A DNA stretch of 64,000 bases from the NCBI GenBank assembly GCA_903870905.1, contig CAIQEU010000072.1:1-64000 (forward strand), in the 5' to 3' direction. Under the pieces are notes generated by a model. That model saw only the letters and a program-made list of their open reading frames with translations. It was not told the origin of the DNA and made no database searches. The position numbers and the translations under genes are program-made. This document shows, piece after piece, positions 1-64,000 of the stretch (position 1 is its first letter; every line of letters starts with the position of its first letter). The DNA comes from an uncultured Actinomycetes bacterium. GTDB taxonomy: Bacteria > Actinomycetota > Acidimicrobiia > Acidimicrobiales > RAAP-2.

Positions 1-2
1 AG

Positions 3-563
3 GCCGCTCCCACCAAGAAGGCAGCACCCGCCGCCAAGGCTCCGGCCAAGAAGGCAGCACCCGCCGCCAAGGCTCCGGCCAAGAAGGCTGCCCCGGTCGT
101 CACCGCTCCCGTTGCTCCGACTCCTGCCCCTCCCAAGAAGGCAGTGCCGGCTCCAGCGCCGGCGAAGCCGAAGGTCAACCCCTACCTCAAGTCGCCGAAG
201 TTCCTCGACCAGATGCGCACGAAGTTGCTCGAGAAGAAGGCGGCGGAGATTGCGCTCGCCGAGCGCTTGCGTGCTGAGGCCAACGCCCTCACCGCATCTC
301 GCGAGGCGGGCGACGACACCTCTCGAGAAGACGAAGGCGGCGATGGCTCAACCTTCGCCGTTGACCGTGCCGACCTCTTGTTCAACGCTGAGCAGATGAT
401 GGCCACGGTGGATGAGATCAACGAGGCCCTCTGGCGGATGGATCGCGGGACCTGGGGAATGTGCACGAGTTGTGGCGACCCCATCATGAAGGCACGACTC
501 GAGTACTGGCCCGAGGCGTCAATGTGCGTCGAGTGCAAGCAGGGTGGCCTCGTCCGCCGATGA
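3..563 (+). CDS. DksA/TraR-type zinc-finger protein with Lys/Ala/Pro-rich N-terminus (5' partial)
   Basis: The gene is already open at the window edge; 186 codons are visible and the start lies upstream. The C-terminus carries the four-cysteine finger of the TraR/DksA family (CTSC, 17 residues, CVEC), preceded by a charged helical stretch (LLEKKAAEIALAERL) that could form the coiled coil. Family members act on RNA polymerase through its secondary channel. The visible N-terminus is low-complexity Lys/Ala/Pro sequence with two perfect KKAAPAAKAPA units, resembling histone H1-like tails; nucleic-acid affinity is an inference. The stop overlaps the GTG of lspA by 20 nt, so the genes are probably cotranscribed. 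Confidence 0.8.
   Translation, partial: AAPTKKAAPAAKAPAKKAAPAAKAPAKKAAPVVTAPVAPTPAPPKKAVPAPAPAKPKVNPYLKSPKFLDQMRTKLLEKKAAEIALAERLRAEANALTASREAGDDTSREDEGGDGSTFAVDRADLLFNAEQMMATVDEINEALWRMDRGTWGMCTSCGDPIMKARLEYWPEASMCVECKQGGLVRR
15..86 (+). repeat. 33-bp in-frame tandem repeat
   Basis: Two identical 33-bp units (15-47 and 48-80) plus the first six bases of a third encode KKAAPAAKAPA repeats in the DksA-like protein. The array may continue upstream of the window. Such repeats often vary in copy number between strains. Confidence 0.85.
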
Positions 564-1026
564 CGGTTTCGGTGGTGCGGTGCGCCGCCTGATCATCGCT
601 GCTGCCATCACGACCACCGTCGTGCTCGTCGACGCCGTGACGAAGGCGTGGGCTCGCTCCCTCGACCACGCCATCCACGTCGTCGGCTCGCTGTCGTTCG
701 TGCGAGCCTCGAATACCGGGGCAGCCTTCTCGCTCTTCCAAGGCGGCAGCGGGTGGCTGAGCCTCGTTTCGTTGGTGCTGTGCATCGTGCTCGTCGTTGC
801 GCTGTGGAGGACGACGTCGTTGGCGATGACCGTTGCACTCAGTCTCGTCCTCGGTGGGGCACTCGGCAACGGTAGCGAGCGGATGGCGACCCCAGGGTCT
901 GGCGTCACCGATTTCATCGCCACGTCGATCTGGCCGGTGTTCAACGTGGCCGATGCCTGCATTACGGTCGGATGTCTATGGATCGCACTGCAGCTCATTC
1001 GAACGAAGACTCCTCATGGTGAATGA
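544..1026 (+). CDS. lspA: lipoprotein signal peptidase (signal peptidase II)
   Basis: 160 residues, the usual family length, with four hydrophobic segments. LspA is an inner-membrane aspartyl protease that removes the signal peptide from prolipoproteins. Family motifs are visible: DAVTKAWA (about residues 30-37), NTGAAFS (57-63), GGALGN (104-109) and FNVAD (133-137). The second catalytic Asp is D137, but the position of the first (GN-x-x-D-R in the family) reads GNGSER, with Glu112 instead of Asp. GTG start; it overlaps the DksA-like gene by 20 nt and the following pseudouridine synthase by 11 nt. A client lipoprotein is encoded at 21481-21969. Confidence 0.9.
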   Translation: MASSADDGFGGAVRRLIIAAAITTTVVLVDAVTKAWARSLDHAIHVVGSLSFVRASNTGAAFSLFQGGSGWLSLVSLVLCIVLVVALWRTTSLAMTVALSLVLGGALGNGSERMATPGSGVTDFIATSIWPVFNVADACITVGCLWIALQLIRTKTPHGE

Positions 1027-1987
1027 CGCAGAGGGTGAGCACTTAGACGTCTCGGTGCCAGCCCTGCTCGCCGGCGTGCGCTTAGACCGTGCACTGGCGA
1101 TGTTGACGGGAATGTCGCGTAGCGAAGCCGCTGCGCTCATCACCGCTCGCCAGGTGGTTGTGAACGACCGTGCCGACCGTCCGAGGAGCCACCTGCTCAG
1201 TGAAGGTGACCGGATTGAGGCCATCGTTCCGCCAGCTCCCGAAGAGACGGTGCTTCCCGAACCCAACGTCTCGGTGATGATTGTCGCTGAGGACCCCGAC
1301 TTCCTCATCATCGACAAGTCCCCTGACCTCATCGTCCACCCCGGAGCAGGACATAAGACCGGCACCATGATCGCGGGCCTCCTCGCCCGCTACCCCGATC
1401 TCGCAGGGGTGGGGGAGCGAAGCGGCGGATCAGCCGTTCGCCCTGGCATCGTGCACCGACTCGACCGAGGCACCTCGGGGCTGCTCGTGGTGGCACGAAC
1501 CGAGCCGGCCTACGCCAGTCTCGTCGGGCAACTCGCGGCCCGAGAAGTTGATCGTCGCTACCTCGCTCTCGTCCGAGGCCACGTGGCTGATGACCGCGGT
1601 GTCGTCGATGCGCCGATTGGTCGATCGCTGCGGTCGCCGACCATGATGGCGGTCAGTCGAGACGGTCGACCCGCCCGCACGGCGTATGAGGTCGTCGCTC
1701 GGCTCGAGGGAGAACAACCGCGGACCCTCGTCATCTGCAAGCTCGAAACTGGTCGAACCCACCAGATCCGCGTGCACCTCGCAGCGATTGGTCATCCCGT
1801 GGTGGGCGATGCTCGCTACGGACGCATGGTCGATCCTGAACTCGGTCGCGACCGGTTCTTCCTGCATGCCTTCGAACTGGGCTTCGCCCACCCGACGTCG
1901 GGGGAGTACGTGTCCTTCACCGCACCGATGCCGGCTGATCTCGTCGCGCTGCTGCCTGAGGATCTCAACCTCGGCGAACTCGGTTAG
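1016..1987 (+). CDS. RluD/RluA-family pseudouridine synthase
   Basis: 323 residues from the ATG at 1016, which overlaps the lspA stop. An N-terminal S4 RNA-binding domain (VRLDRALAML … ITARQVVVND) is followed by the catalytic domain with HRLDRGTSGLLVVA, whose Asp is the family nucleophile, and by the family motifs TGRTHQIRVHLAAIGHPVVGD. It isomerises uridines, most likely in 23S rRNA as RluD does; the exact target site cannot be read from sequence. lspA-rluD adjacency is common in bacteria. Its stop overlaps that of the convergent sigma-factor gene by 4 nt. Confidence 0.9.
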   Translation: MVNDAEGEHLDVSVPALLAGVRLDRALAMLTGMSRSEAAALITARQVVVNDRADRPRSHLLSEGDRIEAIVPPAPEETVLPEPNVSVMIVAEDPDFLIIDKSPDLIVHPGAGHKTGTMIAGLLARYPDLAGVGERSGGSAVRPGIVHRLDRGTSGLLVVARTEPAYASLVGQLAAREVDRRYLALVRGHVADDRGVVDAPIGRSLRSPTMMAVSRDGRPARTAYEVVARLEGEQPRTLVICKLETGRTHQIRVHLAAIGHPVVGDARYGRMVDPELGRDRFFLHAFELGFAHPTSGEYVSFTAPMPADLVALLPEDLNLGELG

Positions 1988-2865
1988 TTGAGGTTGGCGT
2001 CCAAGTCGTCGGGCCGGAAGACCCCGAGGACGTCGTTGTCGATGGCCAAGGTGGCGAGCGCTTCGGCTTCAGCCCGTCGGACTTGACGGACGCCAACCGG
2101 CTTGTCCCGCAGCTTCGACAGGCGCTCGGCGGTGACCTGGAGCGACGTCGGGTCTGAACCGTCGAGGCCAAATCGCATCTTGATCACGTCACGCTGGAGG
2201 TCGCTCAGGCGTCCGAGTGCTTCGCTCAAGCGGTCGTCGAGCATGGTCTGGTCGACCTCGTCAAAGTAGTTGCGAGCATCGGGGGCGACGAGGTCACCGA
2301 GGACGGTGGCCGAGTCGGAGTTCGCCGGCTGGTCGAGCGACGCCGTCACGCCGGCGATGCCTTCCAAGTTCTTCCGCTGTGCGGCGGTCATCCCGGTGGC
2401 TTCGGTCAACTCGTCGTCGGTTGGTGGCCGACCGAAGAGGCCGGTGAGCTCGGCAGTGGCGGCTTCTAAGCGCTGGAGCTGCTCACCGACTTCGAGCGGG
2501 ATCCGAATGGTGCGGCCGTGCTGCTGGACGGCACGCTGGAGTGACTGGCGGATCCACCAGGTGGCGTAGGTCGAGAACTTAAAACCACGCTCCCAGTCGA
2601 ACTTCTCAACAGCGCGCATGAGGCCGAAGGTGCCCTCTTGGACGAGGTCGACCATCTCGACGCCCCGGTCGGCGTAGCGGCGGGCCCAGTGGAGGACGAG
2701 GCGGAGGTTGGCGGCCACCATTTGCTTCTTGGCCTCATCGTCCCCAGCGGCGACGCGCTTGGCCAGTTCGACCTGCTCGTCGTAGTTGGGCATGGGGTAC
2801 TGGTCGAGGTCTCGCATCAAGAGACCCAAGCTGTCGGTTGTTGCGGTCCACGAGGTTCGTGACAT
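1984..2865 (-). CDS. RNA polymerase sigma-70 family factor (group 1/2-like)
   Basis: 293 residues without a long region 1.1. Region 1.2 (residues about 11-40) is followed by region 2 with the promoter-melting/-10 signature (VDLVQEGTFGLMRAVEKFD, FSTYATWWIRQSLQRAV), region 3 (RIPLEVGEQL) and region 4. Region 2 is close to primary sigma factors. Region 4.2 (LSKLRDKPVGVRQVRRAEAEAL) departs from the usual VTRERIRQIEAKAL pattern, so -35 recognition may differ. An SD-like GGAGGA lies about 9 nt upstream of the ATG. Small size suggests a group 2 (non-essential, stress or stationary) sigma, which is an inference. Confidence 0.9.
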   Translation of the reverse strand: MSRTSWTATTDSLGLLMRDLDQYPMPNYDEQVELAKRVAAGDDEAKKQMVAANLRLVLHWARRYADRGVEMVDLVQEGTFGLMRAVEKFDWERGFKFSTYATWWIRQSLQRAVQQHGRTIRIPLEVGEQLQRLEAATAELTGLFGRPPTDDELTEATGMTAAQRKNLEGIAGVTASLDQPANSDSATVLGDLVAPDARNYFDEVDQTMLDDRLSEALGRLSDLQRDVIKMRFGLDGSDPTSLQVTAERLSKLRDKPVGVRQVRRAEAEALATLAIDNDVLGVFRPDDLDANLN

Positions 2866-2961
2866 GGTTGGTCATCCTCCACAGGTGTGCGCTGCACCCA
2901 GCTCGTCTGTGCGCTGCAGGGGATAACTCCAACCGTTGCTGGAGTATTCCAACGATGTGGT

Positions 2962-3405
2962 TTACCGAGTTTTGGCAGCGGGTTGGATGCCGCGAGCGCG
3001 AGCCACCATGTCGGCGAGGGAGTAGGAGCTGAGGTGATCTCTGAGGAGATCTCCAACCTCGGACCACAGCGCCAACAGCACGCACTGACCCTCGTGATCG
3101 CATGCCCCGTCAGCGTGGGGCTCGCCGAAATCTCCAGCAGCGATGGGCCCGTCGACAGCAGAGACGATCTGGGCCATGGAGATGTCCTCGGGATCACGGG
3201 CCAGGACGTAGCCACCGCCGACGCCGCGCTTGGAGCGTACGATGCCCGCGCCTTTCAGCGCCAGGAGGATCTGCTCCAAGTAGGGCTGGGGGAGCCCGGT
3301 CCGCTCGGCGATGTCTCGAACCGACGTGGGGTTGGACTCTGAAGCATGGAGGGCCAAGGAGAGGAGCGCTCGGCTGGCGTAGTCGCCTCTCGTCGATACC
3401 TTCAC
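2962..3405 (-). CDS. Rrf2-family transcriptional regulator
   Basis: 147 residues. The N-terminal winged helix is typical of Rrf2 (MKVSTRGDYASRALLSLA …, RSKRGVGGGYVLAR). Iron-sulfur Rrf2 proteins (IscR, NsrR, RsrR) carry three Cys; here C102 and C108 are spaced C-x5-C, and the position of a third ligand is W114. The protein may bind a cluster using another ligand, or may not bind one. I place the start at the GTG at 3405, because TAGACT ends exactly 6 nt before it and the product then begins in the normal way; the ATG at 3411 would add two residues and touch the hexamer. It is divergent from bpa. Confidence 0.88.
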   Translation of the reverse strand: MKVSTRGDYASRALLSLALHASESNPTSVRDIAERTGLPQPYLEQILLALKGAGIVRSKRGVGGGYVLARDPEDISMAQIVSAVDGPIAAGDFGEPHADGACDHEGQCVLLALWSEVGDLLRDHLSSYSLADMVARARGIQPAAKTR

Positions 3406-3410
3406 GTCCA

Positions 3411-3417
3411 TAGTCTA
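3411..3417. promoter_or_regulatory. symmetric -10 element between the Rrf2 gene and bpa
   Basis: TAGTCTA reads TAGACT on the minus strand, 6 nt from the GTG of the Rrf2 gene (leaderless geometry), and TAGTCT on the plus strand facing bpa. bpa also has a weaker CAGACT at 3464-3469, 7 nt before its ATG. Confidence 0.6.
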
Positions 3418-3476
3418 CCCATTTGGTCAGGAATTAGCCGCAACGACGCTTGGGTCGAGGTGGCAGACTCCTTGCC

Positions 3477-3962
3477 ATGACCATGCCTGACACCCCGAGT
3501 CCTGCAATTCAGCCCGACGAGGTCATCGAAGGCGGTGCCACCGCCGACGAGGTGGAGAACGTCGAGACCATCTCCGAGCCGGCCAAGGTCATGCGCATTG
3601 GCTCGATGGTCAAGGTGCTGCTCGACGAGGTCCGCTCCGCACCGCTCGACGAGGCTGGACGCACCCGGTTGAAGGAGATCTACGAGCAGTCCCTCACTGA
3701 GCTCCGCCAAGCCATCAGTCCGGACCTCGCCGCTGAACTCGACCGCATGACGTCGCCCTTCAGCGACGCCGCTCCCTCCGAAGCCGAACTCCGAGTGGCG
3801 CAAGCCCAACTCGTTGGATGGCTCGAAGGCCTCTTCCACGGCATCCAAGCCACCTTGGTGGCCCAGCAGATGGCTGCTCGAGCCCAACTCGATGAGATGC
3901 GTAGCCGAGGGCTCCCGCAATCGTCAATGCCGCCCTCGGAGCGCCCCGGCACCTACCTGTAG
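3477..3962 (+). CDS. bpa: bacterial proteasome activator Bpa/PafE
   Basis: 161 residues from the ATG at 3477. Resembles mycobacterial Bpa (Rv3780, DUF2587): an acidic N-terminus, a helical core (MRIGSMVKVLLDEVR …, LDRMTSPFS, AQLVGWLEGLFHGIQATL) and the C-terminal tail GTYL, equivalent to the GQYL tail with which Bpa rings dock on the 20S proteasome and open its gate. Bpa works without ATP on unfolded or selected substrates. Its presence implies that this organism encodes a 20S proteasome elsewhere (inference). Confidence 0.87.
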   Translation: MTMPDTPSPAIQPDEVIEGGATADEVENVETISEPAKVMRIGSMVKVLLDEVRSAPLDEAGRTRLKEIYEQSLTELRQAISPDLAAELDRMTSPFSDAAPSEAELRVAQAQLVGWLEGLFHGIQATLVAQQMAARAQLDEMRSRGLPQSSMPPSERPGTYL

Positions 3963-4000
3963 GTCGTCTCCGACGCCGTGCCGAGGTCAGAGGCCCGCGA

Positions 4001-4006
4001 TAGGGT
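4001..4006 (+). promoter_or_regulatory. possible -10 box of dnaE
   Basis: TAGGGT fits TANNNT and lies about 55 nt upstream of the dnaE GTG, which would give a short leader containing the Shine-Dalgarno sequence. No clear -35 was seen. Confidence 0.4.
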
Positions 4007-4044
4007 CGAACCACAGCGCTGTTATTTCGGCGATCACCCACGTT

Positions 4045-4051
4045 GAAGGAG
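4045..4051 (+). promoter_or_regulatory. ribosome binding site that fixes the dnaE start
   Basis: GAAGGAG stands 9 nt before the GTG at 4061. A TTG at 4043 in the same frame would overlap this site, so the GTG is preferred. Confidence 0.75.
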
Positions 4052-4060
4052 TTGGCGGCC

Positions 4061-7000
4061 GTGCCGTCGAGTTTCACCCACCTACACACCCACACCGAAT
4101 TCTCGATGCTCGACGGTGCGGCGCGTGTCGACGCCCTCGTGGCCAAGGCAGCTGCCGATGGCATGCCGGCCCTCGGCATCACCGACCACGGCAACATGTA
4201 TGGCGTCTTGGACTTCTACAAGGCCTGCAAGAAGGGTGGGATCAACCCCATCATCGGGACCGAGGCCTACATGGCTCTGGAGTCTCGCCACGAGCGCCCG
4301 GTGCGCCGGGGGAAGATGGACGACACCGGCGGCAACGCCGACGGGGGAGCGAAGCTCTACTACCACCTGACCCTCCTCGCTGAATCCACGCAGGGGTATC
4401 GCAACTTGCTCAAGCTCTCGTCGAGGGCTTACTTGGAGGGCTACTACTACAAGCCCCGTGTCGACTGGGAGCTCTTGGAAGAGCACCATGAAGGCCTCAT
4501 CGCCACGACGGGGTGCCTCGGTGGCGTCGTCCTCCAAGCGCTCCTCAACGACGACTTCGACGAGGCAGTGCGTCGTGCCGCTCGCCTCCAGGACATCTTC
4601 GGCAGAGACAACTTGTTCGTCGAACTCCAAGACCACGGTCTCGTCGAGCAGAAGCGCACCAACCCACTCCTCGTGGACTTGGCCCGCAAGATCGACGCCC
4701 CACTCCTCGCCACCAACGACAGCCACTACACCGACGAAGCTGACCACGTGGCCCACGACGTGCTCTTGTGCGTCCAAACCGGTGCGCTGCTGTCAGATCC
4801 CAACCGCTTCAAGTTCGACGGCCACGAGCACTACCTGAAGACTGCCGCAGAGATGCGGCACCTCTTCCAAGAGCTCCCCGAGGCCTGCGACAACACCTTG
4901 TGGATTGCCGAGCGGGCCAAGGTGGAACTCGAGCTCGGTAAGCCGTCGCTGCCGGAGTTCCCGGTGCCTGAGGAGTTCACCGGCGAGGTCTACGAACAGC
5001 GGGCGGCCAAGTACCTCCGCCATCTCACCTACGAAGGAGCGCATCGCCGCTACGGCGATGTGCTGCCCGAAGAGGTGACGAGCCGCATCGACTTCGAGCT
5101 CGGTGTCATCTCCGACATGGGCTTCGCTGCGTACTTCCTCGTGGTGTGGGACCTCATTGAGTTCGCCAAGCGAGCCAAGATTCGCGTGGGTCCCGGTCGT
5201 GGATCAGCTGCTGGGTGCTGCGTGGCCTACTGCCTCGGCATCGTGGACATCGACCCCATTCGCTACGACCTCCTCTTCGAGCGCTTCCTCAACCCGGGCC
5301 GCAAAGAGATGCCCGACATCGACATGGACTTCGACGAGCGCTTCCGCGGTCAGATGATCAAGTACGCCGCCGAGCGCTACGGCGCTGACCACGTGGCCCA
5401 GATCATCACCTTCTCGACCATGGGTGCTCGAGCAGCCGTGCGTGATGGGGCCCGGGTCCTCGGGTTCAGCCCGCAAGATGGTGACCGTGTGGCCAAGGCC
5501 ATGCCGCCCATCGTCATGGGTCGCGCCACGCCACTCCAAGCCTGCCTCGAGCCAGACCCCGACCACATGGACGGCTACAACGCTTCATCGGAACTGCGGG
5601 CGATGTACGCGAACGACCCTGTTGCCCGCCAGATCATCGACGTGGCCAAGGGCCTCGAGGGACTGCGTCGACAAGATGGCATCCACGCTGCAGCGGTCGT
5701 GATTACCAACGAGGCGCTGACGGAGTACCTCCCTATTCAGCGAAAGCCCGACTCCTCGGGCAACCCCGAGAACTCACCGATCGTCACGCAGTACGAAATG
5801 CACGGCGTGGCCGAACTCGGTCTGCTCAAGATGGACTTCCTCGGGCTGCGCAACCTCTCGGTGATCGAACGGGCGCTCGACCTCATTGAAGAAGAGACCG
5901 GAGAACGTCCCGATATCGACCACGTGCCCCTCGATGACCAGAAGGTCTACGAGATGCTCAAACGCGGCGACTCCATCGGCGTGTTCCAGCTCGAGTCCTC
6001 ACCGATGCGGGCCCTCATCCGGGCTCTGGCGCCGACCTCCTTTGATGACGTGGCCGCACTCATCGCGCTCTACCGCCCGGGTCCCATGTCGACCAACATG
6101 CACTACGACTACGCCGATCGAAAAAACGGTCGCAAGCAGATCACCTACCTGCACCCAGACTTAGAACTCATCTTGGGTGGCAACCAGGGCCTCATGATCT
6201 ACCAAGAGTCGATGATGCGTGTGGCCCAGAAGTTCGCTGGGTACACCCTGCAAGAAGCCGACAACCTCCGAAAGGCCTGTGGCAAGAAGGACCGGGCCCT
6301 CCTCGCCTCGCACCGCGAGAAGTTCATCCAAGGCACCGAGTCCGAGGGCTACGGCGCTGAGATCGGCAATCAGCTCTTCGACATCATCGAGCCCTTCGCT
6401 GACTACGCCTTCAACAAGAGCCACTCCTACGGCTACGGCTTCGTCACCTACCAAACTGCCTGGCTAAAGGCCAACTACCCCATTGAGTACTTCGCCGCAC
6501 TGCTCACGAGTGTTCGAGACTCGAAGGACAAGACGGCCATCTACTTGGCCGAGTGTCGCTCGCTCGGCATAGAAGTGCTCTGCCCCGACATCAACCGCTC
6601 GGTGGCGGACTTCGCTCCGGCTCGAGACGCCAACGGGGTGAAGGAGCAGGCCATTGTCTTCGGCATGGCGGCGATTCGCAACGTGGGGGAGAACCTGGTC
6701 GAGAAGATCGTGGGCGAGCGGAAGGCCGGCGGCCCCTTCACCTCTATCTACGACTTCTGCCGACGGGTCGACCCCATCGTGCTCAACCGTCGAGCCATGG
6801 AGTCGCTGATCAAGGCTGGGGCCTTCGATGCCTTGGGTCTCCCGCGCCAGGGCCTCGCCCTCGTCATCGACGACCTCGTCGAGCGCACCTTGAACGTGCG
6901 TCGGGACTTAGACGTCGGCATCGTCTCGCTCTTCGCTGCAGCTGCTGAAGAGCACGGCCAAGACGCCGATGAGGCCAAGTGGGAAGGGACTGCCATCCCC

Positions 7001-7654
7001 ATCCCCGAGAAGGAGTTCGACAAGACCACCAAGCTCCGCTTCGAGAAGGAGATGCTCGGCCTCTACGTCTCGGACCACCCGCTCCGGGGTCTCGAAGGAG
7101 CGCTCCGGCGCCACACTGAAGTCAGCCTCGGGGATCTCATCGACTTCGCATCGGATCCTGCCCTTCCTTCGGATGCTGCAATCGTGAAGGTGGTGGGTGG
7201 TGTGGTGACCAACCTCGACCGCCGCTTCACCAAGCGCGGTGAGCTCATGTGCTCCTTCGTCTTGGAAGACCTGAACGCCTCCATGGAAGCGATGTGCTTC
7301 CCGAAGATGATGGCCGAGTTCGGCGCCATGCTCGAAGACGACGCCATCTGCGTCATCAAGGCGCGCGTCGATCGTCGAGAAGACGTGCCGAAGCTCATCG
7401 TGATGCACGTCGAGCGTCCGGCCATGGAAGGTCAAGGCGACCGCATCATGAAGATCGCCGTCCCCCTCTCCCGGATGACCGCAGACGTGATGCAGGCCCT
7501 CAAGTCGATCCTCGTGGAGCATCCCGGCACCGTGCCGGTGCAGTTGCACATTGGCGAGCAGGTCGTCCAGCTCCCGCCCGAGTTCAACGTGGAGGCCAAT
7601 TCGGTGGTTGGTGAACTGCGGACGCTCGTCGGTCCCGATGCACTTGTTTCCTAG
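4061..7654 (+). CDS. dnaE: DNA polymerase III alpha subunit
   Basis: 1197 residues, normal for DnaE1. The N-terminal PHP domain opens with FTHLHTHTEFSMLDG and ITDHGN, so its metal-binding His residues are present. The polymerase core has GPGRGSAAG and the catalytic PDIDMDFDERFR, and fingers motifs such as GVFQLES and YRPGPM follow. An OB-fold region (VVGGVVTNLDRRFTKRGELM …) lies near the C-terminus. It replicates the chromosome as part of the Pol III holoenzyme. Start chosen at GTG 4061 behind GAAGGAG. Stands alone between bpa and an unknown gene. Confidence 0.97.
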   Translation: MPSSFTHLHTHTEFSMLDGAARVDALVAKAAADGMPALGITDHGNMYGVLDFYKACKKGGINPIIGTEAYMALESRHERPVRRGKMDDTGGNADGGAKLYYHLTLLAESTQGYRNLLKLSSRAYLEGYYYKPRVDWELLEEHHEGLIATTGCLGGVVLQALLNDDFDEAVRRAARLQDIFGRDNLFVELQDHGLVEQKRTNPLLVDLARKIDAPLLATNDSHYTDEADHVAHDVLLCVQTGALLSDPNRFKFDGHEHYLKTAAEMRHLFQELPEACDNTLWIAERAKVELELGKPSLPEFPVPEEFTGEVYEQRAAKYLRHLTYEGAHRRYGDVLPEEVTSRIDFELGVISDMGFAAYFLVVWDLIEFAKRAKIRVGPGRGSAAGCCVAYCLGIVDIDPIRYDLLFERFLNPGRKEMPDIDMDFDERFRGQMIKYAAERYGADHVAQIITFSTMGARAAVRDGARVLGFSPQDGDRVAKAMPPIVMGRATPLQACLEPDPDHMDGYNASSELRAMYANDPVARQIIDVAKGLEGLRRQDGIHAAAVVITNEALTEYLPIQRKPDSSGNPENSPIVTQYEMHGVAELGLLKMDFLGLRNLSVIERALDLIEEETGERPDIDHVPLDDQKVYEMLKRGDSIGVFQLESSPMRALIRALAPTSFDDVAALIALYRPGPMSTNMHYDYADRKNGRKQITYLHPDLELILGGNQGLMIYQESMMRVAQKFAGYTLQEADNLRKACGKKDRALLASHREKFIQGTESEGYGAEIGNQLFDIIEPFADYAFNKSHSYGYGFVTYQTAWLKANYPIEYFAALLTSVRDSKDKTAIYLAECRSLGIEVLCPDINRSVADFAPARDANGVKEQAIVFGMAAIRNVGENLVEKIVGERKAGGPFTSIYDFCRRVDPIVLNRRAMESLIKAGAFDALGLPRQGLALVIDDLVERTLNVRRDLDVGIVSLFAAAAEEHGQDADEAKWEGTAIPIPEKEFDKTTKLRFEKEMLGLYVSDHPLRGLEGALRRHTEVSLGDLIDFASDPALPSDAAIVKVVGGVVTNLDRRFTKRGELMCSFVLEDLNASMEAMCFPKMMAEFGAMLEDDAICVIKARVDRREDVPKLIVMHVERPAMEGQGDRIMKIAVPLSRMTADVMQALKSILVEHPGTVPVQLHIGEQVVQLPPEFNVEANSVVGELRTLVGPDALVS

Positions 7655-7692
7655 AAAATCTGGGCGTTTTCGGGGGTCGGAGCGTCTCCCTC

Positions 7693-7698
7693 TAGAAT
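7693..7698 (+). promoter_or_regulatory. -10 box, leaderless geometry
   Basis: TAGAAT followed by 6 nt and the ATG at 7705; no Shine-Dalgarno sequence is present. Confidence 0.7.
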
Positions 7699-7704
7699 GG
7701 CTCT

Positions 7705-8379
7705 ATGCCAATCGCAGTTGTAACCAAAGATGCTGCCGCCCTCTCGGATGCTGAACTCGAGGCAATGGCCGACCTCTGCGTCGACCGGGACCCCGGCTAC
7801 GACATTGGCTACCTCTCCAAAGAACGGGAGTCCTGGGTCCTCGTGACTCTGGCTAGCGAAGGCACGAAGCTCCGTGGCTACTCGTTCTGCACCCTTGAGC
7901 GCATTGGTGGCACGCCCTCGTTGCTCGTCGGACTCGCACTCGTCGACCGCACGGCCAAGGCCGAACAGGCGTTGAAGGCCATCATGGCCGACCAGTACCG
8001 CCGCGCCCTTCTCGCCTTCCCTGACGAAGACGTGCTGCTCGGGACTCGCCTCCTCAACGTGGAAGGCTTCCGAGTGTTCCAGTCGCTCACTGAGGTGGTG
8101 CCTCGTCCTGATCACAAGCCATCGGGTGAAGAGCGAGCCTGGGCTCGTCGTCTGGCCAAGCGCTTCGGGAACGAGAAGGGTCTCGACGACCGCACCTTCG
8201 TGGTGGCCCCGAAGGACAGCGACCCGGTGGGTGGCATCGATTTCGTCTACCCCAAGGTCAAGGTGGACCCGGCATTCGGGACGTTCTTTACCTCCGTCGA
8301 CGCCGACGCTGGTCACCGACTCGTGGCCTTTGGTTGGGCCATGGCTGAAGACCTGGCCTCCGGCAAGGTCGCCAAGTAG
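7705..8379 (+). CDS. conserved-looking protein of unknown function
   Basis: 224 residues, soluble, with no signal peptide or membrane segment. I do not recognise the family. The order of a short acidic helix (LSDAELEAMADLC), a strand-rich block (SWVLVTLASEGTKLRGYSFCTL, PSLLVGLALVDR) and a helix ending in LLNVEGFRVFQSL loosely recalls a GNAT acetyltransferase fold, but no acetyl-CoA loop (Q/RxxGxG/A) is visible, so this is only a guess. Codon use matches its neighbours. The ATG is 6 nt downstream of TAGAAT, so the mRNA is probably leaderless and the gene monocistronic. Confidence 0.75.
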   Translation: MPIAVVTKDAAALSDAELEAMADLCVDRDPGYDIGYLSKERESWVLVTLASEGTKLRGYSFCTLERIGGTPSLLVGLALVDRTAKAEQALKAIMADQYRRALLAFPDEDVLLGTRLLNVEGFRVFQSLTEVVPRPDHKPSGEERAWARRLAKRFGNEKGLDDRTFVVAPKDSDPVGGIDFVYPKVKVDPAFGTFFTSVDADAGHRLVAFGWAMAEDLASGKVAK

Positions 8380-8399
8380 CAACCTCCTCGCTCGGGGCG

Positions 8400-9098
8400 C
8401 TAGTCCCTCGGAAGAATCGCACTCACCGTCTTGTAGCAGTGGCCGTCACGCGGCCGACTGATCGAGGTGAGGAGGTAGTGCGGTCGGAACCCGAGAGCGG
8501 TTTGGAGTTCCTTGCCCGAGAGGCGCTCGCGCCGAGCAGCGTCGAGGACCCGTCGACCCATGCGGCCAACCATGGGCATCCACACGTCTTCTGAACCCCA
8601 GCCGAAACGAACCCAGACCGAGTCATCTTCATGGCGTCGGAGCAACTGCGGGCCACGTGACGGCGTGATGAGGGCCACCGACGGGTAGGACCCATCGAGT
8701 TCGAAGTAGGGGGCAGAGGTGCCCCGGAAGCCGAAGAGCGAGCCGTCTTGTGGCACTGCGAGATCGGCCAGCAGGCTCCGCACCCGGCGGCCATGGAGGT
8801 CACCGATCTTCCGGGGAAGTTCGGCGACGGTGATGGCTTCTGGGTGGGCGGGGTCGTTCTGTTCGGGATTCTCAGCCACGGTGACCTGGACGATCTCGAA
8901 GGACTCGAGGTCGGGCTCGGTGCCCCTCGGCCACGGAACCCGCAGGCGCACGAGGACCCCGGAGGCCAAATCGATGGCGATGGTGTCATCGAGGCTGGAG
9001 GACAGGACGAGGGCTCGCAGCGTCTCGCCTCCGTGGATGGTGAGCCGACCAGTGGTCGGCGCTGGTCGTCGTCGCCGTGCCGCGAGTGCGTTCGCCAT
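8400..9098 (-). CDS. protein of unknown function
   Basis: 232 residues beginning MANALAARRRRPAPTTGR, a basic N-terminus that is not a convincing signal peptide. The body is mixed alpha/beta and soluble (GGETLRALVLSSSLDDTIAIDL …, GRRVLDAARRERLSGKELQTALGFRPHY in part). I recognise no family. It lies 17 nt downstream of the DUF255 gene on the same strand. It also has its own -10-like CAGAAT 6 nt before the ATG, so it may be transcribed separately. The open frame extends further upstream inside the DUF255 gene, but that extension is low-complexity and is rejected. Confidence 0.65.
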   Translation of the reverse strand: MANALAARRRRPAPTTGRLTIHGGETLRALVLSSSLDDTIAIDLASGVLVRLRVPWPRGTEPDLESFEIVQVTVAENPEQNDPAHPEAITVAELPRKIGDLHGRRVRSLLADLAVPQDGSLFGFRGTSAPYFELDGSYPSVALITPSRGPQLLRRHEDDSVWVRFGWGSEDVWMPMVGRMGRRVLDAARRERLSGKELQTALGFRPHYLLTSISRPRDGHCYKTVSAILPRD

Positions 9099-9104
9099 GG
9101 TCTG

Positions 9105-9110
9105 ATTCTG
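9105..9110 (-). promoter_or_regulatory. weak -10 box (CANNNT), leaderless geometry
   Basis: CAGAAT on the minus strand, 6 nt before the ATG at 9098. One mismatch to TANNNT. Confidence 0.4.
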
Positions 9111-9115
9111 CCGCG

Positions 9116-11182
9116 TCAGCGAGGGGTCGTGCGGAGGAGCCCCATGAGCTGGCCTTCGAGCTCGGGGGGCGTCGTGACGGGGAGGTCGCAGACCTGTCCG
9201 TGGCAGACGTAGGCCGTGCCAACCTCTCGACCCTCGAAGAGCGGTGAACCCTCGAGCGCCCCGTGGGCGATGACCGTGCCGGGGAGCCACGGGCGGCGAG
9301 CGACCTCGAGGAGCGCACCAGCTGGTCCGGGAATGACCACTTCGCCGCCGAGCGCCCCGCCAATGACGGCGAGGACGAGGTCTGAGGCTGCGCTTGGCTG
9401 CGCAGCGAGCAGTGCTGCGGATCGGTCGATGATGCGCTGCGCCGCTGCCTCGAAGCGAGCATCGCCGGAGAGGGCGGCGAGGCGGCGAAGGGTGGAAGCA
9501 GCCACTGAGTTCGCGGCGGGAATAGCGGCGTCGAAGACGTCCTTGGACGCGGCCAAGACAACCGGGGCATCGTGGCCGGTGCCGTAGAGGCCGCCGGCGG
9601 TGCAGTCGATGCTGTCGGCGTCGACGGCACCATCCCAGAATCCCCGGAGGAGGGCATCGGCGGTCTCGACCGCCTGGCCGAGCCAGGTCGGGTTGGCGGT
9701 GAGCTCGTAGGCCTGGAGGCAGGCTTCGGCCAACCACACGTAGTCGCCAGCTTGGGCGAGACCTTCGGTGCGGCCGAGCGACGCGCTGCGGAGGAGTCGA
9801 CCGTCGGCTCGGGTGTGGAGTCCGAGGCAGGTCTGGAGGATCTGCACCGATGCTGCTGCGAACCGCTCCTCTCCGAGCACGCGTCCGGCCTCGGCGAGTG
9901 CTGCTGCAGCCATGGCGTTCCACTCGAGGAGGATCTTGGTGTCGACTTCAGGTTGCACTCGACGACGACGTGCATCGAGGAGCGCGACGCGGGCCGCTTC
10001 GATGTGCGGTGGGCGCTGTGTCGCTGCCCCAATGGGACGGACGGGAATCCACGACCCTTCGAAGGTGGCTGGTCCCTCGATGCCGTAGTAGGCGCAGACC
10101 TCTTCGGTGTGCTCCTCCAAGCCGGCTGCAGTGAGGGCAGCTTGGACGCTCGTCTTCGTGAAGGTGGCGTGGCTCCCTTCGTGACCCCCGGCATCGGCGT
10201 CGTGAGAGGAGTAGAGCGCACCCTCGTCTGCCCACAGTTCATCGAGGACGTAGGTGAGGGTCTCTCGCACGATCTGGGCGTAGCTCTCGTTGCCGGTCAC
10301 CTGGTAGGCGTGGAGGTAGGCGCGGGCGAGGAGCGCTTGGTCGGTGAGCATCTTCTCGAAGTGCGGCACCAGCCACTCGGCATCGGTGGAGTAGCGAGCG
10401 AAGCCCCCGGCGATGTGGTCGTAGATTCCGCCGGCTGCCATGGCGTCGAGGGTGCGCAGCGCCATCTCCATGGCTCTCGGGTCGTTGACCTCGGGGAGCG
10501 ATCCAGCGAGGAGGGCGCACTCGACGAGGCTCGGTCGGGGGAACTTCGGCGCTGGCGAGAAGCCACCCCACTTCGGGTCGTAGCGCTCGGCGAGCTCGGT
10601 GGTCATGGTGGTGAGCAGTGCTGCAACCGACGGCATCGTCGCTCCATCGGACTTGACCGCGAGGTCATCGGCGAAGCGGGCCTCGGTCGCCACTGCGCTG
10701 AAGAAGGTGTCAGCCCGCTCCTCAACCGCAGCACGGTCGCCGACCCACGCTCCGGCGAGCGAGGTCACGAGCCGGGTGAAGCCGGGGAGTCCGTGGCGGT
10801 CTTCTGGGGGGAAGTAGGTGCCGGTGTAGAAGGGGCGACCATCAGGCGTGGCGAAGACCGACATCGGCCAACCGCCGTGACCGTTCTGGGCCTGGGTGGC
10901 CGACATGTAGACGGCATCGAGATCCGGGCGTTCTTCTCGGTCGATCTTGATCGAGATGAACGACTCGTTGAGGAGTGCGGCGACCTCCTCGTCGTCGAAG
11001 GTCTCGTGCGCCATGACGTGGCACCAGTGGCAGGAGGCGTAGCCAATGGAGATGAAGAGCGGCTTGTCCTCCGCAGCAGCCCGAGAGAGTGCCGCGTCGC
11101 CCCAGGGATACCACTCGACCGGTTGGTGGGCGTGTTGGCGCAGGTAGGGGGATGTGGCGTCGGCGAGGTGGTTGGTCGGCAC
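9116..11182 (-). CDS. thioredoxin domain-containing protein (DUF255/YyaL, SPATA20-like)
   Basis: 688 residues. The N-terminal thioredoxin-like DUF255 domain is unmistakable: NHLADATSPYLRQHAHQPVEW, then ASCHWCHVMAHETF with the redox pair C51/C54, then KIDREERPDLDAVYM. The rest is a helical (alpha/alpha)6 barrel resembling N-acylglucosamine 2-epimerases and cellobiose epimerases (GGIYDHIAGGFARYSTD, WLVPHFEKMLTDQA). The exact function of the family is not established. The GTG at 11182 is chosen because TACGCT lies 6 nt upstream and the product then starts at the conserved NHLA region; an ATG at 11239 would add 19 poorly conserved-looking residues. Confidence 0.9.
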   Translation of the reverse strand: MPTNHLADATSPYLRQHAHQPVEWYPWGDAALSRAAAEDKPLFISIGYASCHWCHVMAHETFDDEEVAALLNESFISIKIDREERPDLDAVYMSATQAQNGHGGWPMSVFATPDGRPFYTGTYFPPEDRHGLPGFTRLVTSLAGAWVGDRAAVEERADTFFSAVATEARFADDLAVKSDGATMPSVAALLTTMTTELAERYDPKWGGFSPAPKFPRPSLVECALLAGSLPEVNDPRAMEMALRTLDAMAAGGIYDHIAGGFARYSTDAEWLVPHFEKMLTDQALLARAYLHAYQVTGNESYAQIVRETLTYVLDELWADEGALYSSHDADAGGHEGSHATFTKTSVQAALTAAGLEEHTEEVCAYYGIEGPATFEGSWIPVRPIGAATQRPPHIEAARVALLDARRRRVQPEVDTKILLEWNAMAAAALAEAGRVLGEERFAAASVQILQTCLGLHTRADGRLLRSASLGRTEGLAQAGDYVWLAEACLQAYELTANPTWLGQAVETADALLRGFWDGAVDADSIDCTAGGLYGTGHDAPVVLAASKDVFDAAIPAANSVAASTLRRLAALSGDARFEAAAQRIIDRSAALLAAQPSAASDLVLAVIGGALGGEVVIPGPAGALLEVARRPWLPGTVIAHGALEGSPLFEGREVGTAYVCHGQVCDLPVTTPPELEGQLMGLLRTTPR

Positions 11183-11188
11183 CGCCCA

Positions 11189-11194
11189 AGCGTA
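11189..11194 (-). promoter_or_regulatory. -10 box, leaderless geometry (DUF255 gene)
   Basis: TACGCT on the minus strand, 6 nt before the GTG at 11182. Confidence 0.65.
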
Positions 11195-12014
11195 CCGAGG
11201 CGTCAGTCTGCTCCAACCTCTGCTTGCCTCAGCCGACATCGAATCTCAGGTTGCCCTGGCGCTCGCTGATCCAGCGATGGCTATCGGCGCCCGCCTCCCT
11301 CGTGGGTCGAGTCCCGACTTGGCTCGCTCGGAGCGGGAGTCACTCGGAGGTCTCTCACGTGAACGAAGACTCAGCTCACGACGAACGTCGGTTGTTCCGA
11401 CTGGGACATGTCGCGGGGAAGTGGTCGGCTGCGCGGTGGGAAATCAGGAGTGTCGTTCCTGCCCCCATTGGGCACACGGCGACGACTGCAAATTGGCTGC
11501 TCTGGGGAGTGGCCGCGCCTCCATAGGGGGAAGTGGTGGTCGCAACGTGGACGGTCTGGATCGCAACGAGAGTGAGCATGAGCACAGCGAGACCGACGAA
11601 GCGAGGGCGTTCTACCTCCACCTCATCCCCGAACTCGAAGAGAGCCCGACCGATCGCCTCCACCTCGTGCTCCTCATGAAGGATGCGGTGCGGACCCTTC
11701 ACCCCGGTTCTTGATCAATCTCGCGTCGCACCATCGTGGTGGACCAGCGATCAGGGGAGAGCGTGAGCAATTGATGCTGCAGCCGGGTCGGACGGAGGGG
11801 CGCTCCGTAGTGGGGAATCCTCTCTGCGTTCCAGCACCTCGACGATCCAAAGCGTGCTGTGCAGCAGCATCGAAGGCAATCCGCAGAGCTCGCATCCCGT
11901 CATCGAGCGCCGCCACTCAGCGAACTCCGCACACTCGACGAATCGCCTCCGGAATCTCGCCCCCTTCTCTAAGGGTTCCTGGTGATCGTCTCGAGAACGC
12001 CGAATCGGACGCTG

Positions 12015-12020
12015 TAGATT
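12015..12020 (+). promoter_or_regulatory. -10 box, leaderless geometry (SDR gene)
   Basis: TAGATT followed by 6 nt and the GTG at 12027; no Shine-Dalgarno sequence. Confidence 0.7.
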
Positions 12021-12026
12021 TCGTTC

Positions 12027-12794
12027 GTGGAACTGCGACTCGATGGAACAACAGCACTCATCACCGGTGGATCTCGGGGCATTGGTCTCGCCATTGGGTA
12101 TCGAATGGCAGAAGCGGGGGCGAACGTCGTGCTCTCGTCTCGCAAGGCCGACGGGCTTGCCGAAGCGGCAGCGACCCTATCGGGACTCGATGGCCAGGTC
12201 GCCACGGTGGTCGCCCACGTTGGACGCCCAGACCAAGCTGTCAGCGCCGTCGCACAGACGATCGATCACTTCGGTGCCTGCGACATCTTGGTCAACAACG
12301 CCGGCACCAACCCCTACTTCGGCCCCATGGTGGACATCTCCGTTGAGGCAATGCAGAAGACCTACGAGATCAACCAGGCGTCGATCTTGACCTTCGCTCA
12401 AGCAGCGTGGCATCAGTACATGAAGGAGCACGGCGGCTCCATCCTCAACATCGCTTCCATTGGCGGTCTCGGGCCCGAGCCCGGCATTGGTTGGTACAAC
12501 GTGTCGAAGGCTGCGGTCATCCACACGACGAGCCAACTCGCCTACGAACTCGCTCCATCGGTTCGGGTCAACGCCATCGCACCAGGACTCGTGAAGACTG
12601 ACTTGGCCCGAGCCCTCTGGGAAGGCCGAGAAGAGGCCGTTGCCAAGCACATCCCCCTCCGTCGACTCGGTGAGGTCGACGACATCGCAGCCATGGCACT
12701 GTTCCTCTCGAGCAGCGCTGCGTCGTGGATCACGGGCCAGACCATCGTGATCGACGGCGGAACGACCAACCAGCCAACTGGTGGCGTTAGCTGA
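12027..12794 (+). CDS. short-chain dehydrogenase/reductase (SDR)
   Basis: 255 residues, a classical SDR. The nucleotide-binding TGGSRGIG (residues about 14-21), NNAG, the catalytic Ser in NIASIGG and the YNVSK motif (Tyr, Lys) are all present, so it should be an active NAD(P)-dependent oxidoreductase. The ending TGQTIVIDGG is typical of FabG-like members. The substrate cannot be deduced. Its 3' end overlaps menE (convergent, 8 nt), which is position only and not evidence for a role in menaquinone synthesis. GTG start 6 nt after TAGATT. Confidence 0.9.
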   Translation: MELRLDGTTALITGGSRGIGLAIGYRMAEAGANVVLSSRKADGLAEAAATLSGLDGQVATVVAHVGRPDQAVSAVAQTIDHFGACDILVNNAGTNPYFGPMVDISVEAMQKTYEINQASILTFAQAAWHQYMKEHGGSILNIASIGGLGPEPGIGWYNVSKAAVIHTTSQLAYELAPSVRVNAIAPGLVKTDLARALWEGREEAVAKHIPLRRLGEVDDIAAMALFLSSSAASWITGQTIVIDGGTTNQPTGGVS

Positions 12795-13917
12795 GGAGCC
12801 GTCGAGCCACTTTCCCTGAGGCAGTCCGAGGGAGTTCGCTCACGAGAATGACCTCCTTCGGCCGCTCCCAAGGAGCGAGGTGCTCCACCTCACTGCGCAG
12901 CGACTCGAGGGAGACTGCAGTGCCAGGTTTTGCGACGACGTAGGCCACCACGCGCTCGCCCCACTCGGGATCAGGGCGCTTCCACACGCAGACCTCTGCC
13001 ACATCAGGCGATGCAGCGAGTGCTCGCTCGACGACGAGGGGGTGCACCTTCTCGCCACCGGTCACGATCACCTCATCGATGCGACCAATCACCGAAACGG
13101 TGCCATCTCCGGCAACAGCCCCCGCATCCCCCGTGACGAGCCAACCGGCGGTGCCGTCAGGGCCGATGGTGAAGGGTTGGGAGCCATTGCGGTAGGCGCG
13201 CAGTTGCGTTGGGCTCTTGATGAGGAGGCCACCAGTTGCTGGGTCGACGGCAACGGTGACATCTCGCAAGGGGCGGCCGTCGTAGACGACGCCTGATCCA
13301 GTCTCGGTCATGCCGTAGGTGGCGATGACGTTCGACGGGCGGTGCTCAGGTGGAGCCGCTCCGCCGAGGAGGATGGCAGCGAAGAGCGACGGGTCGATGC
13401 GGTTGAGGGCGGTGAGCACCAGCGAGGTGTGGGTCACCGCTCCACGCTCGGCGAGCGCCGTGGCCGCCTCGGCGTCGAAGTGGGGGAGGACTTCGAGGGG
13501 AATCCCGCACAGCATCGACCGCAGCATGACGGCCATCCCGCCGATATGGGCCCACGGGAGACACGACAACCAGCTTGCAGAGGCTGCGGTGACGCCGAGC
13601 ATCTCGTTGGTCCGCACTGCGGAGGCGAGGACCGCGTCGAGGGTGAGCACCGCGACCTTCGGCGTGCCCGAGGATCCAGACGTGAGGCAGCAGACAGCGT
13701 CGCCCGGTTCCGTGCCGACACCAGCGGGATTCTTCGTGATTACACCTGCTCCATCCACGATCTGGGTGGGTTGGAGGAGGTCGATCTGCTGCTGGCGTTG
13801 CGCGATGCTCAGGCGATGGTCGACGAAGCAGACGGCGTCTCCACGCTCGAGCGCCGACACTGCGGCGTTCGCCAACGAGCGACTGGGGGAGGCGTCGAAG
13901 GCCACGAGATCAGGCAT
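12787..13917 (-). CDS. menE: o-succinylbenzoate-CoA ligase-like AMP-forming enzyme
   Basis: 376 residues, short for the ANL superfamily, as some MenE proteins are. The ATP-binding P-loop TSGSSGTPK, the YGMTETGSG adenylate motif, the hinge TGDAG … IGRIDEVIVTGGEKVHP and the C-terminal catalytic Lys in RTASGKVARR are present. MenE activates o-succinylbenzoate with CoA. The assignment is supported by divergent pairing with menB, although sequence alone would allow another acyl-CoA ligase. The ATG at 13917 is preferred; an ATG at 13938 would overlap the menB start (CATG). Confidence 0.85.
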   Translation of the reverse strand: MPDLVAFDASPSRSLANAAVSALERGDAVCFVDHRLSIAQRQQQIDLLQPTQIVDGAGVITKNPAGVGTEPGDAVCCLTSGSSGTPKVAVLTLDAVLASAVRTNEMLGVTAASASWLSCLPWAHIGGMAVMLRSMLCGIPLEVLPHFDAEAATALAERGAVTHTSLVLTALNRIDPSLFAAILLGGAAPPEHRPSNVIATYGMTETGSGVVYDGRPLRDVTVAVDPATGGLLIKSPTQLRAYRNGSQPFTIGPDGTAGWLVTGDAGAVAGDGTVSVIGRIDEVIVTGGEKVHPLVVERALAASPDVAEVCVWKRPDPEWGERVVAYVVAKPGTAVSLESLRSEVEHLAPWERPKEVILVSELPRTASGKVARRLLS

Positions 13918-13924
13918 CGCCCGG

Positions 13925-13931
13925 TAGGTTA
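13925..13931. promoter_or_regulatory. symmetric -10 element between menE and menB
   Basis: TAGGTTA reads TAGGTT on the plus strand, 6 nt before the menB ATG, and TAACCT on the minus strand, 8 nt before the menE ATG at 13917. One hexamer could therefore drive both genes. Confidence 0.6.
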
Positions 13932-13936
13932 GGGGC

Positions 13937-14839
13937 ATGGACCCCGTTCAGCAGACCGTTATCACTGGCGCGCCCCACGACCCTGTCGACGACTTCCGTG
14001 GTCAGCCCCTCCCGGCGTGGGAGTCGCGTGGCGAATTCCAGGACATCACCTACGAGGTGGCCGAAGGTATCGCCAAGATCACCATCTGCCGCCCCGAGCG
14101 TCGCAACGCCTTCCGCCCGCAGACGCTGTTCGAGTTGACCGATGCGTTCACCCGAGCCCGTGACGACCTCTCGGTCGGCGTCATCGTGCTCACCGGTCAG
14201 GGCCCTGATGCGTTCTGCTCTGGTGGCGACCAGAAGATCCGTGGCGATGATGGCTACATCGGCGACGACGACGTCGCCCAGCACGGTGTCGGTCGCCTCA
14301 ATGTCCTCGATCTGCAGATCCTCATCCGTCGGATCCCGAAGCCCATCATCGCGATGGTCGCTGGGTACGCCATCGGTGGCGGGCACATCTTGCACCTCGT
14401 CTGCGACCTCTCCATTGCCGCCGACAACGCTCGCTTCGGCCAGACCGGACCCAAGGTTGGCTCCTTCGACGGTGGCTACGGCTCTTCGATCCTCGCCCGC
14501 ACCGTTGGCCTCAAGCGGGCCAAGGAAGTGTGGTTCCTCTGCCGGCAGTACTCCGCAGTCGAGGCCTACGACTGGGGTCTCGTGAACACCGTCGTCCCCT
14601 TGGCCGAGCTCGAAGCAGAGACGGTGGCGTGGTGCCGTCAGATCCTCACCCTTTCTCCGCTGGCGCTCCGGATGCTCAAGGCGTCGTTCAACGCGGCCGA
14701 CGATGGTCTCGCCGGTGTGCAGCAATTGGCTGGTGACGCCACGATGCTCTTCTACATGACTGAAGAAGGGCAAGAGGGTCGCAACGCCTTCGTCGAACAC
14801 AGAAAGCCCGATTTCTCGAAGTTCCCGAAGCGCCCGTGA
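13937..14839 (+). CDS. menB: 1,4-dihydroxy-2-naphthoyl-CoA synthase
   Basis: 300 residues, a crotonase-fold enzyme that closes the second ring of the naphthoquinone in menaquinone synthesis. MenB-specific features are present: FCSGGDQ, the oxyanion-hole region [23 protein letters not shown] and the ending [11 protein letters not shown]. The first ~30 residues form an extension common in actinobacterial MenB. Its ATG lies 6 nt after TAGGTT (leaderless). The last codons overlap the GTG of menA in a GTGA junction, so menB and menA are translationally coupled. Confidence 0.96.
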
Positions 14840-15957
14840 CCGCCGGAGCACCGCCAATGCCCGGACCCGTCAAGCGGTGGGTCGAGGGCGCACGACCGAA
14901 GACCCTCCCCGCTGCGCTCGTGCCGGTGCTGGTTGGCGCATCGCTGGCGGCAACGACTCCCATTCACGGCTGGTGGTTTGCCTACGCTCCACTGTCGGGA
15001 GCGACGACGGTCCCAACGACCACGCTCGGGCTTCGCTTCCCCGATTGGCTCCAAAGCGAGTTCACCCACCTCAACTGGATCCGACTCCTGTTGACCGCCA
15101 TCGTGGCGCTCTCGCTCCAGATCGGTGTGAACTACGCCAACGACTACTCCGACGGCATCAAGGGGACCGACGCTGATCGCGTGGGCCCCCTGCGCCTCGT
15201 CGGATCGGGTCTCGTGCCCGCAGCGACGGTCAAGCGGGCAGCGCTCCTCTGCTTCGCCGTTGCCGCCGTCGCCGGACTGATCTTGGCTGCGGCAACCTCG
15301 TGGTGGCTCATCGCCATTGGGGCGGCGGCGATTCTGTCGGCCTGGGGTTACACCGGCGGTCCGAAGCCCTACGGCTACCTCGGTCTCGGAGAGCTCTTCG
15401 TCTTCATCTTCTTCGGCCTCGTCGCCACGCTCGGCACCGTCTACATCCAGATCGGCACGATTCCCGGCCACGCCTGGCTGGCTGCCACCGCAGTGGGCTT
15501 CGCCTCCGTGGCCCTCCTCGAGGCCAACAACATTCGTGACGTCACCGGGGACACCGCAGCGGGGAAGAAGACCCTCGCCGTCCGCCTGGGGCGGGCTCGG
15601 TCATCGTGGCTCTACTTGGGTGCTGAAGCCATGGTGGCACTCGGCATCATCGCCACCGCGGTGTGGTCCGGCACGCTCTCGCACGCAACCCGGATCGTCG
15701 TCTCACCGAACTTCACGCCGTGCACGGGGAAGGGGTGCGTCGACGCCATGGTCAACGCCGTTCCCCAGCAGAGCTGGTGGCCGTTGCTCGGTCTCCTCGG
15801 CCTCGTCGGCCTGCGCAAGGTCGTCGGCCTCGTCCGATCTCCAGCCGAAGGTCGAGCGCTCCTCCCGCTGCTCGGAGCAACCGGGAAGGCGCAGCTCCGC
15901 ACCGGCCTCTTGTTCTCGCTCGGTATCGTGCTGACCGCAGCCCACTGGCCCTACTGA
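14836..15957 (+). CDS. menA: 1,4-dihydroxy-2-naphthoate polyprenyltransferase
   Basis: 373 residues, a UbiA-superfamily integral membrane protein with about nine hydrophobic segments. The polyprenyl diphosphate/Mg-binding signature [14 protein letters not shown] is present, and the second Asp-rich site is [17 protein letters not shown]. It attaches the isoprenoid tail to DHNA. Longer than many MenA proteins (about 290-300) because of loops after the first helix ([17 protein letters not shown] …) and near residues 270-300 (Cys-containing, [10 protein letters not shown]). GTG start overlapping the menB stop. Confidence 0.93.
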
Positions 15958-15968
15958 GAGGACGCACC

Positions 15969-16274
15969 GTGCTCTGCATCAACGCCACCTTCACCCTCGA
16001 CCCCGACAAGATCGCTGAGGCCCACGCCGCGATGGCGATCATGGCTGAGGCCGCTGAGGCAGAACCGGGGTGCCAGCGCTACCGCTTCGGCACCGACCTC
16101 GCCAATCCGGCGATCGTGTACCTCTCCGAGGTCTGGGAGGACGAGGCGTCCCTCAAGGCGCACTTCGCTGCACCGCACTCCTCGGCGTTCTCGGTGGTGC
16201 TGCGCGAGTGCCTCGTCGCACTGCCCGTGGCCACTCGCTACGACGTCAGCTGGTCGGGCCCACTGACGGCCTAG
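15969..16274 (+). CDS. antibiotic biosynthesis monooxygenase (ABM) domain protein
   Basis: 101 residues forming one ferredoxin-like ABM domain (INATFTLDPDKIAEAHAAM …, EPGCQRYRFGTD, YLSEVWEDEASLKAHFAAPH). Such dimeric proteins include quinol monooxygenases (YgiN-like) and heme-degrading enzymes. Location directly behind menA makes quinone chemistry conceivable, but that is inference. GTG start behind GAGAGGA, 11 nt after the menA stop, so probably in the menB-menA operon. Convergent 4-nt overlap with menH. Confidence 0.82.
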   Translation: MLCINATFTLDPDKIAEAHAAMAIMAEAAEAEPGCQRYRFGTDLANPAIVYLSEVWEDEASLKAHFAAPHSSAFSVVLRECLVALPVATRYDVSWSGPLTA

Positions 16275-17035
16275 TCAGCCAGACCATCGACGAACTGCGA
16301 AATCGCAGCAGCGGTCTCCGCCGGTTTCGCCAAGTGCACGGCGTGGCCCGCGCCGGGGATGACCACCACGGTGGCGTTGGGCATGACCGCTGCCATCTCC
16401 TCGGCGAGTGCCGTGAACTTGGTGTCGAGTTCCCCGACGAGGAGGAGGGTCGGCACCTCGAGGTGCTGGACGTCACCCCAGAGCGGGCGCTGGGTTCCGG
16501 TCCCGAGGTCTTCCAGACTGGCGGCCAGACCTTCACAGGTGTTCTGGCGTCGTGCCGCCAACTCCTGAACCTCGAGGGGGAGATCAGCGAAGAGCGGTCC
16601 CCGGAGCCACTCCTCAAGGAAGCCGTCGAGGTCGTTCTCCGACCGGAGCCGTGCAGCGAGCGCTGCATCGGAGCGGCGCCGCTCGGCCCGCTCCTCGTCA
16701 TCGAGAATTCCCGGGGTGGCGCCGATGAGGATGAGGCCACGCAGCTCGGCGTTGGTCTCGAGCGCGACGTGGAGGGCTACTCGGCCGCCGAGGGAGTAGC
16801 CGAGGAGGACGCTGCTCGGTTCGAGCTCGGCGGCAACGAATGCTGCGGTCTCGCTCAAGGTGGCCCGAATTGCACCGGATCCGCCATGGCCCGGCAGATC
16901 GAGGGCGCGGATTCCGTAGGCTTGAGCGAGGAGGTGCACGCACGGCCCCCACGACTGATCGTTACCGGTGAAGCCGTGGAGCAACGTGAGCGCCGGACCG
17001 CTCCCGAATTCGGTGGCGGCGAGAACGGGAGTCAT
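16271..17035 (-). CDS. menH: alpha/beta hydrolase, probable SHCHC synthase
   Basis: 254 residues. Alpha/beta-hydrolase landmarks are visible: LLHGFTGNDQSW (oxyanion loop), GYSLGGR with the nucleophile Ser, GELDTKF with the acid Asp and GAGHAVHL with the His. HGFTG-S and the GYSLGGR elbow are typical of MenH, which removes pyruvate from SEPHCHC. Divergent position next to menD, the preceding enzyme, supports this. I use the ATG at 17035, with TACGCT 7 nt upstream; the ATG at 17041 overlaps the menD start codon. Confidence 0.85.
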   Translation of the reverse strand: MTPVLAATEFGSGPALTLLHGFTGNDQSWGPCVHLLAQAYGIRALDLPGHGGSGAIRATLSETAAFVAAELEPSSVLLGYSLGGRVALHVALETNAELRGLILIGATPGILDDEERAERRRSDAALAARLRSENDLDGFLEEWLRGPLFADLPLEVQELAARRQNTCEGLAASLEDLGTGTQRPLWGDVQHLEVPTLLLVGELDTKFTALAEEMAAVMPNATVVVIPGAGHAVHLAKPAETAAAISQFVDGLAD

Positions 17036-17039
17036 CGGC

Positions 17040-18752
17040 ATGAGCGTAGTGAGCGAAGCGGACATTCAGGCGACCTTCTGCGCCACCGTCGTCGACGAGT
17101 GGATTGCGCTCGGCATGACCCATGCGGTGATCTGCCCCGGTTCGCGGTCGACCCCGTTGGCCTTGGCACTCGCCGCTCGACCAGAGGTGCAGCTGCACAT
17201 TCGGCTCGATGAGCGCTCCGCCGCCTTCGTGGCCCTCGGAGCGTCACGAGCACTCGCGGTGCCAGTTCCCATCCTCGTCACCTCGGGGACTGCTGCCGCC
17301 GAGCTGCACGCAGCGGTGGCCGAAGCGGACCTGTCGGGGATCTCGCTCCTCGTCGTGACTGCTGATCGACCAGCTGAACTCCACGACGTTCGGGCACCGC
17401 AGACCCTCATCCAACACGGCCTCTTCGGTGACGCCGTCCGAGCGATGATCGACCCCGGCGTCCCGGTCGCTTCGACGATGGCGGTGTGGCGATCCATCGC
17501 TGCCCGTGCCTGGTTGACCGCTCGCGGCGGTGTGGTGGATCCAGGTCCCGTGCACCTCAACCTCCAGTTCCGAGAGCCGCTGGTCGGGACACCCCAGCCA
17601 CTCCCCGAGGGCCGCCCGCACGGGTGGCGGGACGAAGTGCGATCGAGCGGTATGGCTCGCGCAGAACTGCACCACGTCCTTCAGGGAACGAACCGAGTAC
17701 TGGTGGTCGCTGGCGCAGGTGCACCAGCGGAGCTCGGCACGATCTGCGCTGAGCGGCAGTGGCCACTCCTGGCTGATCCTCGATCTGGACTGCGCACGGC
17801 GGGCGCAGTTGGTCTTGCCGACCCCATTCTCCGGAGTGAGGCAGCGGCAGCCGCGCTCTGCCCGGAGGTCATTGTGGTCGTCGGTGAATCTTGGGCGTCG
17901 AAGGTCCTCGGCCAGCGCATTGCATCGTGGGTTCGAGGGGGAGCGACGCTCGTCCACCTGAGTGGTCGTACTGCCCTCGACGATCCCCTCCACCTCGTGC
18001 ACCTGCGGGTGGCCTGTGGTGACGGTGCCATGGTGAGCGTGCTCGAGCAGTGTCCCGCCGCTTCGGATCCTTCCTACCGAACGTCCTGGTTGGCTGCTGA
18101 TGCGGCGGCAACTGCTGCGCTCACCGACGCGCTCGACGGTGACCCAGCGATGCTGAACGAAGTGGTCGCTGCTCGCCTCGTCGCCGCGGCACCGTTCTCG
18201 GCACTCGTGGTCTCTTCCTCCATGCCGATTCGAGATCTCGAGTGGTTCGCTCCACAAATCGTTGCGCCGATGGTCTGGTCGAACCGCGGAGCGAATGGGA
18301 TCGACGGCGTGGTGTCGACGGCCATCGGGACGACGTTTGCAACCGACGGCCCCGTTGCCGTTGTGGTTGGTGACCTGGCCTTCCTCCACGACCTCACGGC
18401 GCTGGTCGATGGTCTCGGCGCAGAAGGTGGTTCGCTCACCGTCGTCGTGGTCGACAACGGTGGGGGAGGGATCTTCAGTTTCTTGCCGCAGGCGACCGCT
18501 GTCGACCCCTCGACCTTCTCAGCACTGTTCCAGACCGCTCGACCCATCGACCACCGAGCGGTCGTGACGGGACTCGGCCACATGGCCATCTCGGTGACGA
18601 GTGGAGATGCCTTGGCCGATGCCTTGGAGGAGAGTGCCGCTCGACCCGGGATCACGGTGATCCACGTGCCCGTCCCTGCCCCGAGCTCCAACGTGTCGCT
18701 GCACGACCATCTGAATGCAGCCGTCGGCGCTGCGGTTGCGGCAGTGCTCTAG
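17040..18752 (+). CDS. menD: 2-succinyl-5-enolpyruvyl-6-hydroxy-3-cyclohexene-1-carboxylate synthase
   Basis: 570 residues, a thiamine diphosphate enzyme joining isochorismate and 2-oxoglutarate. Signature blocks: CPGSRSTPLALA, LDERSAAFVALG with the catalytic Glu, SNRGANGIDGVVSTAIG, and the ThDP/metal motif GDLAFLHD … VDNGGGGIFSFLPQ. Start at the ATG at 17040, which gives the family-typical N-terminus; an earlier in-frame ATG lies within the menH coding region. The isochorismate synthase (menF) and menC are not in the window. Convergent 4-nt overlap with the carotenoid oxygenase gene. Confidence 0.95.
   Translation: MSVVSEADIQATFCATVVDEWIALGMTHAVICPGSRSTPLALALAARPEVQLHIRLDERSAAFVALGASRALAVPVPILVTSGTAAAELHAAVAEADLSGISLLVVTADRPAELHDVRAPQTLIQHGLFGDAVRAMIDPGVPVASTMAVWRSIAARAWLTARGGVVDPGPVHLNLQFREPLVGTPQPLPEGRPHGWRDEVRSSGMARAELHHVLQGTNRVLVVAGAGAPAELGTICAERQWPLLADPRSGLRTAGAVGLADPILRSEAAAAALCPEVIVVVGESWASKVLGQRIASWVRGGATLVHLSGRTALDDPLHLVHLRVACGDGAMVSVLEQCPAASDPSYRTSWLAADAAATAALTDALDGDPAMLNEVVAARLVAAAPFSALVVSSSMPIRDLEWFAPQIVAPMVWSNRGANGIDGVVSTAIGTTFATDGPVAVVVGDLAFLHDLTALVDGLGAEGGSLTVVVVDNGGGGIFSFLPQATAVDPSTFSALFQTARPIDHRAVVTGLGHMAISVTSGDALADALEESAARPGITVIHVPVPAPSSNVSLHDHLNAAVGAAVAAVL
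17043..17048 (-). promoter_or_regulatory. -10 box, leaderless geometry (menH)
   Basis: TACGCT on the minus strand, 7 nt before the menH ATG at 17035. It lies inside the first codons of menD. Confidence 0.55.
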
Positions 18753-20143
18753 TTGAAGTGCCCGGCGTCCAAGTAGGCGCCGTGGAAGCCGAAGGGGATT
18801 CGCACGGGCAGGTGGATCCGGGCCTCGGGTTTGGCGCTGAAGGCATGGGCGTCGTAGATCACGAGGTCCGAGCTGTCGGACGTGCGGTCGTACTCGACCG
18901 CCAACAGCCACCCCTCTTCGTCAGTCTTGCCGTCGCTGGCTCGTACGAAGATCGGCTCACTCGCTTGGAGGTGGTCGGGGAGGTCGATCCGGGCGACGGT
19001 GCCGTGGTCGGCGTTGATCTTCACGTAGCCCGGAAAGGCGTCGAGGCCATCTCGACGAGCAATTTGGGTGGCGTAGCCGTGGGCGTAGGGTCGCCCTGCC
19101 ATGGCGTCGTCGATGCGCGGGAACTCAGCGGGGAGGTCATCGAGGACGGTGCGGTGCACGGCGGTCGCCGTTGGTGACATGCGCCACCGCTCGAGTCGGG
19201 GGAGCGCAGAGCCGAGGAGTCGGCCCATCCCGGTGTCGAAGGTTCGGTCGTAGCAGTAGAGATCAGCGACGAGGTCAGCCCCGTCGTCAAAGGCGTTGAC
19301 TACGTGGAAGACGTAGCAGGGCTCGACGCTCAGCCACTGCACCCGCTCTCCAGGAGTGCCGCGGTCGAGCAGGCCGACTCGGGAACGACCTTCGGGGTCG
19401 AAGCGGAAGGGGAGCGCCACTCCTGCCATCGCAAGCTCTGCGTCGAGGCCGACGGGGAGGTCGAAGAACCCGATTTGGGTCGCGGACACCATGGCGTCGT
19501 GGATCATCACGCAACTCGGGAGGTCGATCGCCGTCGTCCACACGATCTTCCCCTCGGGGGTGATCTCGTGGTAGCGGAGGTAGGGAGGGCCGAACGGGTC
19601 GTACCCGAAGGCGGCCATCGCTCCCGTCTCCGGATCGATCTTCGGGTGGGCCGTCATTGGTGAGGCCAGCGTGCCGTCGAAGTCCTCGACGCAGACCGTC
19701 TCCAAATCGGGGGTCATCCGATGGGGGAGTCCAGACTCGACGAGGACCAGAATTCGGTTGGCGAAGGAGATGACATTGGTGTTGGCCGGGCCGTTGATGG
19801 CCTCGCGGGGGCCTCGTGGCGACATCGTGCCGATCTCATCGGCGAGCATCCGGGTTCGAACGAACCGGTTGCGGTAGCCGAGGAGTGCGCCGTCTCTGAG
19901 TTCGAGTCCGTGGAGCATGCCATCCCCGCTGAACCAGTGGTAGGTGTCGCTGTTTTGGACGACTGCAGGGTTCGGGCCGTTGCGGAGCAGGAGCCCATTG
20001 AGGTCGGGTGGAATGGCTCCTTCGACCGTGAAGGGGCCGGTCCGGACGGTCTCTTCAACCACCGGACGGAAGTTCCCCATGAGGTAGGGATTGGACCCGG
20101 CGAGGGGGGCGGTGGTCGTGAGGAATGCTTCGGCGCGGGCCAT
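18749..20143 (-). CDS. carotenoid cleavage oxygenase family protein
   Basis: 464 residues, full length for the RPE65/CCD family. The four iron-binding His can be assigned to H166 (TAHPKID), H215 (VMIHDAM), H280 (CYVFHVVNAF) and H454 (FGFHGAYLD). Other family blocks (LNGLLLRNGPNP, HWFSGDGMLHG, NTNV) are intact, so it is probably an active Fe(II) dioxygenase cleaving a carotenoid, apocarotenoid or stilbene. The substrate is unknown and no carotenoid-synthesis gene lies nearby. The ATG is 6 nt downstream of TAGGTT. Confidence 0.92.
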   Translation of the reverse strand: MARAEAFLTTTAPLAGSNPYLMGNFRPVVEETVRTGPFTVEGAIPPDLNGLLLRNGPNPAVVQNSDTYHWFSGDGMLHGLELRDGALLGYRNRFVRTRMLADEIGTMSPRGPREAINGPANTNVISFANRILVLVESGLPHRMTPDLETVCVEDFDGTLASPMTAHPKIDPETGAMAAFGYDPFGPPYLRYHEITPEGKIVWTTAIDLPSCVMIHDAMVSATQIGFFDLPVGLDAELAMAGVALPFRFDPEGRSRVGLLDRGTPGERVQWLSVEPCYVFHVVNAFDDGADLVADLYCYDRTFDTGMGRLLGSALPRLERWRMSPTATAVHRTVLDDLPAEFPRIDDAMAGRPYAHGYATQIARRDGLDAFPGYVKINADHGTVARIDLPDHLQASEPIFVRASDGKTDEEGWLLAVEYDRTSDSSDLVIYDAHAFSAKPEARIHLPVRIPFGFHGAYLDAGHFN

Positions 20144-20149
20144 GGCCTC

Positions 20150-20155
20150 AACCTA
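20150..20155 (-). promoter_or_regulatory. -10 box, leaderless geometry (carotenoid oxygenase)
   Basis: TAGGTT on the minus strand, 6 nt before the ATG at 20143. Confidence 0.68.
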
Positions 20156-20185
20156 GTGCCACGCTTCAGCCAACAGTGACTCGCG

Positions 20186-20191
20186 TAGGCT
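20186..20191 (+). promoter_or_regulatory. -10 box, leaderless geometry (tyrS)
   Basis: TAGGCT, 6 nt before the GTG at 20198. Confidence 0.7.
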
Positions 20192-20197
20192 TGGGCT

Positions 20198-21484
20198 GTG
20201 CCTGCCGACCTCTTCAGCGATCTTGAGAAGCGTGGACTCATCCACCAGCAAACCGACGAGGATCTCTTCACTCGCTTGGACGAAGCTCCGACGTCGGTGT
20301 ACTGCGGCTTCGACCCAACGGCGCCAAGCTTGCACGTGGGCAACCTCCTCATGCTGTGCACCCTGCGGCGCTTCCAACTCGCTGGGCACCGCCCCATTGC
20401 CGTTGCTGGTGGGGCAACCGGCATGATTGGAGACCCGGGCGGTCGCAGCGAAGAGCGCAACCTCCTCAGCCAAGAGCAACTGGCCGAGAACCTTGCCGGC
20501 ATCTCGGTGCAGTTGGGGAAGTTCCTCGACTTCACCGAGGGTGCAGGACCAGCTAAGGCACTGCAGGTCAACAACGCCGACTGGCTCGGTCCGGTCTCGA
20601 TGCTCGAGTTCCTCCGAGACGTGGGCAAGCACTTCACGGTCAACGAGATGGTGGCCAAGGACTCGGTCAAGTCCCGGTTCGAACGTCCAGATCACGGCAT
20701 TAGCTACACCGAGTTCTCCTACATGCTCCTCCAGGCCGCAGACTTCTTGCACCTCTTCCAAACCTACGACTGCACGGTGCAGATCGGCGGCTCTGACCAG
20801 TGGGGCAACCTGACCGCCGGTACCTCGCTCATTCGACGGGTGACGGGAAAGCACGCGGCTGCAGTCACGATGCCACTCGTCACGAAGGCTGATGGCACCA
20901 AGTTCGGCAAGTCGGTCGGCGGTGCGGTGTGGCTCGACCGGAACCTCACCTCTCCCTACCAGATGTACCAATTCTTCATGCAGGCTGAAGACGCCAAGGT
21001 GGTCGACTACCTCAAGTACTTCACCTTCCTCGATCTGGACGAGATCGATGCCCTCGAGCAGGTAACGACCGACCGTCCCCAAGAACGAGCAGCCCAGCGT
21101 GCCCTCGCCGATGCAGTGGTCTCTATGGTGCATAGCCGAGGTGACGCTGACGCAGCAGCAGCTGCATCGGCTGCGCTCTTCAGTGGCACGGTGGCGAGTT
21201 TGGATGCGGTTACCTTGGCCACGGTGGCGAGTGAGGTTCCCGGCTGCACCGTGTCGACCCACGCCCTGCACGAATCGCTGAGCCTCATCGACGTCCTCAT
21301 CCAGACCGAACTGGCAGCGTCGAAGGGCGAAGCGCGCCGGAGCATCGAACAAGGTGGCATCTCGGTCAACGACCTCAAGGTCGAGGGCATCGAAGCCACG
21401 GTGAGCACTGCCGACCTCCTCCACGAGCGGTTCATCGTGCTCCGAAAGGGTCGCCGTCAATACGCCATGGTGTGGGTGGCATGA
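20198..21484 (+). CDS. tyrS: tyrosyl-tRNA synthetase
   Basis: 428 residues, class Ic synthetase of the bacterial TyrRS type. The HIGH-equivalent is LHVGN in FDPTAPSLHVGNLL, the tyrosine-binding blocks YTEFSYMLLQAADF and QIGGSDQWGNLTAG are present, and the KMSKS-equivalent is KFGKS in DGTKFGKSVGGAVWLD. A C-terminal S4 RNA-binding domain (RRSIEQGGISVNDLKV) closes the protein. GTG start, leaderless geometry, with no T-box or other leader. Its stop overlaps the next start (ATGA), coupling it to a lipoprotein gene. Confidence 0.97.
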   Translation: MPADLFSDLEKRGLIHQQTDEDLFTRLDEAPTSVYCGFDPTAPSLHVGNLLMLCTLRRFQLAGHRPIAVAGGATGMIGDPGGRSEERNLLSQEQLAENLAGISVQLGKFLDFTEGAGPAKALQVNNADWLGPVSMLEFLRDVGKHFTVNEMVAKDSVKSRFERPDHGISYTEFSYMLLQAADFLHLFQTYDCTVQIGGSDQWGNLTAGTSLIRRVTGKHAAAVTMPLVTKADGTKFGKSVGGAVWLDRNLTSPYQMYQFFMQAEDAKVVDYLKYFTFLDLDEIDALEQVTTDRPQERAAQRALADAVVSMVHSRGDADAAAAASAALFSGTVASLDAVTLATVASEVPGCTVSTHALHESLSLIDVLIQTELAASKGEARRSIEQGGISVNDLKVEGIEATVSTADLLHERFIVLRKGRRQYAMVWVA

Positions 21485-21969
21485 GATCCATCCGCCTCGG
21501 AGCGTTGCTGCTCGGAGGTGCACTCGTGCTGTCGGCCTGCGGTTCGAGCGGCGGGGTCAGTGGAGCGGTCGCACAGATGTCGGCATGGGTGACGACGACC
21601 AACCTCGGCGACACCATCGCTGGACTTCAGCAAGATTCGGCGAAGATCACCACCGAGACGGAGCGTCATGCCGACCGACTCACGATGCAGACGCTCTGTG
21701 GCATCTTGCTCGTGGACGTCGAGTCTGCGAATTCGAACTTGCCCGCCCCCGATCTGGTGGCGAATGAGCACTTGGCCAACGGCCTCCAATTCCTCGGAGA
21801 TGGCGCACATCGCTGCTACAGCGCTGGAGCGACGAATGTCGCGTTGCAGGTGAAGTCGGCCGCAGATCGGTCACGTGGGCTCATCGAGTTGGCGCGAGGA
21901 CTGAGCGCCATTGAAGCCATACTCGGACGTCCAATCCCGACCACGACGACGACCACCACGGCGCCATGA
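21481..21969 (+). CDS. putative lipoprotein
   Basis: 162 residues. The N-terminus is a textbook lipoprotein signal (basic MRSIRLG, hydrophobic core, lipobox LSAC with the acceptor Cys at about residue 20), followed by a Gly/Ser linker, a helical body and a terminal run of Thr (PTTTTTTTAP). No known domain is recognised. The ATG overlaps the tyrS stop and the gene stop overlaps the start of the next gene, so it is cotranslated with tyrS and the flavin reductase. It should be processed by the LspA encoded at 544-1026. Confidence 0.85.
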   Translation: MRSIRLGALLLGGALVLSACGSSGGVSGAVAQMSAWVTTTNLGDTIAGLQQDSAKITTETERHADRLTMQTLCGILLVDVESANSNLPAPDLVANEHLANGLQFLGDGAHRCYSAGATNVALQVKSAADRSRGLIELARGLSAIEAILGRPIPTTTTTTTAP

Positions 21970-22493
21970 CCGACGCACTGCACGACGAGGACGATCGTCG
22001 AACGCGACGAGTGCTGTGGTCGTTGCCAACTGGCCTCATGGTGGTCGCCGCAGGCGATGCGCAGCGGGATCCAGGTGGCGTCCGGGCCATGACGGTGAAC
22101 TTGGTGATGCAGGTCGCCACCGAACCGAGAGTTGTGGCGATCTCCATGGAGACCGAGAGTCACACCTTGGAGGCCACTCGGAACTCGGGCATCATCACGC
22201 TCTCGCTGCTCGGCGTTGACGAGCGTGCGCTCATCCGGAAGTTCGTGAAGCCCACCTTCAACGGTGTGGAGCAGGTGGCTGGGGCGTCGGCCATGGCCGG
22301 GGTAGCGGTGACCTCAGACGCCGACGGGTACTGCTGGCTCGATCAGTCAGTGGCGATGATCGGAGCACGGGTGACCGAGATCATCGAGCTCGGCAGCCAC
22401 GCACTCGTCGTGGCCGAAGTTCACACAACCAGGGAGTTCGGCGACCAACCGCTCCTCACCATGCGTGACACCAAGATGAACTACGGCGGTTGA
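21966..22493 (+). CDS. flavin reductase-like FMN-binding protein
   Basis: 175 residues with the flavin reductase-like split-barrel fold: WSLPTGLMVVAAGD, then AMTVNLVMQVATEPRVVAISMETESHTLEATRNSG (given in parts here), FKP-like RKFVKPTFNGVEQ, and a closing block SHALVVAEVHT. Such proteins reduce or bind FMN and often supply reduced flavin to monooxygenases; the partner is unknown. Coupled by an ATGA overlap to the lipoprotein gene. A bidirectional hairpin terminator follows. Confidence 0.82.
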   Translation: MTDALHDEDDRRTRRVLWSLPTGLMVVAAGDAQRDPGGVRAMTVNLVMQVATEPRVVAISMETESHTLEATRNSGIITLSLLGVDERALIRKFVKPTFNGVEQVAGASAMAGVAVTSDADGYCWLDQSVAMIGARVTEIIELGSHALVVAEVHTTREFGDQPLLTMRDTKMNYGG

Positions 22494-22494
22494 T

Positions 22495-22522
22495 GCCCCG
22501 GCGTCCTTCGGTGGGCCGGGGC
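22495..22522. terminator. bidirectional hairpin terminator
   Basis: GCCCCGGC (22495-22502) pairs with GCCGGGGC (22515-22522) around a 12-nt loop, exactly between the convergent flavin reductase and TetR genes. There is no long T tract, as is common in high-GC actinobacteria. Confidence 0.7.
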
Positions 22523-23157
22523 TATTGCTCGCTCACGCCGAGGACGTGGAAGACCGCGGAGCGGGTGTAGGACGCCCACGCATCTTCGGTATCGCCATCG
22601 GGATTGATGTCGGAGAGGAACCGGCTGAGGAGGAGTCCGAGCAGCCAGATGCTGAGGGGCTTGGCGTCGAGGTCCTTCCTCACGAGTCCGCGGTCTTGGA
22701 GTGAGACCAAGACCTCGTAGGCGAGCTCGACGAAGGTGTTCTGAATCCGGCCGATCTCGGCCAAGATATCTGGACGGGAGGCGGCGCTGCCGAGGGCACT
22801 GATGCGACGACGACGGAGCACTTGAGCCTCGGGGTTGCCGAGTCGGTAGAGCTCGGCGTCCATGGCGGCGATGAACTCTTCGGCCGTCTGTACGGCGCCG
22901 AGCTGGACGGCGAACGTCGCGAAGTCGGCCGTGACGGATCGGATGTAGCGCTCAACGACGGCTTGCTTGACGAGGTTCTCCCGACCACCGAAGTGGTGGT
23001 ACAGCGAACCTCGGACGGCTCCGGATTCTTCCAGTACTTGGGCAATTCGGATCGACGCCTCGCCGGATGCGTCCATCTGCGCGATGGCAGCTTCCAAGAT
23101 TGCCGCTGCCGTTGGATGGAGCGGCTTCGATGCGCCATGCTTGTTTGTCACACTCAC
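22522..23157 (-). CDS. TetR-family transcriptional regulator
   Basis: 211 residues. The N-terminal helix-turn-helix is clear (AAAILEAAIAQM …, RIAQVLEESGAVRGSLYHHFGGRENLV), followed by an all-helical ligand-binding domain of ordinary length. GTG start behind GGTGGAG. The operator and target are not evident; divergent or adjacent targets could be the small gene upstream on the same strand or the flavin reductase cluster. The inducer is unknown. Confidence 0.9.
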   Translation of the reverse strand: MSVTNKHGASKPLHPTAAAILEAAIAQMDASGEASIRIAQVLEESGAVRGSLYHHFGGRENLVKQAVVERYIRSVTADFATFAVQLGAVQTAEEFIAAMDAELYRLGNPEAQVLRRRRISALGSAASRPDILAEIGRIQNTFVELAYEVLVSLQDRGLVRKDLDAKPLSIWLLGLLLSRFLSDINPDGDTEDAWASYTRSAVFHVLGVSEQ

Positions 23158-23214
23158 AACTCCACCTCGGAGCGAAGAAGGTAGTCGCGCTGCGCAGCGA
23201 GGTGTGGTGTGTTG

Positions 23215-23228
23215 CCCCTCTTGAGGGG
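23215..23228. terminator. possible weak hairpin
   Basis: CCCCTC TT GAGGGG between the 73-codon gene and the TetR gene. The loop is tight and there is no T tract, so the function is uncertain. Confidence 0.3.
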
Positions 23229-23249
23229 AGGCTGGTCGAGATGCACGAA

Positions 23250-23471
23250 CTAGGTGGTCTTGGGGCGGAGGTCGATGCGGAGCGTCAAGATGCCCTCTTC
23301 GAGCGTTGCTTCGGCATCGGCGAGCATGGCGTAGTCCATGAAGTCCGTCTGCGCCTGCTCCTTGAAGCGGGCTCGTTCGGGGCCTTCGACGGGGGGAAGA
23401 CCTCGGTTCTTCACCGCTTCGGCTCGAAGTCGGAAGCGTTCGATCATGGCTGCGGGGTCAAAAGCGGGCAT
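23250..23471 (-). CDS. small protein of unknown function
   Basis: 73 residues, acidic and largely helical (AMIERFRLRAEAVKNRGLPPVEG, FKEQAQTDFMDYAMLADAEATLEEG in part) ending in a short strand LTLRIDLRPK. I recognise no family. GAAGGAG lies at a good distance before the ATG, and a -10 (TAGTCT) sits about 28 nt upstream, so this gene has a short leader, unlike most single genes here. Divergent from the 69-codon gene. Confidence 0.7.
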   Translation of the reverse strand: MPAFDPAAMIERFRLRAEAVKNRGLPPVEGPERARFKEQAQTDFMDYAMLADAEATLEEGILTLRIDLRPKTT

Positions 23472-23497
23472 GCAACGCTCCTTCGTCGTTTGCCCGA

Positions 23498-23504
23498 TAG
23501 ACTA
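23498..23504. promoter_or_regulatory. symmetric -10 element between two small genes
   Basis: TAGACTA reads TAGACT on the plus strand (toward the 69-codon gene, leader about 108 nt) and TAGTCT on the minus strand (toward the 73-codon gene). Confidence 0.6.
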
Positions 23505-23564
23505 GGAGGCCGAACGCGGCATACCAACACCGTTGTGGTTGCGTTCACATCAGCCGCTGCTGAT

Positions 23565-23590
23565 GGCCGGTGGCGGGAACCACCACGGCC
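23565..23590 (+). promoter_or_regulatory. hairpin in the leader of the 69-codon gene
   Basis: GGCCG-GTGG, loop CGGGAA, CCAC-(CA)-CGGCC: nine base pairs with a 2-nt bulge, about 28 nt upstream of the GTG. It could regulate translation or act as an attenuator, or mark a small RNA. Confidence 0.4.
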
Positions 23591-23617
23591 GGGCTTGCGA
23601 GGGAGTGAGGGATCGCC

Positions 23618-23827
23618 GTGAAGAAGGGTCGTCATCGTCGCTACGAAGAGGCGCGTGGTTTGAAGCGTTCCGTCGGCACCCGGGCGAAGTCCTGTGATGA
23701 GTGCGGAGCTGAGCCGGAAGATGTTCACGCCTCATGGTGCATGGCTGAAGACGACTCCTACGAGCGCATCTTGGGTGAAGTTCCCTCGGTTGGCTCCGAT
23801 GAGCCAGACCCGCTCGACGAAGGCTGA
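23618..23827 (+). CDS. small Cys-containing protein of unknown function
   Basis: 69 residues. A strongly basic start (MKKGRHRRYEEARGLKRSVGTRAKS) leads into CDEC (C-x2-C) and a later single Cys (SWCMAED), followed by an acidic tail ending DEPDPLDEG. The charge reversal and the Cys pair suggest a small metal- or nucleic-acid-binding protein, but no family is recognised. GTG start with a purine-rich upstream stretch (GAGGGAGTGAGGGA). Convergent with the YkgJ-like gene, 1 nt apart. Confidence 0.6.
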   Translation: MKKGRHRRYEEARGLKRSVGTRAKSCDECGAEPEDVHASWCMAEDDSYERILGEVPSVGSDEPDPLDEG

Positions 23828-23828
23828 G

Positions 23829-24575
23829 CTAGTCGTTCTTGGTTGACCGCACCGTTGGGTGCGGCAGCGCGACGACGCCACTCGCTCGACGCTCGAGGTA
23901 CGCGCCGAGTCGTTCGTAGACGGCTGCACCCACCATCGCCGTCAGCTCCTCTGCCATTGAGGCGTAGACCGATGACGCACCAGCGAATGCCGCAGGGTCC
24001 TCGGTGCACCACCAGTGGAAGTCATCGCCGCCGCCGCCCCAGTGCTTGCGGTCCCACTGGGTGATGGTGGTCGTCACGTGGCCACGATCATCCACCGCCT
24101 CATCCCGGCGCAGCGGCAACTGCCAGCAGACTTCGGGTTTCATCTCGACGTAGCTCGTGCCCCGGGAGATTGCTGCGTAGTGGATCGCACATCCCGGCCC
24201 TGTTGGAAAGCCCGGTCGGTTGAGGAAGATGCAGGCGTCGTCGACGAGGCGGGTCACGGTGTCGCCGTCGTCGTTCGTCGTGATGGTGCCCTTCTTCTTC
24301 GCCTTGTCCTTGAACTGCCACTCCTCGGCCGTCAGCGTTGCTGCCACCGCTTCAACTCGAGCCACGTCATCGGCGTCGACGAAGTGGGCGCCGTAGGAGC
24401 AGCACCCCTGGACCAATTCTTCTGCCGGTCCGGTCAGGACACCCTGACAGCCATTGCCGAAGATGCAGTTCCACGATGAAGTCAGGAAGGTGACGTCGAA
24501 GACCCAGGTCCGATCTTCCTCGTGGTCCTCGAAGCTGACCCATTCGTGGAGATCGATGGGAATCGGTGTCGTCAC
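23829..24575 (-). CDS. Cys-rich YkgJ/DUF3109-like protein
   Basis: 248 residues with clustered Cys: NCIFGNGCQG, GCCSYGAHF, DDACIFLN, GPGCAIHYAA and KPEVCWQLPL. The order Cys pair, CC, C-[IF]-[FL], C-x-I-H and K-P-x-x-C-x-x-x-P is that of the CxxCxxCC (YkgJ/UPF0153, DUF3109) group, thought to bind zinc or iron, with no established function. The GTG at 24575 is chosen because TACCAT lies 7 nt upstream; an ATG at 24608 would add 11 residues. Confidence 0.75.
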   Translation of the reverse strand: MTTPIPIDLHEWVSFEDHEEDRTWVFDVTFLTSSWNCIFGNGCQGVLTGPAEELVQGCCSYGAHFVDADDVARVEAVAATLTAEEWQFKDKAKKKGTITTNDDGDTVTRLVDDACIFLNRPGFPTGPGCAIHYAAISRGTSYVEMKPEVCWQLPLRRDEAVDDRGHVTTTITQWDRKHWGGGGDDFHWWCTEDPAAFAGASSVYASMAEELTAMVGAAVYERLGAYLERRASGVVALPHPTVRSTKND

Positions 24576-24582
24576 AGAGGCG

Positions 24583-24588
24583 ATGGTA
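24583..24588 (-). promoter_or_regulatory. -10 box, leaderless geometry (YkgJ-like gene)
   Basis: TACCAT on the minus strand, 7 nt before the GTG at 24575. Confidence 0.5.
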
Positions 24589-24631
24589 CTCCGAGCGACT
24601 CGCGTCATGGCTTGCGTTTCGTCGGAGTGCG

Positions 24632-25549
24632 CTACGACGTAGCGACGAGGGTGCGGACCTCAGCTGCGTCAGTTTCGCTGAGTACCCACGACCCCGCTGC
24701 AGCGTTGGCTGCGATCTGTGCCGGGCTCGTGGCCCCAGCGATCACCGATGCGACACACGGATTCGCGAGCAGCCAGGCGAAGGCTAAGTCGAGGAGGGAG
24801 TGGCCGTGGTCGTTCGCCCACGCGGTCAACGTCTCCAAGATGGCGAAGTTCTCCTCGGTGAGGACACGGTCGGCCATATTCCACTTCTCAACGCGCGACC
24901 CGCTCGGCACGCCGGCACCTCGCTGGTACTTCCCCGTCAAGAGGCCACTGGCGAGGGGGAAGTAGGGAAGGTAGGCGATGTCGAGGTCGGCGCAGGTCGG
25001 GAGGACGTCTGCTTCATCGGCACGCTCGAGCAGGCTGTACTCGTTCTGCACGCTCACGAACCGAGGTCCGGATCCTGCAGCGACCGCTGCGGCCCGGAGT
25101 TGCTCGGCGGAGAAGTTCGAGCACCCAATTTCGAGCACCTTGCCCTCGGCCACGAGTTCCTGCAGGACCGAGAGGGTCTCAGCGATGTCGACCGCTGGAT
25201 CGGGTCGGTGCAGTTGGTAGAGGTCGATGCGATCGGTTCCGAGCATCTTCAGGCTTCGTTCCACGGCTCGTCGGATGTAGGGGCCAGCGGCGCCGCCGGT
25301 GAACTCCTCGTCCGCCTTGCTCCCAAACTTCGTCGCCAGCACGATCTGGTCGCGACGGTTCCCGAGTGCTGCGCCGAGGCGAATTTCACTCGAGAGGTAG
25401 GAGTCGGCGGTGTCGAAGAAGTTGATGCCTGCCTCGAGGGCGGCGTCGACCACGGGGGCAACATCGGCTTCGTCCATCGTGAAGCCGAAGTTGTTGGTAC
25501 CGAGTCCGATGACCGAGACCGACAACGATCCAATTGAGCGGTGCTGCAT
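24632..25549 (-). CDS. aldo/keto reductase
   Basis: 305 residues, TIM-barrel AKR. The catalytic tetrad is visible: Asp and Tyr in FFDTADSYLSSE, Lys in VLATKFG and His in LYQLHRPDP. The C-terminal NADPH-binding segment SVIAGATSPAQIAANA is normal. It reduces aldehydes or ketones with NADPH; the substrate is unknown and related groups include YajO/PLR-like enzymes. A clear AAGGAG precedes the ATG. It ends 23 nt before a divergent-direction neighbour and appears monocistronic. Confidence 0.93.
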   Translation of the reverse strand: MQHRSIGSLSVSVIGLGTNNFGFTMDEADVAPVVDAALEAGINFFDTADSYLSSEIRLGAALGNRRDQIVLATKFGSKADEEFTGGAAGPYIRRAVERSLKMLGTDRIDLYQLHRPDPAVDIAETLSVLQELVAEGKVLEIGCSNFSAEQLRAAAVAAGSGPRFVSVQNEYSLLERADEADVLPTCADLDIAYLPYFPLASGLLTGKYQRGAGVPSGSRVEKWNMADRVLTEENFAILETLTAWANDHGHSLLDLAFAWLLANPCVASVIAGATSPAQIAANAAAGSWVLSETDAAEVRTLVATS

Positions 25550-25653
25550 GGAGGCACTCCTTCGTTCGAGGTGTCACCACCGTAGGTGGAGCAAGGGGCG
25601 GCGTGGGCGCTCCAGCACCCCCTCGTCGCTGCACTCGTGGCAGTGCTCACCCC

Positions 25654-25659
25654 TAGACT
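25654..25659 (+). promoter_or_regulatory. -10 box, leaderless geometry (NfuA-like gene)
   Basis: TAGACT, 7 nt before the ATG at 25667. Confidence 0.62.
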
Positions 25660-25666
25660 TGCAGCC

Positions 25667-26320
25667 ATGACTGCTTCGACCGAGAACCGCACCACTGGAC
25701 TCCCCGTGATCTCCATCACCGACGATGCTCGGGCAATGGTCCTCGATGCCCTGTCGCAGGAGCCGAACCCCGCCGAGATGGCGCTGTGGCTCGAGGTTCG
25801 CGCCGTTGAAGCCGATGCGTTCGTCTACGACCTCTACTTCCAAGCCGCCAGTGATGCGCAGAGTGCCGACTCGGTCTCAACGGTCGATGGACTCACCACG
25901 GTCGTCCCCGAGCGATCAGTTGCTCGCCTCCAGGGTGCGAGTCTCGAACTGTCGACCGAAGGTGCTGGCGGCCTCGTGATCGTGAACCCGAACCGCCCAG
26001 AGCCCGAGGTCAGCTCGTCCATCCCGAAGGAGCTCCTCGCTGCTGGTATCGACGGTCCGCTGGGACGACGGATCACCGCCATCTTGGAGAGCGACGTCAA
26101 TCCCTCCATCGCTGGGCACGGCGGGCGCTGCGATCTCGTGGCGGTCGACGAAGTGGAGCGCCACGCTTACGTGAAGCTCTCCGGTGGCTGCCAGGGGTGT
26201 GCGATGTCTCGGATGACCCTGAGCCAAGGCATCGAGCAGATGCTGCGTGCAGAGATCACCGACCTCGGCGACCTGATCGACGTCACCGACCACGGCTCAG
26301 GCGACAACCCCTACTACTAG
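25667..26320 (+). CDS. NfuA-type Fe-S biogenesis protein
   Basis: 217 residues in two parts. Residues 12-110 resemble a HesB/A-type fold without its three Cys (degenerate, as in NfuA), and residues about 130-205 form a NifU C-terminal domain with the cluster-binding pair C175/C178 (GGCQGCAMS). NfuA proteins carry 4Fe-4S clusters from the assembly machinery to client enzymes. The ATG at 25667 is preferred over an upstream in-frame start because TAGACT lies 7 nt before it and the upstream extension is unlike coding sequence. Confidence 0.88.
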   Translation: MTASTENRTTGLPVISITDDARAMVLDALSQEPNPAEMALWLEVRAVEADAFVYDLYFQAASDAQSADSVSTVDGLTTVVPERSVARLQGASLELSTEGAGGLVIVNPNRPEPEVSSSIPKELLAAGIDGPLGRRITAILESDVNPSIAGHGGRCDLVAVDEVERHAYVKLSGGCQGCAMSRMTLSQGIEQMLRAEITDLGDLIDVTDHGSGDNPYY

Positions 26321-26359
26321 AGGCGGGGCCTGGCCTCCAGGGGTCGCCGACGCTCACGG

Positions 26360-26365
26360 TAGATT
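26360..26365 (+). promoter_or_regulatory. -10 box, leaderless geometry (aroC)
   Basis: TAGATT, 6 nt before the GTG at 26372; it would drive the aroC-K-B-Q operon. Confidence 0.7.
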
Positions 26366-26371
26366 GAGTGG

Positions 26372-27562
26372 GTGCTCCGTTTCCTCACAGCAGGTGAATC
26401 CCATGGCCGTGCGCTCACGGTCACCGTTGAAGGCCTGCCTGCGGGTCTCGCCATTGACGAAGCTGACTTCCAGCGTGAACTCGGCCGCCGACGGCTCGGG
26501 TACGGCCGTGGGCCCCGTATGCGCTTCGAGGTCGATGAGTTACGCCTCCTCGCCGGCATTCGCCATGGCCGCACCCTCGGCAGCCCCATCGCCATTGAGA
26601 TTCTGAACACCGAGTGGCCGAAGTGGGAAGAGGAGATGTCACCCGCTCCGGGTCGCCCGAGCAAACTCCACACCCAGCCGCGACCTGGTCACGCCGACCT
26701 CGCTGGCATTCAGAAGTACGGCTTCGACGACGCTCGAGATGTCTTGGAGCGGGCGTCTGCTCGTGAGACCGCAGCTCGTGTGGTCGCTGGAACCTTGGCC
26801 AAGGCGCTCCTCGCAACGATCGACGTCGGGATCTTGAGTCACGTGGTCGGTCTCGGTGCAGCGCACGCTGGTGAGGCACCTCGCCCAACCATGGCGGATC
26901 TCGATGCGGTGGACACCTCGGAAGTCCGCTGCTTCGACGCAAGCGTGGAGGCAGCCATGATCGCCGAGGTCAAGGCCGCCGCCAAGGCTGGAGATTCCCT
27001 CGGTGGCATCGCCGAAGTCCTCGCCTACAACGTGCCGGTCGGACTCGGGAGCCACGTCCACTGGGATCGCAAGATCGACGGCCTGCTCGCGCAGGCGCTC
27101 ATGTCGATTCAGGCCATCAAGGCCGTGGAGCTCGGCGATGGGATTGACGTTGCCAGTCGACGGGGATCAGATGCCCACGACGCCATCACCTACGACGACA
27201 GCGACGCCCAGACCTCGGGTGGTTACGTCCGCACCACGGCGCGTGCTGGTGGCATCGAGGGTGGGATGACCTCAGGGGCGCTCCTCGTCGCCCGCTTGTT
27301 CATGAAACCACTGGCCTCGCTCAACCGCCCAACGCTCGCAACCGTGGACGTGGCCACCAAGGAAGCCACGGTGTCGTGGAAGGAGCGCACGGACGTGACT
27401 GCTGTTCCGGCCATGGGTGTGGTCGCCGAGGCCATGACGGCGCTCGTCCTCGCCGGTGAAGCGCAGCGCAAGTTCGGTGGTGACTCAGTCGCAGAGTTCT
27501 GCCGCAACCACGCTGGCTACATGGCCCACCTCGGCGAAACCCTCTCGGGCCCTCGACCGTGA
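26372..27562 (+). CDS. aroC: chorismate synthase
   Basis: 396 residues, normal. The family signatures GESHGRALT (first), RSSARETAARV-like ERASARETAARVVAG, and SDAHDAITYDDSDAQTSGG in part are present. It makes chorismate from EPSP using reduced FMN, the last shikimate-pathway step, feeding aromatic amino acids and the menaquinone genes upstream in the window. GTG start 6 nt after TAGATT. The end overlaps aroK in a GTGA junction, giving the operon aroC-aroK-aroB-aroQ. Confidence 0.97.
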   Translation: MLRFLTAGESHGRALTVTVEGLPAGLAIDEADFQRELGRRRLGYGRGPRMRFEVDELRLLAGIRHGRTLGSPIAIEILNTEWPKWEEEMSPAPGRPSKLHTQPRPGHADLAGIQKYGFDDARDVLERASARETAARVVAGTLAKALLATIDVGILSHVVGLGAAHAGEAPRPTMADLDAVDTSEVRCFDASVEAAMIAEVKAAAKAGDSLGGIAEVLAYNVPVGLGSHVHWDRKIDGLLAQALMSIQAIKAVELGDGIDVASRRGSDAHDAITYDDSDAQTSGGYVRTTARAGGIEGGMTSGALLVARLFMKPLASLNRPTLATVDVATKEATVSWKERTDVTAVPAMGVVAEAMTALVLAGEAQRKFGGDSVAEFCRNHAGYMAHLGETLSGPRP

Positions 27563-28083
27563 CCGGGGCGTCGACGGCACACCTCGTGCTGATCGGCATG
27601 ATGGGTTCGGGCAAGTCATCTGCGGCTGAAGGCGTGGCTGCTGCTCGCTCGATGGCCTGGTGCGACCTCGACATCGAGATCGAACGCAGCGCCGGGCGGA
27701 GTGTGCGGGAAATTTTCGCCGCCGACGGCGAGGCTGGATTCCGTGACCTCGAGCGCGCCGCGCTCGCTGAGGCGTTGGCGAGCGCAACCCCGAGGGTGAT
27801 CGCCGCCGGTGGTGGCATCGTCGTGACGCCTGAGTCACGGGCGCTCTTGCGTGGCGCCGTCTGCGTCTACCTCCGAGCGACCATCGCAACGCTGCTCCGC
27901 CGCCTCGAGCACGCCGAGGACCGACCGCTCCTCGACGGTGACCGGGCCGGCGTGCTCAGCTCGCTGCTCGAGGCCCGTTCGCCGCTCTACGACGAAGTCG
28001 CAACTGCAGTCGTCGACGTGGACGATCTCGATCTCGCCGCCACAGTGGCGGCGATTTGTGCCACGGTGGAGGCATCGTGCTGA
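27559..28083 (+). CDS. aroK: shikimate kinase
   Basis: 174 residues. P-loop GMMGSGKSS, shikimate-binding Asp in DLDIEIE, GEAGFRDLE, the AAGGGIV loop and the lid ERP-equivalent EDRPLLDGD are all present. Phosphorylates shikimate with ATP. GTG start overlapping aroC; its 3' end overlaps the aroB start by 7 nt. Confidence 0.96.
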   Translation: MTGASTAHLVLIGMMGSGKSSAAEGVAAARSMAWCDLDIEIERSAGRSVREIFAADGEAGFRDLERAALAEALASATPRVIAAGGGIVVTPESRALLRGAVCVYLRATIATLLRRLEHAEDRPLLDGDRAGVLSSLLEARSPLYDEVATAVVDVDDLDLAATVAAICATVEASC

Positions 28084-29138
28084 CCATTCCCGTGCTCCTC
28101 GAGAACGATTCCTACGACGTCGCCGTGGGCGATGGCGTGCGCCACCACTTAGGCCAGGTGCTCCGTGAGCTGCGAGGCGGTGCGCCCAAGCAGGTCGCCA
28201 TCATCACCGAGCAAGCCATGATCGATGCTGGTTGGGTTCACGACCTCGTGATCGATGCTGCCACCGTGATCTGCACCATCGAGGGTGGGGAAGCGTCGAA
28301 GAGCCTCTCGACCATCGAGCGGCTGTGCACGGAGCTCGTCGAAGCGGGCCTCTCTCGTAATGACGTCATCGTGGGCGTGGGTGGCGGCATCGTGACCGAC
28401 GTCGCTGGATTCTGTGCAGCGACCTACCACCGAGGCATTCGCTACGTCTCAGTGGCAACGAGCTTGCTGGCCATGGTGGACGCAGCCGTTGGCGGCAAGA
28501 CCGGCGTCAACTTGAGCGTCGGGAAGAACCTCGTCGGCGCCTTCTGGCAACCCAGTGCGGTCCTCTGTGACACCGAGACGCTCCACACCCTTCCCCCACG
28601 CGAGTGGGCGTGTGGCCGAGGTGAGATCGCCAAGTACGCACTCCTGCGTGGCGAAGGGGGAGAGGACCTCTTGGACCTCGACCTCCATGAGCAAGTCGGT
28701 GCCTGCGTGGCCGATAAGGCGATGGTGGTCTCGAGCGACGAACGAGAATCCGGTCGCCGTGCACTCCTCAACTACGGCCACACCCTGGCCCATGCGCTCG
28801 AGACCATTGACTTAGAAGGTGGTGCATCGCTCGACCTCCGCCACGGCGAAGCCGTCGCCATCGGACTCGTCTTCGCTGCAGAACTGGCCTTCGACCTGGG
28901 TCGGATCTCTGAAGATCGGGTCCGAGCGCATCGGCGGATCGTTGGGGGACTCGACCTCCAAGGCGAGATCCCACGAGGACTCTCCGCTGCCCACCTCGTC
29001 GACCTCATGGGTCGAGACAAGAAGGCGAACCACGACCTCACCTTCATCTTGGATGGACCTGCTGGTATCGAGGTCGTCCACGGCGTCGATGGAGCAGTGG
29101 TGCGCAGTAGCCTCGAACGAGTGGGGTGCCTGCCATGA
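28077..29138 (+). CDS. aroB: 3-dehydroquinate synthase
   Basis: 353 residues, typical of bacterial AroB. NAD-binding GVGGGIVTDVAGF, substrate-binding RYVSVATSLLAMVDAAVGGKTGVN (shown here only in part), the Zn-ligand Glu in RGEIAKYALL and two His in NYGHTLAHALE and LRHGEAV are visible. Start at GTG 28077 with GGTGGAGG 4 nt upstream inside aroK; an in-frame TTG at 28056 is less likely. Ends in an ATGA overlap with aroQ. Confidence 0.96.
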   Translation: MLTIPVLLENDSYDVAVGDGVRHHLGQVLRELRGGAPKQVAIITEQAMIDAGWVHDLVIDAATVICTIEGGEASKSLSTIERLCTELVEAGLSRNDVIVGVGGGIVTDVAGFCAATYHRGIRYVSVATSLLAMVDAAVGGKTGVNLSVGKNLVGAFWQPSAVLCDTETLHTLPPREWACGRGEIAKYALLRGEGGEDLLDLDLHEQVGACVADKAMVVSSDERESGRRALLNYGHTLAHALETIDLEGGASLDLRHGEAVAIGLVFAAELAFDLGRISEDRVRAHRRIVGGLDLQGEIPRGLSAAHLVDLMGRDKKANHDLTFILDGPAGIEVVHGVDGAVVRSSLERVGCLP

Positions 29139-29581
29139 CGTCGATCTTGTTGCTGTCGGGACCAAACCTCAACTTGCTCGGGACTCGAGAGCCAGCGGTC
29201 TACGGCACCGACACCTTGGACGATCACGTCGCTCGTGCGACCAAATGGGCAGCCTCCTATGGCTTCACGCTCGAGCACCTGCAGTCGAACCACGAGGGCG
29301 TCTTGATCGACGCCATCCACGCTGCTCGTGGGCACCACGACGCCATCGTGATGAACGCCGGCGCCTTCACCCATACCTCCTGGGCAATCCACGATGCGCT
29401 CGCAGCATTTGAGGGTGTGATCGTCGAAGTGCACCTCTCCAACCCAGCCGCTCGTGAGCCGTTCCGCCACACCTCCGTCCTCGCTCCCGTGGCGCATGGG
29501 TCGATTGCCGGATTCGGTCGCAACTCCTACCTCCTCGGGATTGACGCCGTCGCCCAACTGCTCGGTCGTTCACCGGCCTGA
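29135..29581 (+). CDS. aroQ: type II 3-dehydroquinate dehydratase
   Basis: 148 residues, the dodecameric type II enzyme. GPNLNLLGTREPAVYG carries the catalytic Arg and flexible-loop Tyr, NAGAFTHTSWAIHDAL and the His-containing EVHLSNPAAREPFRHTSV match the family. Start at the ATG overlapping the aroB stop; three extra upstream codons are possible. Last gene before the efp promoter. Confidence 0.96.
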   Translation: MTSILLLSGPNLNLLGTREPAVYGTDTLDDHVARATKWAASYGFTLEHLQSNHEGVLIDAIHAARGHHDAIVMNAGAFTHTSWAIHDALAAFEGVIVEVHLSNPAAREPFRHTSVLAPVAHGSIAGFGRNSYLLGIDAVAQLLGRSPA

Positions 29582-29594
29582 GGGTTCGCCCAAC

Positions 29595-29600
29595 TAGACT
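29595..29600 (+). promoter_or_regulatory. -10 box of efp
   Basis: TAGACT, followed by a leader of about 68 nt before the efp ATG; here not leaderless. Confidence 0.6.
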
Positions 29601-29674
29601 GACCTCTCGTTGCCACTCCGCTGGCACGCACCCTCGACGCGGCGTCCTGCCGCCAGCAACCCAAGGACCGAGCA

Positions 29675-30235
29675 ATGGCAATTTCCACGAACGACCTGAA
29701 GAACGGCATGACCCTGGCCCTTCCCGAAGGGCTCATGACCGTCATTGAGTTCCAGCACGTCAAGCCAGGCAAGGGTGGAGCGTTCGTCCGGACCAAGCTC
29801 CGCAACGCCCGCACCGGTGCGGTCATTGAGCGCACCTACCGGGCCGATGAGAAGCTCGAGCAAGCCATTATCGACAAGCGTGAGATGCAGTTCCTCTACC
29901 GCGACGGCGCTGACTACGTCTTCATGGATCAGGTCAGTTACGACCAGATCAACGTGACCGAAGCCAACCTCGGCGACGCCAAGAACTACCTCTTAGAGGG
30001 TGGCTCAGCGGTCATGCAGATGTACGGCACCGAGATTGTGGGCGTGGACCTTCCTGCTGCCGTGGAGTTGAAGATCGTCGAGACCGAGCCGGGCATCCAA
30101 GGCGACCGGGTCTCTGGTGCGAAGAAGCCGGCGACGCTCGAGACTGGCCTCGTCGTGCAGGTGCCCCTCTTCGTGAACAACGGTGAGGTCATCAAGGTCG
30201 ACACCCGCTCGGGTGACTACCTGACACGCGCCTGA
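29675..30235 (+). CDS. efp: translation elongation factor P
   Basis: 186 residues, three beta-barrel domains. EF-P relieves ribosomes stalled at proline runs. The tip loop reads KPGKGGAFVR with Lys33 at the position modified in many bacteria. I saw no epmA/epmB/epmC-type gene here, and actinobacterial EF-P is often active without beta-lysylation. Upstream AAGGA is a modest ribosome binding site. Stop and the nusB start overlap (TGATG). Confidence 0.97.
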   Translation: MAISTNDLKNGMTLALPEGLMTVIEFQHVKPGKGGAFVRTKLRNARTGAVIERTYRADEKLEQAIIDKREMQFLYRDGADYVFMDQVSYDQINVTEANLGDAKNYLLEGGSAVMQMYGTEIVGVDLPAAVELKIVETEPGIQGDRVSGAKKPATLETGLVVQVPLFVNNGEVIKVDTRSGDYLTRA

Positions 30236-30642
30236 TGGCCGTTGACGAGCGGGATCGACACAGTTCACGAGAACGAGCGCTCGGTCTTCTCTACGAGGCC
30301 CACGCCAAGCACCTGAGCATCGACGAGGTCGTCGATGCCCTGCCGCTCGCGCCTGATCCGTTCTGCCTCGACCTTCTCGGGGCGGTGACTCGGAACCGAG
30401 CTGCAGCCGAGGCGCTCGTGGCTGACGCGGCTGTTGGGTGGAGTTTCGATCGCATGGCAGTCATCGATCGCCTCATCTGCACCCTGGCAGCCTGCGAGCT
30501 GCTCGACCGTGCAGAGCCCCCAGTTGCCGTCGTCCTCGATGAAGCCATTGAACTGGCCAAGACCTACTCGACCGATGACTCAGGTCGATTCGTCAACGGC
30601 CTCCTCGTGACCGTGGCGAAGAAGGCTCGACCAGCTGCGTGA
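30235..30642 (+). CDS. nusB: transcription antitermination factor NusB
   Basis: 135 residues, all-helical. RERALGLLYEAHAK, WSFDRMAVIDRLICTLAACELL and the C-terminal LDEAIELAKTYSTDDSGRFVNGLL (in part) are typical. NusB with NusE binds boxA of rRNA transcripts. The efp-nusB-pyrR order is common in Gram-positive bacteria and actinobacteria. Coupled to efp by a 1-nt overlap. Confidence 0.96.
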   Translation: MAVDERDRHSSRERALGLLYEAHAKHLSIDEVVDALPLAPDPFCLDLLGAVTRNRAAAEALVADAAVGWSFDRMAVIDRLICTLAACELLDRAEPPVAVVLDEAIELAKTYSTDDSGRFVNGLLVTVAKKARPAA

Positions 30643-30669
30643 GCCTCGCCGGGTGAGCGGTGGCGCTGC

Positions 30670-30675
30670 TAGTCT
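30670..30675 (+). promoter_or_regulatory. -10 box of the pyr operon
   Basis: TAGTCT, placing the transcript start near 30682 so that the leader begins with the PyrR-type hairpin. Confidence 0.6.
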
Positions 30676-30680
30676 CAAGG

Positions 30681-30715
30681 CGTCGTGAAGCGGGTCCCGT
30701 GAGGCCCGAACGACG
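30681..30715 (+). promoter_or_regulatory. predicted PyrR-binding RNA hairpin
   Basis: Outer stem CGTCGT (30681-30686) with ACGACG (30710-30715); inner stem CGGG (30691-30694) with CCCG (30705-30708), separated by a purine-rich internal bulge (GAAG). The terminal part TCCCGTGAGG (30695-30704) matches the PyrR binding-loop consensus UCCnGnGAGG. The hairpin touches the Shine-Dalgarno sequence GAGGAG (30715-30720) of pyrR, so UMP-PyrR binding could block translation, as reported for mycobacteria. No terminator hairpin was seen. Confidence 0.7.
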
Positions 30716-30724
30716 AGGAGAACA

Positions 30725-31291
30725 GTGGCGTACCGTGAACCTGATGCTGTGGCACCTGCTGCGCAGCCAGCGACTCGAGTTGGCGAAATTCTGAGTGCTG
30801 ACGGCGTCCGCCGAGCCCTCACCCGAATGGCGCATGAAGTCGTCGAACGCCATGGTTCCCTTGACCGAATCGTCGTCATCGGTCTCCAAAGCGGCGGTGT
30901 GGCCTTGGCCAACCGGCTCGCCCTCGAGCTCGAACGCATCACCGGTTCCCAAGTCCTAGAAGGTGCGCTCGACGTTGCGTTCTACCGCGACGACCTTGAC
31001 CTGCGACCCGTGGTGCCCGAATCGGCGACGGAGATTCCCGTCGACGTCGAAGGTCGCATTGTCCTCCTCGTCGATGATGTCCTCTTCACCGGACGGACCG
31101 TTCGAGCAGCGCTCAACGCCCTCTCCGATTTCGGACGAGCGGGAGCGATTGAGCTCGCAGTCCTCGTCGATCGAGGCCATCGTGAACTCCCCATTCGCCC
31201 CGACTACGTCGGCAAGAACCTGCCCACTGCGCTCAGCGAATCGGTAACCGCCACGCTCGACGGCGTGTACTTGACGAGGAGCTCGGCATGA
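30725..31291 (+). CDS. pyrR: pyrimidine operon regulator / uracil phosphoribosyltransferase
   Basis: 188 residues, PRTase fold. The PRPP loop VLLVDDVLFTGRTVRAAL, RMAHEVVERHG and VDRGHRELPIRPDYVGKN are characteristic of PyrR. It senses UMP/UTP and binds the leader RNA. GTG start behind GAGGAG. First gene of pyrR-pyrB-pyrC-carA-carB-pyrD, with every junction overlapping. Confidence 0.95.
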   Translation: MAYREPDAVAPAAQPATRVGEILSADGVRRALTRMAHEVVERHGSLDRIVVIGLQSGGVALANRLALELERITGSQVLEGALDVAFYRDDLDLRPVVPESATEIPVDVEGRIVLLVDDVLFTGRTVRAALNALSDFGRAGAIELAVLVDRGHRELPIRPDYVGKNLPTALSESVTATLDGVYLTRSSA

Positions 31292-32283
31292 TTGGCCCCC
31301 ACCTGCTCTCCATTGCTGACCTCGGTCACGACGGCATCGTGCAGGTTCTGAACGTGGCCGAATCCTTCGCTGAAGTCGAGAAGCGCACCATGAAGAAGGT
31401 GCCAGCGCTCAAGGGCAAGGTGATCGCCACCATGTTCTTCGAAGAGTCCACTCGGACCCGCCTGTCGTTCGAGACCGCGGCCAAGCGACTCTCCGCCGAC
31501 GTGCTCAGCCTCTCGGTTGCCACGTCGAGCGTGAAGAAGGGTGAGTCGCTGAAGGACACCTTGAAGACCATCGAGGCGCTCGGCATCGACGCAGTCATCA
31601 TCCGACACCGCTCCTCTGGTGCGCCGCTCCAAGCAGCCCGCTTCCTCGACGACATCCATGTCGTCAACGCTGGAGATGGATGGCACGAGCACCCGAGTCA
31701 AGGCCTCCTCGACGCCTTCACCGTCCGTCAAGCCTGGGCTGCGGCAGCTGGCGTCGACCCGGCGACTACGGGTTCGTCGCTCTTTCAGGGAAAGAAGATC
31801 GTGATCGTCGGCGACATCGCCCACAGCCGAGTCGCTCGCAGTGAGGTCCTCGCCTACACCGCCCTCGGGGCCGAGGTGACCTTGGTCGCCCCGGCCACCT
31901 TGCTGCCACCGAGCGTCGAGGGCTGGGGCGTCACCGTCGCCCATCGCTTGGATCCGGTCCTCGCTGACGCCGATCTCATCTCAGTGCTCCGCCTGCAAGC
32001 CGAGCGGGGGAGTGGTGAGTGCGTGCCGAGCCTCCGGGAGTTCACTGAGACCTTCGGCATGACGGAAGCTCGGGCCGAGCGCTTGAAGGATGGAGCGCTC
32101 ATCACTCACCCCGGCCCGATGGTGCGCGGCGTGGAAATCGCCTCGGCCGTGGCCGATGATCCTCGGTGCCTCGTCACCACCCAAGTCCACAACGGTGTCG
32201 CCGTCCGCATGGCGGCGCTCTACCTCCTCCTCACTGGAGGCAACGCAGTACTCGACCACTCGGAGGCCAACCGTGATGCATAG
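31288..32283 (+). CDS. pyrB: aspartate carbamoyltransferase catalytic subunit
   Basis: 331 residues. Carbamoyl-phosphate site FFEESTRTRLSFE and the aspartate-site block HEHPSQGLLDAFT are intact, as is the C-terminal VTTQVHNGVAVRMA. No pyrI regulatory subunit is present, as usual in this phylum. ATG overlaps the pyrR stop (ATGA). Confidence 0.96.
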   Translation: MIGPHLLSIADLGHDGIVQVLNVAESFAEVEKRTMKKVPALKGKVIATMFFEESTRTRLSFETAAKRLSADVLSLSVATSSVKKGESLKDTLKTIEALGIDAVIIRHRSSGAPLQAARFLDDIHVVNAGDGWHEHPSQGLLDAFTVRQAWAAAAGVDPATTGSSLFQGKKIVIVGDIAHSRVARSEVLAYTALGAEVTLVAPATLLPPSVEGWGVTVAHRLDPVLADADLISVLRLQAERGSGECVPSLREFTETFGMTEARAERLKDGALITHPGPMVRGVEIASAVADDPRCLVTTQVHNGVAVRMAALYLLLTGGNAVLDHSEANRDA

Positions 32284-33619
32284 GTACCCACTCGCCAAGG
32301 GCACGGTGGTCATCCGTGGAGGGGCAGTCCTGACCCCGGCTGGCCTCGTCGACGCCGACGTGGTCATCGTCGATGGACTGGTGACTGCTGTCGAGTCGAA
32401 CGTCACGGCGCCGGAGGGTGCGACAGTGCTCGATGCGGAAGGTTGCATCACCGGCCCTGGATTCGTCGACCTCCATACACACCTGCGTGAGCCCGGCAAG
32501 GAGCAGGCCGAGACCATCGCCAGCGGCGCTCGCGCTGCCGCACTCGGTGGCTACACCGCAGTGGTGGCCATGCCCAATACCTCGCCGTGCCTTGATAGCG
32601 CCTTCGTGGTGCGAGCGGTCCTCGATCTTGGAGCGACGACGACCACGGAGGTGGCGGTCGCTGGGGCGATCACGGTGGGCCGAGCGGGCGAGCAACTCGC
32701 CCCCATTGCTGAGCTCGCCGCCCTCGGCGTGCAGCTGTTCACCGATGACGGCACCGGCGTGCAGCACGGTGGTGTCGCTCGGCGAGCCCTCGACTACTGC
32801 ACCGGCCTCGGCGTCACCTACGCCGAGCACTGCGAGGACCTTGCCATTGCCTCTGGTGGCGTGGTGCACGAGGGAGCCTGGTCGGCCAAGCTCGGCTTGC
32901 CTGGTCAACCAGCATCTGCCGAGGAGGCCATGGTGGCACGTGACCTCTTGCTCGCTGGTGAGCTCGGTGCTCGCATCCACCTCCTCCACCTCTCGACCGT
33001 CGGGTCGGTGGAACTCGTGCGTGCAGCGAAGGCGAAGGGCATTGCCGTCACCGCAGAGGCAGCCCCCCACCACTTCACCTTGACCGATGCTGAAATCGCC
33101 TCCTACGACGCTCGCTTCAAGGTCAACCCGCCACTCCGCCCCGACGAGCATGTTGCCGCCATCATCGAAGGTCTCTGCGACGGCACGATCGACGCCATCG
33201 CCACCGACCACGCTCCCCACACTCCAGAGACGAAAGACCTCCCCTTCGACGAGGCGCCTCCAGGAATGCTCGGCCTTGAGACCGCGTTCTCGTTGGCCTA
33301 TGAGCGACTCGTCGAGGCCGCGGGGATGCGGGTGGAACGCTTGTTCGACCTCCTCTCGACCAACCCCGCACGGATTGCCGAACTCGACGCCGCGGGAGCA
33401 CGGCCCTACGGTCACACCGCGCATGGCGCCCGGGTTGCTCCAGGAATCCCGGCCAACCTCGTGGTGGTCGACCCCAGTGCTCGCTGGACGGTTGCCGGTA
33501 CGGCGCTCGCCTCACTGGCGACGAATACGCCCTACGAAGGAAGATCCATGCACGGCAGTGTTCGCCACACCATCCTCCGAGGTGAACCCGTCGTGATCTC
33601 AGGGGAGGCGCAGCGATGA
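32276..33619 (+). CDS. pyrC: dihydroorotase
   Basis: 447 residues, class I amidohydrolase. HTHLREPGKEQAE provides two metal His; further His in EHCEDL, LHLLHLST and ATDHAPHTPE. Closes carbamoyl-aspartate to dihydroorotate. ATG at 32276 (or the adjoining GTG at 32273) lies behind CGGAGG and overlaps pyrB by 8 nt. Intact metal sites argue for an active enzyme and not a structural DHOase partner. Confidence 0.96.
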   Translation: MHRYPLAKGTVVIRGGAVLTPAGLVDADVVIVDGLVTAVESNVTAPEGATVLDAEGCITGPGFVDLHTHLREPGKEQAETIASGARAAALGGYTAVVAMPNTSPCLDSAFVVRAVLDLGATTTTEVAVAGAITVGRAGEQLAPIAELAALGVQLFTDDGTGVQHGGVARRALDYCTGLGVTYAEHCEDLAIASGGVVHEGAWSAKLGLPGQPASAEEAMVARDLLLAGELGARIHLLHLSTVGSVELVRAAKAKGIAVTAEAAPHHFTLTDAEIASYDARFKVNPPLRPDEHVAAIIEGLCDGTIDAIATDHAPHTPETKDLPFDEAPPGMLGLETAFSLAYERLVEAAGMRVERLFDLLSTNPARIAELDAAGARPYGHTAHGARVAPGIPANLVVVDPSARWTVAGTALASLATNTPYEGRSMHGSVRHTILRGEPVVISGEAQR

Positions 33620-34693
33620 CGGATCGACCAACGGGCTACCTGGTCTTGGCTGACGGCACCGTCTTCGAAGGCGAGTTGGCCGGGGCCATTCCTGAGACGT
33701 CGGTTGCTGGCGAAGTCGTGTTCAACACGTCGATGACCGGCTACCAAGAGATCCTCACCGATCCCTCCTACGCCGGCCAATTCGTGGTGTTCACGACCGC
33801 CCATCTCGGAAACTACGGCACCAACCCGGTTGACGATGAGTCCTCTCGGGTGTGGTGCGGGGCCGCCATCATGGGCGACCTCGCCGATCGAGCGTCGAAC
33901 TACCGCTCGACTGAAGACCTCGACGCCTTCGCCCTCCGCCACGGGTGCACCATCCTCTGTGGCGTCGATACCCGTCGACTCACCCGTCACCTCCGCGACC
34001 ATGGGGCGCTCCCCGGCGTGATCGGCCACGGACCGCTCGAGACCCTGAAGGAAGCTGCAGCGACGGCACAGGGAACCGACGCGCAGGACTTGGCCACGGT
34101 GGTCTCAACCGACGTCGCCTACGAACTCCCCGGCGGCCCGCATCGCCTGGTGGTGGTGGACTTTGGGGTGAAGGTCACCATGCTCCGCCAACTGCAGTCC
34201 TTCGCCCACTTGACCGTGGTGCCAGCGACGACGTCGGCGGATGAGATCCGGTCCCTCGACCCAACGGGCCTCTTCCTCTCCAATGGTCCCGGCGACCCAG
34301 CAGCGCTCGGAAGCCCGGTCGAGATGATCGGTGACCTCCTCGGTGAGTTGCCCATCTTCGGCATTTGCCTCGGCCACCAGTTGCTGTCGCGGGCGCTCGG
34401 TGCGACGACCTTCAAGTTGCCGTTCGGCCACCACGGTGGGAACCACCCGGTCGTCGACCTCGCCACAGGTCACGTCGAGATCACCGCCCAGAACCACAAC
34501 TACGCCGTTGACGGCGACAGCTTGCGTGACGTGCTCGTGACGCATCGGAACTTGAACGACGGCGTCATCGAAGGCATTTCAGCACTTGAGCGCAAGGCGT
34601 TCTCGGTGCAGTACCACCCTGAAGCTGGACCGGGGCCGCACGATGCCCGCTACCTCTTCCACCGCTTCACCACGCTGCTCGAAGGGGGCCTCC

Positions 34694-34710
<17 letters not shown>
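33616..34710 (+). CDS. carA: carbamoyl-phosphate synthase small subunit
   Basis: 364 residues. An N-terminal CarA domain ([13 protein letters not shown] …, [20 protein letters not shown] in part) joins a class I glutamine amidotransferase with the nucleophile in GICLGHQLL and the His/Glu in [10 protein letters not shown]. Supplies ammonia to CarB. ATGA overlap with pyrC; overlaps carB by 17 nt. Confidence 0.96.
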
Positions 34711-38037
<3,327 letters not shown>

Positions 38038-38041
<4 letters not shown>

Positions 38042-38949
38042 GTCGCCCGGCCCTCGCCACGACGATTGGGGACGTGGAGCTCTCGAGTGCGGTCATGACG
38101 GCGTCGGGGACGGCCGGGTACGGCGCCGAACTCAGCGCCTACGGTGACCTCTCGGCACTCGGTGCCCTCGTCACCAAGTCGCTTGCGGCGACTCCGTGGC
38201 CCGGGAACGCCGCTCCCCGGGTGACCGAGGTGCGAGCGGGCATGCTGAACAGCGTGGGGCTCCAAGGCCCTGGCGTTCCAGCATGGCGGGATCGGGAGCT
38301 GCCAGCGGCTCGAGCGGCTGGCGCCACGGTGGTGGCGTCGATTTGGGGAACGAGCGTCGACGCCTACCGGGCAGCAGCAGAAGCGCTCGCAGGTGCTGAC
38401 GTCGCTGCGGTTGAGGTGAACGTCTCGTGCCCCAACGTCGAAGACCGCTCCTCGATGTTCGCTCATTCCGCAGCAGCCACCGGTGCCGTCGTCGAGGCCT
38501 GTCGCGGCTCGCATCCGCTCTGGGTCAAGTTGAGCCCGAACGTCGCAGATCTCACCCCTATCGCTGCAGCGGCGATCGATGCCGGCGCCTCGGCGCTCGT
38601 ACTCACGAACACTCTGCTCGGCATGAAACTCGATCTGAGCACTCGTCGCCCGGTGCTCGGCAACGGTGGGGGAGGACTGTCGGGTCCAGCGGTGCACCCG
38701 GTTGCGGTGCGAGCGGTCTACGAGATACGCAAAGCCTTCCCAGACGTACCCATCATTGGCGTTGGTGGGGTGATGCATGGACGCGATGCGTTGGAGTTCC
38801 TCATCGCAGGGGCCAATGCCGTTCAAGTAGGGACGGCCACGTTCCACAACCCGAGAGCGCCGTGGAAGGTCACTGCGTCGCTCGAGCGAGCGCTGCGCCG
38901 AGCGAACTTCACCAGCGTCGCTGATGCAATCGGGGCGGCACAGCGGTAG
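38038..38949 (+). CDS. pyrD: dihydroorotate dehydrogenase, class 1B-like catalytic subunit
   Basis: 303 residues. The catalytic base is a Cys ([10 protein letters not shown]), as in class 1 enzymes, not the Ser of membrane class 2; FMN-binding blocks [23 protein letters not shown] and [19 protein letters not shown] (in part) match class 1B. Class 1B normally works with the Fe-S/FAD subunit PyrK, whose gene usually sits next to pyrD; it is not in this window. GTG start overlapping the carB stop. Confidence 0.93.
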
Positions 38950-38964
38950 GGGAAGTGGCGCTGG

Positions 38965-38970
38965 TACGGT
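38965..38970 (+). promoter_or_regulatory. -10 box, leaderless geometry (ctaG)
   Basis: TACGGT, 6 nt before the GTG at 38977. Confidence 0.65.
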
Positions 38971-38976
38971 ACGACC

Positions 38977-39813
38977 GTGAGCCTTCCACCGATGTGGCAC
39001 TTCGCCAGTGTCGACCTCGTGCTCATGTACGCCGCTGCCGTAGGCATCCTCGGGTGGTGGCGGCTCAGCGAGGACGCTGCTGAGCGAAGCGGTATTCGTC
39101 TCGCAATGTACCTCGCCGCATTGGTTGGCCTTGGTCTCTGCGTGTCCTCGCCACTCGACCGGTTGTCGATGCAGTGGCTGACGTGGCACATGGTGATCCA
39201 CGTCGTCGAGATGTTCTACCTGCCCCTACTCCTGGTGCTGTCAGCTCCACGGGTCTTCTTCGTGAGCGCCCTACCAACCCCTGCTCGACGGATCGGACGG
39301 CAGATTCGAGATGGACTTCGCGGGCCACTGTCCGCTCTCGGTCGTCCCGTCGTGGCGGTTGTTGGGTTCAGTGCGGTCATGGTGTTCTGGCACATCCCCG
39401 GAGTCTTCGCCTGGGCGATGGTGAATATGTGGAGTCACGATTGGCTCATGTTGCCGAGCTTCGTCGCCGTAGGTATCGGCTTCTGGCGGGTCATCGTCGT
39501 CGTCCCACCGCGAGCACGGGTGGCTGGAAGTCGCTTTCAAATCGTGGCCGTGCTCGGGACGTCCTTCGTGATGTTGGTGCTCGCCATGGCCATGGCAATC
39601 GTCGCGCACACGCCGTGGTACCCGTCCTACGTGGCCCTCCACGGAGCGACCGGAGCACTGCGCGATCAGCACTACGCGGCGGGGGTGCTCTGGATTTGTG
39701 GGGACCTCTGGGCGATTCCGGCACTGGTCGTCATCGGGACCCGCGTGCTCAGTGCTCGCGGGGGAGCGTCAGTCGCGGTTGATCGATTCTTCGGTCGAAG
39801 CGAGGCCCTCTGA
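38977..39813 (+). CDS. ctaG: cytochrome c oxidase assembly factor, caa3-type CtaG
   Basis: 278 residues with about seven membrane helices. The pattern LSSPLDRLS-like CVSSPLDRLSMQWLTWHMVIHVVEMF (in part), FWHIPGVFAWAM and RDQHYAAGVLWICGDL with conserved His identifies the caa3_CtaG family, needed for assembling aa3/caa3 oxidases, probably through copper. It precedes the oxidase genes but is separated from them by a gene on the other strand. GTG start 6 nt after TACGGT. Confidence 0.9.
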   Translation: MSLPPMWHFASVDLVLMYAAAVGILGWWRLSEDAAERSGIRLAMYLAALVGLGLCVSSPLDRLSMQWLTWHMVIHVVEMFYLPLLLVLSAPRVFFVSALPTPARRIGRQIRDGLRGPLSALGRPVVAVVGFSAVMVFWHIPGVFAWAMVNMWSHDWLMLPSFVAVGIGFWRVIVVVPPRARVAGSRFQIVAVLGTSFVMLVLAMAMAIVAHTPWYPSYVALHGATGALRDQHYAAGVLWICGDLWAIPALVVIGTRVLSARGGASVAVDRFFGRSEAL

Positions 39814-40092
39814 CGAACGACTGGCTGCTTCGAGCGCGCTGATGATCGCATCTCGTGCGGGGCGCTCGCCGCGGTAGTCGCGCAGGAGCTGGCGCCAGAG
39901 GTAGGCACCGAACCCGCCGAGAATCGGCCATTCAATGACGTAGACCCAACTGAGGCCGTTGCCGTCGAATGCTCGAACGGTCTCGACGCTCAGGGCGATG
40001 ACGCAGAGGAGAATGCCGAGTCCGCCGACGAGGTGGAGCTTCCACGCAGCCCGGACCTTGAGGTTCGACTGGCCTTCCTCTCTCGAGCTCAC
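39769..40092 (-). CDS. small membrane protein of unknown function
   Basis: 107 residues, two predicted membrane helices (LHLVGGLGILLCVIALSVET and WVYVIEWPILGGFGAYLW) with charged ends. No family recognised. It overlaps the 3' end of ctaG by 45 nt on the opposite strand. GTG start with TAAGGT 6 nt upstream supports it as real. Its place within the oxidase cluster hints at a role in the respiratory chain, which is inference only. Confidence 0.72.
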   Translation of the reverse strand: MSSREEGQSNLKVRAAWKLHLVGGLGILLCVIALSVETVRAFDGNGLSWVYVIEWPILGGFGAYLWRQLLRDYRGERPARDAIISALEAASRSSEGLASTEESINRD

Positions 40093-40098
40093 GCCCGA

Positions 40099-40104
40099 AC
40101 CTTA
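40099..40104 (-). promoter_or_regulatory. -10 box, leaderless geometry (small membrane protein)
   Basis: TAAGGT on the minus strand, 6 nt before the GTG at 40092. Confidence 0.55.
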
Positions 40105-40194
40105 TCGGTCTGGATCCGGTGTGGTGGTGTCGCTCACATTGCCAAGGGAGAAGGACCACAGGAGGAAAGACACGCGGCATCGAAAGAGTGTGGC

Positions 40195-40200
40195 TATGCT
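40195..40200 (+). promoter_or_regulatory. -10 box of the oxidase operon
   Basis: TATGCT, about 43 nt before the ATG of the cupredoxin-like gene; the leader would contain the hairpin at 40214-40229. Confidence 0.5.
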
Positions 40201-40213
40201 CTGCGAAGATTGA

Positions 40214-40229
40214 CGTCTCACAAGAGACG
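40214..40229 (+). promoter_or_regulatory. leader hairpin before the cupredoxin-like gene
   Basis: CGTCTC, loop ACAA, GAGACG: a perfect 6-bp stem lying directly against the Shine-Dalgarno stretch GGAAGGAGGAG. Might tune translation or stabilise the mRNA end. Confidence 0.45.
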
Positions 40230-40243
40230 GGAAGGAGGAGCAC

Positions 40244-40996
40244 ATGCGGCGACTACTCGGGGCTGGAGGAGCAGTACTCCTCGGTGCCGCGGTGATTGCA
40301 CTCGTGGGTGTGGGGTTCTCTGCGCAGGCGTATTCGTCGCCTCGAGGAGTCCAGAAAGCCACGAGTCTCGGCACTGACATGACCTGTGGGAAAGCGCTCC
40401 CACATGTCACACTGTCCTTCGCCACCTACGCGGATGCATCGGGAACCAACGACGTTGGGCAGCAGGTGCACCCAGGTGGCAACCCCAGTTGGCCCTCCTA
40501 CGGGCCAACGAACATCTTCCAGGCTCCTGCGCACGCCTGTGTGACGATGCACATCACGCAGTATGACTCGGGCGGCTCGCTCAACAATCCCGTCTTCGCC
40601 AAAGTGCAGGGCACGATTGGTGACACCGAGAGCGTGGTCTCAAGCGGCAACAGCGTCAGCGGATGCGATGGAACTTCGCCGCTCACCTACGATGGCACGC
40701 CGATCTCGGCAATTCAGCCATGCGATGCCGGCCACACCTTCTCGCTCCGTGGTCTGCCAGGAATCGCACCCGGGTTCTTCGTCAACGTCCCGCTCCCACT
40801 CGCAGGAAATGCAGCGGGGGACAACGTGGGCGACCTGAACAGCGATGCGCACCAGACGGTGACGTTCTCATTCATTGCAGGCCCCAAGGGCACCTACGCC
40901 TGGAACTGCGAGTACCCCTGCGGGCTCTCGGTTGCCGGCTTCGGTGCCGTGATGGGTGCCTACGGATACATGTCGGGGTACCTCCATGTCGTCTAA
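40244..40996 (+). CDS. secreted cupredoxin-like protein in the oxidase operon
   Basis: 250 residues with an N-terminal signal or anchor (MRRLLGAGGAVLLGAAVIAL) and a beta-rich exported body. Potential copper ligands: H97, C99 and H103 (APAHACVTMHITQYD), H203, and a C-terminal C222-x3-C226-G (NCEYPCG) followed by Met and His residues, recalling the CuA loop C-x3-C-G-x2-H-x2-M but with the His/Met spacing altered. It may be an electron carrier, a copper chaperone or a divergent subunit II-like module. Strong ribosome binding site; overlaps ctaC by 11 nt, so it is cotranslated with the oxidase. Confidence 0.7.
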   Translation: MRRLLGAGGAVLLGAAVIALVGVGFSAQAYSSPRGVQKATSLGTDMTCGKALPHVTLSFATYADASGTNDVGQQVHPGGNPSWPSYGPTNIFQAPAHACVTMHITQYDSGGSLNNPVFAKVQGTIGDTESVVSSGNSVSGCDGTSPLTYDGTPISAIQPCDAGHTFSLRGLPGIAPGFFVNVPLPLAGNAAGDNVGDLNSDAHQTVTFSFIAGPKGTYAWNCEYPCGLSVAGFGAVMGAYGYMSGYLHVV

Positions 40997-41873
40997 CCAC
41001 AACCACGGCATCCACCACGCCACCTACCAGTCCATCGACGAAGAGGTGGCCCCTGGCCTCCACAAGCAGTTGCACCGCCAGCACGTGCGGGGGACGCTCT
41101 ACGTCTGGGCCCTCTTGACCGTTGGCGGCATCCTCGCAGGTCTCTACCTGACACCGATCTTGATGCCGCACATGAACTCTCCCGAGGGGCGTGCAGCTAT
41201 CGAGACCGTCAAGGTCTTCACAGTTGCCGCTGCTCCGGTGGCTGCGCTCGTGTGTGCGGTGGCGATCTACTCGCTCATCAACTCGAGGCACCGGTCGCAT
41301 CTTGATTCGCCTCCCGTTGATGGACCTCCACTCCGGGGCAACGCGCTCGCTTCGGGTTCGTGGCTCGTCGTGTCCACGCTCCTCGTGGTGTTCCTCTTGT
41401 TCTGGGGTCTCACTGAGTGGGCGTCGCAGCAGGTCGTCCACGCCGATGCGCTGCAGGTGAATGTCACGGGGCAACAGTGGCTCTGGACCTACTCCTACCC
41501 AGCACAGACGGTCATTCTTCCTGGTGGGAAGACCCTCACAGTTCCGAAGGCCGTCGATGCGACGACGCTTGACCTCCCGATTAACGTTCCAGTCCAATTC
41601 AACGTGACATCAAAGGACGTCACTCACGGTTTCTGGCCCACGCAACTCGGTATCCAAGGCGACGCCAATCCGGGAGTGAACGACGTCTTGCGCACGACGC
41701 CAGACCACCTCGGCAAGTTCCAGGTGCGCTGCAGTCAGATCTGTGGCCTCTACCACGCCTACATGTACACCCAAGCTTCAGTTATTCCTGACAGCGCCTT
41801 CACGGCGTGGATTGCCCAAGGGGATGCTGGACGGGTCCTCACCTCAGCAAAGATCACAGGGGGAGTGCGATGA
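40986..41873 (+). CDS. ctaC: cytochrome c oxidase subunit II
   Basis: 295 residues. A His-rich N-terminus is followed by two membrane helices (LYVWALLTVGGILAGLYL and, after a loop, SWLVVSTLLVVFLLFWGL) and a periplasmic cupredoxin domain with the complete CuA site: His in DVTHGFW and CSQICGLYHAYM. No cytochrome c domain is fused, so electrons come from a separate donor. The ATG at 40986 lies within the preceding gene; ends in an ATGA overlap with ctaD. Confidence 0.94.
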   Translation: MSSNHNHGIHHATYQSIDEEVAPGLHKQLHRQHVRGTLYVWALLTVGGILAGLYLTPILMPHMNSPEGRAAIETVKVFTVAAAPVAALVCAVAIYSLINSRHRSHLDSPPVDGPPLRGNALASGSWLVVSTLLVVFLLFWGLTEWASQQVVHADALQVNVTGQQWLWTYSYPAQTVILPGGKTLTVPKAVDATTLDLPINVPVQFNVTSKDVTHGFWPTQLGIQGDANPGVNDVLRTTPDHLGKFQVRCSQICGLYHAYMYTQASVIPDSAFTAWIAQGDAGRVLTSAKITGGVR

Positions 41874-43792
41874 CGACCACTCAAGAACGCCGCCTCGAGG
41901 ACACCGTCCTCGGCTCAGCGGCTGGACGCTTCTACCGCCATCAGAACTTCGGCACCGGGCTGCTCGGTGGGGTTGGCCTCGGCTTCTTGCTCTGGCTCCT
42001 TGGCGAGTACACCGTGAACAACAACCCGAACTATGGAACCGACATGGTCGTCACCTTGACGATGCTCGGTTGGGTCATCGGGTTCAATCTCGGCGTCGGG
42101 ACGTTCAACGCAGTGCTCCACTGGATTCTTGGTCACGACCAGACGAAGGAAGATGAGCTCTACGCTGCAGGAGTTGGGCAAGGAAAGTCGAGGTACTGGA
42201 AGTACTGCACCGACCACAAGGTGGTTGGAACGCAGTACCTGATTCTGGTCTTCGTGCTCTTCTTCATCGGCGGGACCCTGGCGATGATGATCCGCACCCA
42301 GCTGCTCACGCCGAACAGTTCGTTCCTCAGTCCGCAGACCTACAACGCCATCGTGTCCATTCACGGCATGACCATGATCATCGCCACCATCATCATGGTG
42401 TCGGGGCCATTCGCAAACTTCATCATGCCAATCATGATCGGAGCGAAGGACATGGCATTCCCTCGACTCAACGCCATGAGCATTTGGGTCATCGTGTCGG
42501 CGGTTCCGCCGCTGATGGCCACGTTCTTCGTTGGTGGTGTGAATGCGGGATGGACGACGTATGCTCCGCTCTCGGTTCAAGATGGTCCTGCCATGGTGTG
42601 TTTCGCCTTCACGATCATCACCTTCGTGGTGTCGGTGACCGTCGCCGGTATCAACACCTTGATCACGGTGCTCACCATGCGAGCCCCAGGGATGACGTTC
42701 TCTCGGATGCCGGTCTTCGTCTGGGCCAGTGTGATCGGTGGAGCGCTGGGCCTCTACGCCATGCCGGCGTTCCTGCTCGACATGACGATGATGGTGAGCG
42801 ACCACGCCACCGGAACGAGCTTCTTCGTCTCGGCGCAAGGTGGATCGGGCTGGCTCTGGGAGAATGTGTTCTGGATCATGGGTCACCCCGAGGTCTATGT
42901 GATCTTGATCCCACCGGTTGGTGCACTCATGGAAGTGTTCTCAACATTCTCAAGAAAGCCCATGTTCGCCTACAAGATGATCATCGGCGCGATGATCGGC
43001 ATCGCAGGGCTCTCGATCATGGTGTGGGCGCACCACATGTTCACGACCGGTTGGGCTCCCGACCTTGCAGGTCCGTTCATGTTGACGACGGAACTCATCT
43101 CGATCCCCACCGGCATTATCTTCCTCTGTGCGATCGGTACGATGTGGCGAGGATCGAACTGGGTTCGCCTACCGATGTACTTCGGGTTCCTGTTCATCTG
43201 GAACTTCATCGTCGGAGGCGTGACGGGTATCTACCTCTCCGATGTCCCTGCTGATGACTACTTCCACGGAAATATGTTCGTCACCGCACACTTCCACTAC
43301 ACGCTGCTCGGTGGAGCGATGATCGCTGCAACTGCTGGTCTGTGCTACTGGTTCCCGAAGGTGACGGGTCGCATGCTCGACGAGAAGACTGGTCGTGCTG
43401 CGTTCTGGCTCATCGCCATTGGGTTCCAGGTCACGTACCTCGCACAGTTCTACGAGGGCTTCAAGGGTATGCCTCGACGGGTGGCGAACTACGACCCGAT
43501 CTTCGCACCAGAGAACGTCGTCTCGTCCATTGGGGCGTACGTGTTGATGGCCGGGTGGATCGTGCTGCTCTACGCACTCGTCAGCTCATGGCGCAGTGGC
43601 TCAATTGCGCCGGCGAATCCATGGTCGGCCAAGTCGCTCGAATGGCAGACGCTTACGCCGGTTCCTCTCGAGAACTTCCTTGAGGACGTGACCGTGGTGA
43701 ACGACGCCTACGGCTACGGCGAGCGTGCAGAGCTGCAAGTGCACGCGGTCTTCGGGTCGACGAGTGATGCACACCACGGAGAGGGGCACTGA
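41870..43792 (+). CDS. ctaD: cytochrome c oxidase subunit I with N-terminal extension
   Basis: 640 residues, A-type heme-copper oxidase. Ligands: H165 (low-spin heme), H339 and Y343 in GHPEVY (CuB, cross-linked Tyr), H388/H389 (CuB), H474 and H476 (HFHYTL). D194 in GAKDMAFPRLN is the D-channel entry. The canonical core starts only at about residue 112 (YCTDHKVVGTQYL). Before it lie two further predicted helices (about 29-46 and 59-87), so there may be 14 helices instead of 12. ATG overlaps ctaC; the stop overlaps ctaE. Confidence 0.95.
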   Translation: MTTTQERRLEDTVLGSAAGRFYRHQNFGTGLLGGVGLGFLLWLLGEYTVNNNPNYGTDMVVTLTMLGWVIGFNLGVGTFNAVLHWILGHDQTKEDELYAAGVGQGKSRYWKYCTDHKVVGTQYLILVFVLFFIGGTLAMMIRTQLLTPNSSFLSPQTYNAIVSIHGMTMIIATIIMVSGPFANFIMPIMIGAKDMAFPRLNAMSIWVIVSAVPPLMATFFVGGVNAGWTTYAPLSVQDGPAMVCFAFTIITFVVSVTVAGINTLITVLTMRAPGMTFSRMPVFVWASVIGGALGLYAMPAFLLDMTMMVSDHATGTSFFVSAQGGSGWLWENVFWIMGHPEVYVILIPPVGALMEVFSTFSRKPMFAYKMIIGAMIGIAGLSIMVWAHHMFTTGWAPDLAGPFMLTTELISIPTGIIFLCAIGTMWRGSNWVRLPMYFGFLFIWNFIVGGVTGIYLSDVPADDYFHGNMFVTAHFHYTLLGGAMIAATAGLCYWFPKVTGRMLDEKTGRAAFWLIAIGFQVTYLAQFYEGFKGMPRRVANYDPIFAPENVVSSIGAYVLMAGWIVLLYALVSSWRSGSIAPANPWSAKSLEWQTLTPVPLENFLEDVTVVNDAYGYGERAELQVHAVFGSTSDAHHGEGH

Positions 43793-44454
43793 TGTCTGCA
43801 ACCCAAGAACACGACGTCACGCATGAGGGTGGTCACCACGACACCCCCGAGCAGCGCGACCGCAAGGAACTCTCGGCGCTGGTGCTGTTCATCGCCGGTG
43901 ACGCAATCTTCTTGATCCTTGAGATCTTGGCGTGGTTCTACCTGCGAGCGCTCGACACGCAGAATGGTTGGCGATTCAGCAAGGCCACGCCTGCGAACCC
44001 TGCGACTTCAGGATCGAACAACCCCCACACCATCGTGCACGAAGTCGCCAAAGTTGCACCCGGATGGACCATCGTGATTGCAGCGCTGGCCCTCATCGCG
44101 GGACTCGCAGCATGGTGGGCCGAAGGCAATGCTCGCAAGGGCGTCGCTCACGCACCGATTCTCGCCGCTGCCCTTGTCGTGGCACTGGCGGGGATCGGAG
44201 CACAGGTGTACCAGTTCCAGATCCTTCCGTTCTCGACCACCGATGGCACGTATGCATCGATGTTCGAGTTCTTCATGGGCTCGGTGCTCGCGCACCTCTT
44301 CTTGGTCGTCGTCGTACTCCTCGGCGTGTGGAATCGAGCGCGCAAGGGGATGTACAATGAGGTCTGGTACCAGATCCGACTCGCACGGGTTTGGACCCTC
44401 TGGGTAGCAATTTCCGGCATCTTCCTGGCCGTCACGGCAATCTTCTTCGCCTAG
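43792..44454 (+). CDS. ctaE: cytochrome c oxidase subunit III
   Basis: 220 residues with five predicted helices, the short form of subunit III. ALVLFIAGDAIFLILEILAWFYLR, EFFMGSVLAHLFLVVVVLL and a final hydrophobic segment are typical. His-rich soluble N-terminus (HDVTHEGGHHD). Begins at the ATG overlapping the ctaD stop. No subunit IV gene follows; the operon ends in a strong inverted repeat. Confidence 0.9.
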   Translation: MSATQEHDVTHEGGHHDTPEQRDRKELSALVLFIAGDAIFLILEILAWFYLRALDTQNGWRFSKATPANPATSGSNNPHTIVHEVAKVAPGWTIVIAALALIAGLAAWWAEGNARKGVAHAPILAAALVVALAGIGAQVYQFQILPFSTTDGTYASMFEFFMGSVLAHLFLVVVVLLGVWNRARKGMYNEVWYQIRLARVWTLWVAISGIFLAVTAIFFA

Positions 44455-44457
44455 ATG

Positions 44458-44490
44458 CTGTGCTCCGGGCGCAATTCGCCCGGAGCACAG
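44458..44490 (+). terminator. 14-bp perfect inverted repeat, operon terminator
   Basis: CTGTGCTCCGGGCG (44458-44471) and its exact complement (44477-44490) around a 5-nt loop CAATT. It lies 4 nt after the ctaE stop and just before the pyrF promoter. There is no T tract. Confidence 0.8.
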
Positions 44491-44493
44491 GGT

Positions 44494-44499
44494 TAGGCT
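44494..44499 (+). promoter_or_regulatory. -10 box, leaderless geometry (pyrF)
   Basis: TAGGCT, 6 nt before the GTG at 44506 and only 3 nt after the terminator stem. Confidence 0.7.
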
Positions 44500-44505
44500 G
44501 ACGCC

Positions 44506-45330
44506 GTGGAACCCTTCGCCGGTCGGCTTTCTGCCGCAGTTGCAGCGCACGGCCCCCTCTGTGCCGGCATTGATCCGTCGCCCGAAGCCCTTGGGGCCTT
44601 TGGCCTCGCTGACACCGTTGACGGCCTCCGGTCCTTCGCCTCGATCTGCCTCGAGGCGTGCGTGGACACCGTAGCGATCATCAAGCCACAAGTCGCGTTC
44701 TTCGAACGCTTCGGAGCGGCTGGGTTCTCAGTGTTGGAGGACCTTTGTCGGCAAGCTGACGACACGGGAGTTCTCCTCATTGCTGACGCCAAGCGTGGTG
44801 ACATCTCAACCACCGCTGCAGCGTACGCAGCTGCGTGGGTCGGGGCGAGCGCCCCGTTTTCCTGTGATGCCCTGACGGTTACGCCGTACCTCGGCCTTGC
44901 TGCGCTTTCGCCGATCACGACCAGTGCGACGACGTCGGGCCGGGGAGTCTTCGTCGTCGTCGCTTCCTCTAATCCCGAAGGGCGATCGATCCAGGAAGCC
45001 CGCGGGGATCAGGGAACCGTGGAAGCGATGCTCTTTGCAGAAATTGGATCCATGAACGCCGAGGACGCTCGTGCGTCCATTGGCGCCGTGATCGGGGCGA
45101 GTCGATCGGTCGACCGAGCGATGCTCGCGGCGATGGCTGGCCCAATTCTCGTTCCAGGTTTCGGCGCTCAAGGTGGCGACGCTGCCGACATCTCGACGAA
45201 CTTCTCCGGACTCACCCAGCCAGTCGTCGTCGCCGCATCGCGTTCGTGGTTGTCGGCGGGACCATCGGTTGGGGGGCTGAGGGACCGTGCCCAGCAGCTC
45301 AACCAGGAACTTCGCGCGGCTCTGGCCTAG
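44506..45330 (+). CDS. pyrF: orotidine 5'-phosphate decarboxylase, type 2
   Basis: 274 residues, the longer actinobacterial/myxococcal PyrF subfamily. LCAGIDPSPEAL, IKPQVAFFERFG and the catalytic DAKRGDIS are intact; the phosphate-binding end LVPGFGAQGGDAAD is present. Converts OMP to UMP, the last step of the pathway encoded at 30.7-38.9 kb, but is separated from those genes by the oxidase cluster and has its own promoter. Confidence 0.95.
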   Translation: MEPFAGRLSAAVAAHGPLCAGIDPSPEALGAFGLADTVDGLRSFASICLEACVDTVAIIKPQVAFFERFGAAGFSVLEDLCRQADDTGVLLIADAKRGDISTTAAAYAAAWVGASAPFSCDALTVTPYLGLAALSPITTSATTSGRGVFVVVASSNPEGRSIQEARGDQGTVEAMLFAEIGSMNAEDARASIGAVIGASRSVDRAMLAAMAGPILVPGFGAQGGDAADISTNFSGLTQPVVVAASRSWLSAGPSVGGLRDRAQQLNQELRAALA

Positions 45331-45368
45331 GCCGATGGCTTGGTCGTCACGTTGCCACAGCAACTTGC

Positions 45369-45374
45369 TACGTT
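45369..45374 (+). promoter_or_regulatory. -10 box, leaderless geometry (mihF)
   Basis: TACGTT, 6 nt before the ATG at 45381. Confidence 0.65.
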
Positions 45375-45380
45375 CTAGGC

Positions 45381-45698
45381 ATGCCGACGCCACCAGAACT
45401 CAGTCCCGAACAACGCGCACAGGCTCTCGCCAAAGCAACTGAAGTTCGCAATCGCCGAGCGGCAATCAAAGTCCAACTGAAAAGTGGCGAGATCACCTTC
45501 CGCCAAATGATGGAACTCGCCGACAGCGAAGACGCGATCGCTGGGTTGAAGGTGCTCAGCGCTCTTGAATCGCTGCCTCGAATTGGTAAGGTGAAGGCCC
45601 GTCGGCTGATCGACGAGGGTGGAATCGCCATGTCTCGGCGCCTCCGTGGCCTCGGAGCCCATCAGCGAGCATTCTTGGAGAGCGCAACTGACAACTGA
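45381..45698 (+). CDS. mihF: actinobacterial integration host factor
   Basis: 105 residues, helical. RNRRAAIKVQLKSGEITFRQMM (in part), LESLPRIGKVKARRLIDE and a helix-two-turn-helix near the C-terminus match the mycobacterial/Streptomyces mIHF family, a nucleoid-associated DNA-bending protein unrelated to enterobacterial IHF. The position between pyrF and gmk is conserved in actinobacteria and supports the phylum assignment. Leaderless geometry; overlaps gmk. Confidence 0.95.
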   Translation: MPTPPELSPEQRAQALAKATEVRNRRAAIKVQLKSGEITFRQMMELADSEDAIAGLKVLSALESLPRIGKVKARRLIDEGGIAMSRRLRGLGAHQRAFLESATDN

Positions 45699-46257
45699 AC
45701 CTCGGATCTTCGTGCTGGTCGGCCCTGGTGGTGTCGGCAAAGGCACCGTTGCGACTCGTCTCATCGAGCGCGATCCGATGTTGTGGCTTTCTCGCTCGTG
45801 GACGACGCGTCCGCAGCGACCTGGTGAGGCGGACAATGCCTACGTATTCGTTGACCGTGACACGTTCTTGGCCAACGTTGAGGCCGGTGGATTCTTCGAG
45901 TGGGCGGAGTTCCTCGGCAACCTCTACGGCACACCGGTTCCCCAACCGCCCGAGGGTCGAGATGTCCTCCTCGAAATCGAGGTTGATGGCGCGCGTCAGG
46001 TCGTGGCTCGTCGGAGCGACGCCTGTGTCATCTTGTTGACGCCACCCTCGGTCGAGGTGCAGCGGCAGCGGCTCCGTGGGCGGGGTGACCGGGAGGAGCA
46101 CGTCGAACTTCGGATCAGCGAAGGACTCAGCGAGGTCGACGCCGCACGCTCCTTCGCCACGGTCGTTGTTATCAACGATGACCTCGACACCGCGGTCGAT
46201 GATGTGGCATCTATACTCAATCGATACCGCAGTGCGTCTCCCGACGCCGCCGACTGA
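45688..46257 (+). CDS. gmk: guanylate kinase
   Basis: 189 residues if translation starts at the CTG at 45688, which has GGAG 7 nt upstream. The only conventional start in frame (GTG at 45619) would add 23 residues read inside mihF, with poor composition. Guanylate kinase blocks are present: P-loop GPGGVGKGT, SRSWTTRPQRPGE and GNLYGTP with the GMP-binding residues. The P-loop has Gly in place of the usual Ser (GPSGVGKG). Phosphorylates GMP to GDP. rpoZ follows at once. Confidence 0.88.
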   Translation: MTTEPRIFVLVGPGGVGKGTVATRLIERDPMLWLSRSWTTRPQRPGEADNAYVFVDRDTFLANVEAGGFFEWAEFLGNLYGTPVPQPPEGRDVLLEIEVDGARQVVARRSDACVILLTPPSVEVQRQRLRGRGDREEHVELRISEGLSEVDAARSFATVVVINDDLDTAVDDVASILNRYRSASPDAAD

Positions 46258-46267
46258 AGGATTTCCC

Positions 46268-46621
46268 ATGGCCCAGCGTCGACACACCCTCATCGAGCCT
46301 CCGATCGAGCAGCTGCTCGAGACAGTGGATTCGAAGTTCACCCTCGTGACGCTGGCTGCCCGTCGTGGCCGCGAGATCAACCAGTACTACCACTCGCTCG
46401 GTGAGTTCTCTGGTCGCGTGGCGAGCCCGCAGGTGACCTCAACCTCGGAGAAGGCGCTGTCGATTGCCTTTGAGGAGATCGCTGCTGGAAAGTGCGGATT
46501 CGAGCGCAAGGACCCCGAAGAGCTCGCAGCAGAGGCCGCAGCGGAAGCTGCAGCCACCGAAGATGCGGCCTCAGTGTTCGGGTCGTCGGTGTTCGACACT
46601 CCGCCCTCCACTGAGCTCTAG
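46268..46621 (+). CDS. rpoZ: RNA polymerase omega subunit
   Basis: 117 residues from the ATG at 46268 behind GAAGGA. The core (PPIEQLLETVDSKFTLVTLAARRGREINQYY in part; SEKALSIAFEEIAAGK) is that of omega, which helps beta' fold. An Ala/Glu-rich C-terminal tail of ~40 residues follows. The conserved gmk-rpoZ-coaBC order supports the call. Confidence 0.95.
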   Translation: MAQRRHTLIEPPIEQLLETVDSKFTLVTLAARRGREINQYYHSLGEFSGRVASPQVTSTSEKALSIAFEEIAAGKCGFERKDPEELAAEAAAEAAATEDAASVFGSSVFDTPPSTEL

Positions 46622-46634
46622 TCGCAATCCGCTC

Positions 46635-47882
46635 GTGGGAGAGCGAGGAGTTGACCAACCCGTCGTCGTTCTCGGCGTCTGCGGCGGTATCGCCGCCTAC
46701 AAGGCCGTTGAAGTTCTCCGCCTCTTGACTGAGGCTGGCTGTGCGGTGAGCCCGATTCTCACTGAAGCCGCAACTGAGTTCATCGGTCCACTGACCTTCA
46801 GCGCCTTGGCCGCAGAACCTGCTGAGGTGTCCCTCTACGGCGGCGCCCATCCGAGCCCGCACACACGACTCGGCCAGAAGGCCGATCTCGTGGTTGTCGC
46901 TCCTGCGACCGCAGATCTCCTCAGTCGCCTCGTGGCCGGTCGCAGTGATGACCTGCTCACCGCAACGCTCAGCGCAACGACGGCACCGATCGTCGTGGCT
47001 CCAGCGATGCACACTGAGATGTGGGAGCAGGCGAGCGTCCAGGCGAACGTCGCAACGCTGCGAGGGCGCGGGGTGGTGGTGGTTGACCCGGCTTCGGGTC
47101 GGCTCGCTGGAGGTGACGTTGGGACCGGTCGCTTGGCCGAACCGGCAGTTATCGCCGCCACGGCGCTCGAAGTTCTCGGCGGCATCGGCCACGACCGAGA
47201 CTTGGAGGGATGTCACGTCCTCATCACCGCAGGTGGAACTCGTGAAGCCATCGATCCCGTCCGCTACGTGTCGAATCGGTCGTCAGGGAAGCAGGGGTAC
47301 GCCCTCGTTGAGGCTGCGGTCGCTCGTGGCGCCCGCGTGACGCTCGTGACGGCAGCTCGGCGGGCCTTGACGCCACTGGCAGCTGAGGTGACCACTGTGG
47401 TGGAGGTGGATTCGGCCGATGAGATGGATCGCGCCGTTGCGTCGGTGTCATCTGCGGCCGACGTCGTGATCATGGCTGCAGCGGTAGCGGACTACCGGCC
47501 TGTTGCGTCGGCGAGTCGAAAACTCACGAAGGATCTCGGTATTCCCACCATTGAACTCGAGCAGACCGCCGACATCTTGGCTGGACTCGTCAGCCGCCGC
47601 CGCCATGGACAGGTCATCGTGGGATTCGCCGCTGAAACCCACGACGTTCTCGAGCGAGCGACAGCGAAGTTGGCTCGCAAGGGTTGCGATCTCCTCGTCG
47701 TCAACGACGTGGCGGCAGATGCGGTTGGGTTCGACCACGAGACCAACGCGGTGGTCATTCTCGGCGCCGACGGATCGGCGACCGACGTTCCCCTCGCAGC
47801 AAAACGCATCGTGGCCCACGCTGTCTTGGATAGGGTGGCACGACTGCGAACCACGACACCTATTGAGAGGACCCCTTCGTGA
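46635..47882 (+). CDS. coaBC: bifunctional phosphopantothenoylcysteine decarboxylase/synthetase
   Basis: 415 residues. CoaC half: [11 protein letters not shown], the active His in [21 protein letters not shown] (in part) and PAMHTEMW, the actinobacterial version of the PAMN motif. CoaB half: [25 protein letters not shown] (in part), [10 protein letters not shown] and the Lys-containing SRKLTKD. Two consecutive steps of coenzyme A synthesis. Start at GTG 46635 is the best in frame but has no clear ribosome binding site. GTGA overlap with metK. Confidence 0.94.
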
Positions 47883-49075
47883 CTGACCGCACTGTCTTCA
47901 CATCCGAGTCGGTGACCGAAGGTCACCCCGACAAGATGGCCGACCAAGTTTCCGACGCGGTCTTGGATGCGATCTTGGCGCAAGACCCGACGAGCCGTGT
48001 GGCGTGCGAGTCGCTACTCACCACTGGCCTCGTCATCGTGGCGGGAGAAATCACCACGAGCGCGGTCATCGACGTGCCGTCCCTCGTGCGTGAGACGGTC
48101 ATCGACATTGGCTACGACGACGATGCCAAGGGGTTCAACGGCAAGACCTGCGGCGTCATGGTGACGCTCGACAAGCAGTCCCCCGACATCGCTGCTGGTG
48201 TGGACCGTGCGCTCGAAATGCGGACCGGCGATGCCGGCGAAGATCGCTTGAACGCCCAAGGTGCTGGCGACCAAGGAATGATGTTCGGATACGCCTGTGA
48301 TGAGACGCCGGACCTCATGCCGTTGCCAATCTGGCTCTCACACCGCCTCTCGCAGCGCTTGGCCCAGGTCCGACGCTCGGGGCAGCTCGGCTACCTGCGC
48401 CCTGACGGCAAGACCCAGGTCTCGGTCATCTACGAAGGTGGTCGCCCTGTGGCGATTGACACCATCTTGATCTCGACGCAACACGCACCGGGCATCGACC
48501 TTCAGGGGACCTTGCTGCCGGATCTGACCAACGACGTCATCATGCCGCTGCTCCCAGCCGACCTCGACGCCTCCGACCTCCGCATCCTCGTCAACCCGAC
48601 GGGCATCTTCGAGCTCGGTGGCCCACACGCTGACACCGGCCTGACCGGACGCAAGATCATCGTCGACACCTACGGCGGTATGGCCCGCCACGGTGGCGGC
48701 GCCTTCTCCGGGAAGGACCCGTCCAAGGTCGACCGCTCCGCCGCCTACGCCGCTCGCTGGGTGGCCAAGCACGTCGTCGCTGCAGGTGCAGCTCGCAAGT
48801 GCGAGGTCCAGGTTGCCTACGCCATTGGTGTCGCCAAGCCGGTGTCGCTCCTCGTCGAGACCTTCGGTACCGAAGCGGTGAGCCCAGCTGCGATTGCCGC
48901 GGCAGTCTCTGAGCTCTTCGACCTGCGCCCAGCCGCTATCGATCGGGACCTCAACCTCCGTCGGCCGATCTACAAGAAGACCGCGGCCTATGGACACTTC
49001 GGTCGCAACGACAGCGATTTCACGTGGGAGCACACCCCACGAGTGGATGACCTCAAGAGCGCGCTTGGCCTCTAG
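47879..49075 (+). CDS. metK: S-adenosylmethionine synthetase
   Basis: 398 residues. [20 protein letters not shown] (ATP and Mg), [12 protein letters not shown] and [19 protein letters not shown] are diagnostic. Makes SAM from methionine and ATP. GTG start overlapping the coaBC stop and preceded by GAGAGGA. No SAM riboswitch lies upstream. Confidence 0.97.
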
Positions 49076-49084
49076 GAGGACGCC

Positions 49085-50857
49085 ATGTCGAGCGTGAGCG
49101 TCGCCTGCGACGTTGCTGCGCTGGCACGACCGTTCGACTACGCGGTGCCGGACCAATTTCCCGGCCCACTCGAGCCGGGAACCATGGTCCGCGTCTCCCT
49201 CCATGGACGCCGTGTCGATGGCTGGATCCTCGGTCCGGGAGAAGGCGCAGCGGTTGCCCTCCAACCCCTCCTCAAGATCAAGGGTCTTGGTCCAACGACG
49301 GAGTTGCTCGAGCTGTCGACCTGGGCGGCATGGCGATTCGCTGGCCCTCGGACTCGGTTCTTGAAGGCCGCATCTCCCGAGCGAAACTGCGCGTCGCTGC
49401 CGACGCCCCCGTCGTGGTCGTGCTCGCCCGAGCGTGATCTCGGCCTCCGACTTCCCGACCCCACAGCACCGGTCCAACTCGTCACGTCCGGTGCCGTTGA
49501 AGACCACTTCCCACTCCTCCTCGACGCGCTGGCCACCTGGCGACCAACTGCCGCGTCGGGTTCAGTGCTCATCACGGTCCCGAACCAGGCCTACGCCGAA
49601 CGCCTCGCCCATCGGCTCCGTCAGCACGGCGTTCCCGCATCGGGACCAGGACCACTGGCGTGGGTGCAGGCCCGGGCCGGTTGGCCGGTGGTTATCGGAA
49701 CGCGGAGTGCGGCGTTCGCACCCGTGCCGCATTTGGCTGGCGTGGTGATCCTCGATGCCCACGACGACGCCTACGTCGAGCAGGCATCGCCCACCTGGAA
49801 CGCCATCGACGTGCTCATCGAGCGAGCCACACGAGCAGACGTCCCGCTCGCGCTCATCACACCGCTGCCAACCCCGCGACTGCGGGCGCTCGCAGCACCG
49901 CAGGCGGCGGTCGGCAGTCGTGGGAGCGCGTCGTGGCCGACGTGCACCGTGGTCGACAAGACCACGACCGATCCCCGACACGGAATGCTCACCGAGGGAT
50001 TCGTCGACGCCGCTCGGGCAGCACTGGCGCGGTCAACGAGCCCTGGCGCCGTGGTGGTCCTCCATAACGCCAAGGGCCGAGCCACCTTGCTCGCCTGTCG
50101 GACCTGCTCGGCGCTGGCGACGTGTGCCACCTGTGGGGCGACGGTCGCCGAACGAGGTGATGCGTTGGTCTGCGCGGCCTGTCACGCCGAGCGCCCCGTC
50201 CTGTGCAGCGCCTGCGGCGCCGTAGGGCTCAAGATCCTCCGACCTGGTGTGGCCCGCCTTGCTGAGGAGATCGCTGCGCTCTTGCAGTGTCCGGTCCAAG
50301 AGATGACGGCAGCGTCGCTCGATCCGGTGACGACTCCGGTCGTCGTGGGTACCGAGACCGTCTTGCACCGTATTCGCCGAGCGCAGCTCGTCGTCGTGCT
50401 CGACCTCGACCACTACCTCCTCATGGCGCGACTCGACGCTGAAGAGCACACGCTCCAGGTCCTCGTCCGTTCCGGCCGACTCGTCGGCGCTCGAGATGGC
50501 GCAGGATCCGGCGAACTCCTCGTGCAGACGAGGCGCCCCGCCCACGAACTCGTCGTCGGGCTCGTGCAGGGGAGTATCGACGACGTGCTCGACCACGCGT
50601 CGGAGCGAGCAGCCCGTCTTGGGTTGCCACCCTTCCAAGCCATCGCCGTCCTCCGTGGCGTCGACCGAGTTCTCGCAGCGGCTCAGGTTGCCGCGGCGGC
50701 GTCTGCGATCAGCGTGGTGGACCTAGGCGACGACAGCGTGATGGTGACCGCACCGCAGATGGAGGTGCTCTGCGATGGCCTCGCCGCCATCGATCGAGCC
50801 AAATGCGCGGTCACCGTGGCGGTCGGTCCCGGGAAGGTCGACCGAACAGGCCGGTAG
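49085..50857 (+). CDS. priA: PriA-like primosomal protein without ATPase motifs
   Basis: 590 residues. The N-terminal 3'-DNA-binding domain (VACDVAALARPFDYAVP …) and a Zn region with eight Cys in C-x2-C pairs (CRTC, CATC, CAAC, CSAC) are present. The helicase lobes are degenerate: there is no Walker A GKT, and the DEEH box reads LDAHDDAYVEQ. Loss of ATPase motifs is known in actinobacterial PriA, which may act as a scaffold for primosome loading. Good AGGAGG-type site before the ATG. Its stop codon TAG is part of the -10 of def. Confidence 0.92.
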   Translation: MSSVSVACDVAALARPFDYAVPDQFPGPLEPGTMVRVSLHGRRVDGWILGPGEGAAVALQPLLKIKGLGPTTELLELSTWAAWRFAGPRTRFLKAASPERNCASLPTPPSWSCSPERDLGLRLPDPTAPVQLVTSGAVEDHFPLLLDALATWRPTAASGSVLITVPNQAYAERLAHRLRQHGVPASGPGPLAWVQARAGWPVVIGTRSAAFAPVPHLAGVVILDAHDDAYVEQASPTWNAIDVLIERATRADVPLALITPLPTPRLRALAAPQAAVGSRGSASWPTCTVVDKTTTDPRHGMLTEGFVDAARAALARSTSPGAVVVLHNAKGRATLLACRTCSALATCATCGATVAERGDALVCAACHAERPVLCSACGAVGLKILRPGVARLAEEIAALLQCPVQEMTAASLDPVTTPVVVGTETVLHRIRRAQLVVVLDLDHYLLMARLDAEEHTLQVLVRSGRLVGARDGAGSGELLVQTRRPAHELVVGLVQGSIDDVLDHASERAARLGLPPFQAIAVLRGVDRVLAAAQVAAAASAISVVDLGDDSVMVTAPQMEVLCDGLAAIDRAKCAVTVAVGPGKVDRTGR

Positions 50858-50860
50858 AAT
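50855..50860 (+). promoter_or_regulatory. -10 box, leaderless geometry (def)
   Basis: TAGAAT, 6 nt before the GTG at 50867; its first three bases are the priA stop codon. Confidence 0.68.
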
Positions 50861-50866
50861 GGGTGC

Positions 50867-51400
50867 GTGCACCGCATTCGTCAGTATGGAGATCCCGTCC
50901 TCCGAGAGGCCACCAAAGAAGTTACCGATATCGACGGCGCGGTGATCGCCCTCGTGGATCGCATGATCGACGTGATGTACGCGGCGCCAGGGTCCGGATT
51001 GGCCGCGAATCAGATTGGGATCCAAAAGCGCATCTTCGTCTACGACGCCAGCGACGGCCTCGGACCGCGGACACTCATCAACCCCCGAGTCGTCGAGTCC
51101 GATGGCGAGTGGACCTTCGAGGAAGGTTGCCTCTCAGTGCCGGGGCTGAGCTGGGAGATCACCCGCCCCAACGCCATCCACCTCGTCGGCCTCGACATCG
51201 ACGGTAACGAGGTCTCCATTGAGACCGATGAGTACGAGGGCCGAATCTTCCAACACGAGATGGACCACTTGGACGGGATTCTGCTCGTCGACCGACTCGA
51301 CGAGCACCAGCGCAAGAAGGCGAAGAAGATCCTGGCTCGTCGCGAACAGGCTGCCAACGCTCCCGACCCCGACGGGCTCCGCCGACTGCTCGGGTTCTGA
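50867..51400 (+). CDS. def: peptide deformylase
   Basis: 177 residues. All three motifs are intact: GSGLAANQIG, EGCLSVPG with the metal Cys, and QHEMDHLDG with two metal His and the catalytic Glu. Removes the formyl group from nascent proteins; fmt follows 2 nt after its stop. The tail (RRKKAKKI-like basic segment) extends past the core. Confidence 0.97.
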   Translation: MHRIRQYGDPVLREATKEVTDIDGAVIALVDRMIDVMYAAPGSGLAANQIGIQKRIFVYDASDGLGPRTLINPRVVESDGEWTFEEGCLSVPGLSWEITRPNAIHLVGLDIDGNEVSIETDEYEGRIFQHEMDHLDGILLVDRLDEHQRKKAKKILARREQAANAPDPDGLRRLLGF

Positions 51401-51402
51401 AC

Positions 51403-52299
51403 GTGGCGAGGCTCGTCTACCTCGGCACGCCCGAGCTCGCCGTTGCGCCGCTCAACGCCCTCGTGGCCGCAGGACACGACGTGGCTCTCGTGGTCAGCCA
51501 ACCTGACGCTCGCCGGGGGCGGGGGAGTGCGACGTCCCCGAGTCCCGTCAAGGCAGCCGCACTCGAACTCGGCATTGCGGTGAGCGATGATCCAAGCGAC
51601 CTCCTCACCGTCAACGCTGAGGCAGGGGTCGTCGTGGCCTACGGCCGACTCCTCGCTCCAGCGCTCGTCCACGCCATGCCGCTCGTCAACCTCCATTTCT
51701 CGTTGCTCCCGCGGTGGCGAGGGGCGGCACCGGTGGAGCGAGCGATCTTGGCCGGCGACCGAGACACCGGCGTCTGCGTCATGGCGGTCGAAGAGGGCCT
51801 CGACACCGGTGCCGTCTACGCCTCGGCGACGGTGGCCGTGGGCGAGCACACGCTGACGGGGCTGCAGGAGCTCTTAGTGACAGAGGGCTGCCGACTCCTC
51901 GTCGACGCTTTCGCCAACGGCGTGGCCGGACTCCCGGTGCCCGTGCCACAAGCCGGTGTTCCAACCGTGGCCAAGAAGATTCGCCCCGAAGAACTCCACC
52001 TCGACTGGTCAGCCCCAGCCGAGGAGATCCGCCGAGTCATTCGCCTCGGACGGGCGTTCACTCACGACGGGACGAAGCGCCTCCGAATCCTTGAGGCCGT
52101 AGCCACTGACCATGTGCTCGCTCCCGGCCACGTCGACGGCACGCTCGTTGGGACAGGGACGACGGCGATCGCGTTGATCCGGGTGCAGCCTGAGGGCAAG
52201 GCACCCATGGATGGCCCTGATTGGGCACGGGGCCGCCGAACCGCTGAGCCGTTTGAAATGGTGCGTTCGGTGTCGGCGAGTCCTAGGCTGGAGGCGTGA
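51403..52299 (+). CDS. fmt: methionyl-tRNA formyltransferase
   Basis: 298 residues. N-terminal hydrolase-type domain with YLGTPELAV, the 10-formyl-THF motif NLHFSLLPRWRGAAP and GLDTGAVYA; the C-terminal OB-fold is shorter than in E. coli and ends ARGRRTAEPFEMVRS. Formylates initiator tRNA, complementing def. GTG start; overlaps rpe by 4 nt. Confidence 0.95.
   Translation: MARLVYLGTPELAVAPLNALVAAGHDVALVVSQPDARRGRGSATSPSPVKAAALELGIAVSDDPSDLLTVNAEAGVVVAYGRLLAPALVHAMPLVNLHFSLLPRWRGAAPVERAILAGDRDTGVCVMAVEEGLDTGAVYASATVAVGEHTLTGLQELLVTEGCRLLVDAFANGVAGLPVPVPQAGVPTVAKKIRPEELHLDWSAPAEEIRRVIRLGRAFTHDGTKRLRILEAVATDHVLAPGHVDGTLVGTGTTAIALIRVQPEGKAPMDGPDWARGRRTAEPFEMVRSVSASPRLEA
52284..52289 (+). promoter_or_regulatory. 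-10 box, leaderless geometry (rpe), inside fmt
   Basis: TAGGCT, 6 nt before the GTG at 52296. The spacer also resembles a Shine-Dalgarno sequence (GGAGG), so rpe may use either mode. Confidence 0.55.
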
Positions 52300-53000
52300 T
52301 GCAGGCCACCGTCGCAGCAGACCGTCCACTCCTCGTCGCTCCGTCGATCCTGTCTGCTGACTTCGCGCACCTCGGTGCGGCCGTCGACACGGTGACCCCG
52401 GCGGTCTCCTGGCTCCACGTCGACGTCATGGACGGCCACTTCGTTCCGAACTTGACCATTGGGCCACCGGTCGTCGCGTCGCTCAGCGCAGCGACCGACC
52501 TCTACCTCGACTGCCACCTCATGATGACGAATCCTGAGCGCTACCTCGAAGCGTTCCGAGATGCCGGAGCGAACGGGTGCACGGTGCACGTTGAAGTGGG
52601 CGACACCGACGCCAAGATCGACCAAATGCGCGACCTCGGCCTGCGGGTGGGCCTTGCTGTCAACCCCGACGGCACCTTTGCCATGGTGGAGCCCTACCTC
52701 GACCGCATCGACCTGCTCCTCTGCATGACGGTGTTCCCCGGGTTCGGTGGACAGTCGTTCATCCCGTCGGTGATGGAGACCGTGCGCCTCGCCCGAACCG
52801 CAGCGACCGAGCGCGGTCTCGTCCTCGACATCGAGGTTGATGGTGGGGTCGACGTGTCGACCGTCGTTGACTGCACCACCGCCGGCGCCAACGTCTTCGT
52901 CGCCGGAAGTGCAGTCTTCAATCGACCCGACCCCGCTGCAGCGGCTGAGGCGATCTTCGACGCCGCGTCCTCTGCACGCCAGCACCTCCTCGACGCGTAA
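52296..53000 (+). CDS. rpe: ribulose-phosphate 3-epimerase
   Basis: 234 residues, TIM barrel. APSILSADFAHLG, HVDVMDGHFVPNLTIGPPVV (in part), CHLMMTNPERYLEAF and VFPGFGGQSF with the catalytic Asp/His set are present. Interconverts ribulose- and xylulose-5-phosphate in the pentose phosphate pathway; ribulose-5-phosphate is also a substrate of RibB just downstream. Starts GTG ATG, so either codon may be used. Confidence 0.96.
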   Translation: MMQATVAADRPLLVAPSILSADFAHLGAAVDTVTPAVSWLHVDVMDGHFVPNLTIGPPVVASLSAATDLYLDCHLMMTNPERYLEAFRDAGANGCTVHVEVGDTDAKIDQMRDLGLRVGLAVNPDGTFAMVEPYLDRIDLLLCMTVFPGFGGQSFIPSVMETVRLARTAATERGLVLDIEVDGGVDVSTVVDCTTAGANVFVAGSAVFNRPDPAAAAEAIFDAASSARQHLLDA

Positions 53001-53009
53001 GTCACCGCG

Positions 53010-54029
53010 GTGACCTCTGCACCCCAGCCGCTGTGGAGCGAGCGTGAGCGACTCGCCATGGTTCGCGCAATGGAGGCTGCCGACGCCGTCCGTCGCATTA
53101 CCCCGCCGAATCCGTGGGTGGGCGCGGTGGTGCTGCTCCGCAATGGAGCAGAGGCGATCGGGGCGACGGCGGCGCCGGGTGGCCCTCACGCTGAGGTGAC
53201 TGCCTTGGCGGCAGCTCGAACACTCGGTGACGTCGCCGGAGCCACGGTGGTCGTGACCCTCGAGCCCTGCAGTCACACCGGTCGGACCGGTCCGTGTGTG
53301 GCAGCACTCATCGAGGCCGGGGTCGCGCGAGTCGTCGTGGCCATTGCCGACCCGGACCACCACGTCGCTGGAATGGGAGTCGCCGCCCTCCGAGCCGCTG
53401 GCATTGAGGTGGTGCTCGGCTGCATGGCGGACGAGGTTGCCGCACAGTTGTACCCCTACCTCCATCACCGAGAGTCCGGGCGTCCAGAAGTCGTCCTCAA
53501 GTTGGCTGCCACACTCGATGGCCGCACGGCTGCTCCGGACGGATCGAGTCAGTGGATCACGAGTCCCGAAGCTCGCCGAGATGCTCATGAACTCCGGGCG
53601 AGTTGCCAGGCCATCATCGTAGGGAGGGGGACCGTGCTCGCCGATGACCCAGCGCTCACGGTTCGACTCCCCGGCTACGAGGGCCCACAACCGCGACGTA
53701 TCGTCCTCGGCGCCGTTCCTCCCGGAGCGGCCGTTGCCCCGTGTGAGGAGTACTCCGGGGATCTGTCGACCCTCCTCGATGACCTCGGTGCGTCTGGAGT
53801 CCTCCGGGTCCTCGTCGAAGGCGGGGCGGCAACCGCCCATCGCTTCGTCGCTGATGGCCTCGTCGATCGGTACGTGGTCTACCTCGCACCTGCCATCATG
53901 GGGGGTGACGATGGTCGGGCGATGTTCGCTGGTCCTGGTGCCCCTACCCTTGATGGGTGTTGGAGGGGCACCTTCGTGTCGTGCCAGCCAGTTGGTCCAG
54001 ATCTGAGAGTAGAGGTAGTGGGACGATGA
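53010..54029 (+). CDS. ribD: bifunctional riboflavin deaminase/reductase
   Basis: 339 residues. Deaminase half: NPWVGAVV, the zinc site HAE and [11 protein letters not shown]. Reductase half: [21 protein letters not shown] (in part), [15 protein letters not shown] and [13 protein letters not shown]. Carries out steps two and three of riboflavin synthesis. GTG start 9 nt after rpe; ends in an ATGA overlap with ribBA. Confidence 0.95.
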
Positions 54030-55246
54030 CGTTCTCCAAGGTTGAAGATGCCATTGCGGCGATTGCCCGGGGCGGCATGGTGGTGGTCGTCGACGACGAA
54101 GACCGGGAGAACGAGGGTGACCTCATCATGGCCGCCGAAGCGGCCACCCCAGAGACCATCGCCTTCTTCTTGGCCCACACCTCAGGCGTCATCTGTGTGC
54201 CCATTGAGCACGAGCGTGCCGATGCGCTCGACCTTCCCCTCATGGTGGTCGCCAACACCGAGGCCCAGCGCACCGCGTTCACGGTGACGGTGGACTATCG
54301 CCACGGAACCTCGACGGGCATCTCGGCTGCAGACCGAGCGGCGACGATTCGCGCCATGATCGACCCCGCAACTCGACCAACGGACCTCAATCGTCCAGGA
54401 CACATCTTCCCGTTGCGCTACCGCGAGGGTGGCGTCTTGAAGCGTGCTGGGCACACCGAAGCCACCGTCGACCTCTGCCGTCTGGCGGGCAAGTACCCCT
54501 CGGGGGTCCTGTGTGAGATCGTGACCGAGGACAAGTCCGAGATGGCCCGACTCGATGATCTGGCCATCTTCGCGGAGCGCCACGGGCTGCCGCTCATCTC
54601 AATTGCCGATCTGATTCGGTACCGTCGCCGGCACGAGAAGCTGGTCCGTAAGGTCAGCCAAGCGGCGATCCCGACGGAGCTCGGCGAGTTCCAAGCCCAC
54701 GTCTACGAGTCCGTCTTGGATGGTGAGCAGCACTTGGCATTCGTCTACGGCGACATCGACGGCGCCGACGACCTCTTGGTGCGAGTGCACAGCGAGTGCT
54801 TGACGGGCGATGTCTTTGGATCCCGGCGCTGTGACTGCGGTCCGCAGCTCCACGCCGCCATGGAGCTCATCGAAGCAGAGGGCAAGGGCGTCCTCGTCTA
54901 CCTCCGAGGCCACGAAGGGCGAGGCATTGGTCTCGGCCACAAGATCCGTGCCTACGAACTCCAAGAGCAAGGGCTCGACACCGTCGATGCGAACTTAGAG
55001 CAAGGTCTCCCCGTCGACAGTCGGGAGTACGGCATCGGGGCGCAGATCCTCGTCGACCTCGGGGTCACCACGATGCGCCTCATGACCAACAACCCCGCGA
55101 AGTACGGCGGTCTCGAAGGCTTCGGTCTCGACATCACCGCTCGAGTGCCACTGCAGTCTCGCCCCACGAGTGAGAACATCACCTACCTGAAGACCAAGCG
55201 GGAGCGCATGGGTCACCTCTTGGAGGGCCTCGATGACGTCAAGTAG
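54026..55246 (+). CDS. ribBA: bifunctional DHBP synthase / GTP cyclohydrolase II
   Basis: 406 residues. RibB half: [16 protein letters not shown] and [14 protein letters not shown]; RibA half: [20 protein letters not shown] with three zinc Cys and [17 protein letters not shown]. Both active sites look complete. Provides the four-carbon unit and the pyrimidine precursor of riboflavin. Starts at the ATG overlapping the ribD stop; overlaps ribH by 14 nt. Confidence 0.96.
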
Positions 55247-55763
55247 CGACACCACCCTCGGGCCCCTCGGGACGAGTGAGCACGCCAGCCGTGTCGGTGC
55301 CAACCTCCACGTGCGCCCGAGTGGCGTGGGACTCCGCATCGGCATTGCTTGCGGGACCTTCAACGGCGGCGTGACTAATCGCCTCCTCGACGGCGTACTC
55401 GTTGCGCTGAAGGAGAGCGGTGTGGCTCGAGACGACATCACCGTTGCCTGGGCGCCAGGTGCCTTCGAGCTGCCACTCGTGGCCCAGCGGTTCGCGACCA
55501 TGGGTGCCGATGCGGTGATTTGTCTCGGAGCGGTCATCCGCGGCGACACGCCGCACTTTGAGTACGTGGCCGGCGAGTGTGCAGCGGGTATCACCCGGGT
55601 GAGCCTCGACACCTCGACGCCGGTCATCTTCGGAGTGCTGACCGTCGACACGGTTGACCAAGCCCTCGAGCGCTGCCAAGAGGGTCCGACCAACAAGGGC
55701 TATGAATCTGGCGTCACCGCGGTGGAGATGGTGACGCTGCTGCGGCGTCCGGAGATGCGCTGA
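55233..55763 (+). CDS. ribH: 6,7-dimethyl-8-ribityllumazine synthase
   Basis: 176 residues. [38 protein letters not shown] and [15 protein letters not shown] with NKGYE are the classical blocks. The N-terminal ~30 residues are longer than average. The next enzyme, riboflavin synthase, is not encoded in this cluster. hisG starts 2 nt later. Confidence 0.95.
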
Positions 55764-55764
55764 G

Positions 55765-56649
55765 ATGCTGCGTCTCGTCCTCCCCAAGGGCTCCCTCGAG
55801 AAGGCGACCCTCGAACTCTTCAAAGAGGCCGACCTCGAAGTCCGGCGATCGAGTGACGTCGACTACCGAGCATCGATCGATGACCCGCGGGTTGTCGACG
55901 TCCGCATCCTGCGACCCCAGGAGATCCCCGTCTACATCGCCGAAGGGCGATTCGACCTCGGCATCACCGGTCGCGACTGGATTGAAGAGCGTGACGCCAG
56001 CGTGGAATCGCTGGCCATCCTCGGGTACTCCAAGGCCACCGAACGTCCCATCCACGTTGTGTTGGCGGTGCCCAACGACTCGTCGTGGAACTCCCTCGAG
56101 GACCTCGCGGCCCACGGTGCGCCAATTCGCGTCGCGACGGAGTACCCCGGACTCACCGCACGAACGATGGCCGCTGCCGGCATCACCGCCGAAGTCGTCC
56201 TCTCCTACGGTGCAACCGAAGCCAAGGTGCCCGACATCGCCGACTGCGTCGTCGAAATCACCGAAACCGGTCGAGCCCTGCGCGCTGCAGGCCTCAAGGT
56301 CATCCACACCTTGCTCGTGAGTCACACCGAACTGATCGCTAACCGTGACGCTGCAGCCGATCCGGTCAAGCGGCACGCCATGGAGCAACTGCGCAGCCTC
56401 CTCCTCGGCACGCTGGAGGCCCGGACCAAAGTCCTCGTCAAGTTGAACGTTCCCGCGGACCGATTGGACGACGTGCTGGCGCTGCTGCCGTCGATGCGGT
56501 CGCCAACGATTGCCGAGTTGTCTGGTGGCGTGGGATTCGCTTTGGAAACCGTGGTCGCCAAGGCCGAGATCAACATCTTGATCCCCGCACTCAAAGATGC
56601 TGGAGCGAGCGACCTGCTTGAGATTCCCCTGGCCAAGATCATCCACTGA
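55765..56649 (+). CDS. hisG: ATP phosphoribosyltransferase, long form
   Basis: 294 residues, the homohexameric long form with its own C-terminal regulatory ACT-like domain, so no HisZ is needed. LRLVLPKGSLEKATLELF, GRFDLGITGRDWIEE, ATEYPGLTARTM and the PRPP-binding region are visible. Commits to histidine synthesis and is normally inhibited by histidine. hisE, often beside hisG in actinobacteria, is absent here. Confidence 0.95.
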   Translation: MLRLVLPKGSLEKATLELFKEADLEVRRSSDVDYRASIDDPRVVDVRILRPQEIPVYIAEGRFDLGITGRDWIEERDASVESLAILGYSKATERPIHVVLAVPNDSSWNSLEDLAAHGAPIRVATEYPGLTARTMAAAGITAEVVLSYGATEAKVPDIADCVVEITETGRALRAAGLKVIHTLLVSHTELIANRDAAADPVKRHAMEQLRSLLLGTLEARTKVLVKLNVPADRLDDVLALLPSMRSPTIAELSGGVGFALETVVAKAEINILIPALKDAGASDLLEIPLAKIIH

Positions 56650-56846
56650 TGCCGCAGGGAACCGTGACGGCGTTCGACGCGAGTCGTGGACTGGGTGTCG
56701 TGACGTATGGGGAGGTCGATTATCCCTTCCACGCCACAGCCATCGCCGATGGTTCTCGCTCCATTGCACTCGGTACCACCGTCAGGTTCACGCCGATTCA
56801 CCGCAGTGGGGGTCGCTGCGAAGCAGGAGTAATCTGGCCGTGTTGA
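56649..56846 (+). CDS. cold-shock-domain-like small protein
   Basis: 65 residues. GTVTAFDASRGLGVVTYGEVDYPFH followed by a strand GTTVRFTPI recalls the cold-shock domain (G-T-V-x-x-F-x-x-x-x-G-x-G), but the aromatic RNP1/RNP2 motifs (KGFGFI, VFVH) are poorly kept, so RNA binding is uncertain. The ATG overlaps the hisG stop (TGATG) and the end overlaps the next gene by 7 nt. Confidence 0.7.
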   Translation: MPQGTVTAFDASRGLGVVTYGEVDYPFHATAIADGSRSIALGTTVRFTPIHRSGGRCEAGVIWPC

Positions 56847-57280
56847 CGGTGATCGTCGGTGTGGGTGTTGCCTACGTCATTGCCGTGCTCATCTACCAGC
56901 GGTGGGCAGCCGGTGCACGGTTACTCGATCCCGATGGTTTCGGGGTGAGCGTTGACGGGCCTGGCCGATTCGCCACCGAAACTGTCGAGGTGTCACGGTC
57001 GGTTCCCGCCACGCTGGCGCTCGCGCACGAGGCGCTCTTCGCCATTGGGTGCGTCGAGGTGGCCCAAGGCGACCACGCCGTCAGCGGGCAGTTCGGGACC
57101 GCGTGGTCGAGTCTGGCCAGCCAGACCCGCTACCAGTGCGTCATCACGGTGGCCGGCAGCGCGACGGAGTCGTCAGCGCTCATCTTCGTCAGAAGTCAAG
57201 TGGTCGGTGGCAAAGGGACCAAACGCCGAAGTGCGACGCTGGCTCGAGACCTCTCTGCAGCACTGTCGCCTGAGGACTGA
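56840..57280 (+). CDS. membrane-anchored protein of unknown function
   Basis: 146 residues with one N-terminal helix (LTVIVGVGVAYVIAVLIYQRW) and a beta-rich soluble domain (ETVEVSRSVPATLALAHEALFAIG in part; SQTRYQCVITVAGS). No family recognised. The start is GTG 56840, or TTG 56843, which lies 7 nt after TAATCT; the former overlaps the preceding gene and is translationally coupled. Last gene of the strand before the convergent DUF1844 gene. Confidence 0.68.
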   Translation: MLTVIVGVGVAYVIAVLIYQRWAAGARLLDPDGFGVSVDGPGRFATETVEVSRSVPATLALAHEALFAIGCVEVAQGDHAVSGQFGTAWSSLASQTRYQCVITVAGSATESSALIFVRSQVVGGKGTKRRSATLARDLSAALSPED

Positions 57281-57335
57281 TCGCCGCAGTGGGGAGGACC
57301 ACCCTTGGAGTGAGAGCCAGAGAACCCCGGAGGTC

Positions 57336-57692
57336 CTACTCGCTCGTGCTGTCGCCTCCTGGAGGCAGCAGTGAACTGAGCTGCACGTAGGCGAGGCGCA
57401 GGGAGGCCAGACCTGGTGCCAACTCCGCACCAGCAGGGTGGAGGCGCTCACCGAGGGCATCGACGATGCCACCCAAGGCGTCGATGGCGAGTTGGGCCTC
57501 ACCCAGTTGGGGTGGCGTTGCCGAGAGGTAGACCGCAGCGAGCTCGAAGAGGCCGTAGCAGTGGTTGGTGATGACCACGCGGGGATCTGCGCCGAGGAGC
57601 TCGCTCCGGAGGTCGTGGAGGGCCCGATCGGCCATGTGGTCCGGGTCGAGATCGTCGTCGGTATCGATGCCGTGCACTTCGCTGTTCTCCAT
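57336..57692 (-). CDS. DUF1844-family protein
   Basis: 118 residues, helical and acidic at both ends. CYGLFELAAVYLSATPPQLGEAQLAIDALGGIVDALGERL (in part) is the DUF1844 pattern, and in actinobacteria this gene commonly lies divergent to infC, as here. Function unknown. ATG 6 nt after TAGGCT. Confidence 0.82.
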   Translation of the reverse strand: MENSEVHGIDTDDDLDPDHMADRALHDLRSELLGADPRVVITNHCYGLFELAAVYLSATPPQLGEAQLAIDALGGIVDALGERLHPAGAELAPGLASLRLAYVQLSSLLPPGGDSTSE

Positions 57693-57697
57693 GGGTG

Positions 57698-57704
57698 TAG
57701 CCTA
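57698..57704. promoter_or_regulatory. symmetric -10 element between the DUF1844 gene and infC
   Basis: TAGCCTA reads TAGGCT on the minus strand, 6 nt before the DUF1844 ATG, and TAGCCT on the plus strand, giving infC a leader of about 170 nt. Confidence 0.55.
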
Positions 57705-57835
57705 GGCGTTCGGTAAAGACAGAAGCGGGGTCGTCCACGGACACCTCCACCCGGCCACCGCCCTTGCGGGTTGAAGGTGCGACGGGTCGATCAGGTATCT
57801 GGCTGGTGTTGCGGCCGTTCCCGCTCCATGTATCG

Positions 57836-57856
57836 GTACGGAGAAGGACTCCGTGC
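57836..57856 (+). promoter_or_regulatory. hairpin in the infC leader
   Basis: GTACGGAG, loop AAGGA, CTCCGTGC: eight pairs including one G-U, ending 8 nt before the infC Shine-Dalgarno GAGGAG (57865-57870). Could take part in L20- or IF3-dependent control. Confidence 0.45.
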
Positions 57857-57879
57857 CCGACGTAGAGGAGTGATGCCAG

Positions 57880-58533
57880 ATCGCCACGCCAAGCTCTGTT
57901 GAGCACCGTATCAACGACCGAATCCGTGCCCGTGAAGTCCGACTCGTCGATCCCGACGGCGGCCAGCTGGGTATTAAGCCACTGCCCGAAGCCCTGCTGA
58001 TCGCTCGGAACTTCGACCTCGACCTCGTCGAGGTTGCGCCGACGGCGAATCCGCCAGTGTGTCGGATCATGGACTACGGGAAGTTCAAGTTCGATGAGGC
58101 CCAACGCGCCAAGGAATCTCGGCGCAAGACCACCCAAGTGGGTATCAAGGAGATGAAGTACCGGCCGAAGATCGGTCCCGGAGACTTCGATACCAAGACC
58201 CGCCAGGTGGCCAAGTTCCTCGAAGAAGGACACAAGGTCAAGATCACGATCATGTTCCGAGGTCGTGAGGTGTACCACGCAGAGCTCGGCAAGAAGATTT
58301 TGGACAAGATCGCCGAGCAGATGGGCGACAACGCCAAGGTCGACAACGACCCCCGGCTTGATGGTCGCAACATGGTGATGGTGCTGTCGCCGAATAAGGC
58401 GAAGAAGCAGTCGCAGAAGTCCACTGCAGCCAACGCCACTGAAGATGCAGTGGCGCACGCAGCAGACGAGGCGCCAAACCCGGCGCCGCAGGTCAACGAG
58501 GAAGGAGCAGTACATGCCGAAGATGAAGACTGA
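57880..58533 (+). CDS. infC: translation initiation factor IF-3 with AUC start
   Basis: 217 residues. The conserved N-terminus [16 protein letters not shown] begins only a few codons after an in-frame stop (57871), and no ATG, GTG or TTG lies between. The ATC at 57880 stands 9 nt after GAGGAG and is the natural start; IF3 genes are known for AUU/AUC/AUA starts that allow autoregulation, since IF3 rejects them. Downstream: [22 protein letters not shown] in part, [18 protein letters not shown] 40-residue acidic tail exceeds the usual length. Overlaps rpmI by 20 nt. Confidence 0.93.
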
Positions 58534-58708
58534 CAAGGGTGCCGCCAAGCGGGTCAAGGTGACCGGTTCGGGCAAGCTCATGCGCCGGAAGCAGAACCTC
58601 AACCACATCTTGGAGAAGAAGACCTCCGCCCGCAAGCGTCGCTTGAGCGGAGAGACCGAGATCTCCTCCCAGCAGGACAAGAACATCCGAAAGATGCTCG
58701 GCATCTAA
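58514..58708 (+). CDS. rpmI: ribosomal protein L35
   Basis: 64 residues, basic: [37 protein letters not shown]. Starts at the ATG behind GAAGGAG, inside the 3' end of infC. Part of infC-rpmI-rplT. Confidence 0.97.
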
Positions 58709-58760
58709 CAGCCCGCAGCCGCTGCGATCTGCAGCGCCGACTTGAGAAGGAGTAGTAGTT

Positions 58761-59135
58761 ATGGCACGTGTCAAGCGTGGCGTTCACGCCAAGAAGAACC
58801 ACAAGGCCGTCCTCGAAGACGCCAAGGGTTTCTACGGAAACCGCAGTCGAGTGTTCCGTGCTGCCAACGAGGCAGTCATGCACTCCAAGCAGTACGCATT
58901 CCGCGACCGTCGTGCACGCAAGGGCGACTTCCGCAAGCTCTGGATTCAGCGCATCAACGCTGCGTGCCGCATCGAGAACATCAGCTACAGCCGGTTCATC
59001 GCCGGACTCCACGCTGCTGGGATTGAGACGGACCGCAAGGTGCTCGCCGACCTCGCCGTGACGGACCACGCAGCGTTCGCTGCCATCGTCGCTGCGGCCA
59101 AGGCAGCGCTCGAGCAGCAGGGGAAGGCCTCCTGA
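58761..59135 (+). CDS. rplT: ribosomal protein L20
   Basis: 124 residues. [30 protein letters not shown] (in part), [22 protein letters not shown] and the globular C-terminus are typical. L20 represses the infC operon in several bacteria. Preceded by GAGAAGGAG. Its stop overlaps the CTG start of the next gene. Confidence 0.97.
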
Positions 59136-59929
59136 GCACACCGCTCGGAGCAAGTCATGAGCGAGTACGTCGGCTCCGCCGGCTGCTCGCCAAGCGCTCG
59201 TCTCGCTGGGATGAGCAGGTCTACGTCGTCGAGGGACTCGAACTGGTCCGACTCGCCATCACCGGCGAGCGGCCCGTCGAGTCTCTCTTCGTCGCGTCGG
59301 GAGCTGAGCAGGGTCCTGCTGGCGATCTCTGCCGAATGGCGCGCGGCATGGGCGTTCCGGTCTTCGAACTCGCCCCCGGGGTGTTCGAGCGGGTCGCCGA
59401 CACCGTCACCCCGCAACCGCTGATGGCCGTGGTGCCGATGACGCTCACGCCGTTGTCGGACTTGGCACCGGGACTGGTCATCGTCCTCGCTGATGTTCGA
59501 GACCCCGGGAACGCCGGGACGCTGATTCGCACCGCCGAGGCGGCAGGAGCGTCGGGTGTCGTCCTCGCTGGTGACGCTGTCGATCCCTTCAACCCAAAGA
59601 CCGTTCGTTCCTCGGCAGGCACCATGCTGTGGAGTGCGCTCTCGGTTGCTCGAGACCTCGGTGCGTGCTTGACCGAACTCCGCTCCCTCGGATTCACCCT
59701 CAGAGGTACCGAGGCAACCGGTGGCACCCCCTACGACGACGCACCCTGGGGTGGCAGTGTGGCCCTCGTCCTCGGCAATGAAGCACACGGACTGAACGAG
59801 GCGTCGAAGGCCCTGCTCGACGACACCGTGACCATCACGATGGCAGGAGCTGCGGAGTCGCTGAATGTCTCGGTGGCTGGAGCGGTGCTCTGCTTCGAAG
59901 CGCTGCGGCAACGACGACGGACTTCGTGA
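59132..59929 (+). CDS. TrmH-family (SpoU) RNA methyltransferase with CTG start
   Basis: 265 residues if read from the CTG at 59132. The frame encodes recognisable N-terminal sequence ([28 protein letters not shown]) well upstream of its first ATG at 59336, and no ATG, GTG or TTG exists there. CTG lies in a CTGA overlap with the rplT stop, 5 nt after GGGGAAGG. SPOUT motifs: [31 protein letters not shown] and the final [17 protein letters not shown]. Probably methylates 23S rRNA or tRNA ribose; rplT-tsnR/trmH-pheS order is common. Confidence 0.88.
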
Positions 59930-59947
59930 GTGGTGCAGATGGTCGCG

Positions 59948-59953
59948 TACGAT
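59948..59953 (+). promoter_or_regulatory. possible -10 box of pheS
   Basis: TACGAT, with transcription expected near 59960 and a short leader that contains GAGGAGG. Confidence 0.45.
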
Positions 59954-59987
59954 GGTGCGACGACCAAGGGCTGAGGAGGCCAGTGCG

Positions 59988-61061
59988 GTGGGTGTGACGG
60001 TAGGAACGCTGGATCTCGACGCCTATGTCGGCGCGGCTGATGCGGCGATTCGTGCTGCGAGCTCAACCGACGCCCTCGATGCCGTCGCCGCCGAGTACCT
60101 CGGCAAGAAGTCCCAACTCGCCCTCGTGCAACGCACCTTTGGGTCGTTGAGCGATGAGGAGAAGCGCACCGCTGGTGCAGCCCTCCAGCAGGTGCGCTCG
60201 ACGCTCGATGGCGCCATCAGTGGCCGCCGGGAGGCGCTGGCCGCTGCCGAGCGCCTCGAGCAACTCGAGGCGGATCGTCTCGACCTCACCGAAGTTGTTC
60301 CCGCCCAGGTGCGCCGCCCGCTCCGTCGAGGGCACCAGCACCTCATCTCCCAAACCCAAGCCGAACTCGAAGACGTGTTCGTCGGCATGGGGTTCACCGT
60401 GGCCGATGGCCCAGAAGTCGAAACCGATTGGTACAACTTCGAGGCCCTCAATATCCCGCCAGCCCACCCGGCGCGGGGCATGTGGGACACCTTCTACTTA
60501 GAACTCGGCGATCCAGAGACCGTGGTGCTCCGCACCCACACCTCTCCCGTCCAGGTGCACCTCATGGAAGAGGCAGTCGCCAACAACACCTTGCCCATCC
60601 ACGCCGTCATGCCTGGTCGATGCTTTCGCCGTGACACCCCAGACGCTCGCCACCTCCACACGTTCCATCAGATCGAGGGCCTCGTCATTGATGAGGGCAT
60701 CACCTTCACGGACCTCGCAGGCGTGATCCAGACCTTCACGACGGCCTACTTCGGACCCGCGATGTCCTCTCGACTCCGACCGGCGTTCTTCCCCTTCACC
60801 GAACCCTCGGCGGAGTTCGAGATCACGTGTGCGATCTGTCAGGGCGCAGGGTGTCGGACGTGTTCGCAGACGGGGTGGATTGAGCTCGGTGGTTGCGGCA
60901 TGGTGGACCCAGCGGTCCTCGATGCCGTTGGCATCGACGCCACCCGCTACAGCGGATTCGCATTTGGGTTCGGGATCGACCGATGCGCCCAGATGCGCTA
61001 TCAAATCGCCGACATGCGGGCGCTCGTCGAGAACGACCTCCGTTTCGTCGAGCAGTTCTAG
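59988..61061 (+). CDS. pheS: phenylalanyl-tRNA synthetase alpha subunit
   Basis: 357 residues from the GTG at 59988, 8 nt after GAGGAGG. N-terminal coiled coil (about 1-90), then class II motifs: HPARGMWDTFYL, RTHTSPVQVHLM, FRRDTPDARHLHTFHQIEGL (in part) and GFGIDRCAQMRY. The Cys cluster CAICQGAGCRTC is usual in PheS. Other GTG codons nearby (59994) are possible starts. Followed by pheT 8 nt later. Confidence 0.96.
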   Translation: MGVTVGTLDLDAYVGAADAAIRAASSTDALDAVAAEYLGKKSQLALVQRTFGSLSDEEKRTAGAALQQVRSTLDGAISGRREALAAAERLEQLEADRLDLTEVVPAQVRRPLRRGHQHLISQTQAELEDVFVGMGFTVADGPEVETDWYNFEALNIPPAHPARGMWDTFYLELGDPETVVLRTHTSPVQVHLMEEAVANNTLPIHAVMPGRCFRRDTPDARHLHTFHQIEGLVIDEGITFTDLAGVIQTFTTAYFGPAMSSRLRPAFFPFTEPSAEFEITCAICQGAGCRTCSQTGWIELGGCGMVDPAVLDAVGIDATRYSGFAFGFGIDRCAQMRYQIADMRALVENDLRFVEQF

Positions 61062-61069
61062 GAGGCCCA

Positions 61070-63559
61070 ATGCTCGTTCCCCTCTCGTGGATGCTGTCCT
61101 TTGCTCCACTGCCAACCGACGTTGACCTCCTGCGGGCAACCTTCGATGACCTCGGTCTCGTGGTCGAGAGCGTCGAGCACATCGGCGAAGGCCTCGACCA
61201 GATCGTCTGCGCGAAGGTCACCGACATCTCGGCGATCGATGGGGCGGACAAGGTCCGCAAGATCACCGTCGACGCTGGTGGTGCTCCGCTCACGATCGTG
61301 TGCGGAGCGTGGAACTTCGTTGTGGGCGATGTCGTGCCACTCGCTCCTGTTGGCGCAGTCCTGCCGGGGGATTTCGTCATCGCCAAGCGCAAGATGCGCG
61401 GCGTGGAATCTAACGGCATGCTGTGCTCGGCTCGAGAGCTCGGTCTCGGCGGGGACCACGCAGGATTGATGCTCCTCACGACCGTCGAGGGTGCGACCCC
61501 CGGTGCAGCAATTGCCGACGTGCTCGGCATCACGCCCGATGTCATCTTCGAACTCTCTGCCGAGGGCAACCGTCCCGATGCGTGGTCGATCCTCGGCGTC
61601 GTCCGTGACCTCGCCGCCCGCCTCGGTGTGCCGGTCACCGTTCCAGCCCTGACGGATGCCTCCATTGCGACCGCCGCAGCGACCAGCCCCGCAGCAGCCT
61701 CCATTGCTGCGCCTGCGTTCTGCCAACGCCTCACCGTCACCGCTGCGACCGGGATTGTCGTCACTGATTCGCCCCGGTTCATCGTTGATCGGCTCGAGGC
61801 CTGCGGCATGCGAGCGATCAACAACGTGGTGGATGCGTCGAACTACGTCATGCTTGAACTCGGCCAGCCAACCCACGCTTACGACGCCCACCGCCTGAGC
61901 GGCGGGACCCTCGGCGTGCGGCTCGCTGCCCCTCAGGAGACCATCACCACCCTGGACGAGGTTGCGCGAGTCCTCGGCGTGCCCGGACGAGGTCTCGGCG
62001 ACAGCGGCGAAGACGTCGTGATCGTCGACGGTGACGACGTCGTCATCGGCATCGCCGGTGTCATGGGTGGTGCGGCAACTGAGATCCACGACGGCACCAC
62101 CGCGCTCGTGCTCGAAGCAGCGAGTTTCTCGCCGATGGCCATTGCCCGCACCTCGAAGAAGCTTGGGCTTCGCAGTGAAGCGTCCAGTCGTTTCGAACGT
62201 GGAGTTGACCCCAACCTCGCTGGTGCGGCGACCGAGCGGTTCTTCCAAGTCCTCCGGCTGACCTGCCCTCTTCTCGCGGTGGGCTGGCCGTCTGCGGTGG
62301 CCGAAGGCGATGTGGCTCCGGTGACGGTCATCACCGCACCGGTTGGGGAGTTCACGCGACTCCTCGGACTCAGCCTCGATGCCGCAACCGTCGAACGTCT
62401 GCTCGCTCCACTCGGCTTCGCCGTCGCCGGTGATGCGATCCTCTCGATCACCGTGCCGAGCAATCGTCCAGATATTCGCACGATGCCATTCGGCGTAGCG
62501 GACGTGGCCGAAGAGATCGTCCGCACCTACGGCTACACCAAGCTCGAGCGCACCTTCCCCTCGTGGTCGACTCCTGGGTCGCTCTCTGCAGCGCAGCGTC
62601 GCCGACGCAACCTCCGGAGCGTGCTCTGTGGCCTCGGTCTCGACGAGGTGTGGACCCCGACCTTGGTTGATCCCGCGGTGGCAGCTCGGGGGCTCGGCGA
62701 TGAGGCCGTCGTTCGATTGACGAATCCGCTCTCTGCTGAAGAGGGAGCGCTGCGGACGTCGCTGCTCCCGCAGATGCTGGCGGCCATTGCCTACAACGCT
62801 GACCGTCGCCAACTCGAAACTGGGTTCTTCGAGCTCGGGACCGTGTTCGAGCACCCTGCAGTGGCTGCGACGCCTCGCACCACGAAAGCTGGGGGTGGCG
62901 GTGGAGCGGTTGCGTCCCTTCCCATGGAGCGCACGCATCTGCTGGCAACCCTCGGACGACACGGGGATGATGCGGCGACTGCGGTGGCGATGTTCGCTGA
63001 ACTCCACCCGACGTTGGGTCTCGGTCCCTACCGACTCGTCCAACCCGCTCCGCTCACCGACCTCGGACCGCTCGGGCTTGGCCTCCACCCAACACGCAGC
63101 GCTGCGGTGGTCTGTGTGGCGACGGGGATCACCTACGGCGTCGTCGGCGAAGTGGACCCAACTGTCGTGGCCCTCGCTGGCGTGCACGACGGCCGGCGCA
63201 TTGGACTCCTCGGGCTCGACGTGGATGCGCTCGCAACCGGAGAACTCGCCCGAGCAGTTGGTGAAGCGATTCCCGTCAGCAAGTTCCCCTCCAGCGAGAT
63301 TGACCTCGCCTTCGTTCTCGCCGACGCAACGCCGGCCGACGCGCTCCGAGCGGCGCTGGTGGCTGCAGCTGGGGAGCACCTCAGCTCCTGCGTGCTCTTC
63401 GACGTCTACCGGGGCACCGGCGTTGCCGATGGATCTCGCAGTCTTGCGTTCCGCCTCCAGTTCGGCGCACTCGACCGGACGCTGACCGACGGCGACGTCG
63501 GCGCCTGGCGCACCTCGTGCATCGATGCAGCAGCATCCCTCGGAGCGGTGCTCCGCTGA
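61070..63559 (+). CDS. pheT: phenylalanyl-tRNA synthetase beta subunit
   Basis: 829 residues. Domains in order: a short N-terminal segment, an EMAP-II-like tRNA-binding OB-fold (VCAKVTDISA … KMRGVESNGMLCSARELGLG in part), B3/B4 editing domain, B5, the class II-like core (RRRNLRSVLCGLGLDEVWT) and a C-terminal FDX-ACB anticodon-binding domain (SKFPSSEIDLAFVL, DVYRGTGVADGSRSLAFRL). ATG behind TAGGAGG. Ends 4 nt before the convergent transporter gene. Confidence 0.97.
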   Translation: MLVPLSWMLSFAPLPTDVDLLRATFDDLGLVVESVEHIGEGLDQIVCAKVTDISAIDGADKVRKITVDAGGAPLTIVCGAWNFVVGDVVPLAPVGAVLPGDFVIAKRKMRGVESNGMLCSARELGLGGDHAGLMLLTTVEGATPGAAIADVLGITPDVIFELSAEGNRPDAWSILGVVRDLAARLGVPVTVPALTDASIATAAATSPAAASIAAPAFCQRLTVTAATGIVVTDSPRFIVDRLEACGMRAINNVVDASNYVMLELGQPTHAYDAHRLSGGTLGVRLAAPQETITTLDEVARVLGVPGRGLGDSGEDVVIVDGDDVVIGIAGVMGGAATEIHDGTTALVLEAASFSPMAIARTSKKLGLRSEASSRFERGVDPNLAGAATERFFQVLRLTCPLLAVGWPSAVAEGDVAPVTVITAPVGEFTRLLGLSLDAATVERLLAPLGFAVAGDAILSITVPSNRPDIRTMPFGVADVAEEIVRTYGYTKLERTFPSWSTPGSLSAAQRRRRNLRSVLCGLGLDEVWTPTLVDPAVAARGLGDEAVVRLTNPLSAEEGALRTSLLPQMLAAIAYNADRRQLETGFFELGTVFEHPAVAATPRTTKAGGGGGAVASLPMERTHLLATLGRHGDDAATAVAMFAELHPTLGLGPYRLVQPAPLTDLGPLGLGLHPTRSAAVVCVATGITYGVVGEVDPTVVALAGVHDGRRIGLLGLDVDALATGELARAVGEAIPVSKFPSSEIDLAFVLADATPADALRAALVAAAGEHLSSCVLFDVYRGTGVADGSRSLAFRLQFGALDRTLTDGDVGAWRTSCIDAAASLGAVLR

Positions 63560-63563
63560 GGCG

Positions 63564-64000
63564 TTAGCTCGCCTCGGGTGCGACGTGGGTGGTGCGCAGC
63601 GATGCCAGCACTGAGCCTCCGAGAATGATCGGGAATCCGATGAGGAGCCCCGCGGTCAACGGCTCGCCGAGGATGGCCACGCCGAGCAGCACGGCAATGG
63701 CAGGGTTCAAGTAGGTCACGACGGTCGAACGGGCCGGTCCGACTTCCTCGACGAGGGGGAAGAAGACCAAGAAGGCCAGCGCCGAGCACACCACGCCCAA
63801 GACCACGACCGACCAGATCACCTCGGCGCTCACGTGGCTCGGGAGGTGGTGGACCCCGGGAATGGCGTAGGCGACGGTAACCATGGTGAAGGCAGCGGCT
63901 GGGACCGCGCCGTGGGGGACGTGGCTGAGACGGGTGGACATGATGAGGGGGCCGGTGGCGTAGCAAATGGCCACCACGACCATCTCGCACAGCGCTGGAA
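63564..64000 (-). CDS. EamA/DMT-family transporter (5' partial)
   Basis: 145 codons visible; the start lies beyond the window. Five or so hydrophobic helices with the EamA pattern: ICYATGPLIMS, VIWSVVVLGVVCSALAFLVFF, PARSTVVTYLNPAIAVLLGVAILGEPLT (in part) and GFPIILGGSVLAS. Such ten-helix carriers export metabolites such as amino acids; the substrate is unknown. What is seen corresponds to the second half of the protein. Confidence 0.88.
   Translation of the reverse strand, partial: PALCEMVVVAICYATGPLIMSTRLSHVPHGAVPAAAFTMVTVAYAIPGVHHLPSHVSAEVIWSVVVLGVVCSALAFLVFFPLVEEVGPARSTVVTYLNPAIAVLLGVAILGEPLTAGLLIGFPIILGGSVLASLRTTHVAPEAS

Follow-up and report, generated by a model that had tools for sequence, protein, structure and literature searches.

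Which part does a secreted protein of no recognised family play when its gene stands at the head of a cytochrome oxidase operon? The question is raised by a gene in the 64,000 nucleotides from an uncultured actinobacterium that we analysed as a whole (the window). A first-pass annotation of this DNA had described its product as cupredoxin-like and had offered three roles for it, namely a dedicated electron donor, a copper-insertion factor or an extra periplasmic subunit. Here we argue that the protein is probably an AcoP-like cupredoxin, distinguished by an unusual His/Cys/Cys/Met(/Met) copper site, through which electrons enter a second, non-canonical CuA oxidase. Of the three roles it is thus the donor or entry subunit that we favour, as no free cytochrome c was seen in 22 genomes carrying the gene, and copper insertion is left as a rival.

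Results and Discussion

The open reading frame in question is a real gene, which is followed on the same strand by ctaC, ctaD and ctaE (Table 1). As had been annotated, it heads this series and, the ATG of ctaC lying at 40986, has 11 nt in common with ctaC. Its product matched no Pfam and no NCBIfam family at the cut-offs used, CtaC matched COX2 as its only Pfam family, and the CtaE-like protein gave no Pfam match, its position being conserved in related loci. A cytochrome c domain is absent from CtaC and from all six operon-region proteins scanned with Pfam, in agreement with the first reading of the sequence. The genome to which the window belongs (2.1 Mb in 81 contigs) contains two COX1 genes, and the second oxidase, located on contig 39, adjoins reading frames taken as ctaC, ctaD and ctaE and as qcrC, qcrA and qcrB, all named by reading of the sequence together with COX1 and cytochrome c profile matches. 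A small membrane protein with the motif GNGLSWxYxxEWP is encoded by a small divergent gene of the window (39769–40092, minus strand; no Pfam match) and again in locus L115 (8718–9005, minus strand), and thus adjoins oxidase operons of two different types.

Table 1: Features of the window (positions of the 64,000 nt stretch) and, in the last three rows, cupredoxins of related operons (positions of the respective locus).
Feature	Position	Strand	Basis
Caa3_CtaG-type assembly factor, upstream of the operon	38977–39813	+	Pfam Caa3_CtaG, 1.2e-33
Candidate cupredoxin gene	40244–40996	+	ATG start, ORF of 250 aa; five residues in 114 of 114 relatives; two AlphaFold models
N-terminal transmembrane helix, predicted membrane anchor (codons 1–28)	40244–40327	+	AlphaFold helix 2–28 (49-row model); hydrophobic sequence
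His164 codon, candidate copper ligand	40733–40735	+	114 of 114; pairs with the first CuA His in the profile alignment with CtaC
Candidate ligand loop C222-EYP-C226-x10-M237-x5-M243 (codons 222–243)	40907–40972	+	C222, P225, C226, M237 and M243 each 114 of 114
ctaC, oxidase subunit II, complete CuA motif CSQICGLYHAYM	40986–41873	+	Pfam COX2, 3.2e-14
ctaD, oxidase subunit I with N-terminal extension	41870–43792	+	Pfam COX1, 9.7e-123
ctaE, subunit III-like	43792–44454	+	Named from position and related operons
C-x6-H-x4-M cupredoxins after ctaE	L132, L133, L134, L136, L137, L138, L139
Plastocyanin-like proteins at the operon	L140, L145
CtaC with C-terminally fused cupredoxin	L135, 5349–6404	+	Pfam COX2 148–226, Cupredoxin_1 256–348

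Using a genome search we found a homologue encoded in 33 of 61 related genomes, so the NCEYPCG...M...M ending is more than chance, and in the wider class a family match was obtained in 18 of 149 genomes. A scan of named genomes gave 188 encoding stretches, from which the best-scoring 79 loci (L033–L111) were retained. Among these 79 are Acidimicrobiaceae, Candidatus Planktophila, Nanopelagicaceae, Pseudonocardiales, Frankiales and Streptosporangiales, nearly all of them metagenome bins but including the complete chromosome of Actinobacteria bacterium IMCC19121. Judged from these searches, the protein can be regarded as a member of a family which is unnamed in Pfam and NCBIfam and has many relatives in lake and soil actinobacteria.

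The oxidase is a constant neighbour of the named copies: of the 67 copies with at least 2.5 kb of sequence downstream, every one has a ctaD in the same orientation no more than 2.5 kb behind it (among the best 79 of 188 loci; the 12 others lie too near a contig end and were left out), a conserved gene order which supports the earlier statement that the protein is translated with the oxidase. The adjacent subunit II seems intact throughout, as the motif CxxxCxxxHxxM is kept in 85 of 85 CtaC-like pieces that reach the site; from the five pieces without it four are incomplete at the end of a contig or locus and one is a cupredoxin. Two tandem cupredoxin-headed oxidase operons are present in one actinobacterial bin (L052, 314–988 and 4440–5114, plus strand), and with the second copy only ctaD and ctaE, and no ctaC, were reported by tblastn. 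Co-occurrence with the extended ctaD, which had been proposed as a check, holds in one direction: every named oxidase-type copy with enough flanking sequence stands beside such a ctaD, and in the 149 class genomes gene and ctaD share a contig in 15 of the 16 genomes with an oxidase-type copy and lie on two contigs in the remaining one (G191). In the other direction a strict co-occurrence had to be rejected, as at least 13 other class genomes possess an extended ctaD (match starting at query position 63 or less) and lack the gene.

In the wide unnamed loci ctaD is linked in 10 of 15 cases, and the remaining five (L114, L117, L123, L124 and L149) show another setting. It is clearest in L124, where the family gene is followed by an FeS protein with a Tat-like signal and by an NrfD-like protein, with two-component genes on the opposite strand; Pfam identified NrfD in L123 (3.2e-26) and Fer4 domains in L114, and no CuA protein was recognised in the NrfD/FeS clusters with family members. 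Homologues outside oxidase operons and with another role had been named as a finding that would speak against the first reading. The first half of this was indeed found, as distant members precede an NrfD/FeS module and so appear to have a different partner, which by its gene content would still be respiratory. In the same loci and in L150, NrfD-like proteins, Fer4 FeS proteins and CxxPC cupredoxins, the latter often in tandem, occur together with two-component regulators, and such clusters may possibly represent a quinol-to-cupredoxin module.

Structure prediction, also suggested at the outset as a check, gave one membrane helix followed by a β-barrel in both AlphaFold models, calculated from alignments of 29 rows (pLDDT 84.8, pTM 0.80, helix 2–26) and 49 rows (pLDDT 87.0, pTM 0.84, helix 2–28). 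In VIA-align, where rows less than one Z unit apart count as ties, all 50 matches listed for the 29-row model (Z 7.9–9.5) and all 50 listed for the 49-row model (Z 7.6–9.4) are cupredoxin-fold chains, confirming the description as cupredoxin-like. By its predicted β-sandwich the protein thus belongs to the cupredoxin superfamily. The highest identities among the matches listed, mostly 22–30%, are found for CuA domains, as with 1qni_A (Z 8.4, 2.4 Å, 101 aligned residues, 30%), 6pty_A (Z 8.3, 2.6 Å, 102 aligned, 24%) and 2cua_A (Z 7.9, 2.7 Å, 102 aligned, 22%), the value for 7deg_B being 18%. In the model H164 is located in strand 162–170, C222 right after strand 216–221 and M243 right before strand 244–249, which is where cupredoxins have their copper ligands; in the ligand loop itself the model is least certain (block means 66 and 59). 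Together, the cupredoxin fold and the partnership with the oxidase are well supported.

For the analysis of conserved residues we aligned 114 relatives, obtained from 143 profile hits after removal of duplicates with the same last 200 residues. H164, C222, P225, C226, M237, M243 and G245 are invariant in all 114, and D108 (109), G216 (113) and W220 (111) are nearly so. The 79 named loci had been retrieved with two peptide patterns, WNCE[YF]PC and a Met motif, which contain C222, C226, M237 and M243 and so inflate their apparent conservation in L033–L111; H164 is in neither pattern, and alignment A1 (29 rows), built with 28 homologues from whole-genome searches performed without peptide patterns, likewise has all five residues invariant. 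The ligands considered originally do not survive this comparison, as C99, H103 and H203 are kept in only 6, 3 and 16 of the 114 relatives and H97, kept in 69, is an unlikely ligand; the sole invariant histidine, His164, had been missed and Met237 and Met243 had not been singled out. The resulting loop, C-x3-C-x10-M-x5-M, contains no invariant histidine among the 114 relatives, and the length between C226 and M237 is 10 residues in 39, 11 in 68, 4 in five and 12 in one of the 113 sequences fitting the pattern. Position 240, a tyrosine in the window, is variable (M in 33, Y in 25, L in 13 and Q in 12 of 114). We infer that the protein binds copper via His164, Cys222, Cys226 and Met243, perhaps with Met237, an invariant His/Cys/Cys/Met/Met set that to our knowledge differs from every standard blue, green, red or purple copper site.

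To which cupredoxins is the family related? In a profile–profile alignment with the CtaC proteins of the same operons, H164, C222, C226 and M243 fall on the first His, the two Cys and the Met of the CuA site, the second CuA His stands opposite residue 240, and M237 lies inside a 10-residue insertion (local P 2.4e-5). From the features of a COX2-type CuA site C-x3-C, the first His and the Met are therefore present, and the second His, which CuA has four residues beyond C-x3-C, is absent, its aligned position being variable in the 114 relatives. The C-x3-C-G spacing and this alignment bear out the remark that the NCEYPCG end imitates part of the CuA loop. The P value in hhalign was 5e-5 against CtaC, 9.5e-6 against eight plastocyanin-like sequences and 0.45–0.96 against four unrelated families used as controls; as the plastocyanin-like value shows, this proves membership in the superfamily and not descent from CuA, and the profile comparison does not tell a CuA relative from a blue-copper relative. 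Searching the PDB with the 29-row profile placed auracyanin and related blue copper chains among the top matches (E 0.003–0.007), and the 49-row profile gave weaker matches (best E 0.011 vs 0.003) with copper nitrite reductases first, so that the sequence profiles, too, only show the superfamily. Phmmer with the single protein returned one chance match from the PDB, Pfam detected Cupredoxin_1 in 3 (best E 0.028) and COX2 in 2 (best E 0.002) of the 29 aligned members, and a CoxB match was seen in 2 of 49 members (best E 2.7e-5).

With the CuA domains of CtaC/CoxB and of nitrous-oxide reductase the protein thus shares the fold, C-x3-C-G and the aligned His and Met, but it differs from them in the absent second His, in about ten extra loop residues with an invariant Met and in having only one membrane helix; moreover, the gene that follows codes for a complete CuA protein. 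The CuA centre of nitrous-oxide reductase is held by two Cys, two His, one Met and one carbonyl, with one copper bound by a His–Met pair and the other by the second His and the carbonyl (PMC11573801, in excerpt). Compared with it, the site described here appears to keep the ligands of the first copper without the His of the second, whose place Met237 could fill. We therefore consider, as a tentative and somewhat doubtful elaboration, a binuclear CuA-like Cu2S2 centre in which the solvent-side second His is replaced by Met237, giving a Cys2-His-Met2 site that would link a bcc or NrfD/FeS complex to the second CuA oxidase in actinobacteria devoid of free cytochrome c. We know of no other natural CuA-type centre in a free-standing carrier protein, so such a centre would be the first.

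Two assignments to known copper-insertion proteins were rejected: Sco-type proteins have a thioredoxin fold, as opposed to the cupredoxin fold predicted here, and the PCuAC motif H(M)x10Mx21HxM (PMC9145763, in excerpt) is not present, the sole invariant His, H164, being upstream of both invariant Met.

The favoured role rests in part on the electron supply in genomes carrying the gene, for which we analysed G000 and 21 genomes reached through the loci. At least two COX1 matches, some of them fragments, were found in 21 of these 22 genomes. In all 22 a single place per genome, with one or two domain matches, accounts for every hit of the Cytochrome_CBB3 and Cytochrom_C profiles, and we read it as the diheme QcrC. 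Thus with two Pfam profiles no free cytochrome c was seen in the 22 draft genomes, where unusual cytochromes or gaps are possible. NrfD is present in three and absent from 19 of them. According to excerpts of PMC8361435 actinobacteria have no free cytochrome c and pass electrons inside an obligate bcc-aa3 supercomplex, which in its canonical form needs no separate donor. Hence the diheme subunit could reduce the second oxidase directly; lacking a free cytochrome c, this oxidase must either touch QcrC directly or be served by some other carrier, for which the copper protein of the same gene cluster is the obvious candidate.

The absence of a free cytochrome c and the presence of other cupredoxins in related operons both argue for an electron-donor or entry role. 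Of the 13 class genomes that, among the matches listed, have an extended ctaD and lack the gene, nine have a different cupredoxin at the operon; counted per operon these are 10 of 17, the other seven having none in the stretches read. These replacements are mostly C-x6-H-x4-M cupredoxins (Table 1), and all five tested (L132, L137, L140, L145 and L135) scored above the Pfam cut-off. In the stretches read from the remaining four genomes no other cupredoxin is present at the operon, showing that a cupredoxin is not obligatory. Oxidases of the caa3 type have a cytochrome c attached as electron-entry part, and a cupredoxin attached to or fused with the CuA subunit II is what one would expect of such a part. 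The C-x6-H-x4-M proteins of L132 (8507–9265, plus strand), L133 and L139 are lipoprotein-like and contain, within the cupredoxin domain, low-complexity Met/Asp/Gly/Gln repeats, which could hold extra copper.

As a mechanism we propose that the cupredoxin, made together with the oxidase, would be tethered by its single helix to the outer face of the membrane, accept electrons singly and hand them to the CuA of CtaC, whether it stays bound as a subunit or shuttles on its tether. The simplest source of these electrons would be the diheme subunit of the bcc complex, read as QcrC. The inferred direction of transfer would then be from quinol via bcc, the diheme subunit, the copper site of the cupredoxin and CuA to oxygen. 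Sulfocyanin serves archaeal oxidases, and the proposed role would be like that of sulfocyanin or AcoP but with a different metal site. AcoP from Acidithiobacillus ferrooxidans is a membrane-bound green cupredoxin which receives electrons from a diheme cytochrome c and for which interactions with both cytochrome c and the oxidase are described, its proposed ligands being H85 and C159-x6-H166-x4-M171 (PMC4059628, PMC5982212, both in excerpt). Like AcoP, the protein consists of a single cupredoxin domain behind an N-terminal membrane helix and is encoded among oxidase genes; compared by description only, it differs in having no His after the Cys and in an invariant second Cys (C-x3-C) and second Met. 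It is the replacement cupredoxins of related operons that have the C-x6-H-x4-M spacing of AcoP (excerpt of PMC4059628). No AcoP entry was recognised among the best 50 matches listed.

The main rival to electron entry, and in our view an unlikely one, is a copper-insertion factor for CuA (or CuB), in which the Cys pair, His and Met would bind Cu(I) and deliver it to CtaC. The conserved residues would fit a copper chaperone as well, a CxxxC pair with a distant His is also the ligand set of Sco on its thioredoxin fold (PMC7558416, in excerpt), CupA from S. pneumoniae and the metal-binding domain of CopA, both Cu(I) proteins of cupredoxin fold, are among the best structural matches listed (Z 9.2 and 9.3), and six of the 22 carrier genomes lack a SCO1-SenC match above the cut-off. 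CupA, a Cu(I) chaperone, resembles the protein in its membrane-anchored cupredoxin fold and its thiolate and Met ligands, but has no link to an oxidase and CopA as partner (PMC7558416, in excerpt), a distinction made by description and not by residues. However, insertion factors are already at hand, since in 12 of the 22 carriers a separate SCO homologue shares the contig of the linked ctaD and lies no more than about 5 kb from it, and the window has the Caa3_CtaG-type protein upstream, so that a further one is less needed. Moreover, family members accompany the NrfD/FeS module, where no CuA protein was recognised, and related operons substitute ordinary His/Cys/His/Met cupredoxins. Just upstream of ctaG and the cupredoxin operon in L081 a long reading frame (4956–6692, plus strand) combines an N-terminal multi-helix membrane part with a C-terminal SCO-like part, and similar long SCO-bearing frames are found near the cupredoxin operon in other genomes.

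An ordinary blue-copper donor, in which Cys226 does not bind the metal and some other residue supplies the second nitrogen, seems very unlikely. The protein has the fold and the proposed carrier role in common with auracyanin, plastocyanin, sulfocyanin and rusticyanin, some type 1 carriers work with oxidases, and besides the profile matches described above there is a resemblance to auracyanin and plastocyanin in the C-x2-P element and in the ending M-x-G-x-[LV]-x-V. Yet a second invariant His is missing among the 114 sequences, and the C-x3-C spacing and His164 match CuA and not the Cys-x(n)-His pattern of type 1 carriers, whose His is here replaced by Cys. Very unlikely is also a redox-silent structural subunit, a former CuA domain that only stabilises the complex after loss of one ligand: the CuA His has given way to a variable residue at position 240, but all 114 sequences keep five potential metal ligands amid positions that vary, and copies also occur outside oxidase operons.

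Conclusion

Oxidase-associated cupredoxins as such are already known, and membrane-bound ‘Cup’ cupredoxins are mentioned for iron-oxidising bacteria (PMC8239418, in excerpt). In the open-access literature searched, as abstracts and excerpts, we found no description of a C-x2-P-C cupredoxin of actinobacterial oxidase operons, and the protein appears to be a new form of this known kind. Should its site prove to be binuclear, with a Met where CuA has the second His, it would even be new in kind. The whole family, whose member in the window matches no Pfam or NCBIfam model at the cut-offs used, would gain an annotation. Among the carriers are Planktophila and Nanopelagicaceae, which rank with the most abundant bacteria of fresh water, and how the second CuA oxidase of the carriers is fed is a question that this cupredoxin could answer.
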